A stretch of DNA of 64,000 bases from Peribacillus simplex (GTDB taxonomy: Bacteria > Bacillota > Bacilli > Bacillales > DSM-1321). Shown here piece by piece: positions 1-64,000 of the stretch. The notes below the pieces were generated by a model. That model did no database searches. It was not told where the DNA came from and saw only the letters and a list, made by a program, of their open reading frames with translations. The DNA lies in NCBI RefSeq assembly GCF_001542915.1, contig NZ_LNNH01000003.1:1-64000 (forward strand). The letters are read 5' to 3'. The position numbers were made by a program, and so were the translations under genes. Every line of letters starts with the position of its first letter. Position 1 is the stretch's first letter.

Positions 1-52
1 GAGGCTCCCCGACCGCCCGCGGAAAGCGAGTGCCTGGAGTGGAAATCAACGT
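1..52. repeat. GC-rich interspersed repeat, partial copy at window edge
   Basis: The first 52 bases contain the block CCGCCCGCGGAAAGCGAG, which recurs near 29.28 kb and, inverted, near 3.6 kb. The copy is cut by the window start. It is much richer in GC than its surroundings and has no open frame of its own. It lies downstream of the glnP terminator. Confidence 0.7.
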
Positions 53-70
53 CTAAATTGTACAGGCCAT

Positions 71-106
71 AAAAATAGACAAACTCGATTTCTATCGAGT
101 CTGTCT
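71..106 (-). terminator. Intrinsic terminator of the glnQHMP operon
   Basis: On the minus strand AGACAGACTCGAT and ATCGAGTTTGTCT pair around a short loop and are followed by a T-rich run. It lies about 40 bases past the glnP stop codon, where the operon should end. Confidence 0.8.
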
Positions 107-147
107 TCAGTATGAAACCACCTATATTCATAAAAAATGTCATATGT

Positions 148-798
148 TTACGTTCGTTTCACTTCAAGTCTTTGCGCCACCAAAGACAGACTATAGTTAA
201 CGACGAAATACATAAGTGCAACCAGGATCAAAATCGGTATTAAATATTTTTGACTTTGTCCGTAGATGATCTGCCCATGATGGGTCAGCTCTGGCAATGA
301 AATGACGACCGCTAATGAGGTGTCTTTCAACAGAGAAATGAATTGACTGACTATAGGAGGAACCATGCGACGCATCGCCTGGGGCAAAATGATATGTATC
401 AATGCCTGTGTATAGCTTAAGCCTGATGATCGAGCCGCCTCCATCTGACCTTTATCAATGGATTTTAATCCGCTTCTGATTACTTCGGAAAGCATGGCCG
501 ACTCAAAAATCGTCAAGGCCACGATGGCTGCAGGAATGATTTCCAGTTTAATGCGTATCTCTGGCAGTGCAAAATAAGTAAAGAAGATGATCAATAATAA
601 CGGTAAATTACGGACCGTTTCGACGATTAGAGCTAATATTTGCGATAAGACCGGCACTTTCGCGTAACGGATTATTCCCACAATACCGCCTATGATGAAG
701 CTTAGAATGATTGATATAAAAGCTACCTTAAGCGTTACCCAAAATCCCTCTAATAAAAATGCTAGATTATCCGGTGAATAGGCACCTGCAAAATCCAT
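148..798 (-). CDS. glnP: Amino-acid (glutamine) ABC transporter permease GlnP
   Basis: A 216-residue inner-membrane permease of the His/Glu/Gln/Arg/opine family. It has about five hydrophobic segments and the EAA coupling loop (EAARSSGLSYTQA, starting near residue 120) that docks on the ATPase. The length equals that of Bacillus GlnP. It is the last gene of a four-gene minus-strand operon in the order glnQ-glnH-glnM-glnP, the order known in Bacillus subtilis, 14 bases after glnM. The ATG is preceded by GAGGGAGG at good spacing. It probably forms a heterodimer with GlnM and imports glutamine or a related polar amino acid. Substrate is inferred from gene order; family assignment is secure. Confidence 0.88.
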   Translation of the reverse strand: MDFAGAYSPDNLAFLLEGFWVTLKVAFISIILSFIIGGIVGIIRYAKVPVLSQILALIVETVRNLPLLLIIFFTYFALPEIRIKLEIIPAAIVALTIFESAMLSEVIRSGLKSIDKGQMEAARSSGLSYTQALIHIILPQAMRRMVPPIVSQFISLLKDTSLAVVISLPELTHHGQIIYGQSQKYLIPILILVALMYFVVNYSLSLVAQRLEVKRT

Positions 799-812
799 AC
801 CTTATACCTCCC

Positions 813-1451
813 TCAATTACTCTTAGCTAGACGTTTTTCTAAATAACCAACGCCCAGACTTAAAGGAATGGTAAGAATCAAATAAAACGCGGCAACAAAA
901 ATGTAGACATCGAACACGACAAAAGTCCGCGAAGAAATCAAATCTCCATGGTACATGAGGTCAAGTCCGGCAACTACGGCTAAAATGGAAGAATTTTTCA
1001 CGAGATTGATAAATTGATTCCCCAGAGGCGGGATGACTATTTTGACAGCCTGCGGCAAAATGACGAGCCTCATTGCTTGTCCATAGGTCAATCCTGATGA
1101 GCGGGCAGCTTCCATTTGTCCTTTTGGCACGGAAAGTATTCCTGCCCGGATGGCCTCGGCTATGAAGGATGAAGTATAAATGGTTAAGGCTAACGTTCCT
1201 GCATATAGACCGCTAAGTTTAAGGCCGAGAAAAAAGAAAAATGTAATGATCAATAACGGTATGTTCCGAATGAACTCGACATAGGCGGTTCCAAGCCAAT
1301 TCAGGGGCTTAATCGGGGCAATCCGCATGATGGCAACAAGTACTCCAAGAATCAAACTCGCAACTAATGCAATCAAACTTGAAAGTATCGTATTTTTAAA
1401 GCCTAATAAATACATATCCAGATTCTCTGTTAAAATGGAGAAATCAAGCAC
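813..1451 (-). CDS. glnM: Amino-acid (glutamine) ABC transporter permease GlnM
   Basis: The second permease of the operon, paralogous to GlnP, with the same fold and an EAA loop (EAARSSGLTYGQAMRLVILP). The open frame begins with a GTG at 1460, but that codon abuts AAAGGAG. A GTG at 1451 lies eight bases after AAAGGAG, so I place the start there (212 residues). It sits between glnH and glnP. Two different permeases with one ATPase and one binding protein is the usual arrangement of Bacillus polar amino-acid importers. Glutamine as the substrate is inferred from the glnQHMP order. Confidence 0.86.
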   Translation of the reverse strand: MLDFSILTENLDMYLLGFKNTILSSLIALVASLILGVLVAIMRIAPIKPLNWLGTAYVEFIRNIPLLIITFFFFLGLKLSGLYAGTLALTIYTSSFIAEAIRAGILSVPKGQMEAARSSGLTYGQAMRLVILPQAVKIVIPPLGNQFINLVKNSSILAVVAGLDLMYHGDLISSRTFVVFDVYIFVAAFYLILTIPLSLGVGYLEKRLAKSN

Positions 1452-1561
1452 GGCATTCACTCCTTTAACTAGTAAGGATGAGCAATTAGCTCATCCCCAC
1501 AGAAAAAAATGTTCAAATGTTGGTCAAGACCTTTACCTTTTACATTATTTTTAAAATTGTA

Positions 1562-2383
1562 TTAGTGTTTAATCCATTTATCATGAATTTCGTCGTACTT
1601 GCCTGAATCTTTAAGCGCTTTAAGTGCTTTATTCAATTCGGCAACAAAATCCGCATTTCCTTTTTTGACAGCAATTCCATAAGGCTCGTCTGTAAATGTA
1701 CCGCCAACAAGCTCATAATTCGGATCTTCATCCGCCATACCATAAAGGATGGAATCATCCGTGGTCAACGCATCACCTTGCCCGGATTTCAGCGCCGCAA
1801 ACGCTTCGGAGTAGTTTTCGAATTCAAGCACTTGAGCGTCAGGTGCTTTTTCACGGATATTTATGGAAGAAGTTGATCCTTTTACTGCCAATACCTTTTT
1901 GCCTTTTAAACTATCGATGCCCTTGATGTCGCTTCCTTTCTTAACTAGCAAAGATTGTCCGGCATCAAAATAGACATCCGTGAAGTCCACTTCTTTTTTA
2001 CGATCTTCCGTAATCGTCATGGTGGCTACAATTGCATCGATATCGCCATTATTCAATAAAGCCATCCGTGTTTTGGAAGTCACCTCTTTAAATTTCACTT
2101 TGTTCTCATCACCAAGAATTTCAGCAGCAAGCGCTTTGGCGATATCAATATCAAAGCCTTCTACATCGCCAGTACTAGGATTTTTCAGCCCGAATAATCT
2201 TGTATCATTTTTGACCCCAAACACAATTTCATCTTTATCCTTCACCTGTGCCAGTACATCTTTGTCCTTGTTCCCGCCTTCTTTGCCTTTGTCAGAATCC
2301 TTGCCGGAACTGCATCCAGCCAATAAAATGACAGCCATTAACGACAGCAAAGATAATTTCATCCATTTCTTTTTCTTCAACAT
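1562..2383 (-). CDS. glnH: Glutamine-binding lipoprotein GlnH
   Basis: An extracellular solute-binding protein (SBP family 3, PF00497) that delivers a polar amino acid to GlnM/GlnP. The N terminus is a lipoprotein signal: a run of lysines, a hydrophobic stretch and the lipobox LAGC, after which the cysteine is lipidated. A linker rich in K, D and G follows, then the family 3 core (FGVKNDTRLFG, GFDIDIAKALA, ATMTITEDRKKEVDFTDVYF). The frame could start from a GTG at 2392, but that codon overlaps the ribosome binding site. The ATG at 2383 has AGGGGTG six bases upstream and gives 273 residues, as in Bacillus subtilis GlnH. Ligand identity is inferred from context. Confidence 0.88.
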   Translation of the reverse strand: MLKKKKWMKLSLLSLMAVILLAGCSSGKDSDKGKEGGNKDKDVLAQVKDKDEIVFGVKNDTRLFGLKNPSTGDVEGFDIDIAKALAAEILGDENKVKFKEVTSKTRMALLNNGDIDAIVATMTITEDRKKEVDFTDVYFDAGQSLLVKKGSDIKGIDSLKGKKVLAVKGSTSSINIREKAPDAQVLEFENYSEAFAALKSGQGDALTTDDSILYGMADEDPNYELVGGTFTDEPYGIAVKKGNADFVAELNKALKALKDSGKYDEIHDKWIKH

Positions 2384-2406
2384 GTAAATCACCCCTGTTT
2401 TCTAAT

Positions 2407-3135
2407 TTAATGATTTAATATACGGCTAAGGAATAAACGAGCCCTCTCTTCACGAGGATTGGCGTAAAACTCAGCCGGTGTTGCCTCTTCCAGAATCTTG
2501 CCTTCGTCCATGAATACGATTCGATCCGCCACTTCACGGGCAAATCCCATTTCGTGGGTGACCACCACCATCGTCATCCCTTCATGGGCAAGGGCTTTCA
2601 TAACATCCAAAACCTCGCCGATCATTTCCGGATCCAAAGCTGAGGTTGGTTCATCAAACAGCATGATTTCAGGCCCCATCGCCAATCCTCTGGCAATGGC
2701 GACCCGTTGCTGCTGTCCGCCTGAAAGCTGGGAAGGAAATGAATTCGCTTTATCTCCTATCCCCACTTTCTCCAAATATTTAAGTGCAATCTTTTTCGCC
2801 TCCGATTCGGATTGTCCCAAAACCTTCCTGGGGGCAAGCATGATATTTTCAAGCACCGTTTTATGTGGATACAAGTGAAAATGCTGGAAAACCATACCGA
2901 TATTCCGGCGCAGTTTGTTTATGTCCGTTTTTCTGTCCGCTACATTTAACCCATTTATGGAAAGTGAACCGCCAGAAATCGTTTCCAGGCGATTGATGCA
3001 GCGCAGCAATGTGCTTTTACCTGAGCCGGACGGACCGATGACCACGACCACTTCCCCTTTATTGATTGTTAGATTAATCTCCTTCAGCACCTGAAAATCA
3101 CCAAAATACTTATTCACATCATCAAAAACAATCAT
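2407..3135 (-). CDS. glnQ: Glutamine ABC transporter ATP-binding protein GlnQ
   Basis: The 242-residue ATPase of the polar amino-acid importer. Visible motifs are Walker [10 protein letters not shown] (near residue 34), signature LSGGQQQR and Walker [14 protein letters not shown] with the following H-loop. It is the first gene of the operon, preceded by AGGGAGG. Length and order match Bacillus GlnQ. The leader is long and AT-rich (see the promoter at 3328-3355). In Bacillus such operons respond to glutamine or nitrogen status; I did not find a convincing TnrA box here. Confidence 0.9.
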
Positions 3136-3538
3136 AATAAGCCTCCCTGCGACGAATGTAATATTTATAATAATCAGAATCGTTTATGTATCCGCTAGCA
3201 TCCTCGCTTATATCATTCCTGCAATCATCAGCATTTCCTGCCCCGGAAAAAACCCTTCCCTATTATTTCCCATCACAACTCTAGCAATACTTAAACCTAG
3301 CTAATTTATTGTTATTTTAATCTAGTAATTATAATAATATATTCAATATTCACAATTTTATTATATCTAATATTGCTTAAAATTACCATATAAACTTTAA
3401 TTTGTTAAAAATGATATTATATTTCATGATACTATTGCCATATTCCATAAAACATGCATATGTAACAGCATTTTCAGGGTATTTATTTCCCGTAAGCCTA
3501 TAAGAGCATTAAAGAACATAAAAAAGACAGCCTTGTTG
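3136..3538. other. AT-rich upstream region of glnQ
   Basis: About 400 bases without a gene. It is extremely AT-rich from 3300 to 3430 and carries the putative glnQ promoter. A small hairpin with arms GACAGCC and GGCTGTC (3525-3545) marks its right end and overlaps the left end of the decayed insertion sequence. Confidence 0.5.
3328..3355 (-). promoter_or_regulatory. Putative sigma-A promoter of glnQHMP
   Basis: On the minus strand TTGTGA (3355-3350) is followed after 16 bases by a perfect TATAAT (3333-3328). Transcription would begin near 3320 and give a leader of about 185 bases. The surrounding AT-richness means chance matches are possible. Confidence 0.4.
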
Positions 3539-3566
3539 GCTGTCTTTCAGACTGTAGACAATGTGG

Positions 3567-3692
3567 CCGTTGGTTTCCTCTCCAGGCACTCGCTTTCCGC
3601 GGGCGGTCCGGGAGCCTCCTCGGCTTTCAGCCTCCGTTGTCTCCCGTGACTCGCACTTCCCGCAGGAGTCTCGTACCTTCCGTTCCAACCAA
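3567..3692 (-). repeat. GC-rich interspersed repeat, inverted copy
   Basis: Contains CTCGCTTTCCGCGGGCGG and CTTCCCGCAGGAGTCTCG, the reverse complements of blocks at 29.19-29.31 kb. It lies just inside the left end of the insertion sequence, between the inverted repeat and the transposase start. Confidence 0.7.
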
Positions 3693-3777
3693 CTTTGTTT
3701 TACCTTTTAGTTAGAACACTTTTGCCTAGAGTCATTCTTGTTTTAAAATAAAAATATTAAAACTTGAGGTGATGAGG

Positions 3778-5129
3778 ATGCTTTCTAAACATGATTCTAT
3801 TCAGCGAGATCAACTTGAAATGATTACGTTAGATCAACTGGTGCCACCGAACCATTTGGTGAAATAGAGGGTGCCGTGGACTTCACTTTCATTAATGACT
3901 TGGTGAAAGATATGTATTCAGAGGTAGGACGCTCAAGTATTGATCCCGTTATATTATTGAAACTGACTTTCATTCAATATACCTTCGGCATTCGTTCCAT
4001 GCGTAAAACGATTGTAGAAGTTGAAAACAATATGGCTTACCGTTTGTTTTTAGGCTATGGCTTCCATGATAAAAGCCCCATTTCTCTACGTTCGGGAAAA
4101 ATTATGAGCGACGCTTTAAAGATACAGACCTGTTTGAACAGATTTTCTATCGCATTTTAATGACAGCTGCTAATAAAAGCTAATACATGCTGAACAGGTT
4201 TTCGTGGATTCCACACATGTGAAAGCCAGTGCGAATAAACGGAAATTTGAAAAGAAATTCGTTCGTAAAGAAACACGAGCGTATCAAGGACGCCTTCAAG
4301 AAGAAATCAATCAAAATCGTGAAAACCATGAAAAAAGCCTTTTCCGCCAGATAAATTTGATAAAGAAGAGACCATAGAGATTAAAGAAAGTACAACGGAT
4401 TCTGAGAGTGGCTACTATGTAAAAGATGAACGAACAAAACAGTTTGCCTATTCATCCCACGTGGCCGCAGACCGCAACGGTTTTGTATTGGGAACGATTG
4501 TAACACCTGGAAATACACATGACAGTCAGATCTTAGAGCCACTAGTTTAACAAGTGATTGAGAAAGTTGGAAAACCGGAAGCCGTTGCCGCAGATGCCGC
4601 TTATAAAACACCTGCGATTACAAGCTACCTATTTAACAAAGAAATCATCCCGGCTTTACCCTATACACGTCCTCGCACAAAAGAAGGATTCTTCGGCAAA
4701 CAGGACTATGTATACGATGAACATTTTGATGGTTACCTTTGCCCAATGGGCACGCTATTAACGTACTCAACAACAAATCAAGAGGGCTATCGAGAGTACA
4801 AATCCCCAAAACACATTTGTGCATCATGCTCATTTTTATCACGGTGTACGGAAAGCAAAGACTGTCAAAAAGTGGTGCCACGGCATATCCGGCAAACACA
4901 TGTGGAAGAAGCAGATCATCTGCGTCATCATCAAGTTGTAAAGCCTATATATGCGAAGCGTAAAGAAACGATTGAGCGTGTATACGCAGACGCAAAAGAA
5001 AAGCATGGGATGCGTTGGACTACTTTAAGGGGACTTAAAAAATTGTCGATGCAGGCGATGCTTACTTTCGCTGCCATGAATGTAAAGAAGATGGTCAATT
5101 GGACATGGCAAGTTCCAAAAATGGCCTAA
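3778..5129 (+). pseudogene. Broken IS1182-family transposase
   Basis: Fragments in several frames join into one IS1182-type transposase (N-terminal DUF772 domain, then a DDE domain). It begins with MLSKHDSIQRDQLEM at 3778 after GAGGTGATGAGG. Damage is clear. A small deletion gives a stop at 3865-3867. A one-base shift sits at the run of A and C near 4075. Further frame changes lie near 4180 and near 4335. A TAA at 4548-4550 replaces an expected glutamate codon. The rest reads through to 5129 with the family's cysteine-rich region (CASCSFLSRC) and the C-terminal YADAKEKHGMRWTTLRG block. No functional product is expected. Confidence 0.85.
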
Positions 5130-5189
5130 CATAGTGGGCTCGTAGAGCCCCAATCTTTTAACTATAGGAGGAAATTCCAAGGCAATTTC

Positions 5190-5227
5190 AAAAGGGGCTC
5201 GGAATTTTTTAATTCCGAACCCCTTTT
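5190..5227 (+). terminator. Terminator hairpin at end of the IS1182-like transposase
   Basis: AAAAGGGGCTCGGAATT pairs with AATTCCGAACCCCTTTT with one unpaired base, about 60 bases after the transposase stop. It is strong and nearly symmetrical, so it could work in both directions. Confidence 0.7.
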
Positions 5228-5240
5228 GTCTACAAACTGA

Positions 5241-5263
5241 AAGACAGCCTTGGCTGTCTTTTT
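5241..5263 (-). terminator. Small bidirectional terminator
   Basis: AAGACAGCC TTGGCTGTCTT forms a hairpin with T-runs on either side. It ends the minus-strand gene that stops at 5263 and overlaps the right end of the insertion sequence. Confidence 0.6.
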
Positions 5264-5673
5264 CATTTCTTGATGGCATCTTCGAAAGGAGCTGAAAAAA
5301 GGCCTCTTGGAGCCAGCATATCCGTTTCCGATTCACGACTTCCCCCTGCTACCGTATATGGACCTGCAGGAAAAAAATCAAACAGAGCACTTTCCTTATG
5401 CAGGATCAGGAAATACTCGTATAAATCATCCATCAATTCTTGATATTCTTCCGGCTTTATGCATTCACCGTATTCATCAAATTCAAAGTTTTCATTAATT
5501 GCATCTTGAAGTTCATCATGGTTGGAAGAAGCGATATAAAGATCCACATCTCCACATTCCATACATAAAAGAAGTTTATCCTTTTGAGCCTCTTCAAAGG
5601 ATTTTCTGACGATTCCCATTAAAATAGCTTCAATCTTTGCCGGATTAGATAGTTTAATTTTTGTTTGAAGCAA
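5263..5673 (-). CDS. Hypothetical protein, acidic, 136 residues
   Basis: I do not recognise this family. The start is TTG with GGGGAGGGG seven bases upstream. The protein is soluble, has no signal peptide or membrane segment, and is acidic in its middle third (residues about 45-90, many D and E). A short motif CMECGDVDLY near residue 37 has two cysteines, which could be a weak metal knuckle but has no partner pair. It stands alone next to the insertion sequence and has its own terminator. The good ribosome binding site and intact frame support a real gene. Confidence 0.65.
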   Translation of the reverse strand: MLQTKIKLSNPAKIEAILMGIVRKSFEEAQKDKLLLCMECGDVDLYIASSNHDELQDAINENFEFDEYGECIKPEEYQELMDDLYEYFLILHKESALFDFFPAGPYTVAGGSRESETDMLAPRGLFSAPFEDAIKK

Positions 5674-5863
5674 AGAAACCCCTCCCCATTTAAATACAAA
5701 GCATTTGAAAAGTATATACCAGCCCGGAACATTTAAAAAGCAATATCTCTGAGGTACAACAATTCTATGACAATCTCACATTCCATCCACTTCTCGTGAA
5801 GAAAATATCGCTTCATGATAAGCGGGAAACGCAGCTCTCCTAATCTGATAAAATGCGAAGCTA

Positions 5864-6766
5864 TTATAATACAAAGAAAAAGATGATCGGAAGCGTGATC
5901 AAGCTTAATGACGTACTTATGAACGTAGCGCTCGATACGAATTCAGGCTCAGTATTGAATTGGAGTGCATACATTGTCGTATTGGCCGCCGTCGGCATCG
6001 CAGCCACGATGATCATGATATGCCTGACCATATCATCAACCGGCAGTGCAAGTGAAATCAGGAAAGCGATTACTGGTGAAACGGCAAGTTTAAGAAGAAG
6101 CGAAACAGATAGCTTCCGGTATGCCATTTTTTTCAATGATATGTTGGCAAGCTGCATTCCAAGTGTAACCATGATGGTCGGGATGGCCGCATCGGCAACT
6201 AGGTTTACCGCTTCCATAACCGAATTGCTTAATGGGATATTCGCCACTTGAAAAGCGGCACCTGCCATTGCCCCATATACGATCGGCATCTTGCACACCG
6301 CTTTAAGCGCGGTTTGGACTCCATTTCCCTCAGGGCTTCCCTTCGCCGCGAAATAAATCCCGATCGTGCACATGACTAATTGCTGACCCACCATAAGGAT
6401 GATGGCATAATCGAGCCCTATTGCCCCGAATAAAAGGAAAATCACTGGAGTTCCGTAATTCCCATTATTCATGAAGGCAGACGCCAAAATCATGCCGCTC
6501 GTTTCAGTTACCGTATAATTCCGAAAAAAAGCAATGATATAGACCACCAATATGAGCGAAAGGCAAAGTACAATCGTGAATAAGAACAGATAAATATAAT
6601 CAATCGTAAATTTTGCAGTATAAAATGTTCGAAATATCAGGAATGGTGACATTAAATATAATGCCATCGTGGAAATCGATTTTGTATCGAGATTAAACTT
6701 TTTCTGACCTATGAACCCTAAAACAAAAATTCCAAAAATCGGTAACAAAACGCCTAAAAACCCCAT
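5864..6766 (-). CDS. AEC (auxin efflux carrier) family transporter
   Basis: A roughly 300-residue integral membrane protein of the AEC/BART superfamily (PF03547). It has about ten hydrophobic segments in two five-helix halves, with the family's asparagine/glycine-rich segment MNNGNYGTPVIFLLFG near the middle and NTTMYALQFN near the end. Bacterial members export or import small organic acids such as malate or malonate, but the substrate cannot be told from sequence. The open frame begins at 6784, but AAGGTGA lies six bases before the ATG at 6766, so I place the start there. It is transcribed alone, divergent from guaD. Confidence 0.82.
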   Translation of the reverse strand: MGFLGVLLPIFGIFVLGFIGQKKFNLDTKSISTMALYLMSPFLIFRTFYTAKFTIDYIYLFLFTIVLCLSLILVVYIIAFFRNYTVTETSGMILASAFMNNGNYGTPVIFLLFGAIGLDYAIILMVGQQLVMCTIGIYFAAKGSPEGNGVQTALKAVCKMPIVYGAMAGAAFQVANIPLSNSVMEAVNLVADAAIPTIMVTLGMQLANISLKKMAYRKLSVSLLLKLAVSPVIAFLISLALPVDDMVRHIMIIVAAMPTAANTTMYALQFNTEPEFVSSATFISTSLSLITLPIIFFFVL

Positions 6767-6860
6767 ACATTTCACCTTCATCATTTTATTAATTTTAATC
6801 TAACCATATCAGTTTTATATTTTTTTGTAAAAATTCATTCAACGGATCTAAATTCAATGT

Positions 6861-6888
6861 CACATATCTTAACATATGTGGGTTTTTT
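6861..6888 (+). terminator. Terminator-like hairpin in the guaD leader
   Basis: CACATAT and ATATGTG pair and are followed by a run of six T on the plus strand, about 120 bases upstream of the guaD start. No plus-strand gene ends here, so it could be an attenuator in the guaD leader or a stop for upstream read-through. Confidence 0.4.
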
Positions 6889-6927
6889 AATTGTTTTTAG
6901 AAAATAAATTCCATTTATATCTAAATA

Positions 6928-6967
6928 TGGTATATTACTTATTATATTCACGTAATAAAATATACCA
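6928..6967. promoter_or_regulatory. Palindrome upstream of guaD
   Basis: TGGTATATT and AATATACCA form a perfect 9-base inverted repeat, extended inward by ATTAC and GTAAT. It lies 41 bases before the guaD start codon. It may be an operator or an RNA stem; the regulator is unknown. Confidence 0.35.
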
Positions 6968-7008
6968 TCAAAACTTATTAGTTTATTACTGATTAAGGGG
7001 TGTTTTAA

Positions 7009-7476
7009 ATGGATGTAAAATTCATGGAGATGGCTGTGCGACTTGCGCATGAAAATGTATTGGCTAAGAATGGCGGACCTTTTGGCGCCATTATCGTAAA
7101 AAATGGGATCGTTATCGGAAGAGGCTGCAATAATGTGACAACAGCAAACGATCCAACCGCTCACGCCGAAGTGCAGGCAATCCGTGATGCATGCAGAAAC
7201 CTCAATTCCTTCCAGCTGACCGATTGTGACATATACACAAGCTGTGAACCTTGTCCGATGTGCATCGGTGCCATTTATTGGGCACGGCCAAGAGCGATCT
7301 ATTTTGCTAGTACCAAGGAAGATGCTGCACATATCGGTTTTGATGACCACTTCATTTACCAAGAACTCTCCATTCCAATCGAAAACCGTGCCATTAAGAT
7401 GGAACGATTGTCTTATAACGGCCATGATTTGCCATTCCGGGCTTGGGACATCAACAGTGAAAGAGTGAACTATTAA
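7009..7476 (+). CDS. guaD: Guanine deaminase GuaD
   Basis: A 155-residue cytidine-deaminase-fold enzyme that hydrolyses guanine to xanthine and ammonia in purine salvage and nitrogen scavenging. The zinc site is plain: HAE near residue 53 supplies one ligand and the proton-shuttling glutamate, and PCPMC near residue 83 supplies two cysteines. The length matches Bacillus GuaD (156 residues), a domain-swapped dimer, and the C-terminal tail is of the same kind. AAGGGGTG lies before the ATG. It is monocistronic, with a leader containing a hairpin and a palindrome. A tRNA adenosine deaminase (TadA) is less likely given the length and C terminus. Confidence 0.87.
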   Translation: MDVKFMEMAVRLAHENVLAKNGGPFGAIIVKNGIVIGRGCNNVTTANDPTAHAEVQAIRDACRNLNSFQLTDCDIYTSCEPCPMCIGAIYWARPRAIYFASTKEDAAHIGFDDHFIYQELSIPIENRAIKMERLSYNGHDLPFRAWDINSERVNY

Positions 7477-7479
7477 TCG

Positions 7480-7860
7480 GCAAGATAGGGGATTGAAAAA
7501 TCCTTCAGCGATCTCGCTATAGGTCCAACTCCTGCAGACTGCATCATTAAAAACGGGAAAATCGTAAATGGGTTCTTCGCGCGGCATCGGGTGATATGAA
7601 GGATATCCACAATCAGTCGAGCCGGGCAAATGGTCCATTCCTCTTTCTTTTATGGTCACTTGCACAATCCTGATTGGTCCGCCCTTCTGACCTTTAACGG
7701 GATTAGGACTTGTTTTCCATTTCCCGGTTCAGTCATTTCCCCGTTGAAGCCACAATGCCACTTGGATAAGCTGGAATGCCCCCCCCTGATTGAGAGGGGG
7801 GCGAATAAAAAAGGTTGCACCATTACACGAACCCTGTAAAGGATATTGGGTTGCATCTAT
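7480..7860 (-). pseudogene. Possible gene remnant between guaD and pgl
   Basis: The 430-base gap has no intact gene. On the minus strand two frames read like protein: one from about 7760 to 7656 (NGEMTEPGNGKQVLIPLK) and, shifted, one from about 7680 to 7480 (GSTDCGYPSYHPMPREEP and onward). I do not recognise the family. There is no start codon with a ribosome binding site. A hairpin with a C-run and a G-run lies at 7779-7803. The reading as a decayed gene is tentative. Confidence 0.25.
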
Positions 7861-7904
7861 GGTAAAATAAAAAGTAAAACTATAAAACTCTTGGAGGGAT
7901 CTAG

Positions 7905-8960
7905 ATGGTGAAACATGATCAAAAGATTATCGGGTATATCGGCACGTACACAAAGGGCGACAGCAAAGGCATTTACCGCTTTACATTAGATACAGCAGAA
8001 GGGAAACTCAGCACACCTGTTCTTGCAGCCGAACTAACCGATCCGACTTATGTTACGATCAGCGAGGACAAAAAGAATTTATACGCCATCTTAAAAGAAG
8101 CGGGAAGCGGCGGGGTCTCTGCCTATTCCATAAATGAAGAATCAGGAGAATTGACGTACCTTGGCAAACAGCTGACACCTAATGGTTCTTCCTGTCATAT
8201 TAGTGTCGACAGCAAAAAAGAGGTTTTGATCACTTCCAATTATGGAGACGGCCTGATTGAAAGCTATCAGCTCCAGACCGATGCGACTCCAAAACCTGTA
8301 TCTTCCACCATTCGTCATGAAGGCCGCGGACCGAATGAAGAGCGCCAGGAAAAGGCACATACTCACTTCGCTGGTTTCACGCCGGATGAACGTTTCGTTG
8401 CGGTAGTCGATCTTGGTATCGATAAAGTGATAACGTATGAAATACATAATGGTATTCCGGAAGAAGTAAGCAGCCTATCAGTCTCTCCCGGCAGCGGACC
8501 TAGGCACTTGACGTTCCATCCTAATGGAAAGTTCGCGTATGTGATGGCAGAGCTTGTACCCGAAGTCATCGTTTTAAGCTTCGATGATCAAACCGGGCGT
8601 TTTTCTGAAATACAAACGGTTCGGAGCACGCCAGACGATTTCAAGGAAAATAACCAAGGAAGCGCAATTCATATTTCTGATGACGGACGGTTCGTATATG
8701 CCGCAAACCGCGGACATGATAGCATAGCCGTTTATGAAATCGCTCAAGAAACCGGTCAGCTATCCTTTGTCGAACTCGTTTCTACGGAAGGGCATTGGCC
8801 TCGTGATTTTTCATTGGACCCTAGCGGAAGATTTTTGATTGCCTCCAATGAACAATCTGGAAACCTGACCCTATTTTCCAGGAATGAAAATACCGGAACA
8901 TTAACACTGTTGCAAAAAGATATCGAAGTTCCCTTTCCGGTTTGCGTAAAATTCCTTTAA
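7905..8960 (+). CDS. pgl: 6-phosphogluconolactonase, YkgB/Pgl beta-propeller type
   Basis: A 351-residue seven-bladed beta-propeller of the lactonase family (PF10282), like Bacillus subtilis YkgB. It hydrolyses 6-phosphogluconolactone to 6-phosphogluconate in the oxidative pentose phosphate pathway. Family landmarks are YIGTYTKGDSKGIY at the start, GRGPNEERQEKAHTHFA near residue 145, and repeated blade motifs such as PRHLTFHPNGKFAYV and GRFVYAANRGHDSI. No signal peptide, so cytoplasmic. GGAGGG lies eight bases before the ATG. It stands alone and ends in a strong terminator. Confidence 0.87.
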   Translation: MVKHDQKIIGYIGTYTKGDSKGIYRFTLDTAEGKLSTPVLAAELTDPTYVTISEDKKNLYAILKEAGSGGVSAYSINEESGELTYLGKQLTPNGSSCHISVDSKKEVLITSNYGDGLIESYQLQTDATPKPVSSTIRHEGRGPNEERQEKAHTHFAGFTPDERFVAVVDLGIDKVITYEIHNGIPEEVSSLSVSPGSGPRHLTFHPNGKFAYVMAELVPEVIVLSFDDQTGRFSEIQTVRSTPDDFKENNQGSAIHISDDGRFVYAANRGHDSIAVYEIAQETGQLSFVELVSTEGHWPRDFSLDPSGRFLIASNEQSGNLTLFSRNENTGTLTLLQKDIEVPFPVCVKFL

Positions 8961-8972
8961 TTCTATCAACTA

Positions 8973-9012
8973 AAAAAGGAAGGAAGCTGCTGTGCCAGCT
9001 TCCTTCCTTTTT
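8973..9012. terminator. Bidirectional terminator
   Basis: AAAAGGAAGGAAGCTG pairs perfectly with CAGCTTCCTTCCTTTT around a six-base loop. It serves both the plus-strand pgl and the converging endonuclease gene. Confidence 0.9.
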
Positions 9013-9023
9013 ATTACCTGTCT

Positions 9024-9815
9024 TTACAACCACTTCTCCGCCATTTCGGGAAAATCTATGAATGGGTTTCGATTACCCTGGATTTCCTGAATAGCTTGGT
9101 TTCTATGTTTTTCATACGTACTGACCGGAAATAGCCGATGCCATTCCAGCAGAAGAGCCATGTTCACGTTGCTGCTATTGATGATTCCCTCATATCTGAT
9201 AGAAAAATACATGGTTGCCCTTGCTACAATTCCTTTGCCGTATTCAGGTTCGAACTTCCCTTCTTCCGATTTGCCGCAACCCGCTTTAATACCAGCAGCT
9301 CCCACTTCCGGGACATAATCCTCAAAATCATGGTAGGGAAAGTTGCCTCGGCTGCTGTTACAGCCTGGTTCACAAGCAAACAGATGATGCAAATCCCCCC
9401 GCATCGGTTCTTTTTTATTGAACCACGATTGGGGTACGACATGTTCACAATTGACGAGCATGTTCTCAAGTTTTTCGGATTGGCTAGACAACACTTCCAG
9501 TATACGGATATCTTCCTCGATGGCTTTAATGGGATCCATGCCTTTTCCGGAATACAGACTCTTCAACTTTCCATTTTCCTGTAAATCCACCCAAGGGTAA
9601 ACATGTCGATGCGGTGAGTAGTTCAGCTGGTCTTTATGGGTAACTGCCAGTAGATTCTTCAGTCCATCCCTGCTTAAGGAATCTTCTTGATAGTACGCTT
9701 TCTTCAGTTCCTGATCTTTGTTTTCGTCGTAGTATTCTCGATTTTCACTGAATTCCACAAGGGTAGCCATAGCCATTTCTCGTTCCTGCTCTAGTACTTC
9801 AAAACTATTCTTCAT
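9024..9815 (-). CDS. Endonuclease I family nuclease, no signal peptide
   Basis: A member of the endonuclease I / His-Me finger family (PF04231; relatives are EndA, NucM and Bacillus Bsn/YurI). The core is EHVVPQSWF (histidine near residue 125) followed by GDLHHLFACEPGCNSSRGN, which supplies the metal-binding and catalytic residues. Known relatives are secreted and cut DNA or RNA without base preference. This one starts MKNSFEVLEQ, with no signal peptide. Starting from the upstream GTG or ATG codons does not create one. The ATG at 9815 has GGGAGGG eight bases upstream (263 residues). It is monocistronic. A cytoplasmic nuclease of this type is unusual. Confidence 0.85.
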   Translation of the reverse strand: MKNSFEVLEQEREMAMATLVEFSENREYYDENKDQELKKAYYQEDSLSRDGLKNLLAVTHKDQLNYSPHRHVYPWVDLQENGKLKSLYSGKGMDPIKAIEEDIRILEVLSSQSEKLENMLVNCEHVVPQSWFNKKEPMRGDLHHLFACEPGCNSSRGNFPYHDFEDYVPEVGAAGIKAGCGKSEEGKFEPEYGKGIVARATMYFSIRYEGIINSSNVNMALLLEWHRLFPVSTYEKHRNQAIQEIQGNRNPFIDFPEMAEKWL

Positions 9816-9908
9816 CCACTCATCCCTCCCAATTCTATTAAAAACCATATTTTCCGTAAATTAAGTTTAATTGATTTAATTGGATAAAAAAAGGTGCTTT
9901 AGAAGGGT

Positions 9909-10523
9909 CTAACGCAGGATTTCAATGAAATGGGTAAGGATTTTCGCTGTCAATCCCCAGATGACGCGATCCTTATATAAGTAAAAATACTCTTCCATCT
10001 GTTTTGGCTGCCATTGATAATTTTCCCCGCCCACAATTAAATCATGGGGGAAGTTTTCATGCGGTTCAATTTTGTATTGGACATGATAAATCTCCGGCGG
10101 CTTTTCCATAAAAAACGAAAGCGGGACAGTGAAAATGGTTTCAACCTCAGCTGGATTAGGCGTGATCTGCTGAAGGTTACGGACAAAGCCTGCAAACGGA
10201 TAAACGATCATTCCAAAGGGGGATACCAAATAATCGATCGGAAACACATGCGAGATATCATCCTTACCCAATCCAAGCTCCTCATTCGTTTCCCTAAGGG
10301 CTGCCGCCAGCTCATTACAGTCAGACTTGTCTATTTTTCCGCCCGGAAAGCAGATATCCCCCGGCTGCCTCCTTAATTTGTGCGAACGCTCTTCAAAGAG
10401 AACGTGCATTCCATCTTCGTTTTCTATTAACGGCACCAATACCACATACTTTGAAAAATTTCCGCTCCCCAAAATTTCAGGGCTATGTCCCATCAGTTTT
10501 TTTGTTATGTCTTCACTTTTCAT
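9909..10523 (-). CDS. Nudix hydrolase, CoA pyrophosphatase (NudL) type
   Basis: A 204-residue Nudix protein of the UPF0035/NudL group. The group motif LRRQPGDICFPGGK runs directly into the Nudix box, with G, E, REtnEELG in the pattern GX5EX7REUXEEXGU (about residues 61-84). Members split CoA and its derivatives into 3',5'-ADP and phosphopantetheine. The first possible start is a GTG at 10532. The ATG at 10523 lies six bases after AGAGGTG and is preferred. It stands alone, 94 bases beyond the endonuclease gene. The gap from 10524 to about 10755 holds nothing I can identify. Confidence 0.85.
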   Translation of the reverse strand: MKSEDITKKLMGHSPEILGSGNFSKYVVLVPLIENEDGMHVLFEERSHKLRRQPGDICFPGGKIDKSDCNELAAALRETNEELGLGKDDISHVFPIDYLVSPFGMIVYPFAGFVRNLQQITPNPAEVETIFTVPLSFFMEKPPEIYHVQYKIEPHENFPHDLIVGGENYQWQPKQMEEYFYLYKDRVIWGLTAKILTHFIEILR

Positions 10524-10759
10524 CTCCCACACCTCTATTTATGGATAATATGAATGATATAAAATCGATGCATATGCAAACGATCCTTATCCCTCCATTT
10601 TCAAACATCCGTGAAAACTAAGCAAGGAAAACGATTCCAATTCCAAGTATCATTTTGTACAAGGAAAAGCTTCAAGTGTGATGGAAGGTTTTAAAGGGCA
10701 GAGAAAAATAGGCTTCCGCTCATATGATTCCGAGTAAAGGTTCTCGATATGGGCAAAGA

Positions 10760-10790
10760 AAAAAGCACCGTCACATGTTTTACGGTGCCA
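10760..10790 (-). terminator. Terminator after the mmsA-aminotransferase operon
   Basis: On the minus strand GCACCGT and ACGGTGC pair and are followed by a run of six T. It lies 20 bases past the aminotransferase stop. Confidence 0.8.
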
Positions 10791-10807
10791 AAACAGATTC
10801 TCTTGTT

Positions 10808-12148
10808 TTATAATTCAGCTAAAGTGCTCTTTACTGTCGTCACGATGAAGGAGAAATCTTCATCTGTAATACTAAGTGGCGGAGCAAGTGTGAGGATATT
10901 ATTGAAGCCCGCGACCGTATCGCCATTTTTGCCGATGATCAGTCCCTTTTCCTTACAGGACGCTATCGCTTTATTGATTTTGGAAAGCTCAATTGGTTTT
11001 TTTGTCTGTTTATCTTCGACAAGCTCGATGCCTACCAACAATCCTTTACCACGTACATCCCCAACATTCGGATGTGATTTGATTTCTTCAAACTCTTGCA
11101 GGAAGCGAAGCCCCAACTCTTTTGAACGTTCTATTAGTTTCTCATCTTCATATATTTCCATATTCTTCAGGGCAAGCGCACAGGATGCTGGATTGCCGCC
11201 AAAGGTATTCACATGGCGCAAGCGATCATAATCATCCGAACCGACATACGCTTCATAAATTTCCCGTTTTACGGCTGTAGCCGATAAAGGCAGGTAAGCG
11301 CTTGTAATCCCCTTTGCCATCGTTACGATGTCCGGTTTTACATCATAGTTCATGAATCCGAATTTCTTTCCCGTTCGGCCAAACCCGCAAATGACCTCAT
11401 CGGAAATAAGCAGTACGCCATTTTTCTCACAGATTTCCGCGACACGCTTCATATATCCTTCAGGCGGCATGAGAATTCCGCCACCGGTGATGATCGGCTC
11501 CATGATCACCGCTGCCACAGTCTCGCTTAACTCCCATGTAATCGTACGCTCAATTTCCGCCGCACTTTTTTCGCCGCTCTCGTCCTCTGAATTTCGATAG
11601 GAATCAGGCGGCGACACATGAAGGAAGCCGGATGCAAGCGGTTCATACTTATACTTCCGCTGTGCCTGCCCCGTTGCGGCCAAGGCTCCCATTGTATTGC
11701 CGTGATATCCGCGGTAACGGGAGATGAATTTATAACGGCCATGATCACCTTTTTGCTGGTGGTACTGCCGCGCTATTTTAAAGGCGATTTCATTCGCTTC
11801 CGAACCACTGTTGGAAAAGAAAATGACATAATCCCCGCCAAGCCAATCATTCAATTTCTCAGCTAGCTTGATGGCCGGGATGTGACTATTCGTTAAAGGG
11901 GCATAAGGAAGTTCCTTCAGCTGCTCATAAGCTGCTTCAGCCAGCTCCGTTCGTCCATAACCAACATTGACACACCATAATCCGGACATCCCATCCAGAT
12001 AACGATTTCCATCCACATCCGTGATCCAGGCTCCTTGCCCCTTTTGAATCACCATTGTCCCTGGGTTCGGTTCGGCCCCTTTCATATGATGCCAAACGTA
12101 TTTTCCATCCTTCGTCTTATAATCCTGACCTTGTTTTTCAACCTGCAT
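10808..12148 (-). CDS. Class III aminotransferase, probably beta-alanine:pyruvate
   Basis: A 446-residue PLP enzyme of the omega-aminotransferase group (PF00202), close in length and motifs to Bacillus YhxA. Landmarks are SGSEANEIAFKIARQYH (phosphate and pyridine region), DEVICGFGRTGKKFG (the aspartate that contacts the pyridine nitrogen) and MAKGITSAYLPLS with the Schiff-base lysine. The gene directly follows mmsA, whose product consumes malonate semialdehyde, so the likely reaction is beta-alanine plus pyruvate to malonate semialdehyde plus alanine. Taurine or another omega-amino acid is also possible. The ATG at 12148 has GGAGGGGTG upstream; a GTG at 12157 is too close to it. Confidence 0.83.
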   Translation of the reverse strand: MQVEKQGQDYKTKDGKYVWHHMKGAEPNPGTMVIQKGQGAWITDVDGNRYLDGMSGLWCVNVGYGRTELAEAAYEQLKELPYAPLTNSHIPAIKLAEKLNDWLGGDYVIFFSNSGSEANEIAFKIARQYHQQKGDHGRYKFISRYRGYHGNTMGALAATGQAQRKYKYEPLASGFLHVSPPDSYRNSEDESGEKSAAEIERTITWELSETVAAVIMEPIITGGGILMPPEGYMKRVAEICEKNGVLLISDEVICGFGRTGKKFGFMNYDVKPDIVTMAKGITSAYLPLSATAVKREIYEAYVGSDDYDRLRHVNTFGGNPASCALALKNMEIYEDEKLIERSKELGLRFLQEFEEIKSHPNVGDVRGKGLLVGIELVEDKQTKKPIELSKINKAIASCKEKGLIIGKNGDTVAGFNNILTLAPPLSITDEDFSFIVTTVKSTLAEL

Positions 12149-12218
12149 AAGATACACCCCTCCAGAATGATGTATAAAGCAGGGTCGAACACAAATTGTG
12201 TCGACCCCATGAACCGTA

Positions 12219-13676
12219 TCAGTATCTCGCCGTCAACATTTTCTTCCTTGTGTAAAATTCCACACCATCCCTTCCATTGGCATGAAGGTCTCCGTAAAAA
12301 GAACTTTTATATCCAGAGAAAGGAAAGAATGCCATCGGGGCTGGCACCCCTAGGTTCACACCAAGCATCCCTGCATCAATCTCTTCGCGGAATTCCCGGA
12401 TGGCGCTGGCGCTATCCGTATAAATGCAGGCTCCATTGGCAAACTCAGATTGATTGGTCAACTCAATCGCTTCTTCCAGGGAATTGACCCGTACGATGGA
12501 TAAGACAGGCGCAAAAATTTCATCCTTCCATATCTTCATGTCCGTTTTCACATGATCGAATAATGTCGGGCCAACATAATAGCCATTCTCCTGATCACCT
12601 TCATTCCTGCCATCACGAAGGAGAGTCGCCCCTTCTTTTTCCCCGCTCTCGATATATTGTTCTGTTCTCTTTTTATGCGTATCACGAATCACCGGACCTA
12701 GGAATACGTCCTTATCCATCCCATTTCCAATTTTGATATCATCCGCCGCAGCCTTTAATCTCTCGACGAGCTCGTCTCCCACCTCTCCTATGGCAACGAC
12801 GACCGAAGCTGCCATGCAGCGTTCACCAGCTGACCCGAAAGCTGCATTGGTGATGTTCGCCACCGCATTATCCAGGTTCGCATCAGGCATGACGATCGAA
12901 TGGTTTTTCGCTCCCGATAAAGCCTGGACACGTTTTTTATTGGCAGCTGCCGTTTTGTAAACGTATTCAGCAACAGGCTGGGATCCAACGAAAGATACCG
13001 CTTTTATATCATCATGCTCCAAAATTCCATTCACGACGTCGTGGGCACCGTGGACAATATTGACCACTCCATCAGGAACGCCTGCTTCCGTCAATAATTC
13101 GACAAGGCGGTTCGCCAAGAGCGGAGTCCGTTCTGAAGGTTTTAAAATGAACGTATTTCCACAAGCAATCGCAAGCGGGAACATCCAGCACGGAACCATC
13201 ATCGGGAAATTAAAGGGAGTGATTCCGGCAACGACTCCGATTGGGTAGCGGTACATGCCGGATTCAATTCCAGGGGAAATATCAGGCAGCTGGCTCCCCA
13301 TCATCAAGGTTGGCGCACCTGCTGCGAATTCCACGCATTCTATTCCGCGTTGAACCTCCCCATAGGCTTCCGTATAGCTTTTTCCATTTTCAATCGTGAC
13401 GAGTTTGGCAAGCTCATCCCAGTGTTCGATCAACAATTGCTGGTAACGGAACAAGTAGCGTGCCCTTTTTGGCACTGCAACCCTTTTCCATTCTTTGTAC
13501 GCCTCATTTGCAGCTTGCACCGCTACATGGAGATCGTCCTTAGTGGAAAGCGGTACGATTGCCAAAGCTTCCCCTGTCGCTGGATTGGGCACTTCTTCAT
13601 GCTTCGATGTAGTGGATTCCACCCATTTGCCACCGATATAATTCTTCAACGTTTCAACTTTTTTGATCACTTCCAT
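12219..13676 (-). CDS. mmsA: CoA-acylating (methyl)malonate-semialdehyde dehydrogenase
   Basis: A 485-residue aldehyde dehydrogenase of the MMSDH type (MmsA/IolA). It oxidises malonate or methylmalonate semialdehyde with NAD and CoA to acetyl- or propionyl-CoA. The catalytic cysteine lies in [11 protein letters not shown], and the C terminus has the subfamily signature [17 protein letters not shown]. The ATG at 13676 follows TTGGAGGG; the longer frame to 13727 has no site. First gene of a two-gene operon with the aminotransferase, 70 bases apart. No inositol genes are near, so a role in beta-alanine breakdown fits better than one in the iol pathway. Confidence 0.88.
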
Positions 13677-13850
13677 TGAGATACCCTCCAATTCAAATCG
13701 ATTTGATAGTTTAATTATATTTTTCAATCCGCTCTTTTACATTAGACGTTTTGTATATTTTCGCCTTCGATATTTGCACATAGTGTTCGTTTGTGTCATT
13801 CCAACTTAATACCAATTTTTCAACTAACCGTCTTTTTTTTCGCAAGAAGA

Positions 13851-14399
13851 TCATTTAATGATGGCATACAACTTAAGGTCGACATGCTCCCCTTTCACAA
13901 ACATCCCTTTTCTTATGATTCCTTCAAATGACATGCCTGCCTTTTGCATGACTCGTTCCGAACCCGTATTTTCAACAAAGCAGCGTGCTTGAATCCGTAC
14001 CAGATTCATATTTTCGAAGCCAAAGGCCACGATTTTTTCGACAGCCTCCGTCATCAGGCCCTTCCCCCAATATTCCGGCGCCAGCACATATCCTATTTCT
14101 GCATGATGATGATTGACCTGCCAGGAAACATAGTCGATGGTACCGATCAACTTACCACTTTCCTTGTACTGGATTCCCCACGGAGCAATGTGGCTGTCCT
14201 CATAATTTTGCAGGATAAGCTGGATGTAATCCTTTGTAGCACTTAAGGAGCCGTGTGCGTCCCAAGTGACGAAACGGGAAACCTCCCGATTGGATGCATA
14301 AGCGAACATGTCTTCGGCATCCTTCATGGTTACCTTCCTCATGATTAGACGTTTTGATTCGATGACAGGCAGGTTTCCGTATATATCCTTTACATTCAT
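13851..14399 (-). CDS. GNAT N-acetyltransferase, RimJ/RimL type
   Basis: A 183-residue acetyltransferase (PF13302). The N-terminal pattern SKRLIMRKVTMKDAEDMFAY, the central AEIGYVLAPEYWGKGLMTEA (acetyl-CoA pyrophosphate loop) and VENTGSERVMQKAGMSFEG are typical. It transfers acetyl from acetyl-CoA, in relatives to the N-terminal amino group of ribosomal proteins; the real substrate is unknown. Three in-frame ATGs exist. The one at 14399 has AGTGGGG six bases upstream and matches the usual length. It is divergent from the hydroxyacid dehydrogenase, about 110 bases away. Confidence 0.82.
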   Translation of the reverse strand: MNVKDIYGNLPVIESKRLIMRKVTMKDAEDMFAYASNREVSRFVTWDAHGSLSATKDYIQLILQNYEDSHIAPWGIQYKESGKLIGTIDYVSWQVNHHHAEIGYVLAPEYWGKGLMTEAVEKIVAFGFENMNLVRIQARCFVENTGSERVMQKAGMSFEGIIRKGMFVKGEHVDLKLYAIIK

Positions 14400-14456
14400 G
14401 TTCATCCCCACTTTCATTATTTTGTATGAATAAAGCCATCCTAACACGTTTCCTAA

Positions 14457-14485
14457 TTGAAATATAAACAAAACTTACGTATAAT
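14457..14485 (+). promoter_or_regulatory. Sigma-A promoter of the hydroxyacid dehydrogenase gene
   Basis: TTGAAA (14457-14462), a 17-base spacer, then a perfect TATAAT (14480-14485). It lies 28 bases before the start codon of the plus-strand dehydrogenase and within the start region of the divergent GNAT. Confidence 0.6.
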
Positions 14486-14512
14486 TCAGAAAAATGGCAA
14501 AGGAGAATGGAT

Positions 14513-15469
14513 ATGTCCAAAAGAAAACTCATTATCAGTCGAAACTTGAATGAGCCTTTATTGGAAAAAGTTAAAGAACTTGTCCCCGATTGGCAGGTGA
14601 TCACTGGTCGATCACCTGCCATATGGAAGGATCATCTAACGGATGCCGAAGTGATCGCCGGCTGGAAATCTTCCATGTCTTCAAGCATCGAAGGAAGTGA
14701 TATGAAATGGATACAGACGTGGAGTGCCGGAGTGAACAGCCTGCCCCTGGAAAGGTTGGAACAAAAAAATGTCCAAATAACGACGGCAAACGGTGTCCAT
14801 GCCTATCCTATATCTGAAACCATCTTTGGGTTCATGCTTACCTTGACAAGAAAATTAGATACATATAAGAAGCAACAGCTAGAAAAGTCTTGGCAACCCG
14901 CCAAAATGCATCTGGAAATCCACGAAAAGACCATCGGAATCATCGGTGTTGGTAAAATCGGCAAGGAAACCGCCAAAATTGCCAAGGCTTTTGGCATGAC
15001 CGTATTGGGATTGCGCCACTCCGGGAAATCCGAGCACGATGTCGATGAGATGTTTACCCAGGAACAATTGCCTGATTTACTTCCTAGATGCGATTATATT
15101 GTCGTGACTCTCCCTTTGACGGCAGAGACAGAGAAAATGTTCGGCCATAAAGAATTCCAGCTTATGAAGCCTTCCGCTTTTTTCATTAATATAGGCAGAG
15201 GAAAGCTCGTTATCCAGCAAGAATTGATTCAAGCTCTTTTGGAGAAGCAAATTGCAGGAGCAGGCCTTGACGTATTCGAAACAGAACCGCTTCCAGAAAC
15301 CAATCCTTTGTGGGATATGGATAATGTCATCATCACTCCGCATACATCGGGGGACACTGAGCTGTACGACCAACGGCTGATCCAGGATATCTTCATTCCT
15401 AATTTAAAGGAATATCTTACCGGCAGAGCACCTTCGACCAATTTACTTGATTACAAAAAAGGCTATTGA
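14513..15469 (+). CDS. D-2-hydroxyacid dehydrogenase
   Basis: A 318-residue NAD(P)-dependent dehydrogenase of the D-isomer family (PF00389/PF02826). The Rossmann loop is GVGKIGKETAKIAKAFGM near residue 145. The catalytic triad is arginine in FINIGRGKLV, glutamate in LDVFETEPLPE and histidine in ITPHTSGD. It reduces a 2-keto acid to the D-hydroxy acid or the reverse. The replacement of the usual branch motifs does not identify a specific substrate such as glyoxylate, phosphoglycerate or lactate. The second ATG (14513) lies seven bases after AAGGAG and is preferred over that at 14507. It has its own promoter. Confidence 0.86.
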   Translation: MSKRKLIISRNLNEPLLEKVKELVPDWQVITGRSPAIWKDHLTDAEVIAGWKSSMSSSIEGSDMKWIQTWSAGVNSLPLERLEQKNVQITTANGVHAYPISETIFGFMLTLTRKLDTYKKQQLEKSWQPAKMHLEIHEKTIGIIGVGKIGKETAKIAKAFGMTVLGLRHSGKSEHDVDEMFTQEQLPDLLPRCDYIVVTLPLTAETEKMFGHKEFQLMKPSAFFINIGRGKLVIQQELIQALLEKQIAGAGLDVFETEPLPETNPLWDMDNVIITPHTSGDTELYDQRLIQDIFIPNLKEYLTGRAPSTNLLDYKKGY

Positions 15470-15515
15470 TAATCTTTCGGCATTTGGGCACCATAAATAA
15501 TCTTGCTTTGTTCAC

Positions 15516-15544
15516 TTGCAGATTCCGACATAATCTGTTATATT
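15516..15544 (+). promoter_or_regulatory. Sigma-A promoter of the cold-shock gene
   Basis: TTGCAG, a 17-base spacer and TATATT. It leaves an untranslated leader of about 105 bases. Long leaders that fold differently in the cold are typical of bacterial csp genes. Confidence 0.55.
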
Positions 15545-15654
15545 TAAGAAGAATTATTTTTGTTCGGGAAGATTGATAAGTGAAAAACTTTTCGTCTAAT
15601 GATTGAGCAAGGGTAGTAACACAATGTGTGGATTCACACTAGGAGGCAACAACA

Positions 15655-15855
15655 ATGGAACAAGGTAAAGTAAAATGGTTTAACGCAGAAAAAGGATTTG
15701 GCTTCATCGAACGCGAAAATGGAGACGATGTATTCGTACATTTCTCAGCTATCCAAAGCGAAGGATTCAAATCATTAGACGAAGGTCAAGAAGTTACTTT
15801 TGAAGTTGAGCAAGGTCAACGTGGACCTCAAGCTACTAACGTTCAAAAAGCGTAA
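15655..15855 (+). CDS. Cold-shock protein, CspB/CspD type
   Basis: A 66-residue single cold-shock domain (PF00313), an OB-fold RNA chaperone that binds single-stranded nucleic acid. It contains RNP1 (KGFGFIE) and RNP2 (VFVHF), with the conserved KVKWFN start and GPQATNV end. The length matches Bacillus CspB, CspC and CspD. CTAGGAGG lies ten bases before the ATG. The long leader, own promoter and own terminator fit cold-induced expression. Which paralogue it is cannot be decided from this window. Confidence 0.95.
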
Positions 15856-15872
15856 TTTTTAATACAATATAT

Positions 15873-15907
15873 AACAGACTCTACTTGTAGGGTCTGTTTT
15901 TTTTTAT
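15873..15907 (+). terminator. Terminator of the cold-shock gene
   Basis: AACAGACTCTAC pairs with GTAGGGTCTGTT around a three-base loop and is followed by a run of nine T. Confidence 0.9.
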
Positions 15908-15924
15908 TTCCAAAAAAGGCAAAC

Positions 15925-15956
15925 ATAAAAAATCCCTATTCACTTGGAATAGGGAA
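15925..15956 (-). terminator. Terminator of the enoyl-CoA hydratase gene
   Basis: On the minus strand TCCCTATTCC and GAATAGGGA pair and are followed by six T. It lies about 100 bases beyond the hydratase stop codon. Confidence 0.75.
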
Positions 15957-16058
15957 ACATGAAACAAGTTTGGTAAATGGTAAACACAGTATACCACACT
16001 AAGAATGGAAACCCTAATTTATCCGAAAAGTAAAAATTATCACGCACTTCACCATTTC

Positions 16059-16919
16059 TCATTTCTTGTCCGATTCATACGTTCGATCCGTGCTCCAAGG
16101 ATAAAAAGGAGGCATATCTGTGCTGCTTTTCATTTTGAAATCTGCACTTCTTTTCTCCAAAAATGCTTCAATCCCTTCTTGGGCATCCGCTTGTTTTCCT
16201 GTCCAATGAAGCATCTTCGATTCTATTTTATGTGATTCGACAGGATGGTTCGCTCCGAGCATCGTCCACATCAGCTGCCGGGATAGAGTCACGGAAACGG
16301 AAGATGTGTTCTGGGCAATGTCTGATGCGATTTCCATTGCCGCAGCCATCAATTCGTCTGGTCCGACAATTTTATTCACCAGCCTGCCCTCATACGCTTC
16401 GTTGGCTGATATCATCCTGCCGGTATAAATCCATTCCGAAGCTTTCCCCATGCCGACAAGTCTAGGTAGAAACCATCCGCTGCATGCCTCCATCGTAATC
16501 CCTCTGCGAGCGAATACAAAGCCCATTTTCGCCTCCGTTGAAGCTATCCTGATATCCATCGGCAATGTCATGGTTATCCCTACCCCAACCGCCGCGCCAT
16601 TAATGGCCGCGATGATCGGTTTCTTCAGTTCAAAAATCCGCAATGCCAAAACCCCTCCTGCGTCACGGTATTCAACCAAAGGGGTGTGGTCCATGAAGGT
16701 TTCAGCCCCCTTCTCCAAATCCATTCCAGCACAGTAGGAAGCACCAGAACCCGTTACAATGACGGCACGTACGTCATCATTAGCGTCTGCTTCATCAAAA
16801 GCGAGAATCATTTCCGCACACATCTTTTCATTGAAAGCATTCATTCTCTCAGGACGATTTAAGGTGACGATCATGACATGATCGATGATTTCACTGGTAA
16901 TCGTAGAATACACCATCAT
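16059..16919 (-). CDS. Enoyl-CoA hydratase/isomerase family protein
   Basis: A 286-residue crotonase-fold protein (PF00378). The two peptide-NH oxyanion segments are visible: SGASYCAGMDLEKG near residue 62 and INGAAVGVGITMTLPMDIR near residue 107. The glutamate in the segment GFVFARRGITMEACSGW is in the region of a catalytic acid. It probably hydrates or isomerises an acyl-CoA. It stands alone, so the substrate is not defined, and members of this group in Bacillus are often only annotated at family level. AAGGGAATGA precedes two consecutive ATGs at 16919 and 16916. The gap from 16920 to 17080 is AT-rich and holds nothing recognised. Confidence 0.85.
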   Translation of the reverse strand: MMVYSTITSEIIDHVMIVTLNRPERMNAFNEKMCAEMILAFDEADANDDVRAVIVTGSGASYCAGMDLEKGAETFMDHTPLVEYRDAGGVLALRIFELKKPIIAAINGAAVGVGITMTLPMDIRIASTEAKMGFVFARRGITMEACSGWFLPRLVGMGKASEWIYTGRMISANEAYEGRLVNKIVGPDELMAAAMEIASDIAQNTSSVSVTLSRQLMWTMLGANHPVESHKIESKMLHWTGKQADAQEGIEAFLEKRSADFKMKSSTDMPPFYPWSTDRTYESDKK

Positions 16920-17079
16920 TCATTCCCTTCCTCTCTCACACATTGAAGCATTCAACAGATATTTCTTTATATTTACATATAATTACATATTATATGTTTT
17001 ATATTCATATTCCCAGTTATTTATTTTTATAAACGGATAAATATTCCTTTATGCACCATTTGCTACCGATACTAAACTA

Positions 17080-17110
17080 AAAGGGTTTCGGAAAAACATC
17101 CCGAAACCCA
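17080..17110 (-). terminator. Terminator after the broken RraB-like gene
   Basis: On the minus strand GGGTTTCGG and CCGAAACCC pair and are followed by TTTTAGT, 14 bases past the stop of the DUF695-RraB remnant. Confidence 0.75.
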
Positions 17111-17123
17111 TTTACTATTCCCT

Positions 17124-17775
17124 TTAAATCCCGTCTGAGCGATGAATAACAACCGTCTCCCACCCATCATAATCTCCATCGTATGTTTCTGAAAGCTCTA
17201 CCAACATATCGGTTACTTCATTTATCGAAGCAATGTTAACAGAATCAATTCTCGAAATCGAAAGCAAATACCTCCCGTCTTCTTCCACGTCAACCGATTC
17301 GTCAGCCAAGGAAAAATCATGTTTTTTAATCGCTTGGACAAACTGCTTCAGCATTTTCATATTTTTAAAATATAGCCAATGCTTAACTTCCCGAGGTGGC
17401 TCCAGTTCATCACCAGATTTCATCAAATTTTCAAAAACGGCAAAATTCCCCATATGGTTGCACTGGTAAATATCAGGGTATAAAAGGCATGATAGAATTC
17501 CCAATCCCCCTCCTCTTCTATATGGAAGATTTCGAATTCATAACCCTTGGATTTAATACAACGATCAGCAGCCTCCATTAATTCTCTTATTTCTTCTTGT
17601 ATCCCTTAACCCGTCTGACGTAACCCTGCCAACTTTAACGGCATGTTCAGAATCCACGAATTGATCAAAATCCTCCTCCATTTCATACAATAGATCTGCC
17701 TCTCACCCTAGCGGAAATCCTTCTTCATTCGGATTCTTGATTTCGACTCGGACAGCAATGGCATGTTGGTATACC
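17124..17775 (-). pseudogene. Broken DUF695-RraB two-domain gene
   Basis: The last 126 codons (17504-17124) are open and end with the RraB-like pattern LYFKNMKMLKQFVQAI and YDGDYDGWETVV. Upstream on the same strand the preceding DUF695 domain is legible but broken. HAIAVRVEIKNPNEEGFPLG is followed by a TGA at 17703-17705, then ADLLYEMEEDFDQF. At least two frame changes follow before DWEFYH and the open part. Family proteins run DUF695 then RraB in one chain. The start codon region is also damaged. A 126-residue product could still be made, but nothing resembling a ribosome binding site precedes its ATG. Confidence 0.7.
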
Positions 17776-17921
17776 TCTCTATCAATTTACCTTTCCCCGC
17801 GAGTGATCTAGTGGTGGATACTTCATTGTGAAGCTGGTTTCCAAGGGAATCTTTGCGCTTAAATATATGACATAATTTTCAAATCACTCTTTTCCTATCC
17901 ATACAATATCATTTGCCCGCT

Positions 17922-17956
17922 AAAAAAAGACCAGTTGCAAAGGGCAACTGGTTTTT
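17922..17956 (-). terminator. Terminator of the opp operon
   Basis: On the minus strand AACCAGTTGC and GCAACTGGT pair and are followed by a run of seven T, just past the oppF stop. Confidence 0.9.
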
Positions 17957-17960
17957 AGGT

Positions 17961-18953
17961 TTACCAATATAAATGACACGCAACGAAATGCCCTGGCTTT
18001 TGTTCTTTCCATTCAGGAACGGCACTGGAACATATCTCCATCGCTTTAGGGCAGCGAGTCCGGAATACACAGCCGCTTGGCGGATTGATCGGACTTGGTA
18101 CATCGCCTTTAAGGACGATTCGTTCCCGCTTAATGGTCGGATCTGGGATCGGCACCGCTGAAAGCAGTGCTTGTGTGTATGGATGCAGTGGATCCTTCGT
18201 TAACGATTCACTATCCGCCAGTTCCATCATTCGGCCGAGATACATGACCAAGATGCGATCTGAAATATACTTGACCATCGATAAATCATGCGCGATGAAT
18301 AAATAAGTCAAACCCATTTCTTTCTGCAGTTCTTTCAATAAATTGACGACTTGAGCTTGAATGGAAACGTCAAGGGCCGAAATCGGTTCATCACAAACGA
18401 TGAATTTAGGATTTAAAGCCAATGCCCTTGCAATCCCAATCCGCTGCCGCTGCCCGCCACTGAATTCATGCGGAAAACGAGTGATGTGCTCCGGGCTTAG
18501 GCCAACCAGCTTTAACAGATCTTCCACGCGTTTTCTTCTCTCTTTGCCCTTGGATATCCCATGGATGGCAAGCGGTTCGCCAATTAGTTCTTCTACCTTC
18601 ATCCTTGGATTCAAGGAAGCGTATGGATCTTGGAAGATCATTTGGATTTCACGGCGGATATGTGACATTTCCCCCTGTTTATAATCGAAGATATTTTTCC
18701 CCTGAAAAAGGACTTCTCCATCTGTAGGTTCATAAAGACGAGTAATCGTCCGACCAGCCGTCGATTTCCCGCACCCGCTTTCGCCTACAAGTCCGACAGT
18801 TTCCCCAGGATAAATCTTGAGATCCAAACCATCCACCGCTTTCAGCGTCTGAGAACCGACTGAAAAATGCTTTTTCAGATTCTTTATTTCAACAAGAGGA
18901 GAATTTTCGTTGACTGTTTTTTCTTTTACCGACTTATTTTTTAGTGAAACCAT
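17961..18953 (-). CDS. oppF: Oligopeptide ABC transporter ATP-binding protein OppF
   Basis: A 330-residue ATPase with Walker [10 protein letters not shown], signature [15 protein letters not shown] and Walker [15 protein letters not shown]. The C-terminal oligo_HPY extension has the cysteine set in [15 protein letters not shown], as in Opp/Dpp ATPases. It energises peptide uptake together with OppD. Its frame overlaps the end of oppD, but the ATG at 18953 has AAGGAGG seven bases upstream and is preferred over the ATG at 18974. Last gene of the oppA-B-C-D-F operon. Confidence 0.9.
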
Positions 18954-18966
18954 TGGTTCTCCTCCT

Positions 18967-19974
18967 TCAAACATTAGCTTGCAGCTGTGCTGCTTTTGCC
19001 ATTGGATGGTGAAGCCAGCACGCAGCTGTCTGTCCCTCTTCCACTACTTCTAGTTCCGGATCATGGTCTTTGCATACCTTCATGGCAGATTCACATCTTG
19101 GATAAAATGGACATCCTTTAGGGGGATCCAGCAAATCCGGCGGCGATCCGATGATAGGTACCAGCGGAGCCGTTTTTTCCATATCGAGCCTTGGCACCGT
19201 CTTGAGCAGCCCTCTTGTGTACGGGTGCTGTGGATTGGAAAATATCGCTTCAACTGTCCCCGTTTCCACAACCTTACCTGCATACATAACGACAACCCGT
19301 TCGCAAGTTTCCGCAACCACTCCAAGATCGTGCGTGATAAGGATGATGGAAGTTTCCATTCTGCGTTGAATATCCTTCATCAATTCTAGTATTTGTGCTT
19401 GTATCGTCACATCCAAAGCCGTCGTGGGCTCATCGGCAATCAATAGCTTCGGTTCACAAGCTAGCGCCATCGCTATCATCGCCCGCTGGCGCATGCCGCC
19501 TGAAAACTCATGCGGATATTGCTGCATCCTTTTTTCCGGCTGCGGAATCCCTACCAGTGTAAGTGTTTCTAACGCTCGGTCGTATGCATCTTTTCGGGAG
19601 ATATCTCTATTATGCTTCAGAATACCTTCCATGATTTGGCTGCCGATTTTGGTCGTAGGATTAAGGGAAGTCATCGGGTCCTGGAAAATCATGCTAATAT
19701 CATTTCCGCGAATCTTCTGCATTTCCTTTTCGCTTATTTTAATAAGGTCTTTCCCGCCAAAATTAATTGAACCAGTTCCATACTCTGCTGGAGGTGTCTC
19801 CAATAATCTCATGATAGATTTTGCAGTGACACTTTTGCCGCACCCGGATTCCCCAACGATGGCAACGGCTTCCCCTTTTTTCACTTCAAAGTTCACGCCG
19901 CGGACAGCCTGTACTTTTCCTGCATACGTATGGAAGTTGATTTGTAAATCTTTAACTTCTAATAGGTTCTCCAT
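18967..19974 (-). CDS. oppD: Oligopeptide ABC transporter ATP-binding protein OppD
   Basis: A 335-residue ATPase with Walker [14 protein letters not shown], signature [15 protein letters not shown] and Walker [15 protein letters not shown]. The C-terminal segment [15 protein letters not shown] is the cysteine cluster of the peptide/nickel group. Two adjacent ATGs (19977, 19974) follow TAGGAGGGACG; the second has better spacing. The stop overlaps the reading frame upstream of oppF, indicating tight coupling. Confidence 0.9.
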
Positions 19975-20023
19975 CATCGTCCCTCCTATTCTAGTACTAT
20001 CAAATCTTTATGTTAGGACTTAT

Positions 20024-20953
20024 TTATTTTCGTAGTTTTGGATCCAAGGCATCCTGAAGACCGTCACCAGCCACATTGAACGCGAACATCGTCAAGGAAA
20101 TCAAGATAGCCGGGATGAGAAGTTGATAGAAATTCCCCACCAGGATGCTTCCCAGTGCATCACTTGTCAATGTTCCCCAACTTGCCTGCGGCGCTGGCAC
20201 TCCCAGCCCCAAAAAGCTTAACGTTGCTTCTGCAAAAATCGCGGTTGGTACCGTTAATGTCAAATTGACAAGAATCGGGCCCATCGTATTGGGTATCATA
20301 TGTTTTCTTAACGTCCAGCTCGTGTTGGCCCCGGAAATCGTTGCAGCATGAATGTATTCATTCTCTTTTAACTGTAATACTTGTCCCCTTACCAGTCTTG
20401 CCATCGGGATCCATCCTGTAATCGACATCGCGATGATGATCGGCAATATGCCTGGCTTCAAAACAACCATCATCAAGATGACCATCAAAAGATAAGGAAT
20501 TGCATAGATCACTTCTGCAAAACGCATCATCATGTTATCCGTGCGTCCGCCGCGGATGGCTGAAATCCCACCATAAAGCACACCAATCAAAAAGTCTATC
20601 AGTGCTGCCATCAATCCGATGAACAACGAAATCCTCGCACCATACCATGCTCGCGTAAATAAATCCCTTCCTGAAGAATCCGTCCCGAACCAATGCTCGC
20701 TATTCGGGCTTAAATTCTTTTTCTCGAAATCTTGTCCATAATATGTGTAGCCGTTAATATATGGACCAAATATCGCCAGCAGGACCAGGAGGATTATCAG
20801 GACGAATCCAGTCATCGCCAGCTTGTTTTCCTTGAAACGACGCCAGACGTCAGACCAGTATGAAACTGTCGGTCTCGCAATTTTTTCGGCTTCCTTAAAG
20901 TTTCCTTCAGCGGGTTGGAACATATCCTCTGTAAAATGCACTTTATCTGCCAT
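20024..20953 (-). CDS. oppC: Oligopeptide ABC transporter permease OppC
   Basis: A 309-residue permease. A cytoplasmic N-terminal stretch of about 40 residues precedes the first membrane segment (OppC_N domain), then comes the binding-protein-dependent transport domain. GTDSSGRDLFTRAWYGARIS and the EAA-type loop AATISGANTSWTLRKHMIPN are typical. The ATG overlaps the oppB stop (TAATG), so the two are translationally coupled. Confidence 0.9.
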   Translation of the reverse strand: MADKVHFTEDMFQPAEGNFKEAEKIARPTVSYWSDVWRRFKENKLAMTGFVLIILLVLLAIFGPYINGYTYYGQDFEKKNLSPNSEHWFGTDSSGRDLFTRAWYGARISLFIGLMAALIDFLIGVLYGGISAIRGGRTDNMMMRFAEVIYAIPYLLMVILMMVVLKPGILPIIIAMSITGWIPMARLVRGQVLQLKENEYIHAATISGANTSWTLRKHMIPNTMGPILVNLTLTVPTAIFAEATLSFLGLGVPAPQASWGTLTSDALGSILVGNFYQLLIPAILISLTMFAFNVAGDGLQDALDPKLRK

Positions 20954-21882
20954 TATTTTTTCTCCCCCGTCACTTTAATTCTTGGATCGATCAGCGTATA
21001 GGCAACATCAACGATGAATATCAATATGATAAGCACTGCACTGTACACAATGGTTGAACCAAGAATGACCGGGTAGTCTCGGTTGGAAATTCCCTTTACG
21101 AACATATCCCCCATGCCCGGGATACCAAAAATACGTTCAATGATGAAGCTTCCAGTCACGATATTAGCCGTTAGGATACCAAGAATCGTGATGATCGGCA
21201 ATAACGCATTCCGTATCGCATGCTTGATGATGACTCCGCTTCGTTTCAAACCTTTTGCTTTTGCTGTCAAGATGTAGTCCTGCCCCATTACCTCAAGCAT
21301 GCTTGTCCGCATCAATCTGGCAATGAAAGCAAGCGGCATCATGGACAGCGCTATGGACGGCAAAATGGTATGCTGCCATGTTGCCCATGTAGCAACAGGG
21401 AATATGTGCCACTTGATCGCGAAATAATTGATCAAAATGGTTGCTAAAATAAAGTTCGGTACTGAGATCCCTACGATGGCAATGACCATTGAAAGATAGT
21501 CCGGCCATTTATTTCGTTTCAGGGAGGCCACTACACCAAGGATGAGCCCAAAGAAAATGGCAATCACCAATGCTTGTGCGCCTAAATGCAAGGACACTGG
21601 AAATCCCTTCAAGATGTAATCATTCACTGAAATGGATGAGGATTTAAGTGAAGGACCAAAATCAAACTGAACGACTTCCAATAAATAATTCCCATATTGG
21701 GTTAACAAAGGCTTGTCCAATCCATAGTGTGTTTGAAGATTTTCATAAACGGCCGGAGGCATTGCTCCTTCTTTGGCAAATGGATTTCCCGGAATCGTAT
21801 GCATTATGATGAACGTTAATGTAATAACCGCCCACAAAGTAATAATCGCCCATTTAAAACGATTTAATGTATATCTCAACAT
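20953..21882 (-). CDS. oppB: Oligopeptide ABC transporter permease OppB
   Basis: A 309-residue permease with six hydrophobic segments. It begins MLRYTLNRFKWAIITLWAVI, the usual OppB/DppB start, and carries the EAA-type loop TAKAKGLKRSGVIIKHAIRN. The frame opens at 21900, but GGGGTG lies six bases before the ATG at 21882. It is separated from oppA by 130 bases containing a stable stem. Confidence 0.9.
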   Translation of the reverse strand: MLRYTLNRFKWAIITLWAVITLTFIIMHTIPGNPFAKEGAMPPAVYENLQTHYGLDKPLLTQYGNYLLEVVQFDFGPSLKSSSISVNDYILKGFPVSLHLGAQALVIAIFFGLILGVVASLKRNKWPDYLSMVIAIVGISVPNFILATILINYFAIKWHIFPVATWATWQHTILPSIALSMMPLAFIARLMRTSMLEVMGQDYILTAKAKGLKRSGVIIKHAIRNALLPIITILGILTANIVTGSFIIERIFGIPGMGDMFVKGISNRDYPVILGSTIVYSAVLIILIFIVDVAYTLIDPRIKVTGEKK

Positions 21883-21966
21883 GGTAATCACCCCAATCAT
21901 CGATTTTCTAAGGAGTTGAAAACGGAAATGAATTCATGAAATATTCAAATTCGTAATTGAAAATGG

Positions 21967-21990
21967 GGTATGTCCTTAATCGGACATACC
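21967..21990 (-). promoter_or_regulatory. Stem between oppA and oppB
   Basis: GGTATGTCC and GGACATACC form a perfect 9-base stem with a six-base loop. There is no T-run, so it is more likely an RNA-stabilising or partial-attenuation element that lowers expression of the downstream membrane genes relative to the binding protein. Confidence 0.45.
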
Positions 21991-22014
21991 TCCCATCTCA
22001 CTTTAATCCTTCTC

Positions 22015-23649
22015 TTATTTTTTATCCGCGTAAACAAAGTTCGGATAAGCGTTAATCGGTGCATAAACACCAGTAACATTAGATTTAACCATATATGGTT
22101 TTGTGTAGAAGTAAACCGGAAGGATCGGCATTTCATCAATCATAACTTTCTCTGCTTTATGCAAAGCATCCATGCGTTCTTTTGGTTCCATTGTAGATTT
22201 TGCCTCATTTAATAACTTATCATATTCTTTGTTTGACCAACCTGCATCATTATAGGCGCCGTCCGTTTCCCAAAGCATGAATGTCATTGGGTCAACATAG
22301 TCACCAACCCATCCTGCACGGGAAATTTCAAAGTCACCAGCTTTTTCACGGTCAAGCTTAACTTGGAATTCTGCATTTTCAAGGGTAACTTCGACACCCA
22401 GGTTATCACGCCACATTCCTTGAACCGCTTCAGCAATTTTCTTGTGTGAATCTAAAGTATTGTACAAGATTGAGAAGTCAGGTAATTTTTTCATGCCTTC
22501 TTCAGCTAGTCCTTCTTTTAACAATTTCTTAGCTTCGGCAACATCTTCCTTGAACAAGTCACCTGTATTCTCCTGGAAATCTCCAGATGCATCAGGAATA
22601 CCCGGAGGGACTACGCCGAATGCAGGCTTTTGTCCGCCTTGAGCAACATTATCCGTGATTTTTTGACGCTCGATTGCCATCGATAATGCTTTCCTTACTT
22701 TAGCATTATTGAAAGGTTTCACTTTTGTATTGAAATTGTAGTAGTATACAGCAAGTTCTTTGCCCATTTTGAATTCTTTGTCATCAGAATTGACCATTTG
22801 ACCTTGAATATCTACAGGAAGTGGATAAGCGAGGTCCAATTCGCCGCTCTGATACATTTGCCATGCCGTATTTTCATCTTCAATTAGAGCAAAGTTGACC
22901 GCATCCAATTTGATTTTGTCTTTATCGTAGTAGTTTTCATTCTTTTCAATTTTCAGACTTTCTTTATGTTTCCACTCCGTTAACTTGAATGGACCATTCG
23001 ATACGTGTGTTTTTGCATCCAATGCCCATTTAGGGTTTTCTTCCTGTACCTTTTTATCGATTGGATAGAAAGTATAGAAGGAAGTCAAATCAAGGAAATA
23101 AGGTGTCGGTTTTTCCAAAGTAACCTCAAGAGTCAAGTCGTCTGTCGCTTTAACGCCTACATCCTCTTCCTTGCCTTTTTTGCTGTTGTAAGCTTCCCCG
23201 CCTTTAAGGTAGTAAAGCTGGTATGCATAGTCAGCAGCTGTTTCCGGTTTCAAAGCATACTTCCAAGCATATTCGAAATCATGCGCTGTAAGCGGATCGC
23301 CATTCGACCATTTCAAGCCTTCTTTCAATTTGAACGTCCATTTTAATCCATCTTCACTGATTTTCCATGATTCTGCATTTCCTGGAACGATTTTACCTTC
23401 TTCTGTTTTCTTTGTCAGACCTTCAAACGTGTGTTCAAGGATCCATGATTCATGAGTTCCTTGTGCGTTTGCCGGATGTAGCGAACCAGGTTCACTCGAG
23501 TTGTTCACGTTTAGCACTTTTGCTTTGGATGAGTCACCCGACCCGCCCTCATTTTCTTTCGAAGTTTCCTTCGAACCGCCATTGCATGCCGCTAGTATAA
23601 GCATGATGGCCATTAGTAGAGCAAGCACTGAAAATTTAGACTTTTTCAA
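22015..23649 (-). CDS. oppA: Oligopeptide-binding lipoprotein OppA
   Basis: A 544-residue family 5 solute-binding protein (PF00496) that captures peptides outside the cell. The lipoprotein signal ends in the lipobox LAAC near residue 22, followed by a serine/glycine-rich linker. Family landmarks are GSLHPANAQGTHE, WTFKLKEGLKWSNGDPLTAHDF, FNTKVKPFNNAKVRKALSMA and IDEMPILPVYFYTKPYMV. The start is TTG, eight bases after GAGGGGG. First gene of a complete importer operon; gene order is that of Bacillus opp. Dipeptide specificity (DppE-like) cannot be excluded. Confidence 0.9.
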   Translation of the reverse strand: MKKSKFSVLALLMAIMLILAACNGGSKETSKENEGGSGDSSKAKVLNVNNSSEPGSLHPANAQGTHESWILEHTFEGLTKKTEEGKIVPGNAESWKISEDGLKWTFKLKEGLKWSNGDPLTAHDFEYAWKYALKPETAADYAYQLYYLKGGEAYNSKKGKEEDVGVKATDDLTLEVTLEKPTPYFLDLTSFYTFYPIDKKVQEENPKWALDAKTHVSNGPFKLTEWKHKESLKIEKNENYYDKDKIKLDAVNFALIEDENTAWQMYQSGELDLAYPLPVDIQGQMVNSDDKEFKMGKELAVYYYNFNTKVKPFNNAKVRKALSMAIERQKITDNVAQGGQKPAFGVVPPGIPDASGDFQENTGDLFKEDVAEAKKLLKEGLAEEGMKKLPDFSILYNTLDSHKKIAEAVQGMWRDNLGVEVTLENAEFQVKLDREKAGDFEISRAGWVGDYVDPMTFMLWETDGAYNDAGWSNKEYDKLLNEAKSTMEPKERMDALHKAEKVMIDEMPILPVYFYTKPYMVKSNVTGVYAPINAYPNFVYADKK

Positions 23650-23929
23650 AAAATATTCCCCCTCATCTTTACTCTATCTTTGGATATTCCCATATTAAGA
23701 GATTATCCGACTACCACCTATTAATTGTTGGTACAGTACCAGCTAAATGTCAGCGAAGGCATTTAAAACCATTAAGCAGAAATCCACTTAAAGCAACTAG
23801 CGAATCGTTTGCATAAAACTACGTTTCTTGCAGGAAAAATTCCAAAACGGTAGTTTACCAGTTAAAAAACCACCCACTTTCTAACCTCGCTAAAAGTACT
23901 ATACTTCGAATTAAAGATGTTGAATTTTA

Positions 23930-23958
23930 AGTATATTACGAATAAATTAAAAAATCAA
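23930..23958 (-). promoter_or_regulatory. Putative sigma-A promoter of the opp operon
   Basis: On the minus strand TTGATT (23958-23953), a 17-base spacer and TATACT (23935-23930). It predicts a leader of roughly 270 bases. I looked for a T-box or other known riboswitch motif in the leader and saw none. Confidence 0.5.
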
Positions 23959-24961
23959 TAAACCAATGAGTACTTTTTCATAAGATAATAATTTTTTGCT
24001 GAACAATTCGATCTATTTCAGAAAAAACCACATGGTTCAGGATGTTGAAACAGGAAGATAATTCCCGTCATAAGCTTTTTAAAACATTGAAATAGCAGCA
24101 TTCGTGTATGCTCACCCCACTCATTTTGAGTTAGATCATTCTAAATATTCCGATAATTAAACATCGAATGATAAGCAGCAAACATCTCTTGCAAAATTAT
24201 TTACTTTCAGTTGATATATTTTAGTACAATAACGTGTTAATCAATAAAAATCTCCATTTTCTGAAATTTGCATCGCTCAATAAGGAATAACAACTTGGAA
24301 GAATAGGGCTTTTATCCCCTATAGGTTTTGTTCCTCCGTAAATCACTCTCCTATTTTGGATTCATTCCATATAGCGATCGAAAAGGCGTATTTCGAAGTC
24401 TGCGAACGGGAGCTATATTCCTTCTGATTCTTCTGTTTCAAGTAACATGGTAAACTCCCATTACATGCTTTCTTCTTTCTTAACTGCGGCGAAAACACCA
24501 GACTCAATAATCCATTAATAAGTGATTGCACAATGCATAGTTCTTGAGGATATTTCGAAAGCATGATTGATATAAGGTAAATATGGCATCAAGTTTTTTG
24601 CTGTAATCCTTTAACACCGTAAAAACTTCAGCAAAGACCCGCCAAAACATGAAACATCTTCGTGAAAAAAATCACAACACTTCAGCTTTTTCGGTTTTTA
24701 AATCCAATTTAAACTTCCATTCAACCTGATGGGAATTCCAGTCACTATCTTCGTTTCAAACAGTTGATATCCCATTAATGAGCCCCCATTAGCCAATTCA
24801 CCCTTGGAATGATGGGCGTAGATAATGGTTGGTTGTAAATTCCGGTCCGATCTCTCCGTCTCATTCTTTGCAAAGCTTCTCCTGCTGCTAATTTTTTTAT
24901 TTCGTTTGCAGCTTTCCAAGAAGGAGATGTAGCTCTACCGGGCTGCGATAATGACTCAACA

Positions 24962-24990
24962 TAAAAAAGCTGGCCCTAGTGGTCAGCCGA
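24962..24990 (-). terminator. Terminator of the GNAT gene
   Basis: On the minus strand GCTGACC and GGCCAGC pair with one mismatch and are followed by six T, about 30 bases past the stop. Confidence 0.6.
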
Positions 24991-25014
24991 TCCTTCATAT
25001 TTATGATAAAATTC

Positions 25015-25575
25015 TTAAACCATTTGTTGATATAAGTGCCGATATTCACTGCATAACAGGGAAAATACCACCGCATCGTGTGATTGGCGATGAAGAAATA
25101 CATAGCTTCGCAGGCTGCCTTCCTCTTTAAAACCAAACTTCTTCAAGAGGTTTGCCGAAGCATGATTATCTTTGAAGGTTAAAGCGGCGATCCGGACCAG
25201 TTTCAGTTCTTCGAATGAGTAGCGCAATACTTCATTGACAGCTTCGGACGTATAATGGTTCCTCCAGTAATCAGGATGGATTTCATATCCTATTTCGGCG
25301 CGCTTATTGGTCAGGCTCAATTGATTGATTCCGACGGTGCCGATGAATGTGCCCGAATCCTTCAAGACCACTCCCCAGCGAATTCCCCGTTTGTTGATGA
25401 AGGCACTTTTGAATGCATCGATCAGGCGGCGGGCATCTTCAACGTGAGTCAAGTTTTCTATCCCGCCATTCCTGGTCACCTCATCTCTTGAGAGGATGTC
25501 AAACAGGCTTTCCTTATGCTGGTGACCAATTTCGATTAATCTCAGCCTTTTCGTTTCCAATTCCCTAAACCACAT
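25015..25575 (-). CDS. GNAT N-acetyltransferase, RimJ/RimL type
   Basis: A 186-residue acetyltransferase (PF13302). It starts RELETKRLRLIEI and has the acetyl-CoA loop region AEIGYEIHPDYWRNHYTSEA and KDNHASANLLKKFGFKEEG. The usual glycine-rich Q/RxxGxG/A loop reads RNHYTSEA here, so the first glycine is replaced, as in several Bacillus paralogues. GGAGGG lies eight bases before the ATG. The substrate is unknown. It stands alone between the opp upstream region and the FAD oxidoreductase gene. Confidence 0.82.
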   Translation of the reverse strand: MWFRELETKRLRLIEIGHQHKESLFDILSRDEVTRNGGIENLTHVEDARRLIDAFKSAFINKRGIRWGVVLKDSGTFIGTVGINQLSLTNKRAEIGYEIHPDYWRNHYTSEAVNEVLRYSFEELKLVRIAALTFKDNHASANLLKKFGFKEEGSLRSYVFLHRQSHDAVVFSLLCSEYRHLYQQMV

Positions 25576-25639
25576 CGAAGGATCCCTCCGTAATTTCAGC
25601 TGTCTACTTAATTCTACTCATGCGGGGGAAATTCCTGTT

Positions 25640-26872
25640 TTAATGGGAGATCCTTTTCGGTGCATTCCTTTCCTTAAGGTATAAATCCGAGTCTGGATGT
25701 GCTCCTTTCGTAATCAAATCCCTGATGATTTGCGAAAGGATGACACTGTATACCGTCCCATTTCCGCCGTACCCCAATAAGAAATAGCAATTCGGGTGAT
25801 CTGGATACAGCCCGATTGTCGGCAAGCCATCATGGGTCTCACCAAAAAAAGCACCCCAAGCATAATCAGCCTTGATTTCATTACGTAATTCAGGAAATAA
25901 GTTGACGAGTTCTTTCAATAATTCATCTCTTTTGTTTATGATCATGGAATTGCGTTTCTCGATAAATCCAGTTGACTCGTCCAGTCCACCGATGATGATT
26001 CGATTGTCAGCCGTTTTTCTCGCATATAAATAAGGTCTTGCCGTTTCCCAAATCATCATATCATCATGCCATTTTGCATGGTCGGCAATTGGATTGGTGG
26101 CGATGGCATACGAACTTAGAATCACTGCATTTTTATCCCTTACCTCTTCTTGGGCTTCATACCCTGTAGCGAAGATGACCTTTTGTGCACGGATCGTATG
26201 TCCTCTTTCGGTAAATAACATGGTTTGATCTTCCTTTAAAACCTTTCCGTTGATTTTTGTATGGGAAAAGACACGCACGCCTTTGTTAAAAGCATTTTCA
26301 ATCAAAAAGTGGGCATGTTTATAAGGGTTGATTTCCGCATCATTACCCGTAACGAGCGCAGCAGATTTTGAAAACGAAAACTTCTCCCCAATCTCTTTTT
26401 CCGTATAATATTCCACAGGGAAATTACGTGATTTCAGATTTTCGTATTCTTCTTTCAGCAGTGAAACATCGTCCGGGCTTGATGCGTAATACAGGCTTTT
26501 CCTGATTTTAAAATTCGGATTTTCTTCTAGAGTAGGTACAACCTTTTTCTCAAGCGTTCGGATCGCATCCAAACAAAGCTGAACATGACGCGTACCAGCT
26601 TCTTCACCAAAGCTATGGATGAGCGAGGTCAATGTTTTATCATTTGAATACTGTAGAAGTCCGGTATTTGCAATCGTACTTCCTTCACTTATATCACGCT
26701 TATCGATCAAGACCACATTCAGACCCGTCTCCGCTAAAAAATGGGCACAGTGCGCCCCCGATGAACCGCTTCCCACGATACATACATCACATGAGATATC
26801 TTCTTCCAAGACTGGATATTCCCTTCCTTTAAATGTATCCTTCCAAAATACTTTTCCTGCCTTCAAATCCAT
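25640..26872 (-). CDS. FAD-dependent oxidoreductase (DAO family)
   Basis: A 410-residue flavoprotein (PF01266). The dinucleotide-binding motif is CIVGSGSSGAHCAHFLAETG near residue 32, followed by an acidic residue at the end of the second strand (VVLIDKRD). The C-terminal FAD contact reads FFLLGYGGNGTVYSV. The DAO fold oxidises amines, amino acids or glycerol-3-phosphate; the substrate cannot be told. No Rieske domain is present. AAAGGTGG precedes the ATG. Monocistronic. The gap to the next gene (26873-27203) contains a minus-strand hairpin with a T-run near 27035 and the promoter of the LysM-CAP gene. Confidence 0.83.
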   Translation of the reverse strand: MDLKAGKVFWKDTFKGREYPVLEEDISCDVCIVGSGSSGAHCAHFLAETGLNVVLIDKRDISEGSTIANTGLLQYSNDKTLTSLIHSFGEEAGTRHVQLCLDAIRTLEKKVVPTLEENPNFKIRKSLYYASSPDDVSLLKEEYENLKSRNFPVEYYTEKEIGEKFSFSKSAALVTGNDAEINPYKHAHFLIENAFNKGVRVFSHTKINGKVLKEDQTMLFTERGHTIRAQKVIFATGYEAQEEVRDKNAVILSSYAIATNPIADHAKWHDDMMIWETARPYLYARKTADNRIIIGGLDESTGFIEKRNSMIINKRDELLKELVNLFPELRNEIKADYAWGAFFGETHDGLPTIGLYPDHPNCYFLLGYGGNGTVYSVILSQIIRDLITKGAHPDSDLYLKERNAPKRISH

Positions 26873-27136
26873 ATGATTTCCACCTTTGCAACAGTTATTT
26901 CAATCATGATCGTCTTAGTTCCATATAGCTACTTCCCGTTTTTCATATGCTTCTTATTTACCCTGAATGATGTGGCTGGCAAACATAAAAATGATTCTTT
27001 TTCTACATGGAATTAATCTCCTTTTCTAAAAAAAAAGCCCCATGAACAACATTCATCATGTTCCTTTCGGGTTATATGGCCCCTATTTTACATGTTACCT
27101 TTCTCCCATTCCTCAATAGAAAAAGAATGGCCCCAT

Positions 27137-27165
27137 TTTACAGAGAAGAAGTTTTGTAGGATACT
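27137..27165 (+). promoter_or_regulatory. Putative sigma-A promoter of the LysM-CAP gene
   Basis: TTTACA, a 17-base spacer and GATACT. The transcript would begin about 30 bases before the start codon and carries AGGAGG. Confidence 0.45.
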
Positions 27166-27203
27166 AGATTTTCAATCCAGATATTATCCTAGGAGGAAAC
27201 AAA

Positions 27204-27830
27204 ATGAAGAAAACGATTCTTTTGACGGCACTCTCCCTCTCCTTACTTTCTCCGACGGCAGCTTTAGGCGCCAATACTCATGAAGTCGTACAGGGAGATA
27301 CTTTATCAAAAATCGCCGCTGAATATGAAGTGAGCCTTACCAATCTTCTTAAATCGAACCCAGCCATTTCCGATTCGAATCGCATTCTAGTGGGTCAAAC
27401 GATCTCTCTTCCCAGTGTCCAGCAAACTGCAAAGCAAGAAAAAGAACAAACGGTAGAACAGCAGATTCTTCGTTTAGTGAATGAAGAACGTTCCAAAGCC
27501 GGACTTTCGAACGTTGAAATGGATACCTCCCTTTCCCATACCGCAACCTTGAAATCCGAAGATATGCGGGATCATGATTATTTCAATCATACAAGCCCTA
27601 CATACGGCTCGCCTTTCGAAATGATGAAATCGTTCGGCATAGACTACAAGTACGCAGGTGAAAATATTGCAGCCGGTCAGCCAAGTGCCGAATCAGTAAT
27701 GAAATCTTGGATGAACAGTCCCGGACATAAGGCCAATATTCTAAATAAAAACTATACCCATATCGGAATCGGGCATGTGACAGGAGGAAAATACAGCCAC
27801 TACTGGACACAACAATTCATAGGTAAATAA
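27204..27830 (+). CDS. Secreted LysM and CAP (SCP/PR1) domain protein
   Basis: A 208-residue secreted protein. Residues 1-23 are a signal peptide (KKTILLTALSLSLLSP, likely cut after ALGA). A LysM domain (about 25-70: HEVVQGDTLSKIAAEYEVS) binds cell-wall or spore-cortex glycan. The C-terminal CAP domain (about 90-205) has ENIAAGQPSAESVMKSWMNS and GHKANILNKNYTHIGIG, as in Bacillus YkwD. CAP domains of this type are of unknown biochemical function and are common on Bacillus cell walls and spores. TAGGAGG lies eight bases before the ATG; it is monocistronic with its own promoter and terminator. Confidence 0.9.
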   Translation: MKKTILLTALSLSLLSPTAALGANTHEVVQGDTLSKIAAEYEVSLTNLLKSNPAISDSNRILVGQTISLPSVQQTAKQEKEQTVEQQILRLVNEERSKAGLSNVEMDTSLSHTATLKSEDMRDHDYFNHTSPTYGSPFEMMKSFGIDYKYAGENIAAGQPSAESVMKSWMNSPGHKANILNKNYTHIGIGHVTGGKYSHYWTQQFIGK

Positions 27831-27837
27831 CCTCCCA

Positions 27838-27865
27838 AAGAAGCGGCAAATGGCCGCTTCTTTTG
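27838..27865 (+). terminator. Terminator of the LysM-CAP gene
   Basis: AAGAAGCGGC and GCCGCTTCTT pair around a short loop, followed by TTTTG. Confidence 0.85.
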
Positions 27866-27978
27866 ATTGCTTGAATAACTGCTCCCTGCCCACGTTCATT
27901 TAAATGCTGCATAAATACCTTCTTATCTTTCCGAATAAATGTTACTGGTCAAATGAAAATTATGTAAAGTTAGATTAA

Positions 27979-28152
27979 GCTTCTCCGAAGTTTGATGATC
28001 TGGCACTTTTTGCAGATAGACTTAAAGACGACCTGCCATATTTCTTCACGACCAGAAATGGACCTATTCATAATTATGTAGAAACCATTAAACAATGGGT
28101 AATTATAAATGGATACGTAATGTCCGGTTCAGGCAGCCCCCATTATTTTTAA
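27979..28152 (+). pseudogene. Possible C-terminal gene fragment
   Basis: The gap 27866-28224 has no complete gene. A 57-codon open stretch ending at 28152 reads like protein (DDLALFADRLKDDLPYFF, then YVETIKQWVIINGYVM) but has no start codon and a stop immediately upstream. I do not recognise the family. It may be the tail of a lost gene. Confidence 0.25.
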
Positions 28153-28224
28153 TGCCCCATACTTTCAAAAGTTAATACATGTCCGATATAATAGATTCAA
28201 GAAATGCAATTGGAGGAAAAGAAA

Positions 28225-28824
28225 TTGTCTAATAGATTAGGTTTAGTGCTCGACGTTGAAACAACTGGCTTGCGTCCCTCTTCCGATGAAATGATTGAGC
28301 TTGCCCTTATATTGTTTACCTATAATAGCGAAACCGGGGAAATCATTAACCACATTGATCAAGAATCCTTTTTAAGGGAACCAATTGGCCTTCAAGCCCG
28401 AATGAATTATGATCAAGCATTCCGGATCCATGGCATCCCTTTCAGCTCAGTTGAAGGAAAAAGCTTTCACGATGAAAAAATTAAGTCCTTCATCGCTCGT
28501 GCCGATGATATTTTCGCACATAATGCTTCATTCGATAGAAGTTTCCTTTACCAACTGTACCCTGAAGTCAATGATCAAAAATGGTTTTGCACAATGCGAA
28601 ATGTGCCTTGGAAGCAATACGGCTTCGATAATAGTAAACTGCTAACCTTACTCCAGGCACATAGAATTACCAATTTTCAAACCCATCGAGCTTTGGATGA
28701 CATTACCTACCTAATGGAGCTTTTGAGAAAACATGGCCCTGCCGGTCAACCCTATTTGAAAGACGTGATTGCTAAAAATCCGATGAAGAAATACACACCT
28801 GCTTCCCTAAAATCACGGGTATAG
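28225..28824 (+). CDS. DEDDh 3'-5' exonuclease (DnaQ/RNase T fold)
   Basis: A 199-residue exonuclease domain (PF00929). The three Exo motifs are present: Exo I DVETTG, Exo II AHNASFDRSFL and Exo III HRALDDITYL with its histidine, giving the D-E-D-D-h metal site. It removes nucleotides from 3' ends of DNA or RNA. With no polymerase or other domain attached its partner is unknown. An ATG at 28204 overlaps the ribosome binding site. TTG at 28225 lies eight bases after TTGGAGG and is taken as the start. Confidence 0.86.
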   Translation: MSNRLGLVLDVETTGLRPSSDEMIELALILFTYNSETGEIINHIDQESFLREPIGLQARMNYDQAFRIHGIPFSSVEGKSFHDEKIKSFIARADDIFAHNASFDRSFLYQLYPEVNDQKWFCTMRNVPWKQYGFDNSKLLTLLQAHRITNFQTHRALDDITYLMELLRKHGPAGQPYLKDVIAKNPMKKYTPASLKSRV

Positions 28825-28910
28825 TGTTTAATCCGTTACACACACTTGATGAAGTCAGCAAGAACTTACATACAAAGGTTCACAGACATCTGGGCAGATT
28901 GGTACTGACA

Positions 28911-28944
28911 AAATGCGGCGTCCCATCCCGGACGCCGCATTTTC
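28911..28944 (+). terminator. Terminator of the exonuclease gene
   Basis: AAATGCGGCGTCC and GGACGCCGCATTT form a 13-base perfect stem with a short loop, about 90 bases past the stop. Confidence 0.75.
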
Positions 28945-29074
28945 CATTGTTCGTTCAGCTTTACACAGGATCAGAGGAACAGCCTTTTTCCCCCTGTATT
29001 CACAAGCATGATTTTATTTCTCGTGTTTCAATCTCCAATATTCCCAAGGGCATGTGGATGGGAAGTAAGGGTCG

Positions 29075-29314
29075 ATACTGGGAAATACGGTCCAGGGGAA
29101 GACTCCGCAGGCTCAATGAAACAGTTCATGTACAAATCCTCCAACACGGTGGGCAATCTAAACGAATCTTTCGTTTTCACCCAGAGTGGAATGGAACGGA
29201 AGGCGGCGAGACTCCTGCGGGAAATGCGGTCTAGGAGAGACACCGCTGGCGCAAGCGCCGAGGCGGCTCCCCGACCGCCCGCGGAAAGCGAGCGCCTGCA
29301 GTGCAATGAAACAG
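29075..29314 (+). repeat. GC-rich interspersed repeat, full copy preceded by a partial one
   Basis: The block from 29188 to 29314 reads GGAACGGAAGGCGGCGAGAC, a central GCTGGCGCAAGCGCCGAGGC and CCGCCCGCGGAAAGCGAG, then CAATGAAACAGTTC. An abbreviated copy (GGGGAAGACTCCGCAGGCTC, then CAATGAAACAGTTC) lies just before it. Open frames across it are accidental. Confidence 0.75.
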
Positions 29315-29342
29315 TTCAAGTACAAGTTTTAAAACAAAAAAA

Positions 29343-29383
29343 ACTGTAGATGAACTCCCTTATTAACGGAGTTCATCTACAGT
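29343..29383 (-). terminator. Terminator of the YhgE/Pip gene
   Basis: ACTGTAGATGAACTCC and GGAGTTCATCTACAGT form a perfect 16-base stem, followed on the minus strand by a run of eight T, 32 bases past the stop. Confidence 0.9.
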
Positions 29384-29414
29384 ATGCTGTACCCCATCCT
29401 GGGGCCGTTTTTTG

Positions 29415-31805
29415 TTATTCGATTGTCTCTTCCTTGTTTTCATCCGTTGCGTGCAATTTCCTGAACCGATAAATGAAGTAAAGAAGAGATAAGACTAACG
29501 CGACTACAAGGAATATTGCCAGGATGCTTAGATTATGCCACATGAAGCTATAATCGCCTGTTGAAATGACTGCCCTAAATGCATTGATCGAATACGTCAT
29601 CGGTAGGAAAGGTGTGAAACCTTGCAGGAATCCTGGAACCAATTCATTCGGGAAGGTCCCCCCGCTGCTTGTCAATTGAAGAATCAAGATCAACAACGCG
29701 ATAAACCTCCCAGGATTATCCAATGCCGAACCAAGGAACTGAATGATCGCCATGAATGTACAGCTAGCAAGGATACTTACTGCGAAAAATAGCGGTAAGC
29801 TCGTAACCTCGATTCCCAGTCCTAGAATCAGAATCGAATCGACCAATATGGCTTGACAGATTCCTATAAGGGCCATGACGCTATACTTACTGATGAACCA
29901 ACTGAATCCATTTGCAGGCTTAACGGCAGGCTCCCTTAGCTTGAAAATGATCGTCAGGACGATCGCCCCGATGAATAAACTCAAGGAAATGAGATACGGT
30001 GCAAAGCTTGTGCCATAGTTTGGGACGTTATGGATCGGCAATTTATCCACTTTAACTGGACTTGCAAACATATCATATACATCATCATTTGATTTTATTT
30101 TGCCAGCTTCATCTGCGCCATCCTTCAATTCATCATGCAATTCTTCCGATCCATCAGATAGTTTGGCGATGCCATCTTGCAGCTTAATCGCTCCGTTCGC
30201 CAAATCCCCCATTCCATTTGTCAAGCTCGATGAGCCTTCTTTCAGCCTATCCGTTCCGGTAATCAAACTTTTGGAACCTTCGGAAAGCTGAGAGGTGCCG
30301 CTCGATAACTGCTTGGAGCCATCTTCAAGCTGATCAAGCCCGTTAACCAGGTTGTTGCTGCCATCGGTTAACTGTCCAAGGCCGTTTTGTGCGGCATTGA
30401 TACTTTCGCCAAATGTTGTCAATCCGGCTACCAATTGACCTTGACCGTCTTTTAGCTCATTCGCCCCGCCGGCAAGTTTATCTTGAGCTTGCTTCAATTG
30501 ATTAAAACCACCGTTCAGCGCACTTGCCCCTTCACCTAATTGAGCTGCTCCGTCGTTTAAATTGTTGCCTCCCTTGGCAATTTCGGATGCGCTCGCCGAA
30601 AGCTTTCCAACCCCTTCGGAAACTCCTTTACTTCCTTCGCTGATACGGGAGAGCGAGGCAATCACTCCATCCAGCCGTGCTTTCTCGGCGGGATCTTCCG
30701 TGCTTTCGGATTGTTGTTTCATACCGGAAATAACTTCTTCCAAACCGGCTGTAACTTCAGCTGCCCCAGCTCTCGCATCACCTGTAGCTGCACTCCATTC
30801 GGATAAGGAGCCTGAAAGCTGACTAGCACCGGCAGCGACACCATTTGCTCCCTCAGTCAAAGCTGGCAGCTTTTCTTCGATCTGATTGAAACCAGCTAAT
30901 GACTGCTGCAAGCCGTTGGCCAATTCACCGGTTCCTGCTTCGGATTTTTTGGCACCCTCCAAAAGCCGGGATTGTCCGTCTTTCATTTGACCGACACCAG
31001 AGCTAAACTGTTGCAATCCTTGATTCAGTTCTTTTGACCCTGCTGCTGCCGAACCAATTCCATTGGAAAAGGTCAAAGATTTTTCGGCCAATTTTTCGAG
31101 ATTTTCATGAATTTCAACTGAACCGGAATGAACCGAATCAATTCCGTCTTCCACTTTTTTGGAGCCTTCTTTAGCAGAGTTAATACCTTCACCAAGTTCA
31201 GTTGATCCGTTTTTAACGGTATCCGTTCCATCTTTTAACTTCCCGGCACCATCACTGGCACTTTTTAATCCGTCAGCAACTTCGTTCAAATTGTCAAACA
31301 TGGATTCCGCGTACGTCTTCGTAACAGCTGACGATACTTCCCCTTTGATTCTTTCAGTAGCTGCATCTCCGATTTTCGTAGATATATAGTTAAACCCCTC
31401 GTTAGAGGTGTAAATTAAATCGAGTTTCTCCGGATTATCCTCTTGCAAAGTCGTTGCATTTTTGGAAAAGTTTTTCGGTATCTCTATTTTCATGTAATAA
31501 TCTTGGTTTTCAAGACCTTCATTTGCTTCTTTTTGAGTGACGAAGTGCCAATCAAAGTCATTTTTATCGTTTAACTCCTTCACAAGGTCTTTTCCGATTG
31601 TGAGTTCCGTATCATTGAACTCGGCTCCCTCATCCATATTGACGATAGCAACCGGCAATTGGTCCACCTTGCCATATGGATCCCAAAACGCCCAAAGGAA
31701 TGTTCCACTGTATAGTAAAGGAATCAATATGATCCCGATAATGGAAATGAGTATCATGGGATGCTTGATGATTGCTGAAAATTCACCCTTTAAAGATTTG
31801 GACAC
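29415..31805 (-). CDS. YhgE/Pip family membrane protein
   Basis: A protein of about 796 residues of the YhgE/Pip family (Pip is the Lactococcus phage infection protein; the C-terminal half resembles ABC-2 type permeases). One membrane segment lies near residues 20-42. A large outside domain follows, then about 400 residues of seven-residue repeats of the form LxxGxxx (for example GANELKDGQGQLVAG and GTSQLSEGSKSLITG), and five or six membrane segments in the last 200 residues. It stands alone. A role in secretion or cell-surface integrity is inferred from the family. The frame opens with TTG (31814), but GTG at 31805 has better spacing from GGGAGG. Confidence 0.87.
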   Translation of the reverse strand: MSKSLKGEFSAIIKHPMILISIIGIILIPLLYSGTFLWAFWDPYGKVDQLPVAIVNMDEGAEFNDTELTIGKDLVKELNDKNDFDWHFVTQKEANEGLENQDYYMKIEIPKNFSKNATTLQEDNPEKLDLIYTSNEGFNYISTKIGDAATERIKGEVSSAVTKTYAESMFDNLNEVADGLKSASDGAGKLKDGTDTVKNGSTELGEGINSAKEGSKKVEDGIDSVHSGSVEIHENLEKLAEKSLTFSNGIGSAAAGSKELNQGLQQFSSGVGQMKDGQSRLLEGAKKSEAGTGELANGLQQSLAGFNQIEEKLPALTEGANGVAAGASQLSGSLSEWSAATGDARAGAAEVTAGLEEVISGMKQQSESTEDPAEKARLDGVIASLSRISEGSKGVSEGVGKLSASASEIAKGGNNLNDGAAQLGEGASALNGGFNQLKQAQDKLAGGANELKDGQGQLVAGLTTFGESINAAQNGLGQLTDGSNNLVNGLDQLEDGSKQLSSGTSQLSEGSKSLITGTDRLKEGSSSLTNGMGDLANGAIKLQDGIAKLSDGSEELHDELKDGADEAGKIKSNDDVYDMFASPVKVDKLPIHNVPNYGTSFAPYLISLSLFIGAIVLTIIFKLREPAVKPANGFSWFISKYSVMALIGICQAILVDSILILGLGIEVTSLPLFFAVSILASCTFMAIIQFLGSALDNPGRFIALLILILQLTSSGGTFPNELVPGFLQGFTPFLPMTYSINAFRAVISTGDYSFMWHNLSILAIFLVVALVLSLLYFIYRFRKLHATDENKEETIE

Positions 31806-32070
31806 ACTTACCAAGTCCTCCCTTTACGGCAATATTGCCGTTTGTATGTTGGATTGCATCTAAAATTTATCGTTACGTTCATTCTTTTCCAAAAAAATGA
31901 TAATAACTGACCGTATTGTTCATTTGGTCATTCATAGGATTGAATATAACATTTATCCTGCCTTTTATCAATATTTTTTCATTTTCCCCATTCTAACTTT
32001 TGCTACTTAAATCCCTATTCCTTTACAGCTCAACATCAACAATGGGCGGCGCACCTCGAAACATATTTCC
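31806..32070. other. Intergenic region upstream of the YhgE gene
   Basis: About 265 bases, AT-rich, presumably holding the YhgE promoter. I see no clear operator or other element. Confidence 0.4.
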
Positions 32071-32102
32071 AAAAAAAGGCATCCGGAATATCGGATGCCC
32101 TT
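32071..32102 (-). terminator. Terminator of the nitronate monooxygenase gene
   Basis: On the minus strand GGCATCCGATATTCCGGATGCC is a near-continuous palindrome followed by seven T. Confidence 0.85.
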
Positions 32103-32153
32103 GCCTTCTTCTATAAAAATTATTTCCAAATAACTAAATGAAGCGCTTTCATA

Positions 32154-33152
32154 TCATTTGGAAGTGATGCCCGTTAACTTTTCCGCCTGCCTAGTCAATT
32201 TATCCAATGAATCCCGATACTCTTTTTCCAGTTGCTTTATGATGTCTGCAGCTGTATCGATTTTTTTTATCGCTCCAACGCCATGTCCGGCTGACCAAAT
32301 GTCACGCCACGCTTTTGATTCGGAAGTTTTGGACATGCTGTCGAAATCCACCTTTTCTTTTTTGGCTAATTGCTCGGGGTCCATGCCTGCCTTTTTGATG
32401 CTTGGCTTCAGCATATTGCAATTCACGCCTGAAAAAGCATCAGTCAAGATGATATCATCATGATCCGAATCGACAAGCATTTCACGATACTCATCATTCG
32501 CCCTGCTCTCCTTCGCTACGATAAAACGCGTTCCCATATATGCAAGATCCGCTCCTGCGGCTTGAGCAGCCAAGATGCTGTGACCCGTACTTATCGAACC
32601 AGCGAGCAATATGATGCCGTCCCAGAATGTCCTGACGCTGTCCACAAACGCAAAGCTATTGATTTCACCCGCATGGCCCCCAGCTCCAGCAGCTACCAAG
32701 ATCAATCCATCGACACCGGAATCGGCAGCTTTTTTGGCAAACTCCACACTGCTGACATCCGAAAAGACTAATCCGCCATAGCTATGTACGACGTCCACCA
32801 CATGTTTAGGGGACCCCAATGATGTAATGATGATGGGAGGTTGATGTTTTTTGACTAGTTCCAATTCTTCTTCCAGACGGCTATATGTACGATGGACAAC
32901 CATGTTCATTGCCCATGGTGCAATCTTGCTGTTCGGATCTTTATCCTTTGCCGCCTTCAATGTATCGCTTATTTCGCCCATCCATTGGTCAAGCATCTCT
33001 ATCGGGCGGGCATTTGGCGCTGGAAAAGAACCAATCACACCATTCAAACAACATTCTTTCACTAACTCAGGACCCGATATCAAGAACATGGGTGCAGAGA
33101 TGACTGGCAGAGATAATTGATTCCACCACTGTTCAGGCAAAGTTCTACTCAT
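32154..33152 (-). CDS. Nitronate monooxygenase family protein
   Basis: A 332-residue FMN-binding TIM barrel of the nitronate monooxygenase / 2-nitropropane dioxygenase family (PF03060). The start LSLPVISAPMFLISGPELV and the FMN-phosphate region VAAGAGGHAGEIN, LLAGSISTGHSILAAQ and GADLAYMGTRFI are typical. Members oxidise alkyl nitronates such as propionate 3-nitronate to carbonyl compounds; some relatives are enoyl reductases or have unknown substrates. GGGAGG lies eight bases before the ATG. Monocistronic. Confidence 0.86.
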   Translation of the reverse strand: MSRTLPEQWWNQLSLPVISAPMFLISGPELVKECCLNGVIGSFPAPNARPIEMLDQWMGEISDTLKAAKDKDPNSKIAPWAMNMVVHRTYSRLEEELELVKKHQPPIIITSLGSPKHVVDVVHSYGGLVFSDVSSVEFAKKAADSGVDGLILVAAGAGGHAGEINSFAFVDSVRTFWDGIILLAGSISTGHSILAAQAAGADLAYMGTRFIVAKESRANDEYREMLVDSDHDDIILTDAFSGVNCNMLKPSIKKAGMDPEQLAKKEKVDFDSMSKTSESKAWRDIWSAGHGVGAIKKIDTAADIIKQLEKEYRDSLDKLTRQAEKLTGITSK

Positions 33153-33284
33153 CTACGAAACCTCCCGCTATTAATATATTACCAAAATATAACTTAACAA
33201 GATTATCATACTTCTAAAATGCGGAATTTTCAAGAAATTAATTACGCTGACTTCTATTCTGATGGAAAGAAAAAGATTTCAATT

Positions 33285-33320
33285 AAAAAACCGTATATGG
33301 AAAATGCTCCATATACGGTT
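33285..33320 (-). terminator. Terminator of the HAD phosphatase gene
   Basis: AACCGTATATGGA and TCCATATACGGTT form a 13-base stem, followed on the minus strand by a run of T. Confidence 0.85.
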
Positions 33321-33325
33321 TCGAT

Positions 33326-34069
33326 TTAATTGGTAAGGACCCATTTACGAATGGCCTTTGCTACACCATCTTCTTCATTCGTCGCTGTGACCCAATCCGC
33401 TTTTTCCTTCACTTTAGCTTGTGCATTTCCCATCGCGACTCCCATTTTCGCCTCGGAAATCATCGCTAGATCATTAAGGCTGTCTCCGACTGCCATTACC
33501 TGATCCATCGTGATATTAAGCAATGAACAAACGAGCGTTATCGCTTTCGCTTTATTTACGCCCCTGGCATTGACTTCAATATTCGTGGGACTTGAATTGC
33601 TGATTTCCAGATTGCCTCTTGATACCAATTCATCCATGATGATTTTGCGGGTTGCTTCATCTTCTGTATCAAATCCGAATTTAAGCCATTCGGAATCGGT
33701 GATTTTTTCAGGCATTTCAGCTCTGTACACATTATCGCAGCTAATGGCCCAAAAATGCGTGCCATGCTTTTGGCTTAATTCCCACATCCATTGAACGGAC
33801 TCTGTATCCACGATATTTCTTTCGACCAGTTTTCCTTGATTATCATAAATCTCGCTTCCATTTACCGTAATGAGATAAGATCTGAGTGCCATTGACTTTG
33901 CAAAATCACTGCATGTCGCATAAGACCTTCCTGTGCTCAATACAACAAACACGCCTTGCTCTTCTGCTTCTTTGATCGCTTTCCGATTTTCTTCGGAAAT
34001 CTCCCCGGCTCGATTCAGGAGTGTTCCATCCATGTCTAACGCGACCAGCTTAATATCTGGTTTCATCAT
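33326..34069 (-). CDS. Cof-type HAD phosphatase
   Basis: A 247-residue haloacid dehalogenase-like hydrolase of the Cof/type IIB subgroup (PF08282). Motif I is ALDMDGTLLN with the nucleophile and acid aspartates, motif II VLSTGRS, motif III the lysine near NKAKAI and motif IV AVGDSLNDLAMI. Members dephosphorylate sugar phosphates, FMN or pyridoxal phosphate; the substrate is not predictable. AAAGGGTG lies before two adjacent ATGs (34069, 34066); the GTG at 34078 is inside the ribosome binding site. Confidence 0.87.
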   Translation of the reverse strand: MMKPDIKLVALDMDGTLLNRAGEISEENRKAIKEAEEQGVFVVLSTGRSYATCSDFAKSMALRSYLITVNGSEIYDNQGKLVERNIVDTESVQWMWELSQKHGTHFWAISCDNVYRAEMPEKITDSEWLKFGFDTEDEATRKIIMDELVSRGNLEISNSSPTNIEVNARGVNKAKAITLVCSLLNITMDQVMAVGDSLNDLAMISEAKMGVAMGNAQAKVKEKADWVTATNEEDGVAKAIRKWVLTN

Positions 34070-34282
34070 TTTCTTCACCCTTTCGTAAAACCTTCTCTAT
34101 GTACCTCATACCATGATAGCTTATTTTGTGATTACAAGGAAAGAACGTGATTGATTGAACAGGTTTCTTCCAGCAAGATTTTGCTTATCCTACTTCTACG
34201 TCATCATTTTGAAAGCGAGGTCAAGAATGACCATGACCTCCGCCAATCCAAATTGACGAAGAAACAAGATATACGGACATAT

Positions 34283-35278
34283 CTATTCCTTCTCTTTTTC
34301 CATTTCATCCAATTCTTGTTTGATTTGTCCCTCCCATTTAGGAACTCCGTCATTTTCATCGAATTCGATAATGACATCCGTTACTCCCCGTTCCTTGAAT
34401 ATTTCATCAAACAGTCGATCTTTAATGTCATCCGCTTCGGCAATCGAAATATGGGGATCAAGCTCCACTTCCAATTCAACGTGAAAGTCTTCGCCTTCTT
34501 TTAGTACCGCAAGTTTCTGGATATCCCTTACATCCGGATCACTCATGACCATGCTTCCGATTTTTTGCCGCATTTCTATATCTGCTTCTCCAAGAGCGCC
34601 TGCTGCATTATCAAGGAAAACCCGGCCAACCACGTAGAACATACCAAGGCCAATCATGACAGAAGCGACACCTTCCGCTTGAATGAAGGGGGTGAAGTTC
34701 GCTAACAAAATGGCAAGAATCGCAAGAAGTCCACCGCCGGTAGCTACCATATCTTCCATGAAAACAAGTTTCGTCGCTGGTTTTGCCCGCTTCAAACCAG
34801 CAAAACTTTTAAAGATGATCGCTGTGCCTGTTGCTTCGATACCAGTCTCATGCACGACTTCCTTCATCGCTTTAAATAATACATATGATTCCAGCACGAC
34901 AGCCAAGGTTAAAACGGACAAGTTAATGATGATTCCAGTAGAATGTACAGGATGCAAAATGTGGTGAAAGCCCTCTTTGATCGTTTCATAGGACATGATT
35001 CCGACAACAAGCACTGCACCTAAAAGGACGAGATTGACCAGACGGCCGAATCCATCCGGAAATCGTTCTGTTGGTGATTTTTTACTTAATGCAGAACCGA
35101 TGAATACGAAAAACTGGTTTGCGGCATCGCCCAACGTATGTAATGTTTCCGCAAACATAGCGACATTTCCAGTCATGAAATAAGCTATTCCCTTTAAGAC
35201 GGCAATGATGCTATTCACGCAGGCAGCAGTGAATGCCGATTTATTGCCTTGCTTTAATAATTGAAACAATTCCTTCAA
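34283..35278 (-). CDS. Cation diffusion facilitator family transporter
   Basis: A 331-residue CDF protein (PF01545), close to the SLC30A9/YdbO-like branch. It has six membrane segments in the first 220 residues; AMFAETLHTLGDAANQ holds the H-x3-D of the second helix and VFMEDMVATGGG the acidic residues of the fifth. A cytoplasmic metal-dimerisation domain follows (KLAVLKEGEDFHVELEVELDP). It probably exports zinc, iron or another divalent metal with proton antiport. Start is TTG after GGGGGA, supported by length. It stands alone. The gap 34070-34282 has nothing recognised. Confidence 0.86.
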   Translation of the reverse strand: MKELFQLLKQGNKSAFTAACVNSIIAVLKGIAYFMTGNVAMFAETLHTLGDAANQFFVFIGSALSKKSPTERFPDGFGRLVNLVLLGAVLVVGIMSYETIKEGFHHILHPVHSTGIIINLSVLTLAVVLESYVLFKAMKEVVHETGIEATGTAIIFKSFAGLKRAKPATKLVFMEDMVATGGGLLAILAILLANFTPFIQAEGVASVMIGLGMFYVVGRVFLDNAAGALGEADIEMRQKIGSMVMSDPDVRDIQKLAVLKEGEDFHVELEVELDPHISIAEADDIKDRLFDEIFKERGVTDVIIEFDENDGVPKWEGQIKQELDEMEKEKE

Positions 35279-35503
35279 TAAGAGTCCCCCCAGTTTTTTT
35301 TATTAATCCTTTATCATAATGTATTATCCCCAACACTCGATTAGATGAAACCACAATAGGGAAAAACGACGTTGCTTTCTATCCAATTGGTTACCTTCTA
35401 TATTTCGGGACAAGCTGGAAGGCTCGGACACCCTTAATTGATTATTGCGGCACAAAAACTGGCAGTAAGCACTTTGCCTACCGCCTATCAGGTCATATAT
35501 GGT

Positions 35504-36259
35504 TCAGGCTTCCACCCGTTTCACTAGCTTTGATGGATTATTGACTTTATATCGGATTTCTTTATCGTATTTCTTATCGACCACTTTACCATCAAATTCA
35601 ATTTCGTCGCCGATCGATAGCTCAGCTTTTTTCAATGTCTTGCTATACCCGCACCAAGCGTCGCCGATCGACAGCTCTGGTTCCGTCGTAACTTTGACAT
35701 TCGACAGCAGGATAACTTCATCTTCCTCACCAGTAAAATGGTTCATTTTCGCCGTGAATTCCTTGACTGTTGCATTAAAATGCACTTTTTCAGCTGGTAA
35801 ATCCAATTTTGGTTTCGCTGTCGCCTTTTTGCTTTTCGTTTTTGCCTTTTTTGGTTCCTCACTTAATGGATCGGAAGGTTGCGATATGGGAGCCTCTGTC
35901 CCCTTTTCATTTTCACTTGAAATGGCCGTCATGTCGGTAACAGGACCGCTCAACAACTCTTTTCCGAAATTGGAACTTTGCATTTCCTTTAAGTAGGAAG
36001 GATGGATACAGCTGAGCTTTCCATTTTCAAATTCAACGACAACCGTATCAAGTCCGTTCCCATATTGTTCGTACCCTGCCAATTTTACCTTTCCTTGATA
36101 GCTGCCGCTTTTATATACCAGTTCCCTTTTTACCGATCGGGCAGTGAACAATTTCCATTCCAACCCTTTGGAAATATAATCTTCATCATCAACAAAAGTG
36201 ATAAATTCGCCTTTCGGGACAATATAATGAATCAATTCTTCAGCTGGAGTTTCAGCCAC
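35504..36259 (-). CDS. Hypothetical two-part protein with lysine-rich linker
   Basis: I do not recognise this protein. It is 251 residues, soluble, without signal peptide. The N-terminal part (about 1-105) is beta-rich, with short repeats of charged strands. A linker at about 110-155 is rich in serine, proline, glutamate and then lysine (KKAKTKSKKATAKPK). The C-terminal part (about 160-245) has a strand pattern that suggests a small barrel (LSIGDAWCGYSK, LSIGDEIEFDGKVVDKKY), perhaps an OB fold; that is inference. A basic linker plus a small barrel could mean nucleic-acid binding. The GTG at 36259 lies eight bases after AGGAG. Monocistronic. Confidence 0.65.
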   Translation of the reverse strand: MAETPAEELIHYIVPKGEFITFVDDEDYISKGLEWKLFTARSVKRELVYKSGSYQGKVKLAGYEQYGNGLDTVVVEFENGKLSCIHPSYLKEMQSSNFGKELLSGPVTDMTAISSENEKGTEAPISQPSDPLSEEPKKAKTKSKKATAKPKLDLPAEKVHFNATVKEFTAKMNHFTGEEDEVILLSNVKVTTEPELSIGDAWCGYSKTLKKAELSIGDEIEFDGKVVDKKYDKEIRYKVNNPSKLVKRVEA

Positions 36260-36354
36260 AGTCACCACTCCTAATTTTATATATATGTTTATATTCTAGC
36301 AAAGGATCTCAAAGATGCAAATGAATCATGATCATAAGTTCAACGAGAATGACG

Positions 36355-36515
36355 AAGAGGCTCCCCAACTGCCTTTGGAAGGGCGAGCACCGTAGTGGTA
36401 AGCAACGGTCTACGTACACGGTGGGTTTTCACGCAGAGCGGAATGAATGGGTCATGGTAATAACGATAAAACGGTTGCGGGGCCCCTGGGGAAATGCGGT
36501 CTAGGAAGAGACCCA
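36355..36515. repeat. Degenerate copy of the GC-rich interspersed repeat
   Basis: GAGGCTCCCCAACTGCC, AAGGGCGAGCACC, TTTTCACGCAGAGCGGAATG and GGGGAAATGCGGTCTAGGAA all match parts of the copy at 29.08-29.31 kb, in a different order and with many changes. Confidence 0.55.
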
Positions 36516-36534
36516 CACTCATAAAAAAGCCGGA

Positions 36535-36575
36535 TATCAAAAAGGGCTGCCCCTTAAGGAACAACCCTTTTTATC
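36535..36575 (-). terminator. Terminator of the amino-acid permease gene
   Basis: On the minus strand AAAAGGGTTGTTCCTT and AAGGGGCAGCCCTTTT pair with G-T wobbles, followed by T. It lies 30 bases past the permease stop. Confidence 0.7.
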
Positions 36576-36602
36576 GAATATTCACTCTACCATTGCCGTG
36601 GT

Positions 36603-38000
36603 CTATTGAATTTTTTTCAGTTGTTCTCGTGGTTCAGGAATGATGGCGGCTCTTTTATGATAAAACAGAAAGTATGATCCGATAACGAGAACCGTGAGAA
36701 GGGTCGTCAGAAAGAATTGCAACCGCATGGAATCGATGAACGCTTGTGCGGCAAAAATGATGAATAAGGCGGCAATCGTGGCGTAGGTTAAGTAAGGGAA
36801 TAGCCACATTTTCACTTTGAGTGTTCCTGGATTTTCTTTTTCGGTCTTTTTCCTTAGGTACAAATGAGAAAAAGCGATGAAGATATACATGATCATGGTA
36901 ACTCCACCCGAGCTATTTGCGAGAAATGCAAATAATTTATCAGGGGAGACAAATTTAAATGTTGTGCACACATAGGCAAAGAACACACTGGCCATTAAAG
37001 CCCAGATCGGGATTCCCCGCTTATTGACGCGTGAAAGGATTTTTGGTGCATCTCCTTTTTTTGATAAGGAATACAGCATACGAGAGCTTGTATATAGTCC
37101 AGAATTCAAAACGGATAGCAACGAGATGAAGATTACGAAATTCATGACTTGACCCGCGGCAGGAAGTCCTGCCATATCGAATACGCTGGCATAGGGGGTT
37201 TTCAATAACTCATTTGCTCCTTGCGGGATCAAGATGACCAATACAGTAACTGACCCGACAAAGAAAAGGAGCAGACGCCATACAACCGCGTTAATGGCCC
37301 TAATGATATTTTTTTCAGGGTTTTCCGATTCTCCTGCTGCAATGGCCGCAACTTCACTGCCTGATAACGAGAAAGTAATGAAGATGACACTCAGGAGTAC
37401 GGGAAGAAAGCCATTAGGGAAAAATCCCCCTTCGTTTGAAATGTTGGAAAGGCCAGGTGATTCGAATGCTGGCACAAATCCAAATATCATGGCAGCACCG
37501 AGAAATAAAAAGATAACGATGGCCGTAACTTTCATAAAGGCTAACCAGTATTCAAATTCCCCGTAGGCTTTGACCGAATAGATATTCGTGATGGTCATCA
37601 AAATGGGGAAAGATAAACTAGCTGCCCACATGGGGATGGAAGGATACCAATCGTTTACCATCGTACCCAATAAAGTCGTTTCAATGGCAATGATGATGAC
37701 CCAGTTGAACCAGTACAGCCAGCCAATCGTATATCCGGCCCAAGGACCAAACGCCTGATGTGCATAGGTTGAAAAGGAACCGCTATCAGGATTCACCACA
37801 GCCATTTCACCTAGCATGCGCATGATAAGTACGATCATCAGACCTGCAATGATATAAGAAAAAATAGCGCCTGGTCCTGCGGAAACAATGATCGTGCCGC
37901 TTCCGATAAATAAGCCTGCCCCGATAACCCCGCCGATGGAGATCATGGTCACATGTCTGGTCTTGAGACCATGCTTCAATTCATTCGATTGCAAAGCCAC
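36603..38000 (-). CDS. Amino-acid permease, GabP-like (APC family)
   Basis: An APC-superfamily permease (PF00324) of about 465 residues with twelve membrane segments. The N terminus GLKTRHVTMISIGGVIGAGLF and the following SGSFSTYAHQAFGPWAGYTIGWLYWF match the gamma-aminobutyrate/aromatic permease group. Length and C-terminal half (LNSGLYTSSRMLYSLSKKGDAP, KIKMWLFPYLTY-like region) are very like Bacillus GabP. Uptake of GABA or a related amino acid is likely but not proven. The frame opens at 38012; ATG there abuts AAAGG, so the GTG at 38000 is a better start. It is monocistronic. Confidence 0.85.
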   Translation of the reverse strand: MALQSNELKHGLKTRHVTMISIGGVIGAGLFIGSGTIIVSAGPGAIFSYIIAGLMIVLIMRMLGEMAVVNPDSGSFSTYAHQAFGPWAGYTIGWLYWFNWVIIIAIETTLLGTMVNDWYPSIPMWAASLSFPILMTITNIYSVKAYGEFEYWLAFMKVTAIVIFLFLGAAMIFGFVPAFESPGLSNISNEGGFFPNGFLPVLLSVIFITFSLSGSEVAAIAAGESENPEKNIIRAINAVVWRLLLFFVGSVTVLVILIPQGANELLKTPYASVFDMAGLPAAGQVMNFVIFISLLSVLNSGLYTSSRMLYSLSKKGDAPKILSRVNKRGIPIWALMASVFFAYVCTTFKFVSPDKLFAFLANSSGGVTMIMYIFIAFSHLYLRKKTEKENPGTLKVKMWLFPYLTYATIAALFIIFAAQAFIDSMRLQFFLTTLLTVLVIGSYFLFYHKRAAIIPEPREQLKKIQ

Positions 38001-38549
38001 TATTGTCACCATCCTTTAAACCTGTCAGATTTCCATTTTGCGATAATGCCTTTTCCGTGCCATGGATACACTAGCCGAAATCTTTCATTCTTACGTGGAT
38101 ACAAGAGATTCAATCCTTGTTTCTCCGCTTCTAGAAGATCGATTGGTAAAACTTATATGTACATTCATAATGACGAGAAAAACTATGGACAGCTTTGTAC
38201 GTTTACTCTTTTTTCTTAATCCTTGATCTGCAGTGATACGCCTGGGTAGTCCAATGATAGGCAAAGCCTTGTACTTTAGTGGAATGATCACAAAAAACGA
38301 AGTCTATATCGTGTGCTTCAGCCTCCTCTACTTGAATTAGTAAAGCTATTATATTTTAGAGCAATATCCATGCCAAAAAAGGATCGTCCACATAGCTAGA
38401 TTTCACGCCTTTGATAGGAAAAATCGATACAATAATGAATTGAAAAAAGATTTTTTTGATTCATTATGGATTTTCCGATTCTTTTCTGAATCAAAAACTG
38501 GATATCTGTTTTGTAAAATTCAGATTGATGTTTTCATGATAAAACAAAA
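38001..38549. other. Gap upstream of the permease, with a possible gene remnant
   Basis: No intact gene. On the minus strand a 50-codon open stretch ending at 38203 reads like protein (EAHDIDFVFCDHSTKVQGFA, then YHWTTQAYHCRSR) but has no start codon; it may be the end of a lost gene. The permease promoter should lie at about 38020-38150. I see no riboswitch. Confidence 0.3.
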
Positions 38550-38588
38550 GAAGATGCCTCGACTCACTGCTTGGATACCGGCATCTTC
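38550..38588 (-). terminator. Terminator of the sensor kinase gene
   Basis: On the minus strand GGAAGATGCC and GGCATCTTC pair around a loop of about 18 bases and are followed by TTTTGTTTT. It lies about 110 bases beyond the kinase stop. Confidence 0.55.
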
Positions 38589-38701
38589 CAAATGGTTAAA
38601 CTGAACCTATTTTACATTTTATATTCTAAAGCTCACTATTTAAGTACAGGAAAAAAAAATTTCAATATGTATGTTTTATGTATCAGGCCAAGATAAGTGC
38701 A

Positions 38702-39829
38702 CTATCCATCATATGGGAAGTGGATGCTGAAGGTGGTTAAAGCTTCATTGGACTCACAATTCATATACCCATCATTGCTTTCGATGATTTTTTTACATAC
38801 GTATAGACCGATTCCCGTTCCTAACTCTTTTGTGGTGACAAACGGCTCGAAAATGGTTTCAATCAGTTCACTGGCAATGACAGGCCCATTATTGGAAATG
38901 CGAATGATTTGTTCATTTTCTTCTATTGAAGAGTGTATCTTCAAAATTCTAGGATGTTCTTTGTCCTTCAATGCATCAATGGAATTTATAAAGAGATTTA
39001 AAAACACTTGTTTCAAACCGTCCTTGCTCGCTGTTATGAAGAAATTCGGAAAAATGTCTATTTCAACATTAACGCTCGCATCCACAATATTGGCATATGT
39101 CAGTTCCTGTATTTCTTCAATTAAATTCAACACGGAAATGTCCTCTATTTGCTCCTCGTTAAAATCAGATTTGGAAGTATGAAGGAATTGGGTTATCCTG
39201 AAATTCAACTGATTTAATTCATAATCGATGATATCCAAATATTTCAATTCTGGATTCTCTCGCTTCAGCAATTTATTGAACCCCATAATGGCTGTAAGCG
39301 GGTTTCTGAACTCATGCACAAAGCTAGATGATATTTGCCCAAGTACCGCTAATTTATCTTTATGATTCTCGCTGATATAAGACTTTTTCTCCTCAATCAA
39401 CTCATTCGTAAGATTCGTATATTCCGTTACGGCATGATAACTGAAAGTATCAAAGTGTACATTAATCGCATTAATGAATTCCTGCAAATGAGAAAGTGGA
39501 ATATTGGCCCCGAAAATATTTCTTATGATGATATTTCTCCCTAAATTAATATTATAGAGAAAATCCCCAATGTTAATATTTGCTTCAAGGCGCTCTTTTG
39601 CAACTTGATGGGCCAATTTTGTCAGCATGTCATCAGATAAGTCGCCCTTGAACGTTTGGATGACCAGGGCATACATGCCATAGCCATTCTCTTTGATTTT
39701 TTCTTTATACGGATCTATTTCATCAATCTTAATTGTCTCGTTCCATTCATTTAAAAATAAGGTTTGATTTTCTTCCAAGTATTGAATCAATACTTTTTTA
39801 TACTGATTATTTTCAGACGACAACTCCAT
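38702..39829 (-). CDS. Soluble sensor histidine kinase
   Basis: A 375-residue kinase without membrane segments. Residues 1-150 are a helical sensor region of the type seen before some Bacillus sporulation-like kinases. The phospho-acceptor box is SSFVHEFRNPLTAIMGF (His172), like the KinA-KinE family. The ATPase domain has an N box (QVFLNLFINSIDAL) and a G2 box (ELGTGIGLYVCKKII). The G1 box reads SNNGPVI instead of DxGxG, so the aspartate and second glycine are changed. No response regulator is adjacent. A 35-residue frame ends one base before its ATG. It could feed the Spo0 phosphorelay; that is inference. Confidence 0.87.
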   Translation of the reverse strand: MELSSENNQYKKVLIQYLEENQTLFLNEWNETIKIDEIDPYKEKIKENGYGMYALVIQTFKGDLSDDMLTKLAHQVAKERLEANINIGDFLYNINLGRNIIIRNIFGANIPLSHLQEFINAINVHFDTFSYHAVTEYTNLTNELIEEKKSYISENHKDKLAVLGQISSSFVHEFRNPLTAIMGFNKLLKRENPELKYLDIIDYELNQLNFRITQFLHTSKSDFNEEQIEDISVLNLIEEIQELTYANIVDASVNVEIDIFPNFFITASKDGLKQVFLNLFINSIDALKDKEHPRILKIHSSIEENEQIIRISNNGPVIASELIETIFEPFVTTKELGTGIGLYVCKKIIESNDGYMNCESNEALTTFSIHFPYDG

Positions 39830-39830
39830 A

Positions 39831-39938
39831 CTATGACCACCACATCCCCTTGCGGAATTTTAGACAATGCATCAATAACACCATTCTATATGAGATTTTG
39901 ATTTCCTGCACTTCAATATTTAATGTTTTTATCAACAT
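39831..39938 (-). CDS. Small ORF coupled to the kinase, 35 residues
   Basis: ATG at 39938 is preceded by GAGAGGGGTTCACC, a proper ribosome binding site. The peptide starts MLIKTLNIEVQEIK and ends HCLKFRKGMWWS. Its stop is separated from the kinase ATG by a single base (TAG T ATG), so ribosomes could re-initiate directly on the kinase. The peptide is basic at its end and partly amphipathic, with no signal peptide. It could be a leader peptide that controls kinase translation, or a small partner of the kinase. No known family. Confidence 0.5.
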   Translation of the reverse strand: MLIKTLNIEVQEIKISYRMVLLMHCLKFRKGMWWS

Positions 39939-40279
39939 GGTGAACCCCTCTCTTTCCACGAAAGGAAGCATGGTAAAAACAAGAAATGGAGCTTTAAGGG
40001 GGGCAGGACTACACTTTGCCGTATATCGCAACTTTCCAATGTTGACGGGATTGGATTGAGAAAGGGGCAGGTCTTGCCTTTCCCTCATGTTACCTTTCAC
40101 TTGTGGAATTATCCCGGGTGCTTCCTTTTCCAAGCAATCGATCAATGGTGCGTAAACGGACCTGTAGACAATATAATTATAACAGAAGATTCAAATATCT
40201 TCCAAAGTGAATTTGCTGGAGTTCAAAGTTCCCGGCGTTTCCATTAACTTAGTCTTTCAGGATTATGTATCGTGTCCCG
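39939..40279. other. Gap upstream of the small ORF
   Basis: About 340 bases with no gene I can support. It presumably holds the promoter of the small ORF and kinase. No repeat or strong hairpin seen. Confidence 0.4.
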
Positions 40280-41050
40280 TTATTTCCAAACCTCATCCAA
40301 AGCGTCCCTAAATAGTTGGTCTAAATACTCTGTCGGGTCTTCAGGTTTCATATCTAATGTTTTAGCATAATTCGTCAAATGCGCCATTTCCTTTTCTAAA
40401 AAGTCATGAATGACTACAATTCTAGGTTCAAGGTCCAACTCTTCGCCATTTATTTTCCTCGTGAGCAAAGTTTGGATTTCCATTTTTAGTGGTCCCCCTG
40501 GAATGATACCTTCGAGTAATGCCCGAAACGGCATCGGGGGGATGGTGTTATATTTTTCGATCCAAAGGCATGCCATGACTGGACGAAGCACATAAAAATA
40601 TTTTTTGATTTTCACCTGTTCATTTTGTAAATGATTTCTATAATTGCCCTTGGCCATGTTCAAATAATGATACAATGCTGCGGCTGGTACATACACCTTG
40701 TCACTCATTTCCTTCAGCTTGCCGGCAATCGAATAAGCTTGATGATATACGATTCCCGAGTTCAACCATTCGTGAAGCGGGGGGTTGGATTTTCTGAATA
40801 ACCGCAGGGCTTTCGTAAGTTCCCAACCATTGATATCCAATTCATCATTGATTGGCAGCTCAATGACATCTCGCTTTTTATCAATGGACAAATACCAATC
40901 TTGTTTATGTATATAAATGAACCTAACATCGTAATCACTATCTTTCGATGGAAATTCCCATGCCCGGCTCCCCGATTCACATGCGTACAGGATTTTGACA
41001 TCATTGGCTGCTTCAATACCCTTTAATTCTTCTATTATTTTTTCTTTCAT
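40280..41050 (-). CDS. RlaP/YcgL-type nucleotidyltransferase
   Basis: A 256-residue protein of the predicted nucleotidyltransferase family PF10127 (RlaP; Bacillus subtilis YcgL). The active site ESGSRAWEFPSKDSDYDVRF has the GS and D-x-D of the polymerase-beta fold; the rest is helical (HEWLNSGIVY, MAKGNYRNHLQ). It may transfer a nucleotide to RNA, a metabolite or a protein; the substrate is not known. The frame opens at 41077, but AAGGGGGA lies six bases before the ATG at 41050. Monocistronic. The gap 41051-41338 holds nothing recognised. Confidence 0.82.
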   Translation of the reverse strand: MKEKIIEELKGIEAANDVKILYACESGSRAWEFPSKDSDYDVRFIYIHKQDWYLSIDKKRDVIELPINDELDINGWELTKALRLFRKSNPPLHEWLNSGIVYHQAYSIAGKLKEMSDKVYVPAAALYHYLNMAKGNYRNHLQNEQVKIKKYFYVLRPVMACLWIEKYNTIPPMPFRALLEGIIPGGPLKMEIQTLLTRKINGEELDLEPRIVVIHDFLEKEMAHLTNYAKTLDMKPEDPTEYLDQLFRDALDEVWK

Positions 41051-41338
41051 GACACTTCCCCCTTCTCGATTTATCACGAAGCTTGGAAGTTTAACCTTCG
41101 CCTCCGCCTTTAGCTTTTATAAATCTCCCTTACTCTCTGAACATGCTTTCCTAAACCGATCGAAAGCTGCCCCATACGAGTTCAGCGGTGCACATCCATA
41201 AAGCGGTTCGCCTTACATCCGCTTGTTTTCGTCCTATGGCCACTTTCCAGATGTCATTTGTGATTGAAGAGATGTTGCTTTCATGGATCAGACTCCATTG
41301 CAATTATATCATTTTACGGCTAGTAAGCTTCCATATAT

Positions 41339-41378
41339 AAACAAAGAGACCTTTCAAATGCGAAGGGTCTCTTTGTTT
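41339..41378 (-). terminator. Terminator of the TerC/YjbE gene
   Basis: ACAAAGAGACC and GGTCTCTTTGT form an 11-base stem with flanking A and T runs, immediately past the stop. Confidence 0.85.
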
Positions 41379-41384
41379 CTCTCT

Positions 41385-42089
41385 TTATCCATTGCGTTCG
41401 ATTTGCATTTTTTCCCTGCTTGCTTTTTCTTTTTCTATTTTTTGCTGCCTTGAGGTTCCGGCTACTAAAATGCCGATCACCACTAGGGCTTCAAATCCAT
41501 ATTTCATGAAGGGATTGGCAAAGTAGTCTTGCATGAATGGTTCAGCAACGATCATCTTGGAAGCTGTCCAGCCAAGAATCCCTGCCCCGATAATGATGAT
41601 GAATGGGAAACGCTCGATCAGTTTTAAGATCAATGTGCTTCCATACATAACGACTGGAATCGAAACTAGCAAGCCGATTACCACTAACGTGAAGTTACCA
41701 TGTGAAGCACCTGCCACAGCCAGGACATTATCCAGTCCCATCAAGGCATCGGCAATGATGATCGTTTTAATCGCAGCCCACATTGAATCTGCCGGCTTCA
41801 AATCTGGTTCTTCTTCATCGATAAGGAGCTTATAAGCGATCCATACGAGAAGTAATCCTCCAATTAAATGTAATCCTGGAACCTCCAAGATAACGACAAC
41901 AAGCAGCGTTGCAATGATCCTGATCACAATCGCCCCGACAGCTCCCCAAATGATCACCTTTTTTTGCTGATCTTTCGGAAGCTTTCTGGCAGCAAGCCCG
42001 ATTAGGATTGCATTATCACCAGCAAGAACCAAATCTATCATAATGATTGCTAAAAGTCCTGAAATGAATTCACCTGTTAAAAAATCCAA
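41385..42089 (-). CDS. TerC family membrane protein, YjbE type (metal export)
   Basis: A 234-residue integral membrane protein (PF03741) of the YjbE subgroup, with about seven hydrophobic segments. The two acidic membrane motifs are IIMIDLVLAGDNAILIGLA and IIIADALMGLDNVLAVAG, which bind metal in TerC proteins. Relatives export manganese or load it onto secreted proteins. A continuous frame runs to 42158, but that part lies inside the riboswitch terminator. AAAGGAGG lies eight bases before TTG at 42089 (five before GTG at 42092), so I start there. The upstream riboswitch indicates expression when manganese is high. Confidence 0.9.
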   Translation of the reverse strand: MDFLTGEFISGLLAIIMIDLVLAGDNAILIGLAARKLPKDQQKKVIIWGAVGAIVIRIIATLLVVVILEVPGLHLIGGLLLVWIAYKLLIDEEEPDLKPADSMWAAIKTIIIADALMGLDNVLAVAGASHGNFTLVVIGLLVSIPVVMYGSTLILKLIERFPFIIIIGAGILGWTASKMIVAEPFMQDYFANPFMKYGFEALVVIGILVAGTSRQQKIEKEKASREKMQIERNG

Positions 42090-42111
42090 CACATCTTCCT
42101 CCTTTAATACA

Positions 42112-42245
42112 AAAATAAAGAGACCTCTGCCATAAATGGCAAAGGTCTCGCTGAGCACTAAATGAATTAGGCCAATAAAGCCGGTGGGATTCCACGTAAT
42201 GACGACTTTATTTCAGGTTATCCCTGACGCTACTCCCCTTCACGG
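42112..42245 (-). ncRNA. yybP-ykoY manganese riboswitch with terminator
   Basis: On the minus strand AAGGGGAGTAGCGTC (from 42240) is the conserved 5' strand of the yybP-ykoY aptamer. ACCGGCTTTATTGG and CGAGACCTTTGCC are the conserved 3' parts. GACCTTTGCC can pair either with the 5' AAGGGG strand (aptamer P1) or with GGCAGAGGTC just downstream, which forms a terminator followed by TTTATTTTT. Mn-bound aptamer should free the transcript to enter the TerC gene, 23 bases further on. The 5' limit is approximate. Confidence 0.92.
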
Positions 42246-42453
42246 GAATGAAGAGCTATGTAATTCCGCTTCACTTATGGTATAGGCCTCTTAGGAAAAT
42301 ACCATAAAAAAATATCACTAGTTCAGTATACCAAAATTACGAATAAATGAAAGAAAAAAAATAAGGAATGATAGACCTGTTTTTTTTGCAAAATATTGGC
42401 TATTCCTTCATATATGAAGATTTTACAAAAAAGTTCATCACTGCAGGCCTATC
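42246..42453. other. Promoter region of the TerC riboswitch transcript
   Basis: AT-rich spacer between the uxaB stop and the riboswitch. It should carry the riboswitch promoter. I see no clear terminator after uxaB. Confidence 0.35.
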
Positions 42454-43971
42454 TTAAAAGTTTAATTTAGCTGGACCAATATCTCCATCAATCATCTCTG
42501 TCAAGTGATTGGTTAATTTCTCTGCAAGGCGCGGTATTGTGTTCAAATCCTTTCCCCATAATTGCTGATTATGCAAGATGGCCTCGATGAATTGCCAGGT
42601 TGGGACTTCTTTCTTATCGTGAAGCCTCCATAGATCTTGGAAGAATCCAATAACCTGTAAATCGTCTTGAATGATATATTCCTTACCGCCAAAGCTTTTG
42701 CCAATATACTTCCCATTTACTGTTTCTCCTTTATAAAAGCGGAGCAGACCCGCAAAACCTCTTACAATGGAGGCAGGCAGCTTCCCATTTCTTTCATGAT
42801 AGTCTTCCAGCGTAGGTAGGAGGCGGACCTTAAACTTTGAAATGCTATTCAAAGAGATATCGGAAAGGAAATGCTGAACAAATGGATTGGCAAATCGCTC
42901 CAAAACGCTTTCCCCGTATTCGAGCAGTTCATCCTTGCCATATGGCAAGGAAGGAATGATTTCTTTTTCGATAGCCTGATATAGAAATTGATGGAAATCC
43001 GGATGTTCGGTGGCTTGTTTCACTTCTTTCAGGCCAAACAAAATCCCAAGAGGTGCCATTAATGTATGTAACCCATTTAATATCCGGACCTTCCTTAGCT
43101 GATAGGGTGTCAAATCCTTCACCCATCGTACATTCAAGCCTGATTGCTGCAACGGAAGGCGCTTATCGAGGGCCTGATCACCTTCAATGACCCATAAATG
43201 ATAAGCTTCGGCAGTAGTTAGCAATGTATCCTCATATCCCAAAGAAGAAAATAACTCATGCGACTCTTTAACCGGGAAACCTGTTACGATTCGGTCAACA
43301 AGCGAGTTAAGGAAGAGGTTGTCCTGTTCTAGCCATTCAATGAATGACTTTGGCAACTCCCATTCCGCACAATGCTTTAGCACACACTGCTTCAATGAAT
43401 CGCCGTTCCTCTCCAAAAGCTCACAAGGAAGCATGATGAGTCCTTTTTCCGAATCTCCCTGAAAATGAAGATAACGCCGATATAAAAAGGCGGTAAGCCT
43501 TCCCGGAAAGGCTTCGATCGGCTCCCCTTCAACAAAAGGAGTTGGCTGATATTTAAGCCCTGCCTCTGTCGTGTTGGATACTACGAATTCCAATGTAGGA
43601 ATTTCGGCCATTTCCAAAAACCCCCACCACTCTTCATAGGGATTTATAACTTTTGAAAATACGGAAATGATCTCTGTATATTCCACCACTTCACCTTGAT
43701 GGAAACCACGCATCATTAATGTATAAAGTCCGTCCTGCTGCTTCAATTCTTCGATTTTCCTTTTTCCTGTAGGACGAGGTTGTGTAACCGCTATACTTCC
43801 CTTGAAATGACCTTGTTTATTGCTTTCGGCTATCATCCAATCGAAGAAGCCGCGAAGGAAATTCCCCTCCCCAATCTGCAAAACTTTTATCGGATAATGC
43901 AACATTTGTGCAGATTGGACAGCCTGGGTATTTCGATTTAATCGCTTCAAGTTTCCTTCATTCATGTGCAT
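42454..43971 (-). CDS. uxaB: Tagaturonate reductase UxaB
   Basis: A mannitol-dehydrogenase-family enzyme (PF01232/PF08125) of about 505 residues that interconverts D-tagaturonate and D-altronate with NADH in galacturonate catabolism. The Rossmann segment is KVLQIGEGNFLRGFFDWMI. The C-terminal half has KVRILNGLHTLMAPLG with the catalytic lysine/asparagine region. Length and these motifs match Bacillus UxaB rather than mannitol-1-phosphate dehydrogenase. Last gene of the uxaA-dehydrogenase-uxaB unit. Start: GTG at 43977 is close to AAGGAG, ATG at 43971 has longer spacing; either is possible. Confidence 0.88.
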   Translation of the reverse strand: MHMNEGNLKRLNRNTQAVQSAQMLHYPIKVLQIGEGNFLRGFFDWMIAESNKQGHFKGSIAVTQPRPTGKRKIEELKQQDGLYTLMMRGFHQGEVVEYTEIISVFSKVINPYEEWWGFLEMAEIPTLEFVVSNTTEAGLKYQPTPFVEGEPIEAFPGRLTAFLYRRYLHFQGDSEKGLIMLPCELLERNGDSLKQCVLKHCAEWELPKSFIEWLEQDNLFLNSLVDRIVTGFPVKESHELFSSLGYEDTLLTTAEAYHLWVIEGDQALDKRLPLQQSGLNVRWVKDLTPYQLRKVRILNGLHTLMAPLGILFGLKEVKQATEHPDFHQFLYQAIEKEIIPSLPYGKDELLEYGESVLERFANPFVQHFLSDISLNSISKFKVRLLPTLEDYHERNGKLPASIVRGFAGLLRFYKGETVNGKYIGKSFGGKEYIIQDDLQVIGFFQDLWRLHDKKEVPTWQFIEAILHNQQLWGKDLNTIPRLAEKLTNHLTEMIDGDIGPAKLNF

Positions 43972-44006
43972 GGCCACAAAACTCCTTTCTTACGGTATAT
44001 GCATGC

Positions 44007-45020
44007 TTATATTTCGACAATGGCCTTGATCACTTTAGCTTCCGGTTGTAGCCACCCTTCAAATTGATCGATCATTTCGTCCAGCTCTGCACGATGTGTA
44101 ATATACATACTTAAATCCAACCGCTTATTTCTCAGAGTATTCACCACTTCATCAAAATCTTGCCGCGTGGCATTTCTGCTTCCCATCAATGTAAGCTCCT
44201 TGCTATGGAATTCAGGATCATTAAAGCAAATATCCGATTTCACCAAACCTACATAAATTAACCTTCCGCCGTGGGCAGGGTACTTGAATGCATTCATCAT
44301 CGATTTAGCGTTCCCCGTAGCGTCGAACACCACGCTTGGCATATCCCCTTTCGTCATCTCAGCCAATTTCTCCAATGGATTCTCCAGAACATTCAACGTA
44401 TGATCCACTTTGGCCCATTTCCGGGCGAACGCCAGCCGTTCATCATTCATATCCATTGCAATCACTTTCGCACCTTTTTCTTTAGCAAACGCCATGACTC
44501 CCAAGCCAATCGGACCAGCACCGATGACCAATGCAACTTCGCCTTCATGTATGGCGGCCCGTCTAACCGCATGAGCCCCTATGCTTAGAGGTTCGATCAT
44601 GGCAGATTGATCAAGCGTGAGTCCCTCGGTCCTCACTAAATGATCGCAAGGAACCGTGATCCATTCACTCATCCCGCCTTCTGCATGGACACCTAACACT
44701 TTCATATCCGTGCAGCAATTCGTTTTGCCCCCTCTGCAAGCGATACATTTCCCACATTCCAGGTAGGGAATGATGGATACTTGATCCCCGGCCTTCAGTC
44801 CTTCCGGGTTTTCCGATATGTCTTCAATAAAGCCGGATAGTTCATGGCCAAGTATTCTCGGATAGCTGAAAAATGGCTGATTGCCCCCGAACGCATGAAT
44901 ATCCGTTCCGCAAATCCCTATGCGCCGTACCCGAATCAAAGCCTCCCCTTCCTTTGGAACCGGTTTTTCTGATTCTATCATCTTAAATGCATATGGTTTT
45001 TCACACACGATACTTTTCAT
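44007..45020 (-). CDS. Zinc-dependent dehydrogenase in the uxa unit, probably L-galactonate type
   Basis: A 337-residue medium-chain dehydrogenase. Catalytic zinc ligands lie in RIGICGTDIHAFGG and the GHE of ILGHELSGF; the four structural cysteines lie in ECGKCIACRGGKTNCC. The NAD site is VIGAGPIGLGVMAFAKE. It falls in the RspB/YjjN-like group, in which members oxidise L-galactonate or L-gulonate at C5. Its place between uxaA and uxaB, which handle tagaturonate and altronate, suggests L-galactonate to D-tagaturonate. A GGAG ribosome binding site precedes the ATG. Confidence 0.84.
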   Translation of the reverse strand: MKSIVCEKPYAFKMIESEKPVPKEGEALIRVRRIGICGTDIHAFGGNQPFFSYPRILGHELSGFIEDISENPEGLKAGDQVSIIPYLECGKCIACRGGKTNCCTDMKVLGVHAEGGMSEWITVPCDHLVRTEGLTLDQSAMIEPLSIGAHAVRRAAIHEGEVALVIGAGPIGLGVMAFAKEKGAKVIAMDMNDERLAFARKWAKVDHTLNVLENPLEKLAEMTKGDMPSVVFDATGNAKSMMNAFKYPAHGGRLIYVGLVKSDICFNDPEFHSKELTLMGSRNATRQDFDEVVNTLRNKRLDLSMYITHRAELDEMIDQFEGWLQPEAKVIKAIVEI

Positions 45021-45067
45021 TATTCAGCACTCCTTTTTTATATTTGCTTTCTTGAAATTCACATCGT

Positions 45068-46573
45068 TTAAAGGATGACTCCTTCTTTAAAAATACTGAT
45101 CTCCCTATATCCGAATTTTTCATTATTGGTTTCTTTTCTGCCTGATGAAAGCGCTAGAATGAATTGGAATAACCCTTCTTTTAATTCATTCATACTATGC
45201 CCTTCCATTAATTGGCCGGCATTGTAATCGATCCAGTGCTTTTTGCGGTTTGCCAACTCGGTATTCGTAGCTATTTTGACCGTCGGCACGGGCCCGCCAA
45301 ATGGTGTGCCTCTTCCGGTCGTGAATAAAACGATATGTGCGCCAGCTGCTGCCAATGCCGTCACCGATACCAGATCATTACCAGGTGAATTAATCAAATT
45401 CAATCCTGGCTTCACAACTCTTTCACCATATGCGCTGACATCCACAACCGAAGCATGACCGCCTTTTTGCGTGCAGCCCAGTGATTTTTCCTCCAGTGTA
45501 CTAATGCCACCTTCTTTATTTCCGGGTGAAGGATTTTCATAAATCTCCTGATCATGGCGCATGAAGTATTGTTTGAAATCATTGATTAGGTTTACGATTT
45601 TTTGAAATGTTTCTTCATCCTTTGCCCTGTTCATCAATATCGTTTCCGCTCCAAACATTTCAGGCACTTCCGTCAAAATCGTTGTACCGCCGTTTTCTAC
45701 AATCAGATCGGATACTGCCCCGACTAATGGATTGGCCGTTATGCCCGAAAAACCATCGGAACCTCCGCACTTCAGCCCTATTTTCAGCTTTGAAACCGGA
45801 ACTGGCACCCGATGAAATCCTTCCGCATATTCCACTAGCTCCCCGATTAAGCGCAAGCCCATCTCCAATTCATCATTAACCTCCTGGGCTTTTAAGAACT
45901 TGATTCGATTTGGGGGGTAATCACCGATGACTTGCTTGAAGGCTTCGATCTGGTTGTTTTCACAGCCTAATCCTACAATCAGTACACCCGCTGCATTCGG
46001 ATGCTGCGCCAAGGCTGCCAGGAGTTTTTGCGTATGAGACAAATCGTCCCCTAATTGCGAACAACCATACGGATGGGGAAAGTGGTGGATCCCATCGATT
46101 GGACGATCTTTATACTGCTCATTTCCCATTTTCGCGAGCACTTCACAGGTTTTATTAATGCAGCCGACCGTGTTGATGATCCAAATCTCATTGCGGATAC
46201 CCGCTTCCCCATTTTCACGGATATATCCTTGGAACGTTTGGACCGGATTTTCCGTTTCCATCGTTGGGATGCTTGGCTGATAGGAATAATTCAATATCCC
46301 CTCGAGGCCGGATTGGAGATTATGAGTGTGAACCCACTCACCAACATCGATATTTTCTTTCGCTTTGCCGATTGAATAACCGAACTTAATGATGTCATCT
46401 TCAGGCTGAACCGGACGAATTAACATCTTATGGCCTTTTCCGATGTCTTCACCTGCCTTTATTTGTAGCAGTCCTTTATCTCTTGATTGAATCTCGAGAA
46501 CCTGTCCTTTACGAATTCCTGCCAACGAGACGACCACATTATCATCTGCATGCAATTGAACGATTTTATCCAT
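45068..46573 (-). CDS. uxaA: Altronate dehydratase UxaA
   Basis: A 501-residue dehydratase that converts D-altronate to 2-keto-3-deoxygluconate. The N-terminal SAF domain (about 1-90, ending GEWVHTHNL) is fused to the catalytic domain (PF04295), as in UxaA and GarD. Characteristic segments are HPYGCSQLGDD, GLGCENNQIEAF, GLKCGGSDGFSGITANP and FTTGRGTPFGGPVPTVKIA, which hold the metal-binding cysteines and histidines. AGGAGAGG precedes the ATG. First gene of a three-gene unit, divergent from the AraC regulator; a perfect palindrome lies 20 bases before the start. Confidence 0.92.
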   Translation of the reverse strand: MDKIVQLHADDNVVVSLAGIRKGQVLEIQSRDKGLLQIKAGEDIGKGHKMLIRPVQPEDDIIKFGYSIGKAKENIDVGEWVHTHNLQSGLEGILNYSYQPSIPTMETENPVQTFQGYIRENGEAGIRNEIWIINTVGCINKTCEVLAKMGNEQYKDRPIDGIHHFPHPYGCSQLGDDLSHTQKLLAALAQHPNAAGVLIVGLGCENNQIEAFKQVIGDYPPNRIKFLKAQEVNDELEMGLRLIGELVEYAEGFHRVPVPVSKLKIGLKCGGSDGFSGITANPLVGAVSDLIVENGGTTILTEVPEMFGAETILMNRAKDEETFQKIVNLINDFKQYFMRHDQEIYENPSPGNKEGGISTLEEKSLGCTQKGGHASVVDVSAYGERVVKPGLNLINSPGNDLVSVTALAAAGAHIVLFTTGRGTPFGGPVPTVKIATNTELANRKKHWIDYNAGQLMEGHSMNELKEGLFQFILALSSGRKETNNEKFGYREISIFKEGVIL

Positions 46574-46593
46574 ATTATCCTCTCCTTTTCTTA

Positions 46594-46607
46594 ACGGTGA
46601 TCACCGT
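46594..46607 (-). promoter_or_regulatory. Perfect palindrome in the uxaA leader
   Basis: ACGGTGATCACCGT is a 14-base perfect palindrome located 21-34 bases upstream of the uxaA start codon. It may be an operator bound by a dimeric repressor or part of an RNA stem. It is unlike the motifs at exuT and kdgK. Confidence 0.45.
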
Positions 46608-46614
46608 CCATGCC

Positions 46615-46637
46615 CCCGCTTATAGAAAGCCCTTTCA
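46615..46637 (-). promoter_or_regulatory. Putative uxaA -10 box with cre-like site
   Basis: On the minus strand TGAAAGGGCTTTCT (46637-46624) resembles a CcpA cre site except for one central base, and overlaps TATAAG, a possible -10 box. No good -35 box precedes it, which would suit activation by the divergent AraC protein. Confidence 0.35.
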
Positions 46638-46735
46638 TTTTCTAGTTTAACATCAATAATTGAAATAAAAATGGCGGTTTTTGCTATAAATATACTTATT
46701 TTTGATGTATGATACTTTCAGGAGCTGAATGAAAT

Positions 46736-47611
46736 ATGAACAAATCTACAAAAGTACTTGGCCATGATGCATTATTCCCATTTGCTTTCCTCTTTCAAGA
46801 TACAAAAAGCCCGCAGAATGAGTTGTCAGATCATATGCATGACTTTTATGAAATCGTCTATGTCTATAGCGGCAAAGGAACCTTTTTCATTGGTGATGTG
46901 TTTTATGATATGCAGCAAGGGGATGTATTCCTGATTCCCAACAACACCATTCATAGGGCAATGCCTGATAGGGGCGATCCGGTTACTTCGACGATCACCT
47001 TTTTCAGTCCGGCCTTACTATATAAAGACATGATGGATGATTCTTTTTCATATTTACATCTGTTTGACCTACTGAAAAAGCGAAAGAAATATAAAATATC
47101 CTTGTCAAAAATCGAACAATCAAGATTGGAGGAGCAGCTGCTCAACATTCAACGTGAAGCAACCAGCGACGCATTGGGCTCAAGGCATGCCTGCATTCTC
47201 ACTGTTCATCAGATTCTGCTGGATTTACATCGAGCAATTGCCGATGATGAACAAGCCCCCTATATTGGACATACATATAGTCCAGAATGGATCCAAGCGA
47301 TCTTGATCCATATCCATGACCATTTAAGTGAACCATTGACCCTCTCTACGCTGGCCGGCAAAGCCTCGGTCAGCCCCTCCCATTTCAGCAGGGTTTTTAA
47401 GGAAACGACGGGAATCGGGTTGGTGGTATATTTGAACATGAAAAGAATCATCAAAGCGAAAGAATTGTTATCGGGAACGGATCTGACCGTTTCCTCCATC
47501 GCGGAAATGTGCGGCTTTGAAAGCATGCCTCAATTTTATCGAACCTTTAAAAAATACAATGATAAAACACCTGCAGTATTTCGGAAAGGAAAATCGAATG
47601 GGCTGAGATAG
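46736..47611 (+). CDS. AraC family transcriptional regulator
   Basis: A 291-residue regulator. The N-terminal cupin (about 20-110: HMHDFYEIVYVYSGKGTFFI and DVFLIPNNTIHRAMP) binds a small ligand, probably a sugar acid. The C-terminal pair of helix-turn-helix motifs (about 190-285) reads TLSTLAGKASVSPSHFSRVF and TVSSIAEMCGFESMPQFYRT. It is divergent from uxaA, so it probably activates the uxaA-dehydrogenase-uxaB unit in response to altronate, tagaturonate or galactonate; that is inference. CAGGAG lies eleven bases before the ATG. Confidence 0.88.
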   Translation: MNKSTKVLGHDALFPFAFLFQDTKSPQNELSDHMHDFYEIVYVYSGKGTFFIGDVFYDMQQGDVFLIPNNTIHRAMPDRGDPVTSTITFFSPALLYKDMMDDSFSYLHLFDLLKKRKKYKISLSKIEQSRLEEQLLNIQREATSDALGSRHACILTVHQILLDLHRAIADDEQAPYIGHTYSPEWIQAILIHIHDHLSEPLTLSTLAGKASVSPSHFSRVFKETTGIGLVVYLNMKRIIKAKELLSGTDLTVSSIAEMCGFESMPQFYRTFKKYNDKTPAVFRKGKSNGLR

Positions 47612-47680
47612 GGATTCCAGCCTTTACCCAGGTAGGCAGGCAAGCCCGTCTCCGCCAAGAATGATCCGGCCACGTAAAAT

Positions 47681-47720
47681 GGAAGTGTCCCCCATCAAAT
47701 ATCATTTGGGAGACACTTCC
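47681..47720. terminator. Bidirectional terminator between araC-type gene and exuT
   Basis: GGAAGTGTC and GACACTTCC, extended by CCCA and TGGG, form a long stem between the two converging genes. Confidence 0.85.
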
Positions 47721-47734
47721 ATTCTATTAATCCA

Positions 47735-48976
47735 CTATGCTGGTTTTACGATTGGACGTACAAAACGAATGACTGCAAGCGAGGCAAAAACAGCTAATCC
47801 TCCTGCCAGCAAGAAGGCTACCGTGTATGTACCTGAAGTATCGACAATGTATCCCGTTAAAGTTGGTCCAATGATTCCTGCTGTATTGGCCAGGAAATGC
47901 ATGAATCCGCCAACAGAGCCTACGTTATCGGGATCCACCACGTCATTAATGATTGCCCAGTAAATGGCACCTGTTAAATATAAGAAGAAAACAGATAGTG
48001 CCACCAGCGTAACGGCCGACAACGTCGTCGTTACAATCCCTGCCAAGCCAATACAGACGGCAGATAGGAACAAACAGGTTACAAGCACTAACTTTCTGGA
48101 GAATAAGACACCCTTTTGTGCGAACTTCTTATAGAAGAAATCCGACACGAAACCACCCAGAGCAAGACCAATGAACCCGAAAATCCAGGGAATCACCGTG
48201 ATGATGCTCATGTTTTCCACGCTTAGACCACGAGCGTTGACCAAATAGCTTGGAAACCAGGTTAAAAAAAAGAACAAAATATAGTTATACGAAAAAAACG
48301 CGAGTGCTGTAAATAAAACGGTTTTTTGTTTTAGGTAAAACGTGAATTTCAGTTTTCCCTCCGTTGTTGCTGCAACATATTGGTTCCCTGGATTTTCCTG
48401 AGCGATCGAGTCATTTGGTTTTTCCTTGGCAAATTTCCACCAGCAAATCGCCCATATCAGGCCGATGATCATAATGGCGATGAAAGACACTCTCCACCCA
48501 TAGGAAATCGCTATAAAACCAACAATCGGTCCTGCTATCGCACCGCCAAGCGGAGTGCCGCTGTTCGTCAATCCGATCACGGATGCCCGCTTATTGGCCG
48601 GGAACCAGTTATTCACCATTTTATTGATCGTAGCCGAAAGCGGTCCTTCGCCCATCCCAAACAAGATGCGGATGATGATCATACTGGCAAATCCCACGGC
48701 AAGTACAAGCGCACCGCTAAATAAGGACCAAACAATCATTGCCACGAAAAGCGTCAACTTTGCCCCCCACCTATCCGAGGCCATTCCTCCAAGGAAGTTG
48801 AATATCGCATATCCAACCGAAAAACTACTAAAGATAATCCCCATCTGTGTTGCTGTTAAAGATAAATCATCTTGAATGAACGGCGCTGCAATGGACAGTG
48901 CGGAACGATCCAAATAATTTATCACCCCTGCCAAGAACAAAAAAACAATGATCATTCCTCTACCATTTGAAAACAT
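47735..48976 (-). CDS. exuT: Hexuronate transporter ExuT-like (MFS, ACS family)
   Basis: A 413-residue major-facilitator protein with twelve membrane segments of the anion:cation symporter family. Landmarks are INYLDRSALSIAAPFI, the loop GGMASDRWGAKLTLF and RILFGMGEGPLSATINKMVNNWFP. Bacillus ExuT imports galacturonate and glucuronate with protons. Here aldonates (galactonate, gulonate) are equally possible. AGGGGGG lies before the ATG. It is downstream of the LacI regulator gene and preceded by operator-like motifs. Confidence 0.86.
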   Translation of the reverse strand: MFSNGRGMIIVFLFLAGVINYLDRSALSIAAPFIQDDLSLTATQMGIIFSSFSVGYAIFNFLGGMASDRWGAKLTLFVAMIVWSLFSGALVLAVGFASMIIIRILFGMGEGPLSATINKMVNNWFPANKRASVIGLTNSGTPLGGAIAGPIVGFIAISYGWRVSFIAIMIIGLIWAICWWKFAKEKPNDSIAQENPGNQYVAATTEGKLKFTFYLKQKTVLFTALAFFSYNYILFFFLTWFPSYLVNARGLSVENMSIITVIPWIFGFIGLALGGFVSDFFYKKFAQKGVLFSRKLVLVTCLFLSAVCIGLAGIVTTTLSAVTLVALSVFFLYLTGAIYWAIINDVVDPDNVGSVGGFMHFLANTAGIIGPTLTGYIVDTSGTYTVAFLLAGGLAVFASLAVIRFVRPIVKPA

Positions 48977-49020
48977 AATGACCCCCCTAATACGTTTTCG
49001 ACAATTAATACAGCAAATTT

Positions 49021-49070
49021 GAAACCGTTTCCAACCGGAGTCCAGTTAAAACAGACTAAATCGGTTTAGA
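49021..49070 (-). promoter_or_regulatory. Operator-like motifs upstream of exuT
   Basis: TAAATCGGTTTA (49057-49068) is identical to a 12-mer upstream of kdgK, and GAAACCGTTTCC (49021-49032) is a related half-palindrome. Both lie between exuT and the LacI gene, and are likely sites for that regulator. Confidence 0.6.
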
Positions 49071-49078
49071 ACTCCAAT

Positions 49079-49096
49079 AAAAAAGCGCTTTCTTTT
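49079..49096 (-). promoter_or_regulatory. cre-like site upstream of exuT
   Basis: On the minus strand AGAAAGCGCTTTTTT matches the CcpA cre consensus except at two positions. It lies about 105-120 bases upstream of exuT. Confidence 0.4.
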
Positions 49097-49121
49097 TTGG
49101 GGGGAATTCGAGCTGCTGGCT

Positions 49122-50123
49122 CTAGCACGAATTCCTCATAAGCAAAGTCGGCTTCAAGCGATGAACGCTTGTGTCTTTTTTTTCTTCTTTATTGATTTGA
49201 CTGAGCAGTAATTCGGCTGCCAAGTTGGCCATTTCAATCGCTGGCTGATCAATCGTCGTGATTGTCGGTGTATAAAAACTGGCATACGGTACATCATCGA
49301 TACCGATAACGGCTATATCTCCGGGAATATTGATTTCGTGTTTTTTCATATATCGCAACACTTCATTCAGGACGATATCATTCCCTGCCAGTATCGCTTG
49401 AGGCCGCCTTTCCAAATCGAAAAATTCTGAAAGCGCAACTGGAATTTCATCTATATTGACGGTTTTTATATAATCCGAATTGGATGGTATTCCGTGTGAA
49501 GAGAGTGCATCTTTGTATCCCTGGATCCGCTCGATTCTTGGACTGATATCACGGATTATTGATGTGGTTATGATTGCGATATGTTCAATGCCCTTTTCAA
49601 TAAACCTATCAACCGCAAGCTTTGACGCTAGATGATTATCCAGCATGACCGTTGCAATATTCAATTCTTCAATGGTCCTATCCATGAAGACAATCGGAAA
49701 TTGGTCACTCTTCATGCGCTTATATAAATCGAGATTGTCTCCTGTCGGGAAAATGATGATCCCATCCACTTGTTTGGCTCTAAGCATTTCAATATAATTC
49801 TTTTCCTTTTCAGGATTGTCATCTGCATTGCATACGATGATATGGAAACCATGATCGTAGAAGTAGTTCTCTATCGCCCTAATCACTTGCGTAGAAAACG
49901 TGTGAAGGATATTGGCCACTACCACCCCTACGGTAAAAGTGGATTTTTGCTTTAAACTGCGTGCAAGGATATTAGGCTGATAGTTTAACTCTTCGATCGT
50001 TTCTTCGATCTTTTTCCTCGTTTTCTCGCTCATATACTCATATCTCTTGTTCAAGTATTGGGAAACCGTGCTTTTTGATACTTTTGCGTGATTGGCAACA
50101 TCAGTAATTGTAATGGGTTTCAT
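49122..50123 (-). CDS. kdgR: LacI family regulator, KdgR/ExuR-like
   Basis: A 333-residue LacI-type repressor. The N-terminal helix-turn-helix ITDVANHAKVSKSTVSQYLN is followed by the hinge helix NILARSLKQ and a periplasmic-binding-like sensor domain (FTVGVVVANILHTFSTQ, VIGIDDVPYASFYTPTITTI). Wording of the hinge and sensor is very like Bacillus KdgR. It lies between uxuB and exuT, so it probably represses this cluster until 2-keto-3-deoxygluconate or a hexuronate binds. The ATG at 50123 has AGGA nine bases upstream; earlier ATGs have no site. It has its own promoter with an embedded cre site. ExuR is the alternative name. Confidence 0.86.
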   Translation of the reverse strand: MKPITITDVANHAKVSKSTVSQYLNKRYEYMSEKTRKKIEETIEELNYQPNILARSLKQKSTFTVGVVVANILHTFSTQVIRAIENYFYDHGFHIIVCNADDNPEKEKNYIEMLRAKQVDGIIIFPTGDNLDLYKRMKSDQFPIVFMDRTIEELNIATVMLDNHLASKLAVDRFIEKGIEHIAIITTSIIRDISPRIERIQGYKDALSSHGIPSNSDYIKTVNIDEIPVALSEFFDLERRPQAILAGNDIVLNEVLRYMKKHEINIPGDIAVIGIDDVPYASFYTPTITTIDQPAIEMANLAAELLLSQINKEEKKDTSVHRLKPTLLMRNSC

Positions 50124-50203
50124 ATCGTTCATTCCTGTCATGTGATTTCATTTATCTGCTAAATAGCCTGTAAACAAAATTGCTCAGATATAATGAATAT
50201 TCT

Positions 50204-50231
50204 ATTATAGAAAGTGATCGTTTACAATCAA
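50204..50231 (-). promoter_or_regulatory. Promoter of the LacI gene with embedded cre site
   Basis: On the minus strand TTGATT (50231-50226), a 16-base spacer and TATAAT (50209-50204). The sequence TGTAAACGATCACT, which matches 12 of 14 positions of the CcpA cre consensus, fills the spacer (50226-50213), so CcpA binding should block this promoter. Confidence 0.6.
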
Positions 50232-50327
50232 CTTCTTATGCAGTGAAATAAGCTCTGGTTTCCCCATACGTTGAACGAATGACGCCTTCAAGTTCATGCC
50301 AATCCATCAATGCCATTGCTTTGGCAT

Positions 50328-51164
50328 TCAGACGCCCGAGTAAGCCATGAAGCCCCCATCGACAGGCACCGTTATCCCAGTGACAAACCCTGAGTATGAT
50401 TCATCTGCCAGCCAAAGCAAAGTACCAAGTAAATCCTCTGGCTTTCCAAAACGCTTCATCGGTGTGGCCGTAATGATTTTATTGGATCTAGCCGTCAGGC
50501 TGCCATCTTCGGTTAACAACAGATCTCGATTTTGCTTCGTCAGGAAGAATCCTGGAGCAATGGCATTCACCCGTAAACCCGCTTCGGCAAAATGAACGGC
50601 CATCCACATGGTGAAATTATTGATCGAAGCTTTTGCAGCACTATATGCCGGCACTTTTGTCATCGGGGAGTATGAGCTCATGGAAGACAGATTAATGATG
50701 GCTGGTGCTTCCGCTTGCAGCAGCTCTTTCCCAAAAACTTGACTTGCCAAAAATGTACCCGTGAAATTACTGGAAAAAACCTGCGAGAAACCATTTTCAT
50801 CCAAATCGAAAAACGATTTCCCTTCGGTTTCCTCGCCATATGTCTCAGGAGCTGTAATCGCATCTGGATGATTGCCCCCTGCTCCATTTATTAATATATC
50901 CACACGGCCGAACGTTTTTTTGATTTCCTCTCTTGCCTTTTCCAATGAGCTCCTGTCCAATACGTCGGTCGCGATCGATAGGGCAGTGCCGCCATCTCGT
51001 TCAATGAGCTCGACCACTTCCCGACCTTTTTCTGCCGTTCTGTTCAATATGGCAATCTTGACTCCGTGGCGAGCTAATTCTATTGCCATTTTGGAACACA
51101 ATACACCGCTGCCTCCAGTGATTACCGCTACTCTGCTTGATAGGTTTTCATGGATGGGAATCAT
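50328..51164 (-). CDS. uxuB: D-mannonate oxidoreductase (fructuronate reductase) UxuB, SDR type
   Basis: A 278-residue short-chain dehydrogenase of the Bacillus YjmF/UxuB kind. Cofactor motif VITGGSGVLCSKMAIELAR replaces the more usual GxxxGIG. The active site is NLSSMSSYSPMTKVPAYSAAKAS split as serine, then Y-x3-K. It reduces D-fructuronate to D-mannonate. The ATG overlaps the uxuA stop by four bases (ATGA), so translation is coupled. Length agrees exactly with Bacillus UxuB. Confidence 0.88.
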   Translation of the reverse strand: MIPIHENLSSRVAVITGGSGVLCSKMAIELARHGVKIAILNRTAEKGREVVELIERDGGTALSIATDVLDRSSLEKAREEIKKTFGRVDILINGAGGNHPDAITAPETYGEETEGKSFFDLDENGFSQVFSSNFTGTFLASQVFGKELLQAEAPAIINLSSMSSYSPMTKVPAYSAAKASINNFTMWMAVHFAEAGLRVNAIAPGFFLTKQNRDLLLTEDGSLTARSNKIITATPMKRFGKPEDLLGTLLWLADESYSGFVTGITVPVDGGFMAYSGV

Positions 51165-52237
51165 GAGCGGCCGCCTAATTTTGCCGCTTCATTGGCATCC
51201 CATAATCCAAGCAAATACATGATCCCTAAAGCCCGGTCGTATAATCCATAACCAGGACGGCAAACCTCTCCCCAAATATGGCGGCCATGGTCTGGTCTGA
51301 CATAGCCCGAATAATGCTGCTTATTCAATTCTGCTACAACACCCTGTACGTTTATGGAACCATCCTGTGTATAATGAGACGTTTCCACAAAATCACCGTT
51401 TTCATAGATCTTTACATTCCGGATATGCGAGAAAGGAGCGCGGTACGCATACTTTTTAGCTACCTGAACCATATCATTTTCCGGATTGGCCCCCATCGAG
51501 CCTGTGCACATCGTGAATGCATTCGATGGTGAATTCGATATCGAGATTAGCTTTTCATAACTCGCTTCCCCGGTAATGATTCGCGGCAAACCAAAAATGG
51601 ACCATGGTGGATCATCTGGATGGATAGCCATTTTAATGCCTGATGCCTCGGCAACCGGTAATATTTCCTTAAGGAATATTCCCAAATTCGCCCATAGCTG
51701 TTCTTCATCCACGCGTTTATAGGCTTCGAACAATTCCGAAATCCGCTCCATTTTTTCCGGTTCCCAGCCTGGCAGCGTTAAATCCGAAGCTTCGGCTACC
51801 GTGCGGATCAACTCTTGCGGATCTAACGTATCCACCTTTCCCTTTTCATAAAATAATGCAGTTGAACCATCTTCGAGAGGATGGAACATTTCCGTTCGCG
51901 TCCAATCAAATATCGGCATGAAATTATAACAAATGACTTTTACGCCCACCTCTGAAAGGTTGCGGATCGTCTCTTTGTAATTCTCGATGTACTTCATGCG
52001 ATCTTCATTGCCCAATTTAATCGATTCATGAACGTTAACACTTTCCACAACATCCGTGTGAAAACCAAAGGATTGGATATAGTCAATTTCCTTTTTGATT
52101 TCTTCCTTTTCCCATACCTCACCTACCGGTTTTTGGTGCAATGCCCAAACGATCCCTTTGACTCCCGGAATTTGTTTAACCTGCTCCAACGTGACTGTAT
52201 CATTGTCCTTCCCGTACCATCTAAATGTAATATTCAT
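51161..52237 (-). CDS. uxuA: Mannonate dehydratase UxuA
   Basis: A 358-residue TIM-barrel enzyme (PF03786) that dehydrates D-mannonate to 2-keto-3-deoxygluconate with a divalent metal. Typical segments are MNITFRWYGKDNDTVTLEQV, KVICYNFMPIFDWTRTE, KMAIHPDDPPWSIFGLPRI, TMCTGSMGANPEND and YVRPDHGRHIWGE. A very good ribosome binding site (GGAGGTGGTG) precedes the ATG. It lies 15 bases after kdgA and overlaps uxuB. Confidence 0.93.
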   Translation of the reverse strand: MNITFRWYGKDNDTVTLEQVKQIPGVKGIVWALHQKPVGEVWEKEEIKKEIDYIQSFGFHTDVVESVNVHESIKLGNEDRMKYIENYKETIRNLSEVGVKVICYNFMPIFDWTRTEMFHPLEDGSTALFYEKGKVDTLDPQELIRTVAEASDLTLPGWEPEKMERISELFEAYKRVDEEQLWANLGIFLKEILPVAEASGIKMAIHPDDPPWSIFGLPRIITGEASYEKLISISNSPSNAFTMCTGSMGANPENDMVQVAKKYAYRAPFSHIRNVKIYENGDFVETSHYTQDGSINVQGVVAELNKQHYSGYVRPDHGRHIWGEVCRPGYGLYDRALGIMYLLGLWDANEAAKLGGRS

Positions 52238-52252
52238 CGTGCACCACCTCCA

Positions 52253-52876
52253 TCATTCCGCAATTTTCTGCATGTATTTTTTACTCAATTCAACTACAGC
52301 GTCATAGCCGCCGCTCTTATAAGCTTTATTCAAGTCACTGCCAATCCCTGTCGCAACTGCACCGGCTTGGAGCCAATCATTCATATTGTCCAGATTGACT
52401 CCGCCGGTCGGCATGATCCGTACATTAGGCAGCGGACCATTGACACTCTTGATGAATGAAGGGTCAAAATGGTTTGCCGGAAATAACTTTAACACATCAC
52501 ACCCTGCTTCAAGTGCTGAAGCCATTTCCCTTATTGTCATGCAACCAGGCATATATGGCACCCCATATCGATTGCAAAGCGTGGCAACACCCTCGACAAA
52601 ATAGGGACTGACAATGAATTGGGCACCAGATAATATGGCATGCCGGGCCGTTTCCGAATCCAATACGGAGCCAGCTCCGATGAGGGCGTCCGTATTCACC
52701 AGGTGCTTGAACGCTTCTTCTATTTGCGGTGTTGTATACGTCAATTCAATTGCACGTATACCGCCTTCGATAGCTGCTTTAGACAGCTGGGCAGCCTCCT
52801 CTGCATGCTGACCCCGAATTACCGCGACAACCTTCATTTCGGTTAGTTGATTGATTATTGAATGTTTTTCCATCAT
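52253..52876 (-). CDS. kdgA: KDPG aldolase KdgA
   Basis: A 207-residue class I aldolase (PF01081) that splits 2-keto-3-deoxy-6-phosphogluconate into pyruvate and glyceraldehyde-3-phosphate. [29 protein letters not shown], the Schiff-base lysine in [11 protein letters not shown] and IMPTGGVN are all present. The start overlaps the stop of the zinc dehydrogenase by four bases (ATGATG; the second ATG at 52873 is also possible). It acts directly after KdgK. Confidence 0.92.
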
Positions 52877-53904
52877 GCTCCCCCTTCATTGAATACGATG
52901 ATCGCTTTGCGAACCTGTTCCGGATGGCTTTCAACAAAATTGAATGCCTCCTGGACATCCTCAAGGGAAAAAGTATGTGTAACTAACCCTTCTTGTCTGA
53001 GCTTCCCTTCATTTAACAGTTTGACCACTTTAGGGAACTGGTTGGTTTGCAGCCTGGAGCCTTTCACCGAAACTTCCTTCTTCGTGATGGGAAGCTGGGA
53101 TATCGCTGCAGTGCGTTCATCAAAACCGAGCACGACAATCCTGCCTGCTGTAGAAACTACATTGAAGGACATTTCGAATGTCATCGGTAAACAAACCGCA
53201 TCAATGACGACATTGGCTCCTTCAAAGTTCGTCCATTCCTGCACTCGCGCCTGAACATCTTCTTTTCCGGCATGGACGGTAACATCAGCACCACTTTTTT
53301 TGGCGAATGACAATCGCTCTTCACTTAAATCCGTAATCATTACCGAAGCGCCTTGCAGCTTGGCCATCTTCAATATGCAAATTCCAATCGGTCCCGCTCC
53401 TTGGATAAGGACCGTGTCCCCTTCCTCTACCTCGCCCCGCCAAACCGCCTGGGCACCGATTGTATATGGCTCAGCCAATACTATTTCCTCCCAAGCGATA
53501 GCGGAGTCGACAACGTGCAATTGTTTCTCGGGAAGGACGCACCATTCCCTCATTCCGCCCTCTTCATGTACACCGAATACAGACAATGTTTCACAAACAT
53601 TTTGGCGTCCCTTGCGGCAGGCGTAACATGTTCCGCAATATCGAATCGGCTCTATGACCACGTGATCCCCCACTTTAATGCCGACTACCTCTTCACCAAT
53701 CTCCGCAACCTCACCTGCCACTTCATGTCCTACGATTCGCGGCAACGTTGCAAGGGGATTCGTTCCATGGTAAATATGCATATCCGACCCGCAAATCCCA
53801 ACCCTTTTCACTTTCACAAGAACATCCGTCGGGTTTGAAATCCGGGGCTTCTCCACTTCCTGTATGACCAGCTCATGTGCTTTCCGTACTTGAACCGCTT
53901 TCAT
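52873..53904 (-). CDS. Zinc-dependent dehydrogenase in the kdg-uxu unit, probably L-gulonate type
   Basis: A 343-residue medium-chain dehydrogenase, a distant paralogue of the one at 44007-45020. The catalytic zinc site is [13 protein letters not shown] and the GHE of IVGHEVAGE; the structural zinc cysteines are [16 protein letters not shown]. The cofactor motif is [16 protein letters not shown]. It is like Bacillus YjmD and RspB. Its place with uxuA and uxuB, which handle fructuronate and mannonate, suggests oxidation of L-gulonate to D-fructuronate; that is inference. It overlaps both neighbours by four bases. Confidence 0.84.
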
Positions 53905-54923
53905 TTCCCCACCTGCTTTGTAAGAAATTCATAAACAGTCGAAGCTATCGTAATACCTTCTTTTATGTTTTTTTCTTCATTGATTTGTTCAATTTCACCT
54001 GGAACGTATACCCGATCGAATCCAGGAGCAGGCTCAACCTGTTGCAATTCTTCGATCATTCGATCCATTTGCTCCAGAAATCTATCCGTATCCGTAAAAT
54101 AAGAAGGATTGATTACACAAAAGTAATGTCCAAGTTTCCGTTTCTTATCAAGATCATCATACATTTTCCCGATATGCGGTCCAAACGCTGCACCTGCCAA
54201 TAATCCGGAAAATACATCGACAATCACGGATAGGCCATACCCTTTTGGGCCGCCGAAAGGGGAAAGGGAAACGACTGAATTGGGATCCGTCACAGGAGCC
54301 CCATTATCATCGACGCCCCAGCCTTCAGGAATTTCCTTGCCTTCTTCTTTTGCCTGAAGGATTTTCCCCAATGCAGCATTTGAAGTTGCCATATCCAGGA
54401 TGAAGGGCTTCTTACTTTTGGCAGGCACTCCGTATGCAATTGGATTTGTTCCCAGAAATGAAGTCTTTCCTCCAAATGGAACGACAATCTTATCCGTATG
54501 TGACATCGCAATCCCGATCAACTTCTCATCAGTTGCTTTTTGGACAAAATAGCTTAGTGCCCCGCAATGGCTGCTATTGAATGCGGTCACCATCCCGACA
54601 CCATTACTTCGTGCCATTTCGATGGCGTGATTCATCGCCTCTTCACCAATCACATGTCCGAATCCATCGTCCCCATCAACAACACCCGTAACAGGTCCAG
54701 TCTTTTCAAAGGACATTTGCGCATCAAGATTGATACCACCGGCTTTTATCCGATTTACGTAATGCTCCGTTCGCAATACCCCATGCGAATTGACATTTCT
54801 TAGATCTGCATGAACCAGTACCTCTGCGACTTTTTCGGCACTTTCTTCCTTCAATCCCGCTTCAGTCATTTTTTGTATGACCAATCGTTTGGCTTCCCCT
54901 GCTTGTATCGTTACGGTTGCCAT
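53901..54923 (-). CDS. YjmC-like Ldh2 family dehydrogenase
   Basis: A 340-residue NAD(P)-dependent dehydrogenase of the malate/L-lactate/ureidoglycolate family (PF02615), the same kind and length as YjmC in the Bacillus exu region. Visible motifs are [13 protein letters not shown] (catalytic histidine), [23 protein letters not shown] and [17 protein letters not shown]. Relatives reduce 2-keto acids such as 2,3-diketogulonate or delta-1-pyrroline-2-carboxylate. In this operon it likely acts on a keto-sugar acid; the exact reaction is unknown. GGGGAG precedes the ATG. Confidence 0.86.
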
Positions 54924-54948
54924 ATTCTCCCCCCATTGTTTCTATTGT

Positions 54949-55905
54949 CTATCTTTCAACAACAGCTTCTTTGCGGATGAACGGCAGTACTTCATCCAAG
55001 TATGGCAATCCTTCATTATCTCCGGAAACAGTGGTGACAATTGCGCCGACGGCATTGGCGAATGTCAACCTTTCATCGATCGGTAACCCTTGGAGGTATC
55101 CGTATATATACCCTGCGTCATAGCCATCCCCAGCACCCACAGTGTCAACCGGCCTAACTGGGAAGGCTTCTTTTTTATGCCATTCGCCTTTGTTATATAG
55201 TTTTGAACCATTTTCCCCATCTTTAATGACAAGCTGTTCAATGCCATTTACTTTGGCGAATTCCGCCAAGGAGTCCTCCGAGTCATTACCTGTAATCAGC
55301 TTTATTTCATCTAAACCTGAAAGCAAAATATCCACATGACCGAATAGATCTGAATAGACGGCTCTCGCTTCCTCGATGGACCAGAGCTTCAAGCGTATAT
55401 TCGGATCGAATGAAACAGGGATTTCTTTTTGTTTGGCCATTTCCATGACACGCTTGGCTATATGTATATTCCTCGGATCTATCGCCAGAAAAACTCCAGT
55501 TAGATGGACGAGATCAATCCCATCAAACATGCTCCCTGTTATATCTTCGGGATTTAAAGTCAAGATGGGTGATTGTTGCCGGTAATAAAAAGTCTTTCCC
55601 GACCCATCCTCACGAATTTCTTTAAAGTTAAGAGATGTAGGATACCCGGATACAAAAGCAACATCACTCACATCAATGCCTTCTCCGCGTGCGAAATTAT
55701 ATATCACCCTGCCAAACTCATCATTTCCTAACCGGCTAATCCATTTCACGCGCATGTCAAGTCTTGCACAGCCAATGGCAAAATTCAGCTCGGCCCCTCC
55801 TACTTTTCGCTCAAAACGGTTTACGAAGCGTAAAGGTCCTGTCTCTTCCGGATTTAGCGTAATCATGGCGTCACCCAGCGTTAAAACACCATATTTTGAT
55901 GACAA
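54949..55905 (-). CDS. kdgK: 2-keto-3-deoxygluconate kinase KdgK
   Basis: A 318-residue PfkB-family kinase (PF00294) that phosphorylates 2-keto-3-deoxygluconate. The start TLGDAMITLNPEETGPLRFV, the VGGAELNFAIGCARL segment, SFDPNIRLKLW and the catalytic DTVGAGDGYDAGYIYG with the base aspartate are typical of KDG kinases. Start is TTG, seven bases after AGGAGG. First gene of a long minus-strand unit that runs through to uxuB; operator-like motifs lie upstream. Confidence 0.9.
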   Translation of the reverse strand: MSSKYGVLTLGDAMITLNPEETGPLRFVNRFERKVGGAELNFAIGCARLDMRVKWISRLGNDEFGRVIYNFARGEGIDVSDVAFVSGYPTSLNFKEIREDGSGKTFYYRQQSPILTLNPEDITGSMFDGIDLVHLTGVFLAIDPRNIHIAKRVMEMAKQKEIPVSFDPNIRLKLWSIEEARAVYSDLFGHVDILLSGLDEIKLITGNDSEDSLAEFAKVNGIEQLVIKDGENGSKLYNKGEWHKKEAFPVRPVDTVGAGDGYDAGYIYGYLQGLPIDERLTFANAVGAIVTTVSGDNEGLPYLDEVLPFIRKEAVVER

Positions 55906-55957
55906 TGCAGTACCTCCTTCTTTCGGCCAATCACAAATCCAAGCTACTATTGTGATT

Positions 55958-56018
55958 CAAACCGCTTTCGTTAGTAAATCGGTTTAGTGAAAAAGAATGA
56001 TTTTACTAAACCGGTTTT
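55958..56018 (-). promoter_or_regulatory. Operator-like motifs upstream of kdgK
   Basis: Three related motifs: AAACCGGTTT (56009-56018, perfect palindrome), TAAATCGGTTTA (55975-55986, identical to one at exuT) and CAAACCGCTTTC (55958-55969). They surround the likely promoter region, 55 to 115 bases before the kdgK start. Confidence 0.62.
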
Positions 56019-56279
56019 GTAATTCATAAGGAAATTGTAAATGAAAACCCTGCCAAAAACAATAGAAAAATTAGATAATTTTAAATTAAATTTTTATTCG
56101 GCACATTTACAGCTCTTTTTATAAAAAAATAGGAATTGATCCATTTAATGCTAATACCATACTTTCTCCCTCGTTTTGAATGATTAGCAGATTGGATTTT
56201 TACATTATCCAGGTTCCTAACAATTGCACTCTTTGCTATACTGAATCAATTGCTAAATAATTTGGAAGGGTTGTTTTGA
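56019..56279. other. Intergenic region between kdgK and the EamA gene
   Basis: AT-rich divergent promoter region. Apart from the operator motifs beside kdgK nothing clear is visible. TATACT near 56240 is a possible -10 box for the EamA gene, without a good -35. Confidence 0.4.
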
Positions 56280-57194
56280 ATGAGTTATGTAAAAATTTAC
56301 ATGTTACTTACAGGAATCATGATCACCTGGGGATTAAACGTTTCCGTCCTTAAATTTATCGTTATGAATACGCAACCAGTAACCATAACAGCATTAAGGA
56401 TCTTTACAGCTTCACTTATCGTCATTCTTATTCTTTTTTATCTAGGCCTGATACGCCTCCCTAAGAAAAAGGAGCTATTTTACGTTTTTGGCGGAGCGTT
56501 ATTGAGTGTCGTTTTTCACCATTATTTCTTAGCTGAAGGGTTAACAAGGACGTCCGGCTCCAATGCTGGGTTGATTTTGGGTATGGGGCCGATATTGACA
56601 GTCATCTTGACCATGGTTTTCTTTCGCCAAAAACCTACAGTGATCCGCCTGCTTGGTTTTCTGTGTGGCGCTTTGGGCGTAAGCTTTACCGTCATGGCTG
56701 GAGGCGGTGGCGTTCATTCTATCAATCTCGGAGATGTCGATATTCTGTTATCCATCCTTTCACAGGCGCTGAGCTTCATTTTGATTAATCAAGCGTCGAA
56801 AACGATGGATCCACGGCTATTGACCGGCTATATGATGCTAGTCGGTTCTTTCATTCTTTTTGCCATCAGCTTTTGGAAGGAACCGGACGGTTTATCTTCG
56901 CTTGCCGCTGCCCCCCCTTCCATGTGGGGAGCTTTCTTCTTTTCGGCAATTTTTGCCACTGCGCTGGGGCATATGAGTTATAATTATGCGATTGGGCAGG
57001 TCGGTGCAGCGGAATCCTCCATATTTCTTAATTTAAATACCTTATTCGCATTGGTAGGGGCTGTCATTTTTCTGAAAGAAGCCATCCTGCCTTCACATTT
57101 CATCGGGCTGATTTTGATCGTTATAGGCGTGTTGCTCGGTTCGGGAGCGACGGAAATGTGGATTCTCCAGAGGAAAAAACAGAAGGCTGCCTGA
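56280..57194 (+). CDS. EamA (DMT) family transporter
   Basis: A 304-residue membrane protein with ten hydrophobic segments in two EamA repeats (PF00892). It begins with a W-G-L-N-V motif in the first helix. The end of each repeat shows the usual signatures (SGSNAGLILGMGPILTVILT; VGAAESSIFLNLNTLFALV and IGLILIVIGVLLGSG). It probably exports a metabolite such as an amino acid or sugar; no specific substrate can be told. GGAAGGG precedes the ATG. Monocistronic. Confidence 0.86.
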   Translation: MSYVKIYMLLTGIMITWGLNVSVLKFIVMNTQPVTITALRIFTASLIVILILFYLGLIRLPKKKELFYVFGGALLSVVFHHYFLAEGLTRTSGSNAGLILGMGPILTVILTMVFFRQKPTVIRLLGFLCGALGVSFTVMAGGGGVHSINLGDVDILLSILSQALSFILINQASKTMDPRLLTGYMMLVGSFILFAISFWKEPDGLSSLAAAPPSMWGAFFFSAIFATALGHMSYNYAIGQVGAAESSIFLNLNTLFALVGAVIFLKEAILPSHFIGLILIVIGVLLGSGATEMWILQRKKQKAA

Positions 57195-57219
57195 TTGATT
57201 TCAGGCAGCTTAGCTTTTG
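57186..57219 (+). terminator. Terminator of the EamA gene
   Basis: GCTGCCTGA and TCAGGCAGC form a 9-base stem followed by TTAGCTTTT; the stop codon lies in the loop region. Confidence 0.75.
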
Positions 57220-57237
57220 TACATTTTATAGGTCACT

Positions 57238-57285
57238 GGTTTACACAACAGGGACCATACAAGAGATGGGTATGGTCTGTAAACC
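57238..57285. repeat. Nested two-arm palindrome between EamA gene and sat
   Basis: GGTTTACA (57238-57245) pairs with TGTAAACC (57278-57285), and inside it GACCATAC (57253-57260) pairs with GTATGGTC (57270-57277). There is no T-run on either side. It is about 100 bases past the sat stop and looks like a stable structured element of unknown role. Confidence 0.5.
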
Positions 57286-57385
57286 TGGAGTCCGAATTGA
57301 TTTTTTCTAGTATTCTTCATGGTTGAAAGCCTCGTGTTTTCATAGGGTTGTTAAGTGAGATATCCCACGCAAGAATGCTGATCGT

Positions 57386-58567
57386 TTACTTGCCTTTATC
57401 ATTTAGCTTCATCCCTCTTATCAGTACTTCTGCCACTTCCGGACGGGTGAACTCCAACGGTGGAATCAGTCCCTTCCGCAGCATTTCCCTGACTTTCGTC
57501 CCGCTTAATATGAATCTATCTTCTTCTGTATGTGGACAAGTTTTCAAGGACGCCATATTCAAACACTTTTTACAGTAAAAGCTATGCTCAAAGAACAACG
57601 GTTTTATGCCAATCTTCACCGGGTCGAACTGGCTGAAAATTTCTTGGGCCTCATACGTGCCATAATAATCGCCTACACCCGCATGATCACGGCCAACAAT
57701 AAAATGGGTGCACCCATAATTCTTGCGGACGATGGCATGAAAGACCGCTTCCCGAGGACCTGCATAGCGCATGGCAGCAGGATATATGGCAAGCAAGACC
57801 CGATCCGTGGGGTAGTAATTTTTTAATAGGGCCTGATAGCTTTCCATTCGAATATTTGCTGGTATATCATCCTCTTTCGTCTCACCGACCAGAGGGTGCA
57901 ATAGGAGTCCATCAACGGTTTCCAATGCGTTTTTTTGCAAATATTCATGAGCCCGATGTACAGGATTCCTCGTCTGAAAACCTACCACCGTCTTCCAACC
58001 TAGTTCAGCGAACATCTTTCTCGTTTGTGCAGGATTCAAATGAAATTTTTCAAAGGGTTTATGTGAGGCCTTGTTTATGTGATGAATAGGTCCTGCTACA
58101 TATATGTCCCCCTGACCAAACAGTTTTTTCACTCCAGGATGGTTATGGTCCACTGTTTTATACACAAGTTTTGCTTCCTGATGTTTATCGTATTCAAATT
58201 TCTCTTCAACTAAAATGATGCCGGCAAGCTCTCCTTCATCCGTGTATAATGCGACTTCATCGCCAATTTTCATTTGCCCTGCCTCTTCTTTCGTTACAGG
58301 GAGAGTGATGGGTATGGTCCATGGCAATCCGTTCGCTAAATGCATATCATTAATGACACTTTCGTAATCCGCTTTTCCCATGAATCCAATTAGTGGACTA
58401 AACCCACCATTTGAAATCATTTCCAAGTCAGACGCAATCCATTTCGATATTGTCAGTGAAAATAAGGATTCGCACATATCCAAATACTGTTTTCTGGCCT
58501 TTTCCGTTAATTCACGCTGGATCAGTTTGCCGCCATGTGGATCGATAGTGTTCCATTGAACATTCAT
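57386..58567 (-). CDS. sat: Sulfate adenylyltransferase Sat
   Basis: A 393-residue ATP sulfurylase (PF01747/PF14306) that makes adenosine 5'-phosphosulfate (APS) from sulfate and ATP. It has the N-terminal PUA-like domain and the catalytic motifs [15 protein letters not shown] and [15 protein letters not shown] cysteine pattern near the end ([17 protein letters not shown]) is the zinc-ribbon-like insert common in Bacillus Sat. The frame opens at 58585; GAGAGG lies six bases before the ATG at 58567. Last gene of a TSUP-cysC-sat operon. Confidence 0.93.
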
Positions 58568-58626
58568 ATATAACCTCTCAATCATTTGATTTCATTCGTT
58601 TTATATGCTCCTTTTCAAACCCGACA

Positions 58627-59223
58627 TCACATGCCCGCATCGATTAAATAGTCGATGATTTGCTGCACGCATTCCTCTATCGTGTTCTGACTCGTTTCAA
58701 TGATGATTTCCGGATTCTCCGGTTCTTCATAGGGAGCCGATACGCCAGTAAACTGAGTGATTTCACCAATTCTAGCTTTCTTATACAATCCTTTTGGATC
58801 CCGTTCTTCACAGGCTTCAATCGGACACTTTACATATATCTCGATAAATTCATCGGTTTTCACCTTTTTTCTGACATCCTTGCGGTCATTGGCATAGGGA
58901 GATATGAAAGTGGCCAATACGACGATTCCGCTATCAACAAAAATTTTGGACATTTCTCCTATTCGCCTTATATTCTCTTTCCGGTCATTCGCACTGAAGC
59001 CAAGATCTTCATTCAGACCATTTCGTAAGTTATCTCCATCTAATATATACGTCGAAATACCTTTTGCATGAAGCCTGGCCTCAACCATATTTGCGATGGT
59101 GGACTTACCTGAACCTGATAATCCTGTAAACCAAAGAATATAGCTTTTATGTCCGTGCAGCGCTTGCCTATGCTGTTTCGTAATTGAAAAAACATGTTTA
59201 TGGATATTCTCATGTTGACTCAC
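58627..59223 (-). CDS. cysC: Adenylylsulfate kinase CysC
   Basis: A 198-residue APS kinase (PF01583) that phosphorylates APS to PAPS (3'-phosphoadenylylsulfate). Walker A is [29 protein letters not shown] and [13 protein letters not shown] bind APS. The frame extends to 59265, but AAAGGGG lies seven bases before GTG at 59223, giving the usual Bacillus CysC length. It lies 13 bases after the TSUP gene and 59 before sat. PAPS is the sulfate donor for sulfotransferases, and one is encoded 4 kb away. Confidence 0.93.
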
Positions 59224-59236
59224 ACTATTTCCCCTT

Positions 59237-60091
59237 TTACCGTTTTTTATTGTTCCGGATGACAAAAATCAAGGAACCTGCCCACCCAAGCAAAATCAGC
59301 AAATAAATGGACATAGCCCAATCATCGACGCCACAAGTGACAATCAACGTTCGCGCATTCGTCAGAACGATGAAGCCCCCAACGAGGACACCCAATAAAT
59401 GCGAAGGCAATTTTGTTACGATCCATGCAGCAATGGGAGCGGCAATGATTCCCCCAGCCATCAAGGAGATGACCCAAAACCAATTCACGTCCTGCCACCC
59501 CAGGGCAATGAGAAAACCAAGGGTTGCTGAAACGGCAATCGCGAATTCACTTGTATCAACGGTACCCACCACTTTTCTGGCAGGGACTCCTTTTTGTGAT
59601 AGTAGAACTGGAGTGGTGATCGGTCCCCATCCTCCCCCGCCGGTTGCATCGGCAAAGCCAGCTACAAGTCCCAATAGTACCGATTTTTTTCTTGAGAGAT
59701 TAATTGATTTCTTTTCACTTGTTTTGGTCGTTCTTAAAAAACGAAAAAGGACAAATACGCCAAGAATCAGTAAAAACAAGGAAATATACGGTTTAATCAC
59801 TTCACCAGGCAATTGACTTAAAAAACACGCTCCTGCAAATGCCCCGATCGATCCGGGGATGATCAATTTGAAAAGCGCTTGGCGATCGACATTCCCGAAT
59901 TTCAAATGCGAAACGCCAGATGCCGCCGTTGTCACGACTTCCGCCAAATGGACGGATGCAGAGGCTACAGCCGGAGCGATTCCGAAAGTCAACAACAAAG
60001 AGGTGGATGTAACTCCATATGCCATTCCTAAAGAGCCATCGATTAGCTGAGCCAAAAATCCAATAAACGCGAAAACAATAAGCTTTCTCAT
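59237..60091 (-). CDS. TSUP/TauE-SafE family transporter
   Basis: A 284-residue membrane protein (PF01925) with about eight hydrophobic segments in two halves. Landmarks are [38 protein letters not shown] and the second repeat [20 protein letters not shown]. Members move sulfite, sulfate, sulfonates or related anions. First in an operon with cysC and sat, so sulfate uptake (in place of CysP) or sulfite export are both possible. No ribosome binding site problem: ATG at 60091 follows GGAGGC. Confidence 0.86.
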
Positions 60092-60454
60092 GTTAGCCTC
60101 CTACAAAGCATTTCCTTTTTAAAGGAGCTGTTTCCATAACTTCCATCACAATTCAATCCATTGGCGCTCGTCCGATGTCCATTACCCCATAACAAAATAA
60201 ATGACATCCCCGCCATATATGCAACTTCTATAGGATATGCAATCAAAGCGCTGGATGCTATAGACTTGTGTCTGAAAAAGAGTCAATGCATGAAGAAGGA
60301 CCACTCGATTCCCTCAACAAAAAAAGCCCCTTAAGGGCCTTCTTTTCCAGTTTAGTTATCATGCAAGATGGAATGGATCGGGTATGCGAGTCCAAGGGAG
60401 ACACCACCAGGCTAAAGGCTCCAACAATATGCCCCTTAAAGAGAGGCTATTTCC
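60092..60454. other. Gap between the TSUP gene and the glycosyltransferase gene
   Basis: No gene. It holds the promoter region of the sulfate operon, the glycosyltransferase terminator (60319-60348) and, near 60380-60430, a fragment that weakly resembles the GC-rich interspersed repeat. Confidence 0.4.
60319..60348 (-). terminator. Terminator of the family 2 glycosyltransferase gene
   Basis: On the minus strand GGCCCTT and AAGGGGC pair and are followed by a run of seven T. It lies about 105 bases past the stop. Confidence 0.6.
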
Positions 60455-61171
60455 CTACTGGTTCCTCAGCTCCGTCACTAACAATTGCTTCATTTTTGCA
60501 TGATGTCGATTGACAACGAACCGATTTTCCCTTTTGATGCTGCCTGCATATTTCTTGGTCCCCATTTGAGTATGGATTCGATATTGTAATAACGGTTTGG
60601 GCACAAAGTGAAATTTGTAGTTTTGCATGATGCGCAGCCATAAATCATAATCGTGTGTGTATAGGAGGGCTTCGTCAAAAACCCCGATTTGCTCAAATAC
60701 CTTTTTCTGAATCATGACGGAGCAGCCATTGATAATATTCCCCTTGATCATCGCTTTAATGAATTCAAGCCGTGTGGGCGGATTGATCCCGATGACCGGG
60801 GTGATGATTTCTCCGTTTTCATCGATGCAATAATAACTCGTATAGCTAAATTGGGCATTTTCCCTTTCCATTAAACGTAACTGGATTTCCGTTTTTTCCG
60901 GGTAAAAGATGTCATCAGAACTAAGCCAGCATATATAGTCACCTGTTGCATGTTCGATGCCAGTATTCAAGGCACTCGCTGTTCCGCCATTTTCCTTTTT
61001 GATAAATAGGATTTTATCTAGAAACGGTTCGATTTTTTCTGAATATAATGTAGAGCCATCATCAACTACGATTATTTCAATATTTTTGTAGGTTTGGTTG
61101 ATTAAACTCTCCAAAGCTTTTTCAATGTATGGACAATTGTAGAATGGAACAATGATCGATACTTTTGACAT
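60455..61171 (-). CDS. Family 2 glycosyltransferase
   Basis: A 238-residue GT-A fold glycosyltransferase (PF00535). The start KVSIIVPFYN, the nucleotide-sugar aspartates in EIIVVDDGS (near residue 38) and the metal-binding SSDD (near 86) are clear; YTHDYDLWLRIM near residue 175 lies in the acceptor region. No membrane segment. The frame opens at 61237, but AAAGGCGG lies seven bases before the ATG at 61171. It likely adds a sugar to a surface polysaccharide or glycoprotein. The gene after the window's edge (63571) is a paralogue with the same HDY-W motif. Confidence 0.86.
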   Translation of the reverse strand: MSKVSIIVPFYNCPYIEKALESLINQTYKNIEIIVVDDGSTLYSEKIEPFLDKILFIKKENGGTASALNTGIEHATGDYICWLSSDDIFYPEKTEIQLRLMERENAQFSYTSYYCIDENGEIITPVIGINPPTRLEFIKAMIKGNIINGCSVMIQKKVFEQIGVFDEALLYTHDYDLWLRIMQNYKFHFVPKPLLQYRIHTQMGTKKYAGSIKRENRFVVNRHHAKMKQLLVTELRNQ

Positions 61172-61444
61172 GTACGAACCGCCTTTCAAGTAATGATTGT
61201 CTACCCATGCGTTATGGATAAGGATGAACTCTTCCATGGTTATATTTATTTCACACGTATAAGATGTGTTCCATTCCCTAGTCTGGTCATTACTGAGATT
61301 AAAACGGCAATAAAACCACCATTCATGTCATACGTATATTAGATGGTCGTATCCATTCGAATTGGAGGGATAGGTAGTTTGTTCAGATAATATGAAATTG
61401 AAAACCCAGAGCCTTGTTGCTCCATTTTTATGAGGAGGGGAAGA

Positions 61445-62524
61445 ATGAATATTTTGTTTGTTTTCTACGTTCCGAGTGGCGGTGTGGAAACATTGAATCG
61501 GCAGCGATTTATCGCGCTGAAAGAGCACGGTATCCATGCTCATTTTCTTTATTATGAAAACAGAAGGAATTACTTGAATGACCATAGTGCCCCAACATTC
61601 GTAACGAATGACAATGATGAAATCAAGGGGATATTGGAAGATGGGAACTATGCCGCTATCGTCATCGTTTCGGATTTCAATACGTTACCCAGATTCAGGT
61701 CCATGGGCTATAAAGGAAAAATGATCATAGAAATACAGGGATATGGTCCGAAACATGTCGCCAGAAAGGCACTTACCAATGCCATTGAAGTTGTCAATGA
61801 ACATGCAGATGGGTTCCTTAATCCGAAAACGCCACATATCATGCAGTTATTGGATGAACTTTACCCGTCCTTTCCAACTTTCTCTTTTAATAATTGTTTT
61901 GATACCACTCAATTCGCACACAAAGAAATGTCCTTGGATGGCTTTAAAAAAATCGCTTGGATCGGAAGAATCGAAGATAACAAGAATTGGAGCGAATTCC
62001 TGAAGATAGGATATCAACTAATCAACAATTACAATCCGGATATCCGATTACTTATGTTTGAAGACCCTACATTAAGTGACCCCATTGAAAGAATCAAATT
62101 CGATAAAACGGTCAGCCGGTTAAATTTGAAAAGCAGACTTACGTTGCACTCCAATGTTCCGAATTCGCAAATGGCCGATTTTTTCTCTGTAATCGGTGAT
62201 TCGGGTGGCTTTTTATGTTCCACTTCCAAGGTGGAGGGGGCCCCTTATGCATTGCTTGAAGCAATGAGTTGCAGATGCCCGGTGCTCACGACCGATTCCG
62301 ATGGTGTAAGAAGTTCCATCATCCATGATCAAACAGGGAAATTTTATTCATTGGGCAACATTGATAGTGCCGTCAAAGAGGCGAAGGAGCTAATGAATAA
62401 CGAGAGCCTGAGGGAAAATATCCGGGAAAACGCGCTGGAGCACGTAATCAAGAATTTCAGTCCAGATTTATATGCCCGCAATTTCATCGAAATGCTCGAA
62501 ACACTAGGAATATCCTCTGAATAA
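61445..62524 (+). CDS. Family 4 glycosyltransferase (GT-B)
   Basis: A 359-residue GT-B glycosyltransferase (PF00534). The N-terminal domain begins MNILFVFYVPSGGVETLNRQ; the C-terminal domain has IAWIGRIEDNKNWSEFLKIG and the nucleotide-sugar site STSKVEGAPYALLEAMSC, with the E-x7-E pattern. It is soluble and probably works on the inner membrane face. GAGGAGGGG lies before the ATG at 61445; the longer frame to 61430 lacks a site. It is divergent from the family 2 enzyme and converges with the sulfotransferase gene. Confidence 0.87.
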   Translation: MNILFVFYVPSGGVETLNRQRFIALKEHGIHAHFLYYENRRNYLNDHSAPTFVTNDNDEIKGILEDGNYAAIVIVSDFNTLPRFRSMGYKGKMIIEIQGYGPKHVARKALTNAIEVVNEHADGFLNPKTPHIMQLLDELYPSFPTFSFNNCFDTTQFAHKEMSLDGFKKIAWIGRIEDNKNWSEFLKIGYQLINNYNPDIRLLMFEDPTLSDPIERIKFDKTVSRLNLKSRLTLHSNVPNSQMADFFSVIGDSGGFLCSTSKVEGAPYALLEAMSCRCPVLTTDSDGVRSSIIHDQTGKFYSLGNIDSAVKEAKELMNNESLRENIRENALEHVIKNFSPDLYARNFIEMLETLGISSE

Positions 62525-62532
62525 TAAGAAAA

Positions 62533-62560
62533 ACAGCCGGGATTATTTCATTCCGGCTGT
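62533..62560. terminator. Bidirectional terminator
   Basis: ACAGCCGG and CCGGCTGT form an 8-base stem between the family 4 glycosyltransferase and the converging sulfotransferase gene. Confidence 0.75.
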
Positions 62561-62597
62561 CGTTCATTTTATTGAAACATTTCCCTGGCTGTTTAAT

Positions 62598-63317
62598 TCA
62601 GGAGCCCTGCTTAAGCTTGAATTCTTCCAATTGCTGACGCTCAACTACTGTCAACGTTTGAAGCTTTTCATGAAGCAGTTCCTTTGCAAAATCGTATAAG
62701 GACATATCCAGGTGATTATATTGCTTGATCAGGTTTATTAATTCCGATGGTATTTCTTTTTTTGCCAGTCGTTTTTTTGTAATATTTTTTCTAGTATAGT
62801 GTATATCTCCCCATGCAAGTTGCTTTTTCAAACAAAAAAGAGTTTCATTGAACATCTCGGTGACTCCAACCAATGAAAATGTTTTAAGATTCTCCTTCGC
62901 TTTTTCCAAATCAGGTATTTCCTGACTCCCGCATACCATCAATGTTTGCAGATTCGATGCTTCGGGGCCTTTTACTACAAATTCCTCCAAAGTCATTTCT
63001 TTTACCATTTCGTAACCTGGGTAGTCCTTTAAAAAATAATAAGCAGAAATGACCCGATCTACAGGATCGCGCAGCATCGTAAAATAATGGAATGGTTTTG
63101 AAAACTCCTCATGTATTCCATAGAAATAATGACCGGAAACCGCTTTGATATTCTTCTTTTCCTGTTCCGTTAACTCGGACAGCTTCATCATCTTCTTTTC
63201 GAACGAGTCATGATCATATATTTCTCTAAGTTTGTATTGTCTTTTTAATATTTCATTGATCGTCGTTCCCCCTGTTTTGGGAACATGCATAAAAATATCC
63301 AGTACACCTTCGGACAT
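62598..63317 (-). CDS. PAPS-dependent sulfotransferase (Sulfotransfer_2 family)
   Basis: A 239-residue protein of the heparan-sulfate-type sulfotransferase family (PF03567). The 5'-phosphosulfate loop is HVPKTGGTT (residues 11-19) and the 3'-phosphate site is LRDPVDRVISAYY (82-94), where arginine and serine bind PAPS. No signal peptide or membrane anchor, so it would act in the cytoplasm on a lipid-linked or nucleotide-linked glycan, or on a protein. The Sat and CysC genes nearby make its donor. Acceptor unknown. ATG at 63317 follows GGGAGGAG. Confidence 0.87.
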   Translation of the reverse strand: MSEGVLDIFMHVPKTGGTTINEILKRQYKLREIYDHDSFEKKMMKLSELTEQEKKNIKAVSGHYFYGIHEEFSKPFHYFTMLRDPVDRVISAYYFLKDYPGYEMVKEMTLEEFVVKGPEASNLQTLMVCGSQEIPDLEKAKENLKTFSLVGVTEMFNETLFCLKKQLAWGDIHYTRKNITKKRLAKKEIPSELINLIKQYNHLDMSLYDFAKELLHEKLQTLTVVERQQLEEFKLKQGS

Positions 63318-63394
63318 AAATGTACTCCTCCCTCTTCCAAAAAGCTCTTTTTATGAGTGGGCTGTTTTCTCATACTTTGTTACCATTCACGAAG

Positions 63395-63520
63395 TAATCC
63401 GTTGTAGTCGATTTCCCCTCCGGTGCTCCGCTTTACAGAAGGCCGTCAGTGAGCCTCTCCGGCGTGGACCTTGTTATGTCCCGCCTATCCAGCTGCTCAA
63501 GCAGGAGTCCGCCACTCCAA
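63395..63520. repeat. Degenerate copy of the GC-rich interspersed repeat
   Basis: Contains CCGGTGCTCCGCTTTACAGA, CAGTGAGCCTCTCCGGC and CAAGCAGGAGTCCGCC, which match inverted parts of the full copies only loosely. GC content is higher than in flanking sequence. Confidence 0.45.
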
Positions 63521-63570
63521 TCAACCTTAAATCGTTTCATTTGAAAAACAACGATCCTTACGAAAAGAGC

Positions 63571-64000
63571 CTATAAATTTTTCAAGTTCTTTTTAAGAAT
63601 TGGACGATAATGGCTTTCAATCGTGAGAATATCCGCTAGCATTTCAGGCTGGAATCTACTTGTACCAGACCCTTCGTGTATCCTGAATTTTGTGAGAACT
63701 TCATCCAAATAATACATTTTATATCCATTGACTAAAAGACGAAGCCACATTTCATAATCATGCGTATAGCGGTGATAGGTATTAAAATAGCCGACCACAT
63801 CGAATACGTCCTTCTTCAACACCACGGTGCAACCATTCACGGCATTACGAAGTAAAAATGCATGGTACACTCCGTTTTCTATATCCGTAAAGCGCTCTCC
63901 CGTCCAAGACAAAATGATTTCATCGTCCTTATTGATACTATCAAAATTCGTAAAGCTCACCTCTGCACCATGTTCGAGCATAAAGGAAATTTGATTTGAT
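63571..64000 (-). CDS. Family 2 glycosyltransferase, C-terminal part (runs off window)
   Basis: The last 142 codons of a GT2 enzyme; the frame stays open to the window end, so the true start lies outside. It has the same late motif (YTHDYEMWLRLLVNGY) as the enzyme at 60455-61171, and GCTVVLKKDVFDVVGYF matches that protein's corresponding segment. The missing N-terminal half should hold the nucleotide-sugar aspartates. It is on the same strand as, and upstream of, the sulfotransferase gene, with 250 bases of repeat-like sequence between them. Confidence 0.8.
   Translation of the reverse strand, partial: SNQISFMLEHGAEVSFTNFDSINKDDEIILSWTGERFTDIENGVYHAFLLRNAVNGCTVVLKKDVFDVVGYFNTYHRYTHDYEMWLRLLVNGYKMYYLDEVLTKFRIHEGSGTSRFQPEMLADILTIESHYRPILKKNLKNL

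Follow-up and report, generated by a model that had tools for sequence, protein, structure and literature searches.

Why should a genome of Peribacillus simplex hold the genes for PAPS synthesis a second time, next to a sulfotransferase and several glycosyltransferases? The question is raised by the end of the window, that is, the whole stretch of 64,000 nucleotides analysed (contig NZ_LNNH01000003.1, positions 1 to 64,000, here C3). According to the original prediction, this PAPS pool serves the sulfation of a surface polysaccharide, a spore coat glycan or a glycoprotein, and a separate assimilation operon and a conserved linkage to the sulfotransferase support that view. It seems fairly probable that the region is a self-contained glycan-sulfation locus, the product of which would be made in the mother cell and cover the spore surface as a sulfated glycan, in the manner of a crust or exosporium. 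The gene content, the separate assimilation operon, the conserved linkage, the replacement of the sulfotransferase by one of another family and the fusion of a glycosyltransferase with a sulfotransferase can all be read from the sequences compared.

All the genes on which the prediction was built are present. The PAPS synthesis genes lie apart from assimilation genes and comprise the ATP sulfurylase gene sat2 (57386..58585, minus strand; PF01747 and PF14306), a second copy without cysH of which several orthologs begin at an internal ATG (MNVQ), and the APS kinase gene cysC2 (58627..59223, minus strand; PF01583), for which orthologs favour a GTG start and a longer TTG frame reaches 59265. The gene of a TauE/SafE-family transporter, TauE2 (59237..60091, minus strand; PF01925), forms one unit with them and was not named in the original prediction. 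Pfam matches and neighbourhood comparison link these PAPS genes to a family 2 glycosyltransferase, GT2a (60455..61171, longer frame to 61237, minus strand; PF00535), a family 4 glycosyltransferase, GT4a (61445..62524, longer frame from 61430, plus strand; PF00534), the PAPS sulfotransferase ST (62598..63317, minus strand; PF03567) and, upstream of it, a second family 2 enzyme, GT2b (63571..64284 of the contig, minus strand), which runs past the window end at 64000. Sat2, CysC2, ST, GT2a and GT4a match Pfam above the cut-off, and so does GT2b as a whole protein (110.9 bits), with no match when it is cut at 64000. In alignment, Sat2 and CysC2 seem to have kept their nucleotide-binding and sulfurylase motifs intact. 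Compared with three relatives, dN/dS is 0.06–0.15 for ST, sat2 and cysC2, with dS above 1 in 5 of 9 pairs. Beyond 64 kb, further glycan genes are found, as the prediction had proposed to check: the remainder of GT2b, a second family 4 gene (GT4b), a dehydratase and an epimerase. The gene capG and a gene for a 146-aa protein also belong to this neighbourhood.

One answer would be that sat2-cysC2 is a mere spare module for cysH or for spore sulfolactate synthesis, comparable to yitBA-yisZ of B. subtilis. The latter operon presumably includes a second sat-cysC set and a cysH paralog; no such paralog occurs in the sat2 operon. The only strong cysH match in the genome lies on another contig, C28, in an operon with its own sat-cysC, sulfite reductase, siroheme genes and TauE, which agrees with the predicted absence of cysH from the window and supplies the second sat-cysC with cysH that was to be sought elsewhere. 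Neither cysH nor sulfite reductase was found beside sat2 in the neighbourhoods read. Sat2 and CysC2 are 61% and 59% identical to the C28 copies. TauE2, which would be the sulfate importer for PAPS, is 67% identical to TauE1 of the assimilation operon, and this similarity speaks for a spare module. So does the late mother-cell operon yitBA-yisZ, for which the part of the source available proposes a role in phosphosulfolactate synthesis (PMC517825); it is like sat2-cysC2 as a late-sporulation second set, if its genes are sat and cysC as presumed, and unlike it in that the role proposed is sulfolactate formation and not sulfation. A wider sample points the other way. The best 80 of 449 ST relatives correspond to 78 loci, split by hand into 39 from Bacillota and 39 others, and neither cysH nor sulfite reductase was found in the examined flanks of any of the 78 (both flanks full in 43). 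Because the C28 operon has its own sat-cysC and none of these loci shows cysH in its examined flanks, assimilation back-up is rejected as the main role of sat2-cysC2; sat2 also co-occurs with sulfotransferases, and the spare-module reading is highly improbable. Nor is it supported that sat2 arose by recent duplication from the assimilation set, since Sat2 belongs to a clade (support 100/100) separate from 11 assimilatory Sat proteins in a midpoint-rooted tree, and the second sat of two other genomes, G012 and G034, falls in another part of it.

The linkage between sulfurylase and sulfotransferase extends beyond this genome. In a table of 43 family genomes, compiled by hand from profile-search results, 11 have both a second sat and ST in intact form, 2 have such a sat alone, 3 have ST alone and 27 have neither (Fisher p 4e-6, uncorrected for kinship). 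A sulfotransferase lies within about 11 kb in 9 of the 11 genomes with an intact window-type sat2, and it belongs to PF03567 in five (G000, G025, G021, G030, G041) and to PF00685 in four (G024, G031, G036, G026). Six genomes have sat2 without an intact PF03567 enzyme beside it, and these four account for the cases in which a PF00685 enzyme is found there instead; in G024 and G031, a fusion protein joins its domain to a family 2 glycosyltransferase. The proposed comparison of synteny thus favours a conserved linkage that includes the other Pfam family. The case named in advance as damaging, a cysH dependent on the window's sat-cysC alone with no conserved linkage in relatives, fails in both halves because cysH on C28 is accompanied by a sat-cysC of its own and the linkage is kept in 9/11 genomes. 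Glycosyltransferase genes are conserved ST neighbours in the genomes compared. In G012 and G034, the second sat-cysC is of another lineage and shares its contig with four PF03567 sulfotransferases, at a distance of 3 kb in G034 and 24–41 kb in G012. Exceptions occur in both directions: sat2-cysC2-TauE2 is retained in G013 and G014, where searches with PF03567, PF00685 and PF13469 gave no match, G033 has ST but its second sat is a mere fragment, G032 has ST and one sat only, and P. deserti (G005) has ST with several of the same glycosyltransferase genes, while its sole sat adjoins cysH.

Across Bacillota, sat/cysC is present at 20 of the 39 ST loci drawn from the best 80 of 449 relatives. Four of these loci (L047, L050, L059, L072) come from genomes that are also among the 43; outside the latter, sat and/or cysC stands at 18/35 loci, and at 18/27 when only full-flank loci of the same best 80 are counted. 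Again among the best 80, 11 of 31 full-flank Bacillota loci have no sat/cysC. An own PAPS module is therefore not obligatory, as these loci and P. deserti do without one. At the level of the order, at least two cysC copies are found in 18/32 ST genomes versus 59/365 others, with fewer than two in 14/32 ST genomes; second cysC copies also arise from other causes, which limits this association.

The next question concerns the acceptor of the sulfate. ST matches PF03567 at 56.1 bits against a cut-off of 22 and has no membrane stretch by hydropathy. In an alignment of 14 ST relatives, K14, G17, H63 and S91 are invariant and R83 is nearly so, which bears out the statement that the binding loops are intact; K14, G17, R83 and S91 presumably form part of the PAPS site. 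The 2-O- and 6-O-sulfotransferases of heparan sulfate come from animals, where they are bound to the Golgi membrane. They are the nearest solved relatives (3f5f, 4ndz, 5t03; 22–24% identity), with E values of 1.2e-18 for the 6-O and 2.9e-15 for the 2-O enzyme in the profile comparison with solved chains, and the alignment matches K, R and S of the PAPS site as well as a conserved His. The same two enzymes are again at the top of the fold search (TM-score over the query 0.61–0.65), for which AlphaFold2 models were made (best pLDDT 85; five models range from 85 to 46). The invariant H63, a candidate catalytic His, corresponds in alignment to the GHVSY His of the 2-O enzyme 4ndz, which presumably has that role there. 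Membership of PF03567 and these nearest relatives therefore indicate a sugar acceptor. Several kinds of PAPS sulfotransferase exist and a sequence does not reveal the acceptor, so ST could act on a protein or a small molecule, with the glycan genes adjoining for another reason; nevertheless, the family, the solved relatives, the conserved glycosyltransferase neighbours and the fusion of the other-family enzyme to GT2 in two genomes make this quite improbable. Prokaryotic sulfotransferases for surface glycans, one of them soluble, are described for Halobacterium salinarum (Agl30/Agl31; PMC11980604), in the part of the source available, where the substrate is unlike that proposed here in being an archaeal N-glycan; the likeness is one of description and not of sequence.

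Where the glycan would be displayed depends on its assembly. Glycosyltransferase, dehydratase and epimerase genes are also found in vegetative polysaccharide loci. The same sulfation chemistry could thus yield a vegetative exopolysaccharide, capsule or wall polymer with export machinery encoded elsewhere, and genes for an ABC transporter and an MFS protein do follow at 73–76.5 kb of the contig. However, the ABC gene encodes a fused ABC_membrane/ABC_tran protein, whereas the usual polysaccharide ABC exporter consists of two proteins. Among the 14 cluster proteins of 57.3–72 kb, Pfam detects neither a flippase nor a polymerase nor a lipid-carrier sugar transferase, and hydropathy finds strongly hydrophobic stretches in TauE2 only; within these limits, the cluster resembles sps-type loci, with soluble enzymes and no export machinery. 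The capsule cluster of Vibrio sp. KMM 8419 lends the vegetative reading some weight, as its sulfated capsule is accompanied by second cysC and ATP sulfurylase copies, sulfotransferases, glycosyltransferases and nucleotide-sugar genes, much like the present locus (PMC11641403, as far as the available part describes it). It is unlike the locus in being Gram-negative, with a cysND-type sulfurylase and ABC capsule export; in the Peribacillus locus, the sulfurylase is of the Sat type, the cluster shows no exporter and the promoter motifs are of the spore type.

These motifs, putatively of the SigE/SigK type, occur in excess and also argue against a vegetative product. The -10 motif CATATCCTA lies at 60231..60239 on the minus strand, 148 bases before TauE2. 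At the aligned place, CATANNNTA is found in 7/10 genomes compared, and an AC -35 is present in 5/10 and absent in the window genome. Within 200 bases upstream, CATANNNTA occurs in 4/10 cluster units (shuffle mean 0.73; 0/300 shuffles as high) and in 6/55 units of the rest of the first 100 kb (mean 3.9). The form CATACAATA is conserved before capG (-50 to -59, 5/5 genomes compared) and before the epimerase gene (-37, 4/4 genomes compared); in G000, no such -10 was found before GT2a, GT4a, the 146-aa gene and GT4b. Control genes are mixed, with matches for MFS (3/3) and ABC (2/3) and none for cysH (0/1) and EamA (0/3). A pooled count covered 34 of the 35 non-Peribacillus ST loci, leaving out L056 (short) and the four loci shared with the 43 genomes. 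Within the best 80 of 449 relatives, the motif precedes 45/197 units at loci with sat/cysC (shuffle mean 15.6) and 45/183 at loci without (shuffle mean 17.6), with 0/300 shuffles as high in either set; reverse strands give 20 and 24, slightly above shuffles, and single loci vary (L107 1/13, L123 0/10). The excess is equal with and without sat/cysC, and therefore the motif speaks for ST loci and not for PAPS genes. The genome has sigK as one full frame. Of the three destinations originally named, the spore surface is favoured by promoters and anatomy, and a vegetative product is rather unlikely.

For the sulfated spore-surface glycan, we infer enzyme activities, product and location as follows. 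TauE2 would import sulfate, which Sat2 and CysC2 would convert to PAPS, and the cytosolic ST would transfer sulfate to a sugar residue of the glycan, whose assembly by GT2a, GT4a, GT2b and GT4b would draw on nucleotide sugars supplied by the dehydratase and epimerase. Synthesis would most likely take place in the mother-cell cytoplasm with the product on the spore surface, because no flippase or polymerase is found by Pfam, the enzymes look soluble, SigE/SigK-type -10 motifs precede several units and one protein appears to be a TNF-like beta-sandwich. This is the 146-aa protein, for which profile searches found no family; its model (pLDDT 80) best matches TNF-like lectins, and the match to B. 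anthracis BxpB, in 29th place, may be a weak lead to the exosporium. The proposed locus resembles sps/spsM of B. subtilis in its glycosyltransferase and nucleotide-sugar genes and would do so in its putative SigK promoters, mother-cell expression and spore-surface product, a likeness by description and not gene sequence; it differs in that no sulfation is described there in the part available, where “sulf” appears once, within a sugar assay's name (PMC7439481). Among the top papers listed in the literature search, to which subscription papers were mostly closed, none dealt with sulfated glycans on Bacillaceae spores, and no accessible paper combined “sulfotransferase” and “exosporium”.

Even for B. 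subtilis, knowledge of spore-surface glycans is limited, according to the part of that source available (PMC7439481). Sulfation would add strong negative charge and could affect spore adhesion, dispersal and recognition. A broader proposal is offered tentatively: many endospore-forming Bacillota may possess sporulation-specific sulfation, with sulfurylase lineages of its own and interchangeable sulfotransferase families, giving a heparan-like spore coating with a variable negative surface for adhesion or recognition. For the production of sulfated glycans, it would be useful to have a Gram-positive sulfotransferase of the heparan type that is soluble and comes with a PAPS supply of its own. 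As regards possible spore proteins, a LysM-GH18 gene at 76.6–77.9 kb scores 34.4 bits with the SafA/ExsA spore-coat LysM model, below the cut-off of 67.85. Near the G012 and G034 clusters, no named spore-coat families were found by Pfam (ten proteins) or NCBIfam (eight of them or their neighbours), and proteins of 1220 aa and 553 aa there match multicopper oxidases.

The window genes for ATP sulfurylase (sat2, 57386-58585), APS kinase (cysC2, 58627-59223) and a TauE/SafE-family transporter (TauE2, 59237-60091) form one unit on the minus strand of contig C3 (154,021 bases, of which the window covers 1-64000; host genome 5.11 Mb). They are followed by a family 2 glycosyltransferase (GT2a), a family 4 glycosyltransferase on the plus strand (GT4a), the sulfotransferase and a second family 2 glycosyltransferase (GT2b). 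The original prediction was that this PAPS pool serves glycan sulfation, and further glycan genes are present past 64 kb. The cluster extends to ~71.9 kb of the contig. By Pfam family, this part encodes an SDR/epimerase, another family 4 glycosyltransferase (GT4b), an epimerase and a capF/capE/capG-like set, and it also has the gene for a protein of 146 aa. The three cap-like genes may encode a pathway of the UDP-N-acetyl-fucosamine type. Directly adjoining the locus, at 49-56 kb, are genes for sugar-acid catabolism (LacI-type regulator, UxuA mannonate dehydratase, KDPG-type aldolase, zinc dehydrogenase, Ldh_2 and PfkB kinase).

The assimilation pathway sits away from the window, on contig C28. 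The genome has a single strong cysH match, which lies there and is followed by its own sat and cysC, sulfite reductase, tetrapyrrole methylase, CbiX, SirC and a TauE gene (TauE1). The window copies share 61% (Sat), 59% (CysC) and 67% (TauE2 vs. TauE1) identity with those of C28. In a midpoint-rooted tree of 27 Sat rows, the seven window-type sequences form one clade (100/100), and the 11 assimilatory ones, all of which adjoin cysH, form a separate clade (96/94). Window-type Sat groups (99/99) with the long-branched, sulfotransferase-linked Sat of Virgibacillus and Bacillus sp. BHET2. In the CysC alignment, CysC2 carries A-N-D-R after the FISP-aromatic motif, where CysC1 has R-A-D-R; the first Arg is replaced in 10 window-type CysC and in both copies from G012 and G034 (all those aligned).

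Among the 43 genomes compared from the GTDB family, PF03567 sulfotransferases occur in 10, PF00685 matches in six (that of G012 being a weak overlap with its PF03567 enzymes) and PF13469 matches in two, both in the set already counted. Intact window-type sat2 is found in 11 genomes, and TauE2-cysC2-sat2 stay together in all of them. GT2a adjoins this block in 8/11 and lies at a greater distance in G013 and G014, with none seen in the 20 kb examined of G026; GT4a is close to it in 10/11. No intact PF03567 enzyme lies beside sat2 in six of the 11. A PF00685 sulfotransferase is there instead in G036 and G026, and a GT2-PF00685 fusion in G024 and G031, while searches for PF03567, PF00685 and PF13469 gave no sulfotransferase in G013 and G014. 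In G036, G024 and G031, the PF00685 enzyme has the sat2 block on one side and the SDR/cap genes on the other; in G026, it adjoins a broken PF03567 remnant. A sulfotransferase of either family is thus near the block in 9/11. That the sulfotransferase family changes where the PAPS genes are retained is the strongest evidence for a role of the window PAPS pool in sulfation. Across the 43 genomes, with kinship ignored, 11 combine an intact sulfotransferase (PF03567 or PF00685) with an intact second sat, two have that sat alone, three (G033, G032, G005) have the sulfotransferase alone and 27 have neither.

The sulfation locus seems to be lost frequently. In G015 (L046), sat2 and TauE2 are broken beside remains of the cluster. 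In G027, G028, G038, G023, G035 and G033, the second sat is present only as fragments, seen as search matches, some short and weak; the neighbourhood was examined in G033, and the other five are known from search matches alone. Of these seven genomes, G033 alone gave a match to PF03567 or PF00685 (0/6 in the others).

A scan of species genomes with 14 sulfotransferases as queries gave at least 449 relatives, and the best 80 yielded 78 loci for analysis. Among these best matches, sat and/or cysC lie in the flanks examined of 20/39 Bacillota loci vs. 2/39 loci of other phyla, and cysH, sulfite reductase, sumT, cbiX and sirC in those of 0/78. Four of the Bacillota loci belong to the 43 family genomes; without them, the count among the best matches is 18/35, or 18/27 when only full flanks are considered. 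In 397 genomes of the order, two or more cysC copies are found in 18/32 genomes with the sulfotransferase vs. 59/365 without it.

The window sulfotransferase matches PF03567 with 56.1 bits (cut-off 22) and has no membrane stretch by hydropathy. By profile, and also by fold (TM-score 0.61-0.65 over the query, rmsd 5.7-7.6), the solved proteins closest to it are heparan sulfate 6-O- and 2-O-sulfotransferases. Its family speaks for a sugar as the acceptor. Residues K14, G17, H63 and S91 do not vary among 14 relatives, and R83 is nearly invariant.

The motif CATANNNTA, which we take to be the -10 element common to SigE and SigK promoters, lies upstream of 4/10 cluster units (0.73 expected; 0/300 shuffles as high) and of six of the other 55 units in the first 100 kb (3.9 expected). 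The motif spacing was taken from PMC517825. In relatives, the motif precedes the sat2 unit in 7/10, with an AC -35 in five that is absent in the window genome, GT2a in 5/9, the SDR unit in 4/6, the 146-aa gene in 4/8, capG in 5/5, the epimerase in 4/4, GT4a in 2/10 and GT4b in 0/6; control genes gave 3/3 (MFS), 2/3 (ABC), 0/3 (EamA) and 0/1 (cysH). At 34 non-Peribacillus sulfotransferase loci, it was found at 45/197 units of loci with sat/cysC (mean 15.6) and 45/183 of loci without (mean 17.6), and on the reverse strands at 20 and 24, respectively; the own-genome background for this comparison is 6/57 units (mean 3.8).

TauE2 is the only strongly hydrophobic protein among the 14 of the cluster, none of which was assigned by Pfam to a flippase, polymerase or lipid-carrier transferase family. 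This picture would agree with glycan synthesis in the mother cell followed by deposition on the forespore. In this the cluster may resemble the sps genes of B. subtilis, which, according to PMC7439481, are transcribed in the mother cell from SigK promoters. The window genome has sigK as a full frame. The model of the 146-aa neighbour is a TNF-like sandwich whose best matches are the lectins BC2L-C and PLTL; B. anthracis BxpB ranks 29th. The membrane picture, the -10 motifs, sigK and this model are each suggestive of the spore without proving it.

Work on a marine Vibrio (PMC11641403) already names PAPS genes and sulfotransferases within a polysaccharide cluster as a hallmark of sulfated polysaccharide synthesis, so this kind of system is known. 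As far as the literature search shows, what is new is the occurrence in a spore former, the distinct Sat lineage, the retention of the PAPS block across a change of sulfotransferase family, and promoter motifs of the spore type.

Several relatives carry other genes at or near such loci. Two FUT8/NodZ-like fucosyltransferase genes lie near sat2 in G026 (L038), which has a further PF00685-PF03567 pair elsewhere (G026:C1:5124495-5126004). In G012 and G034 (L039-L043), a second sat-cysC of another lineage shares a contig with four PF03567 sulfotransferases, several proteins of ~1200 aa (the one scanned being multicopper-oxidase-like) and small histidine-rich proteins. Peptidase_G2/YadA-head proteins, which are possible surface fibres, are encoded in the G041, G013 and G014 clusters (L031:6827-8452, L034:3452-5068 and L036:103-1761).
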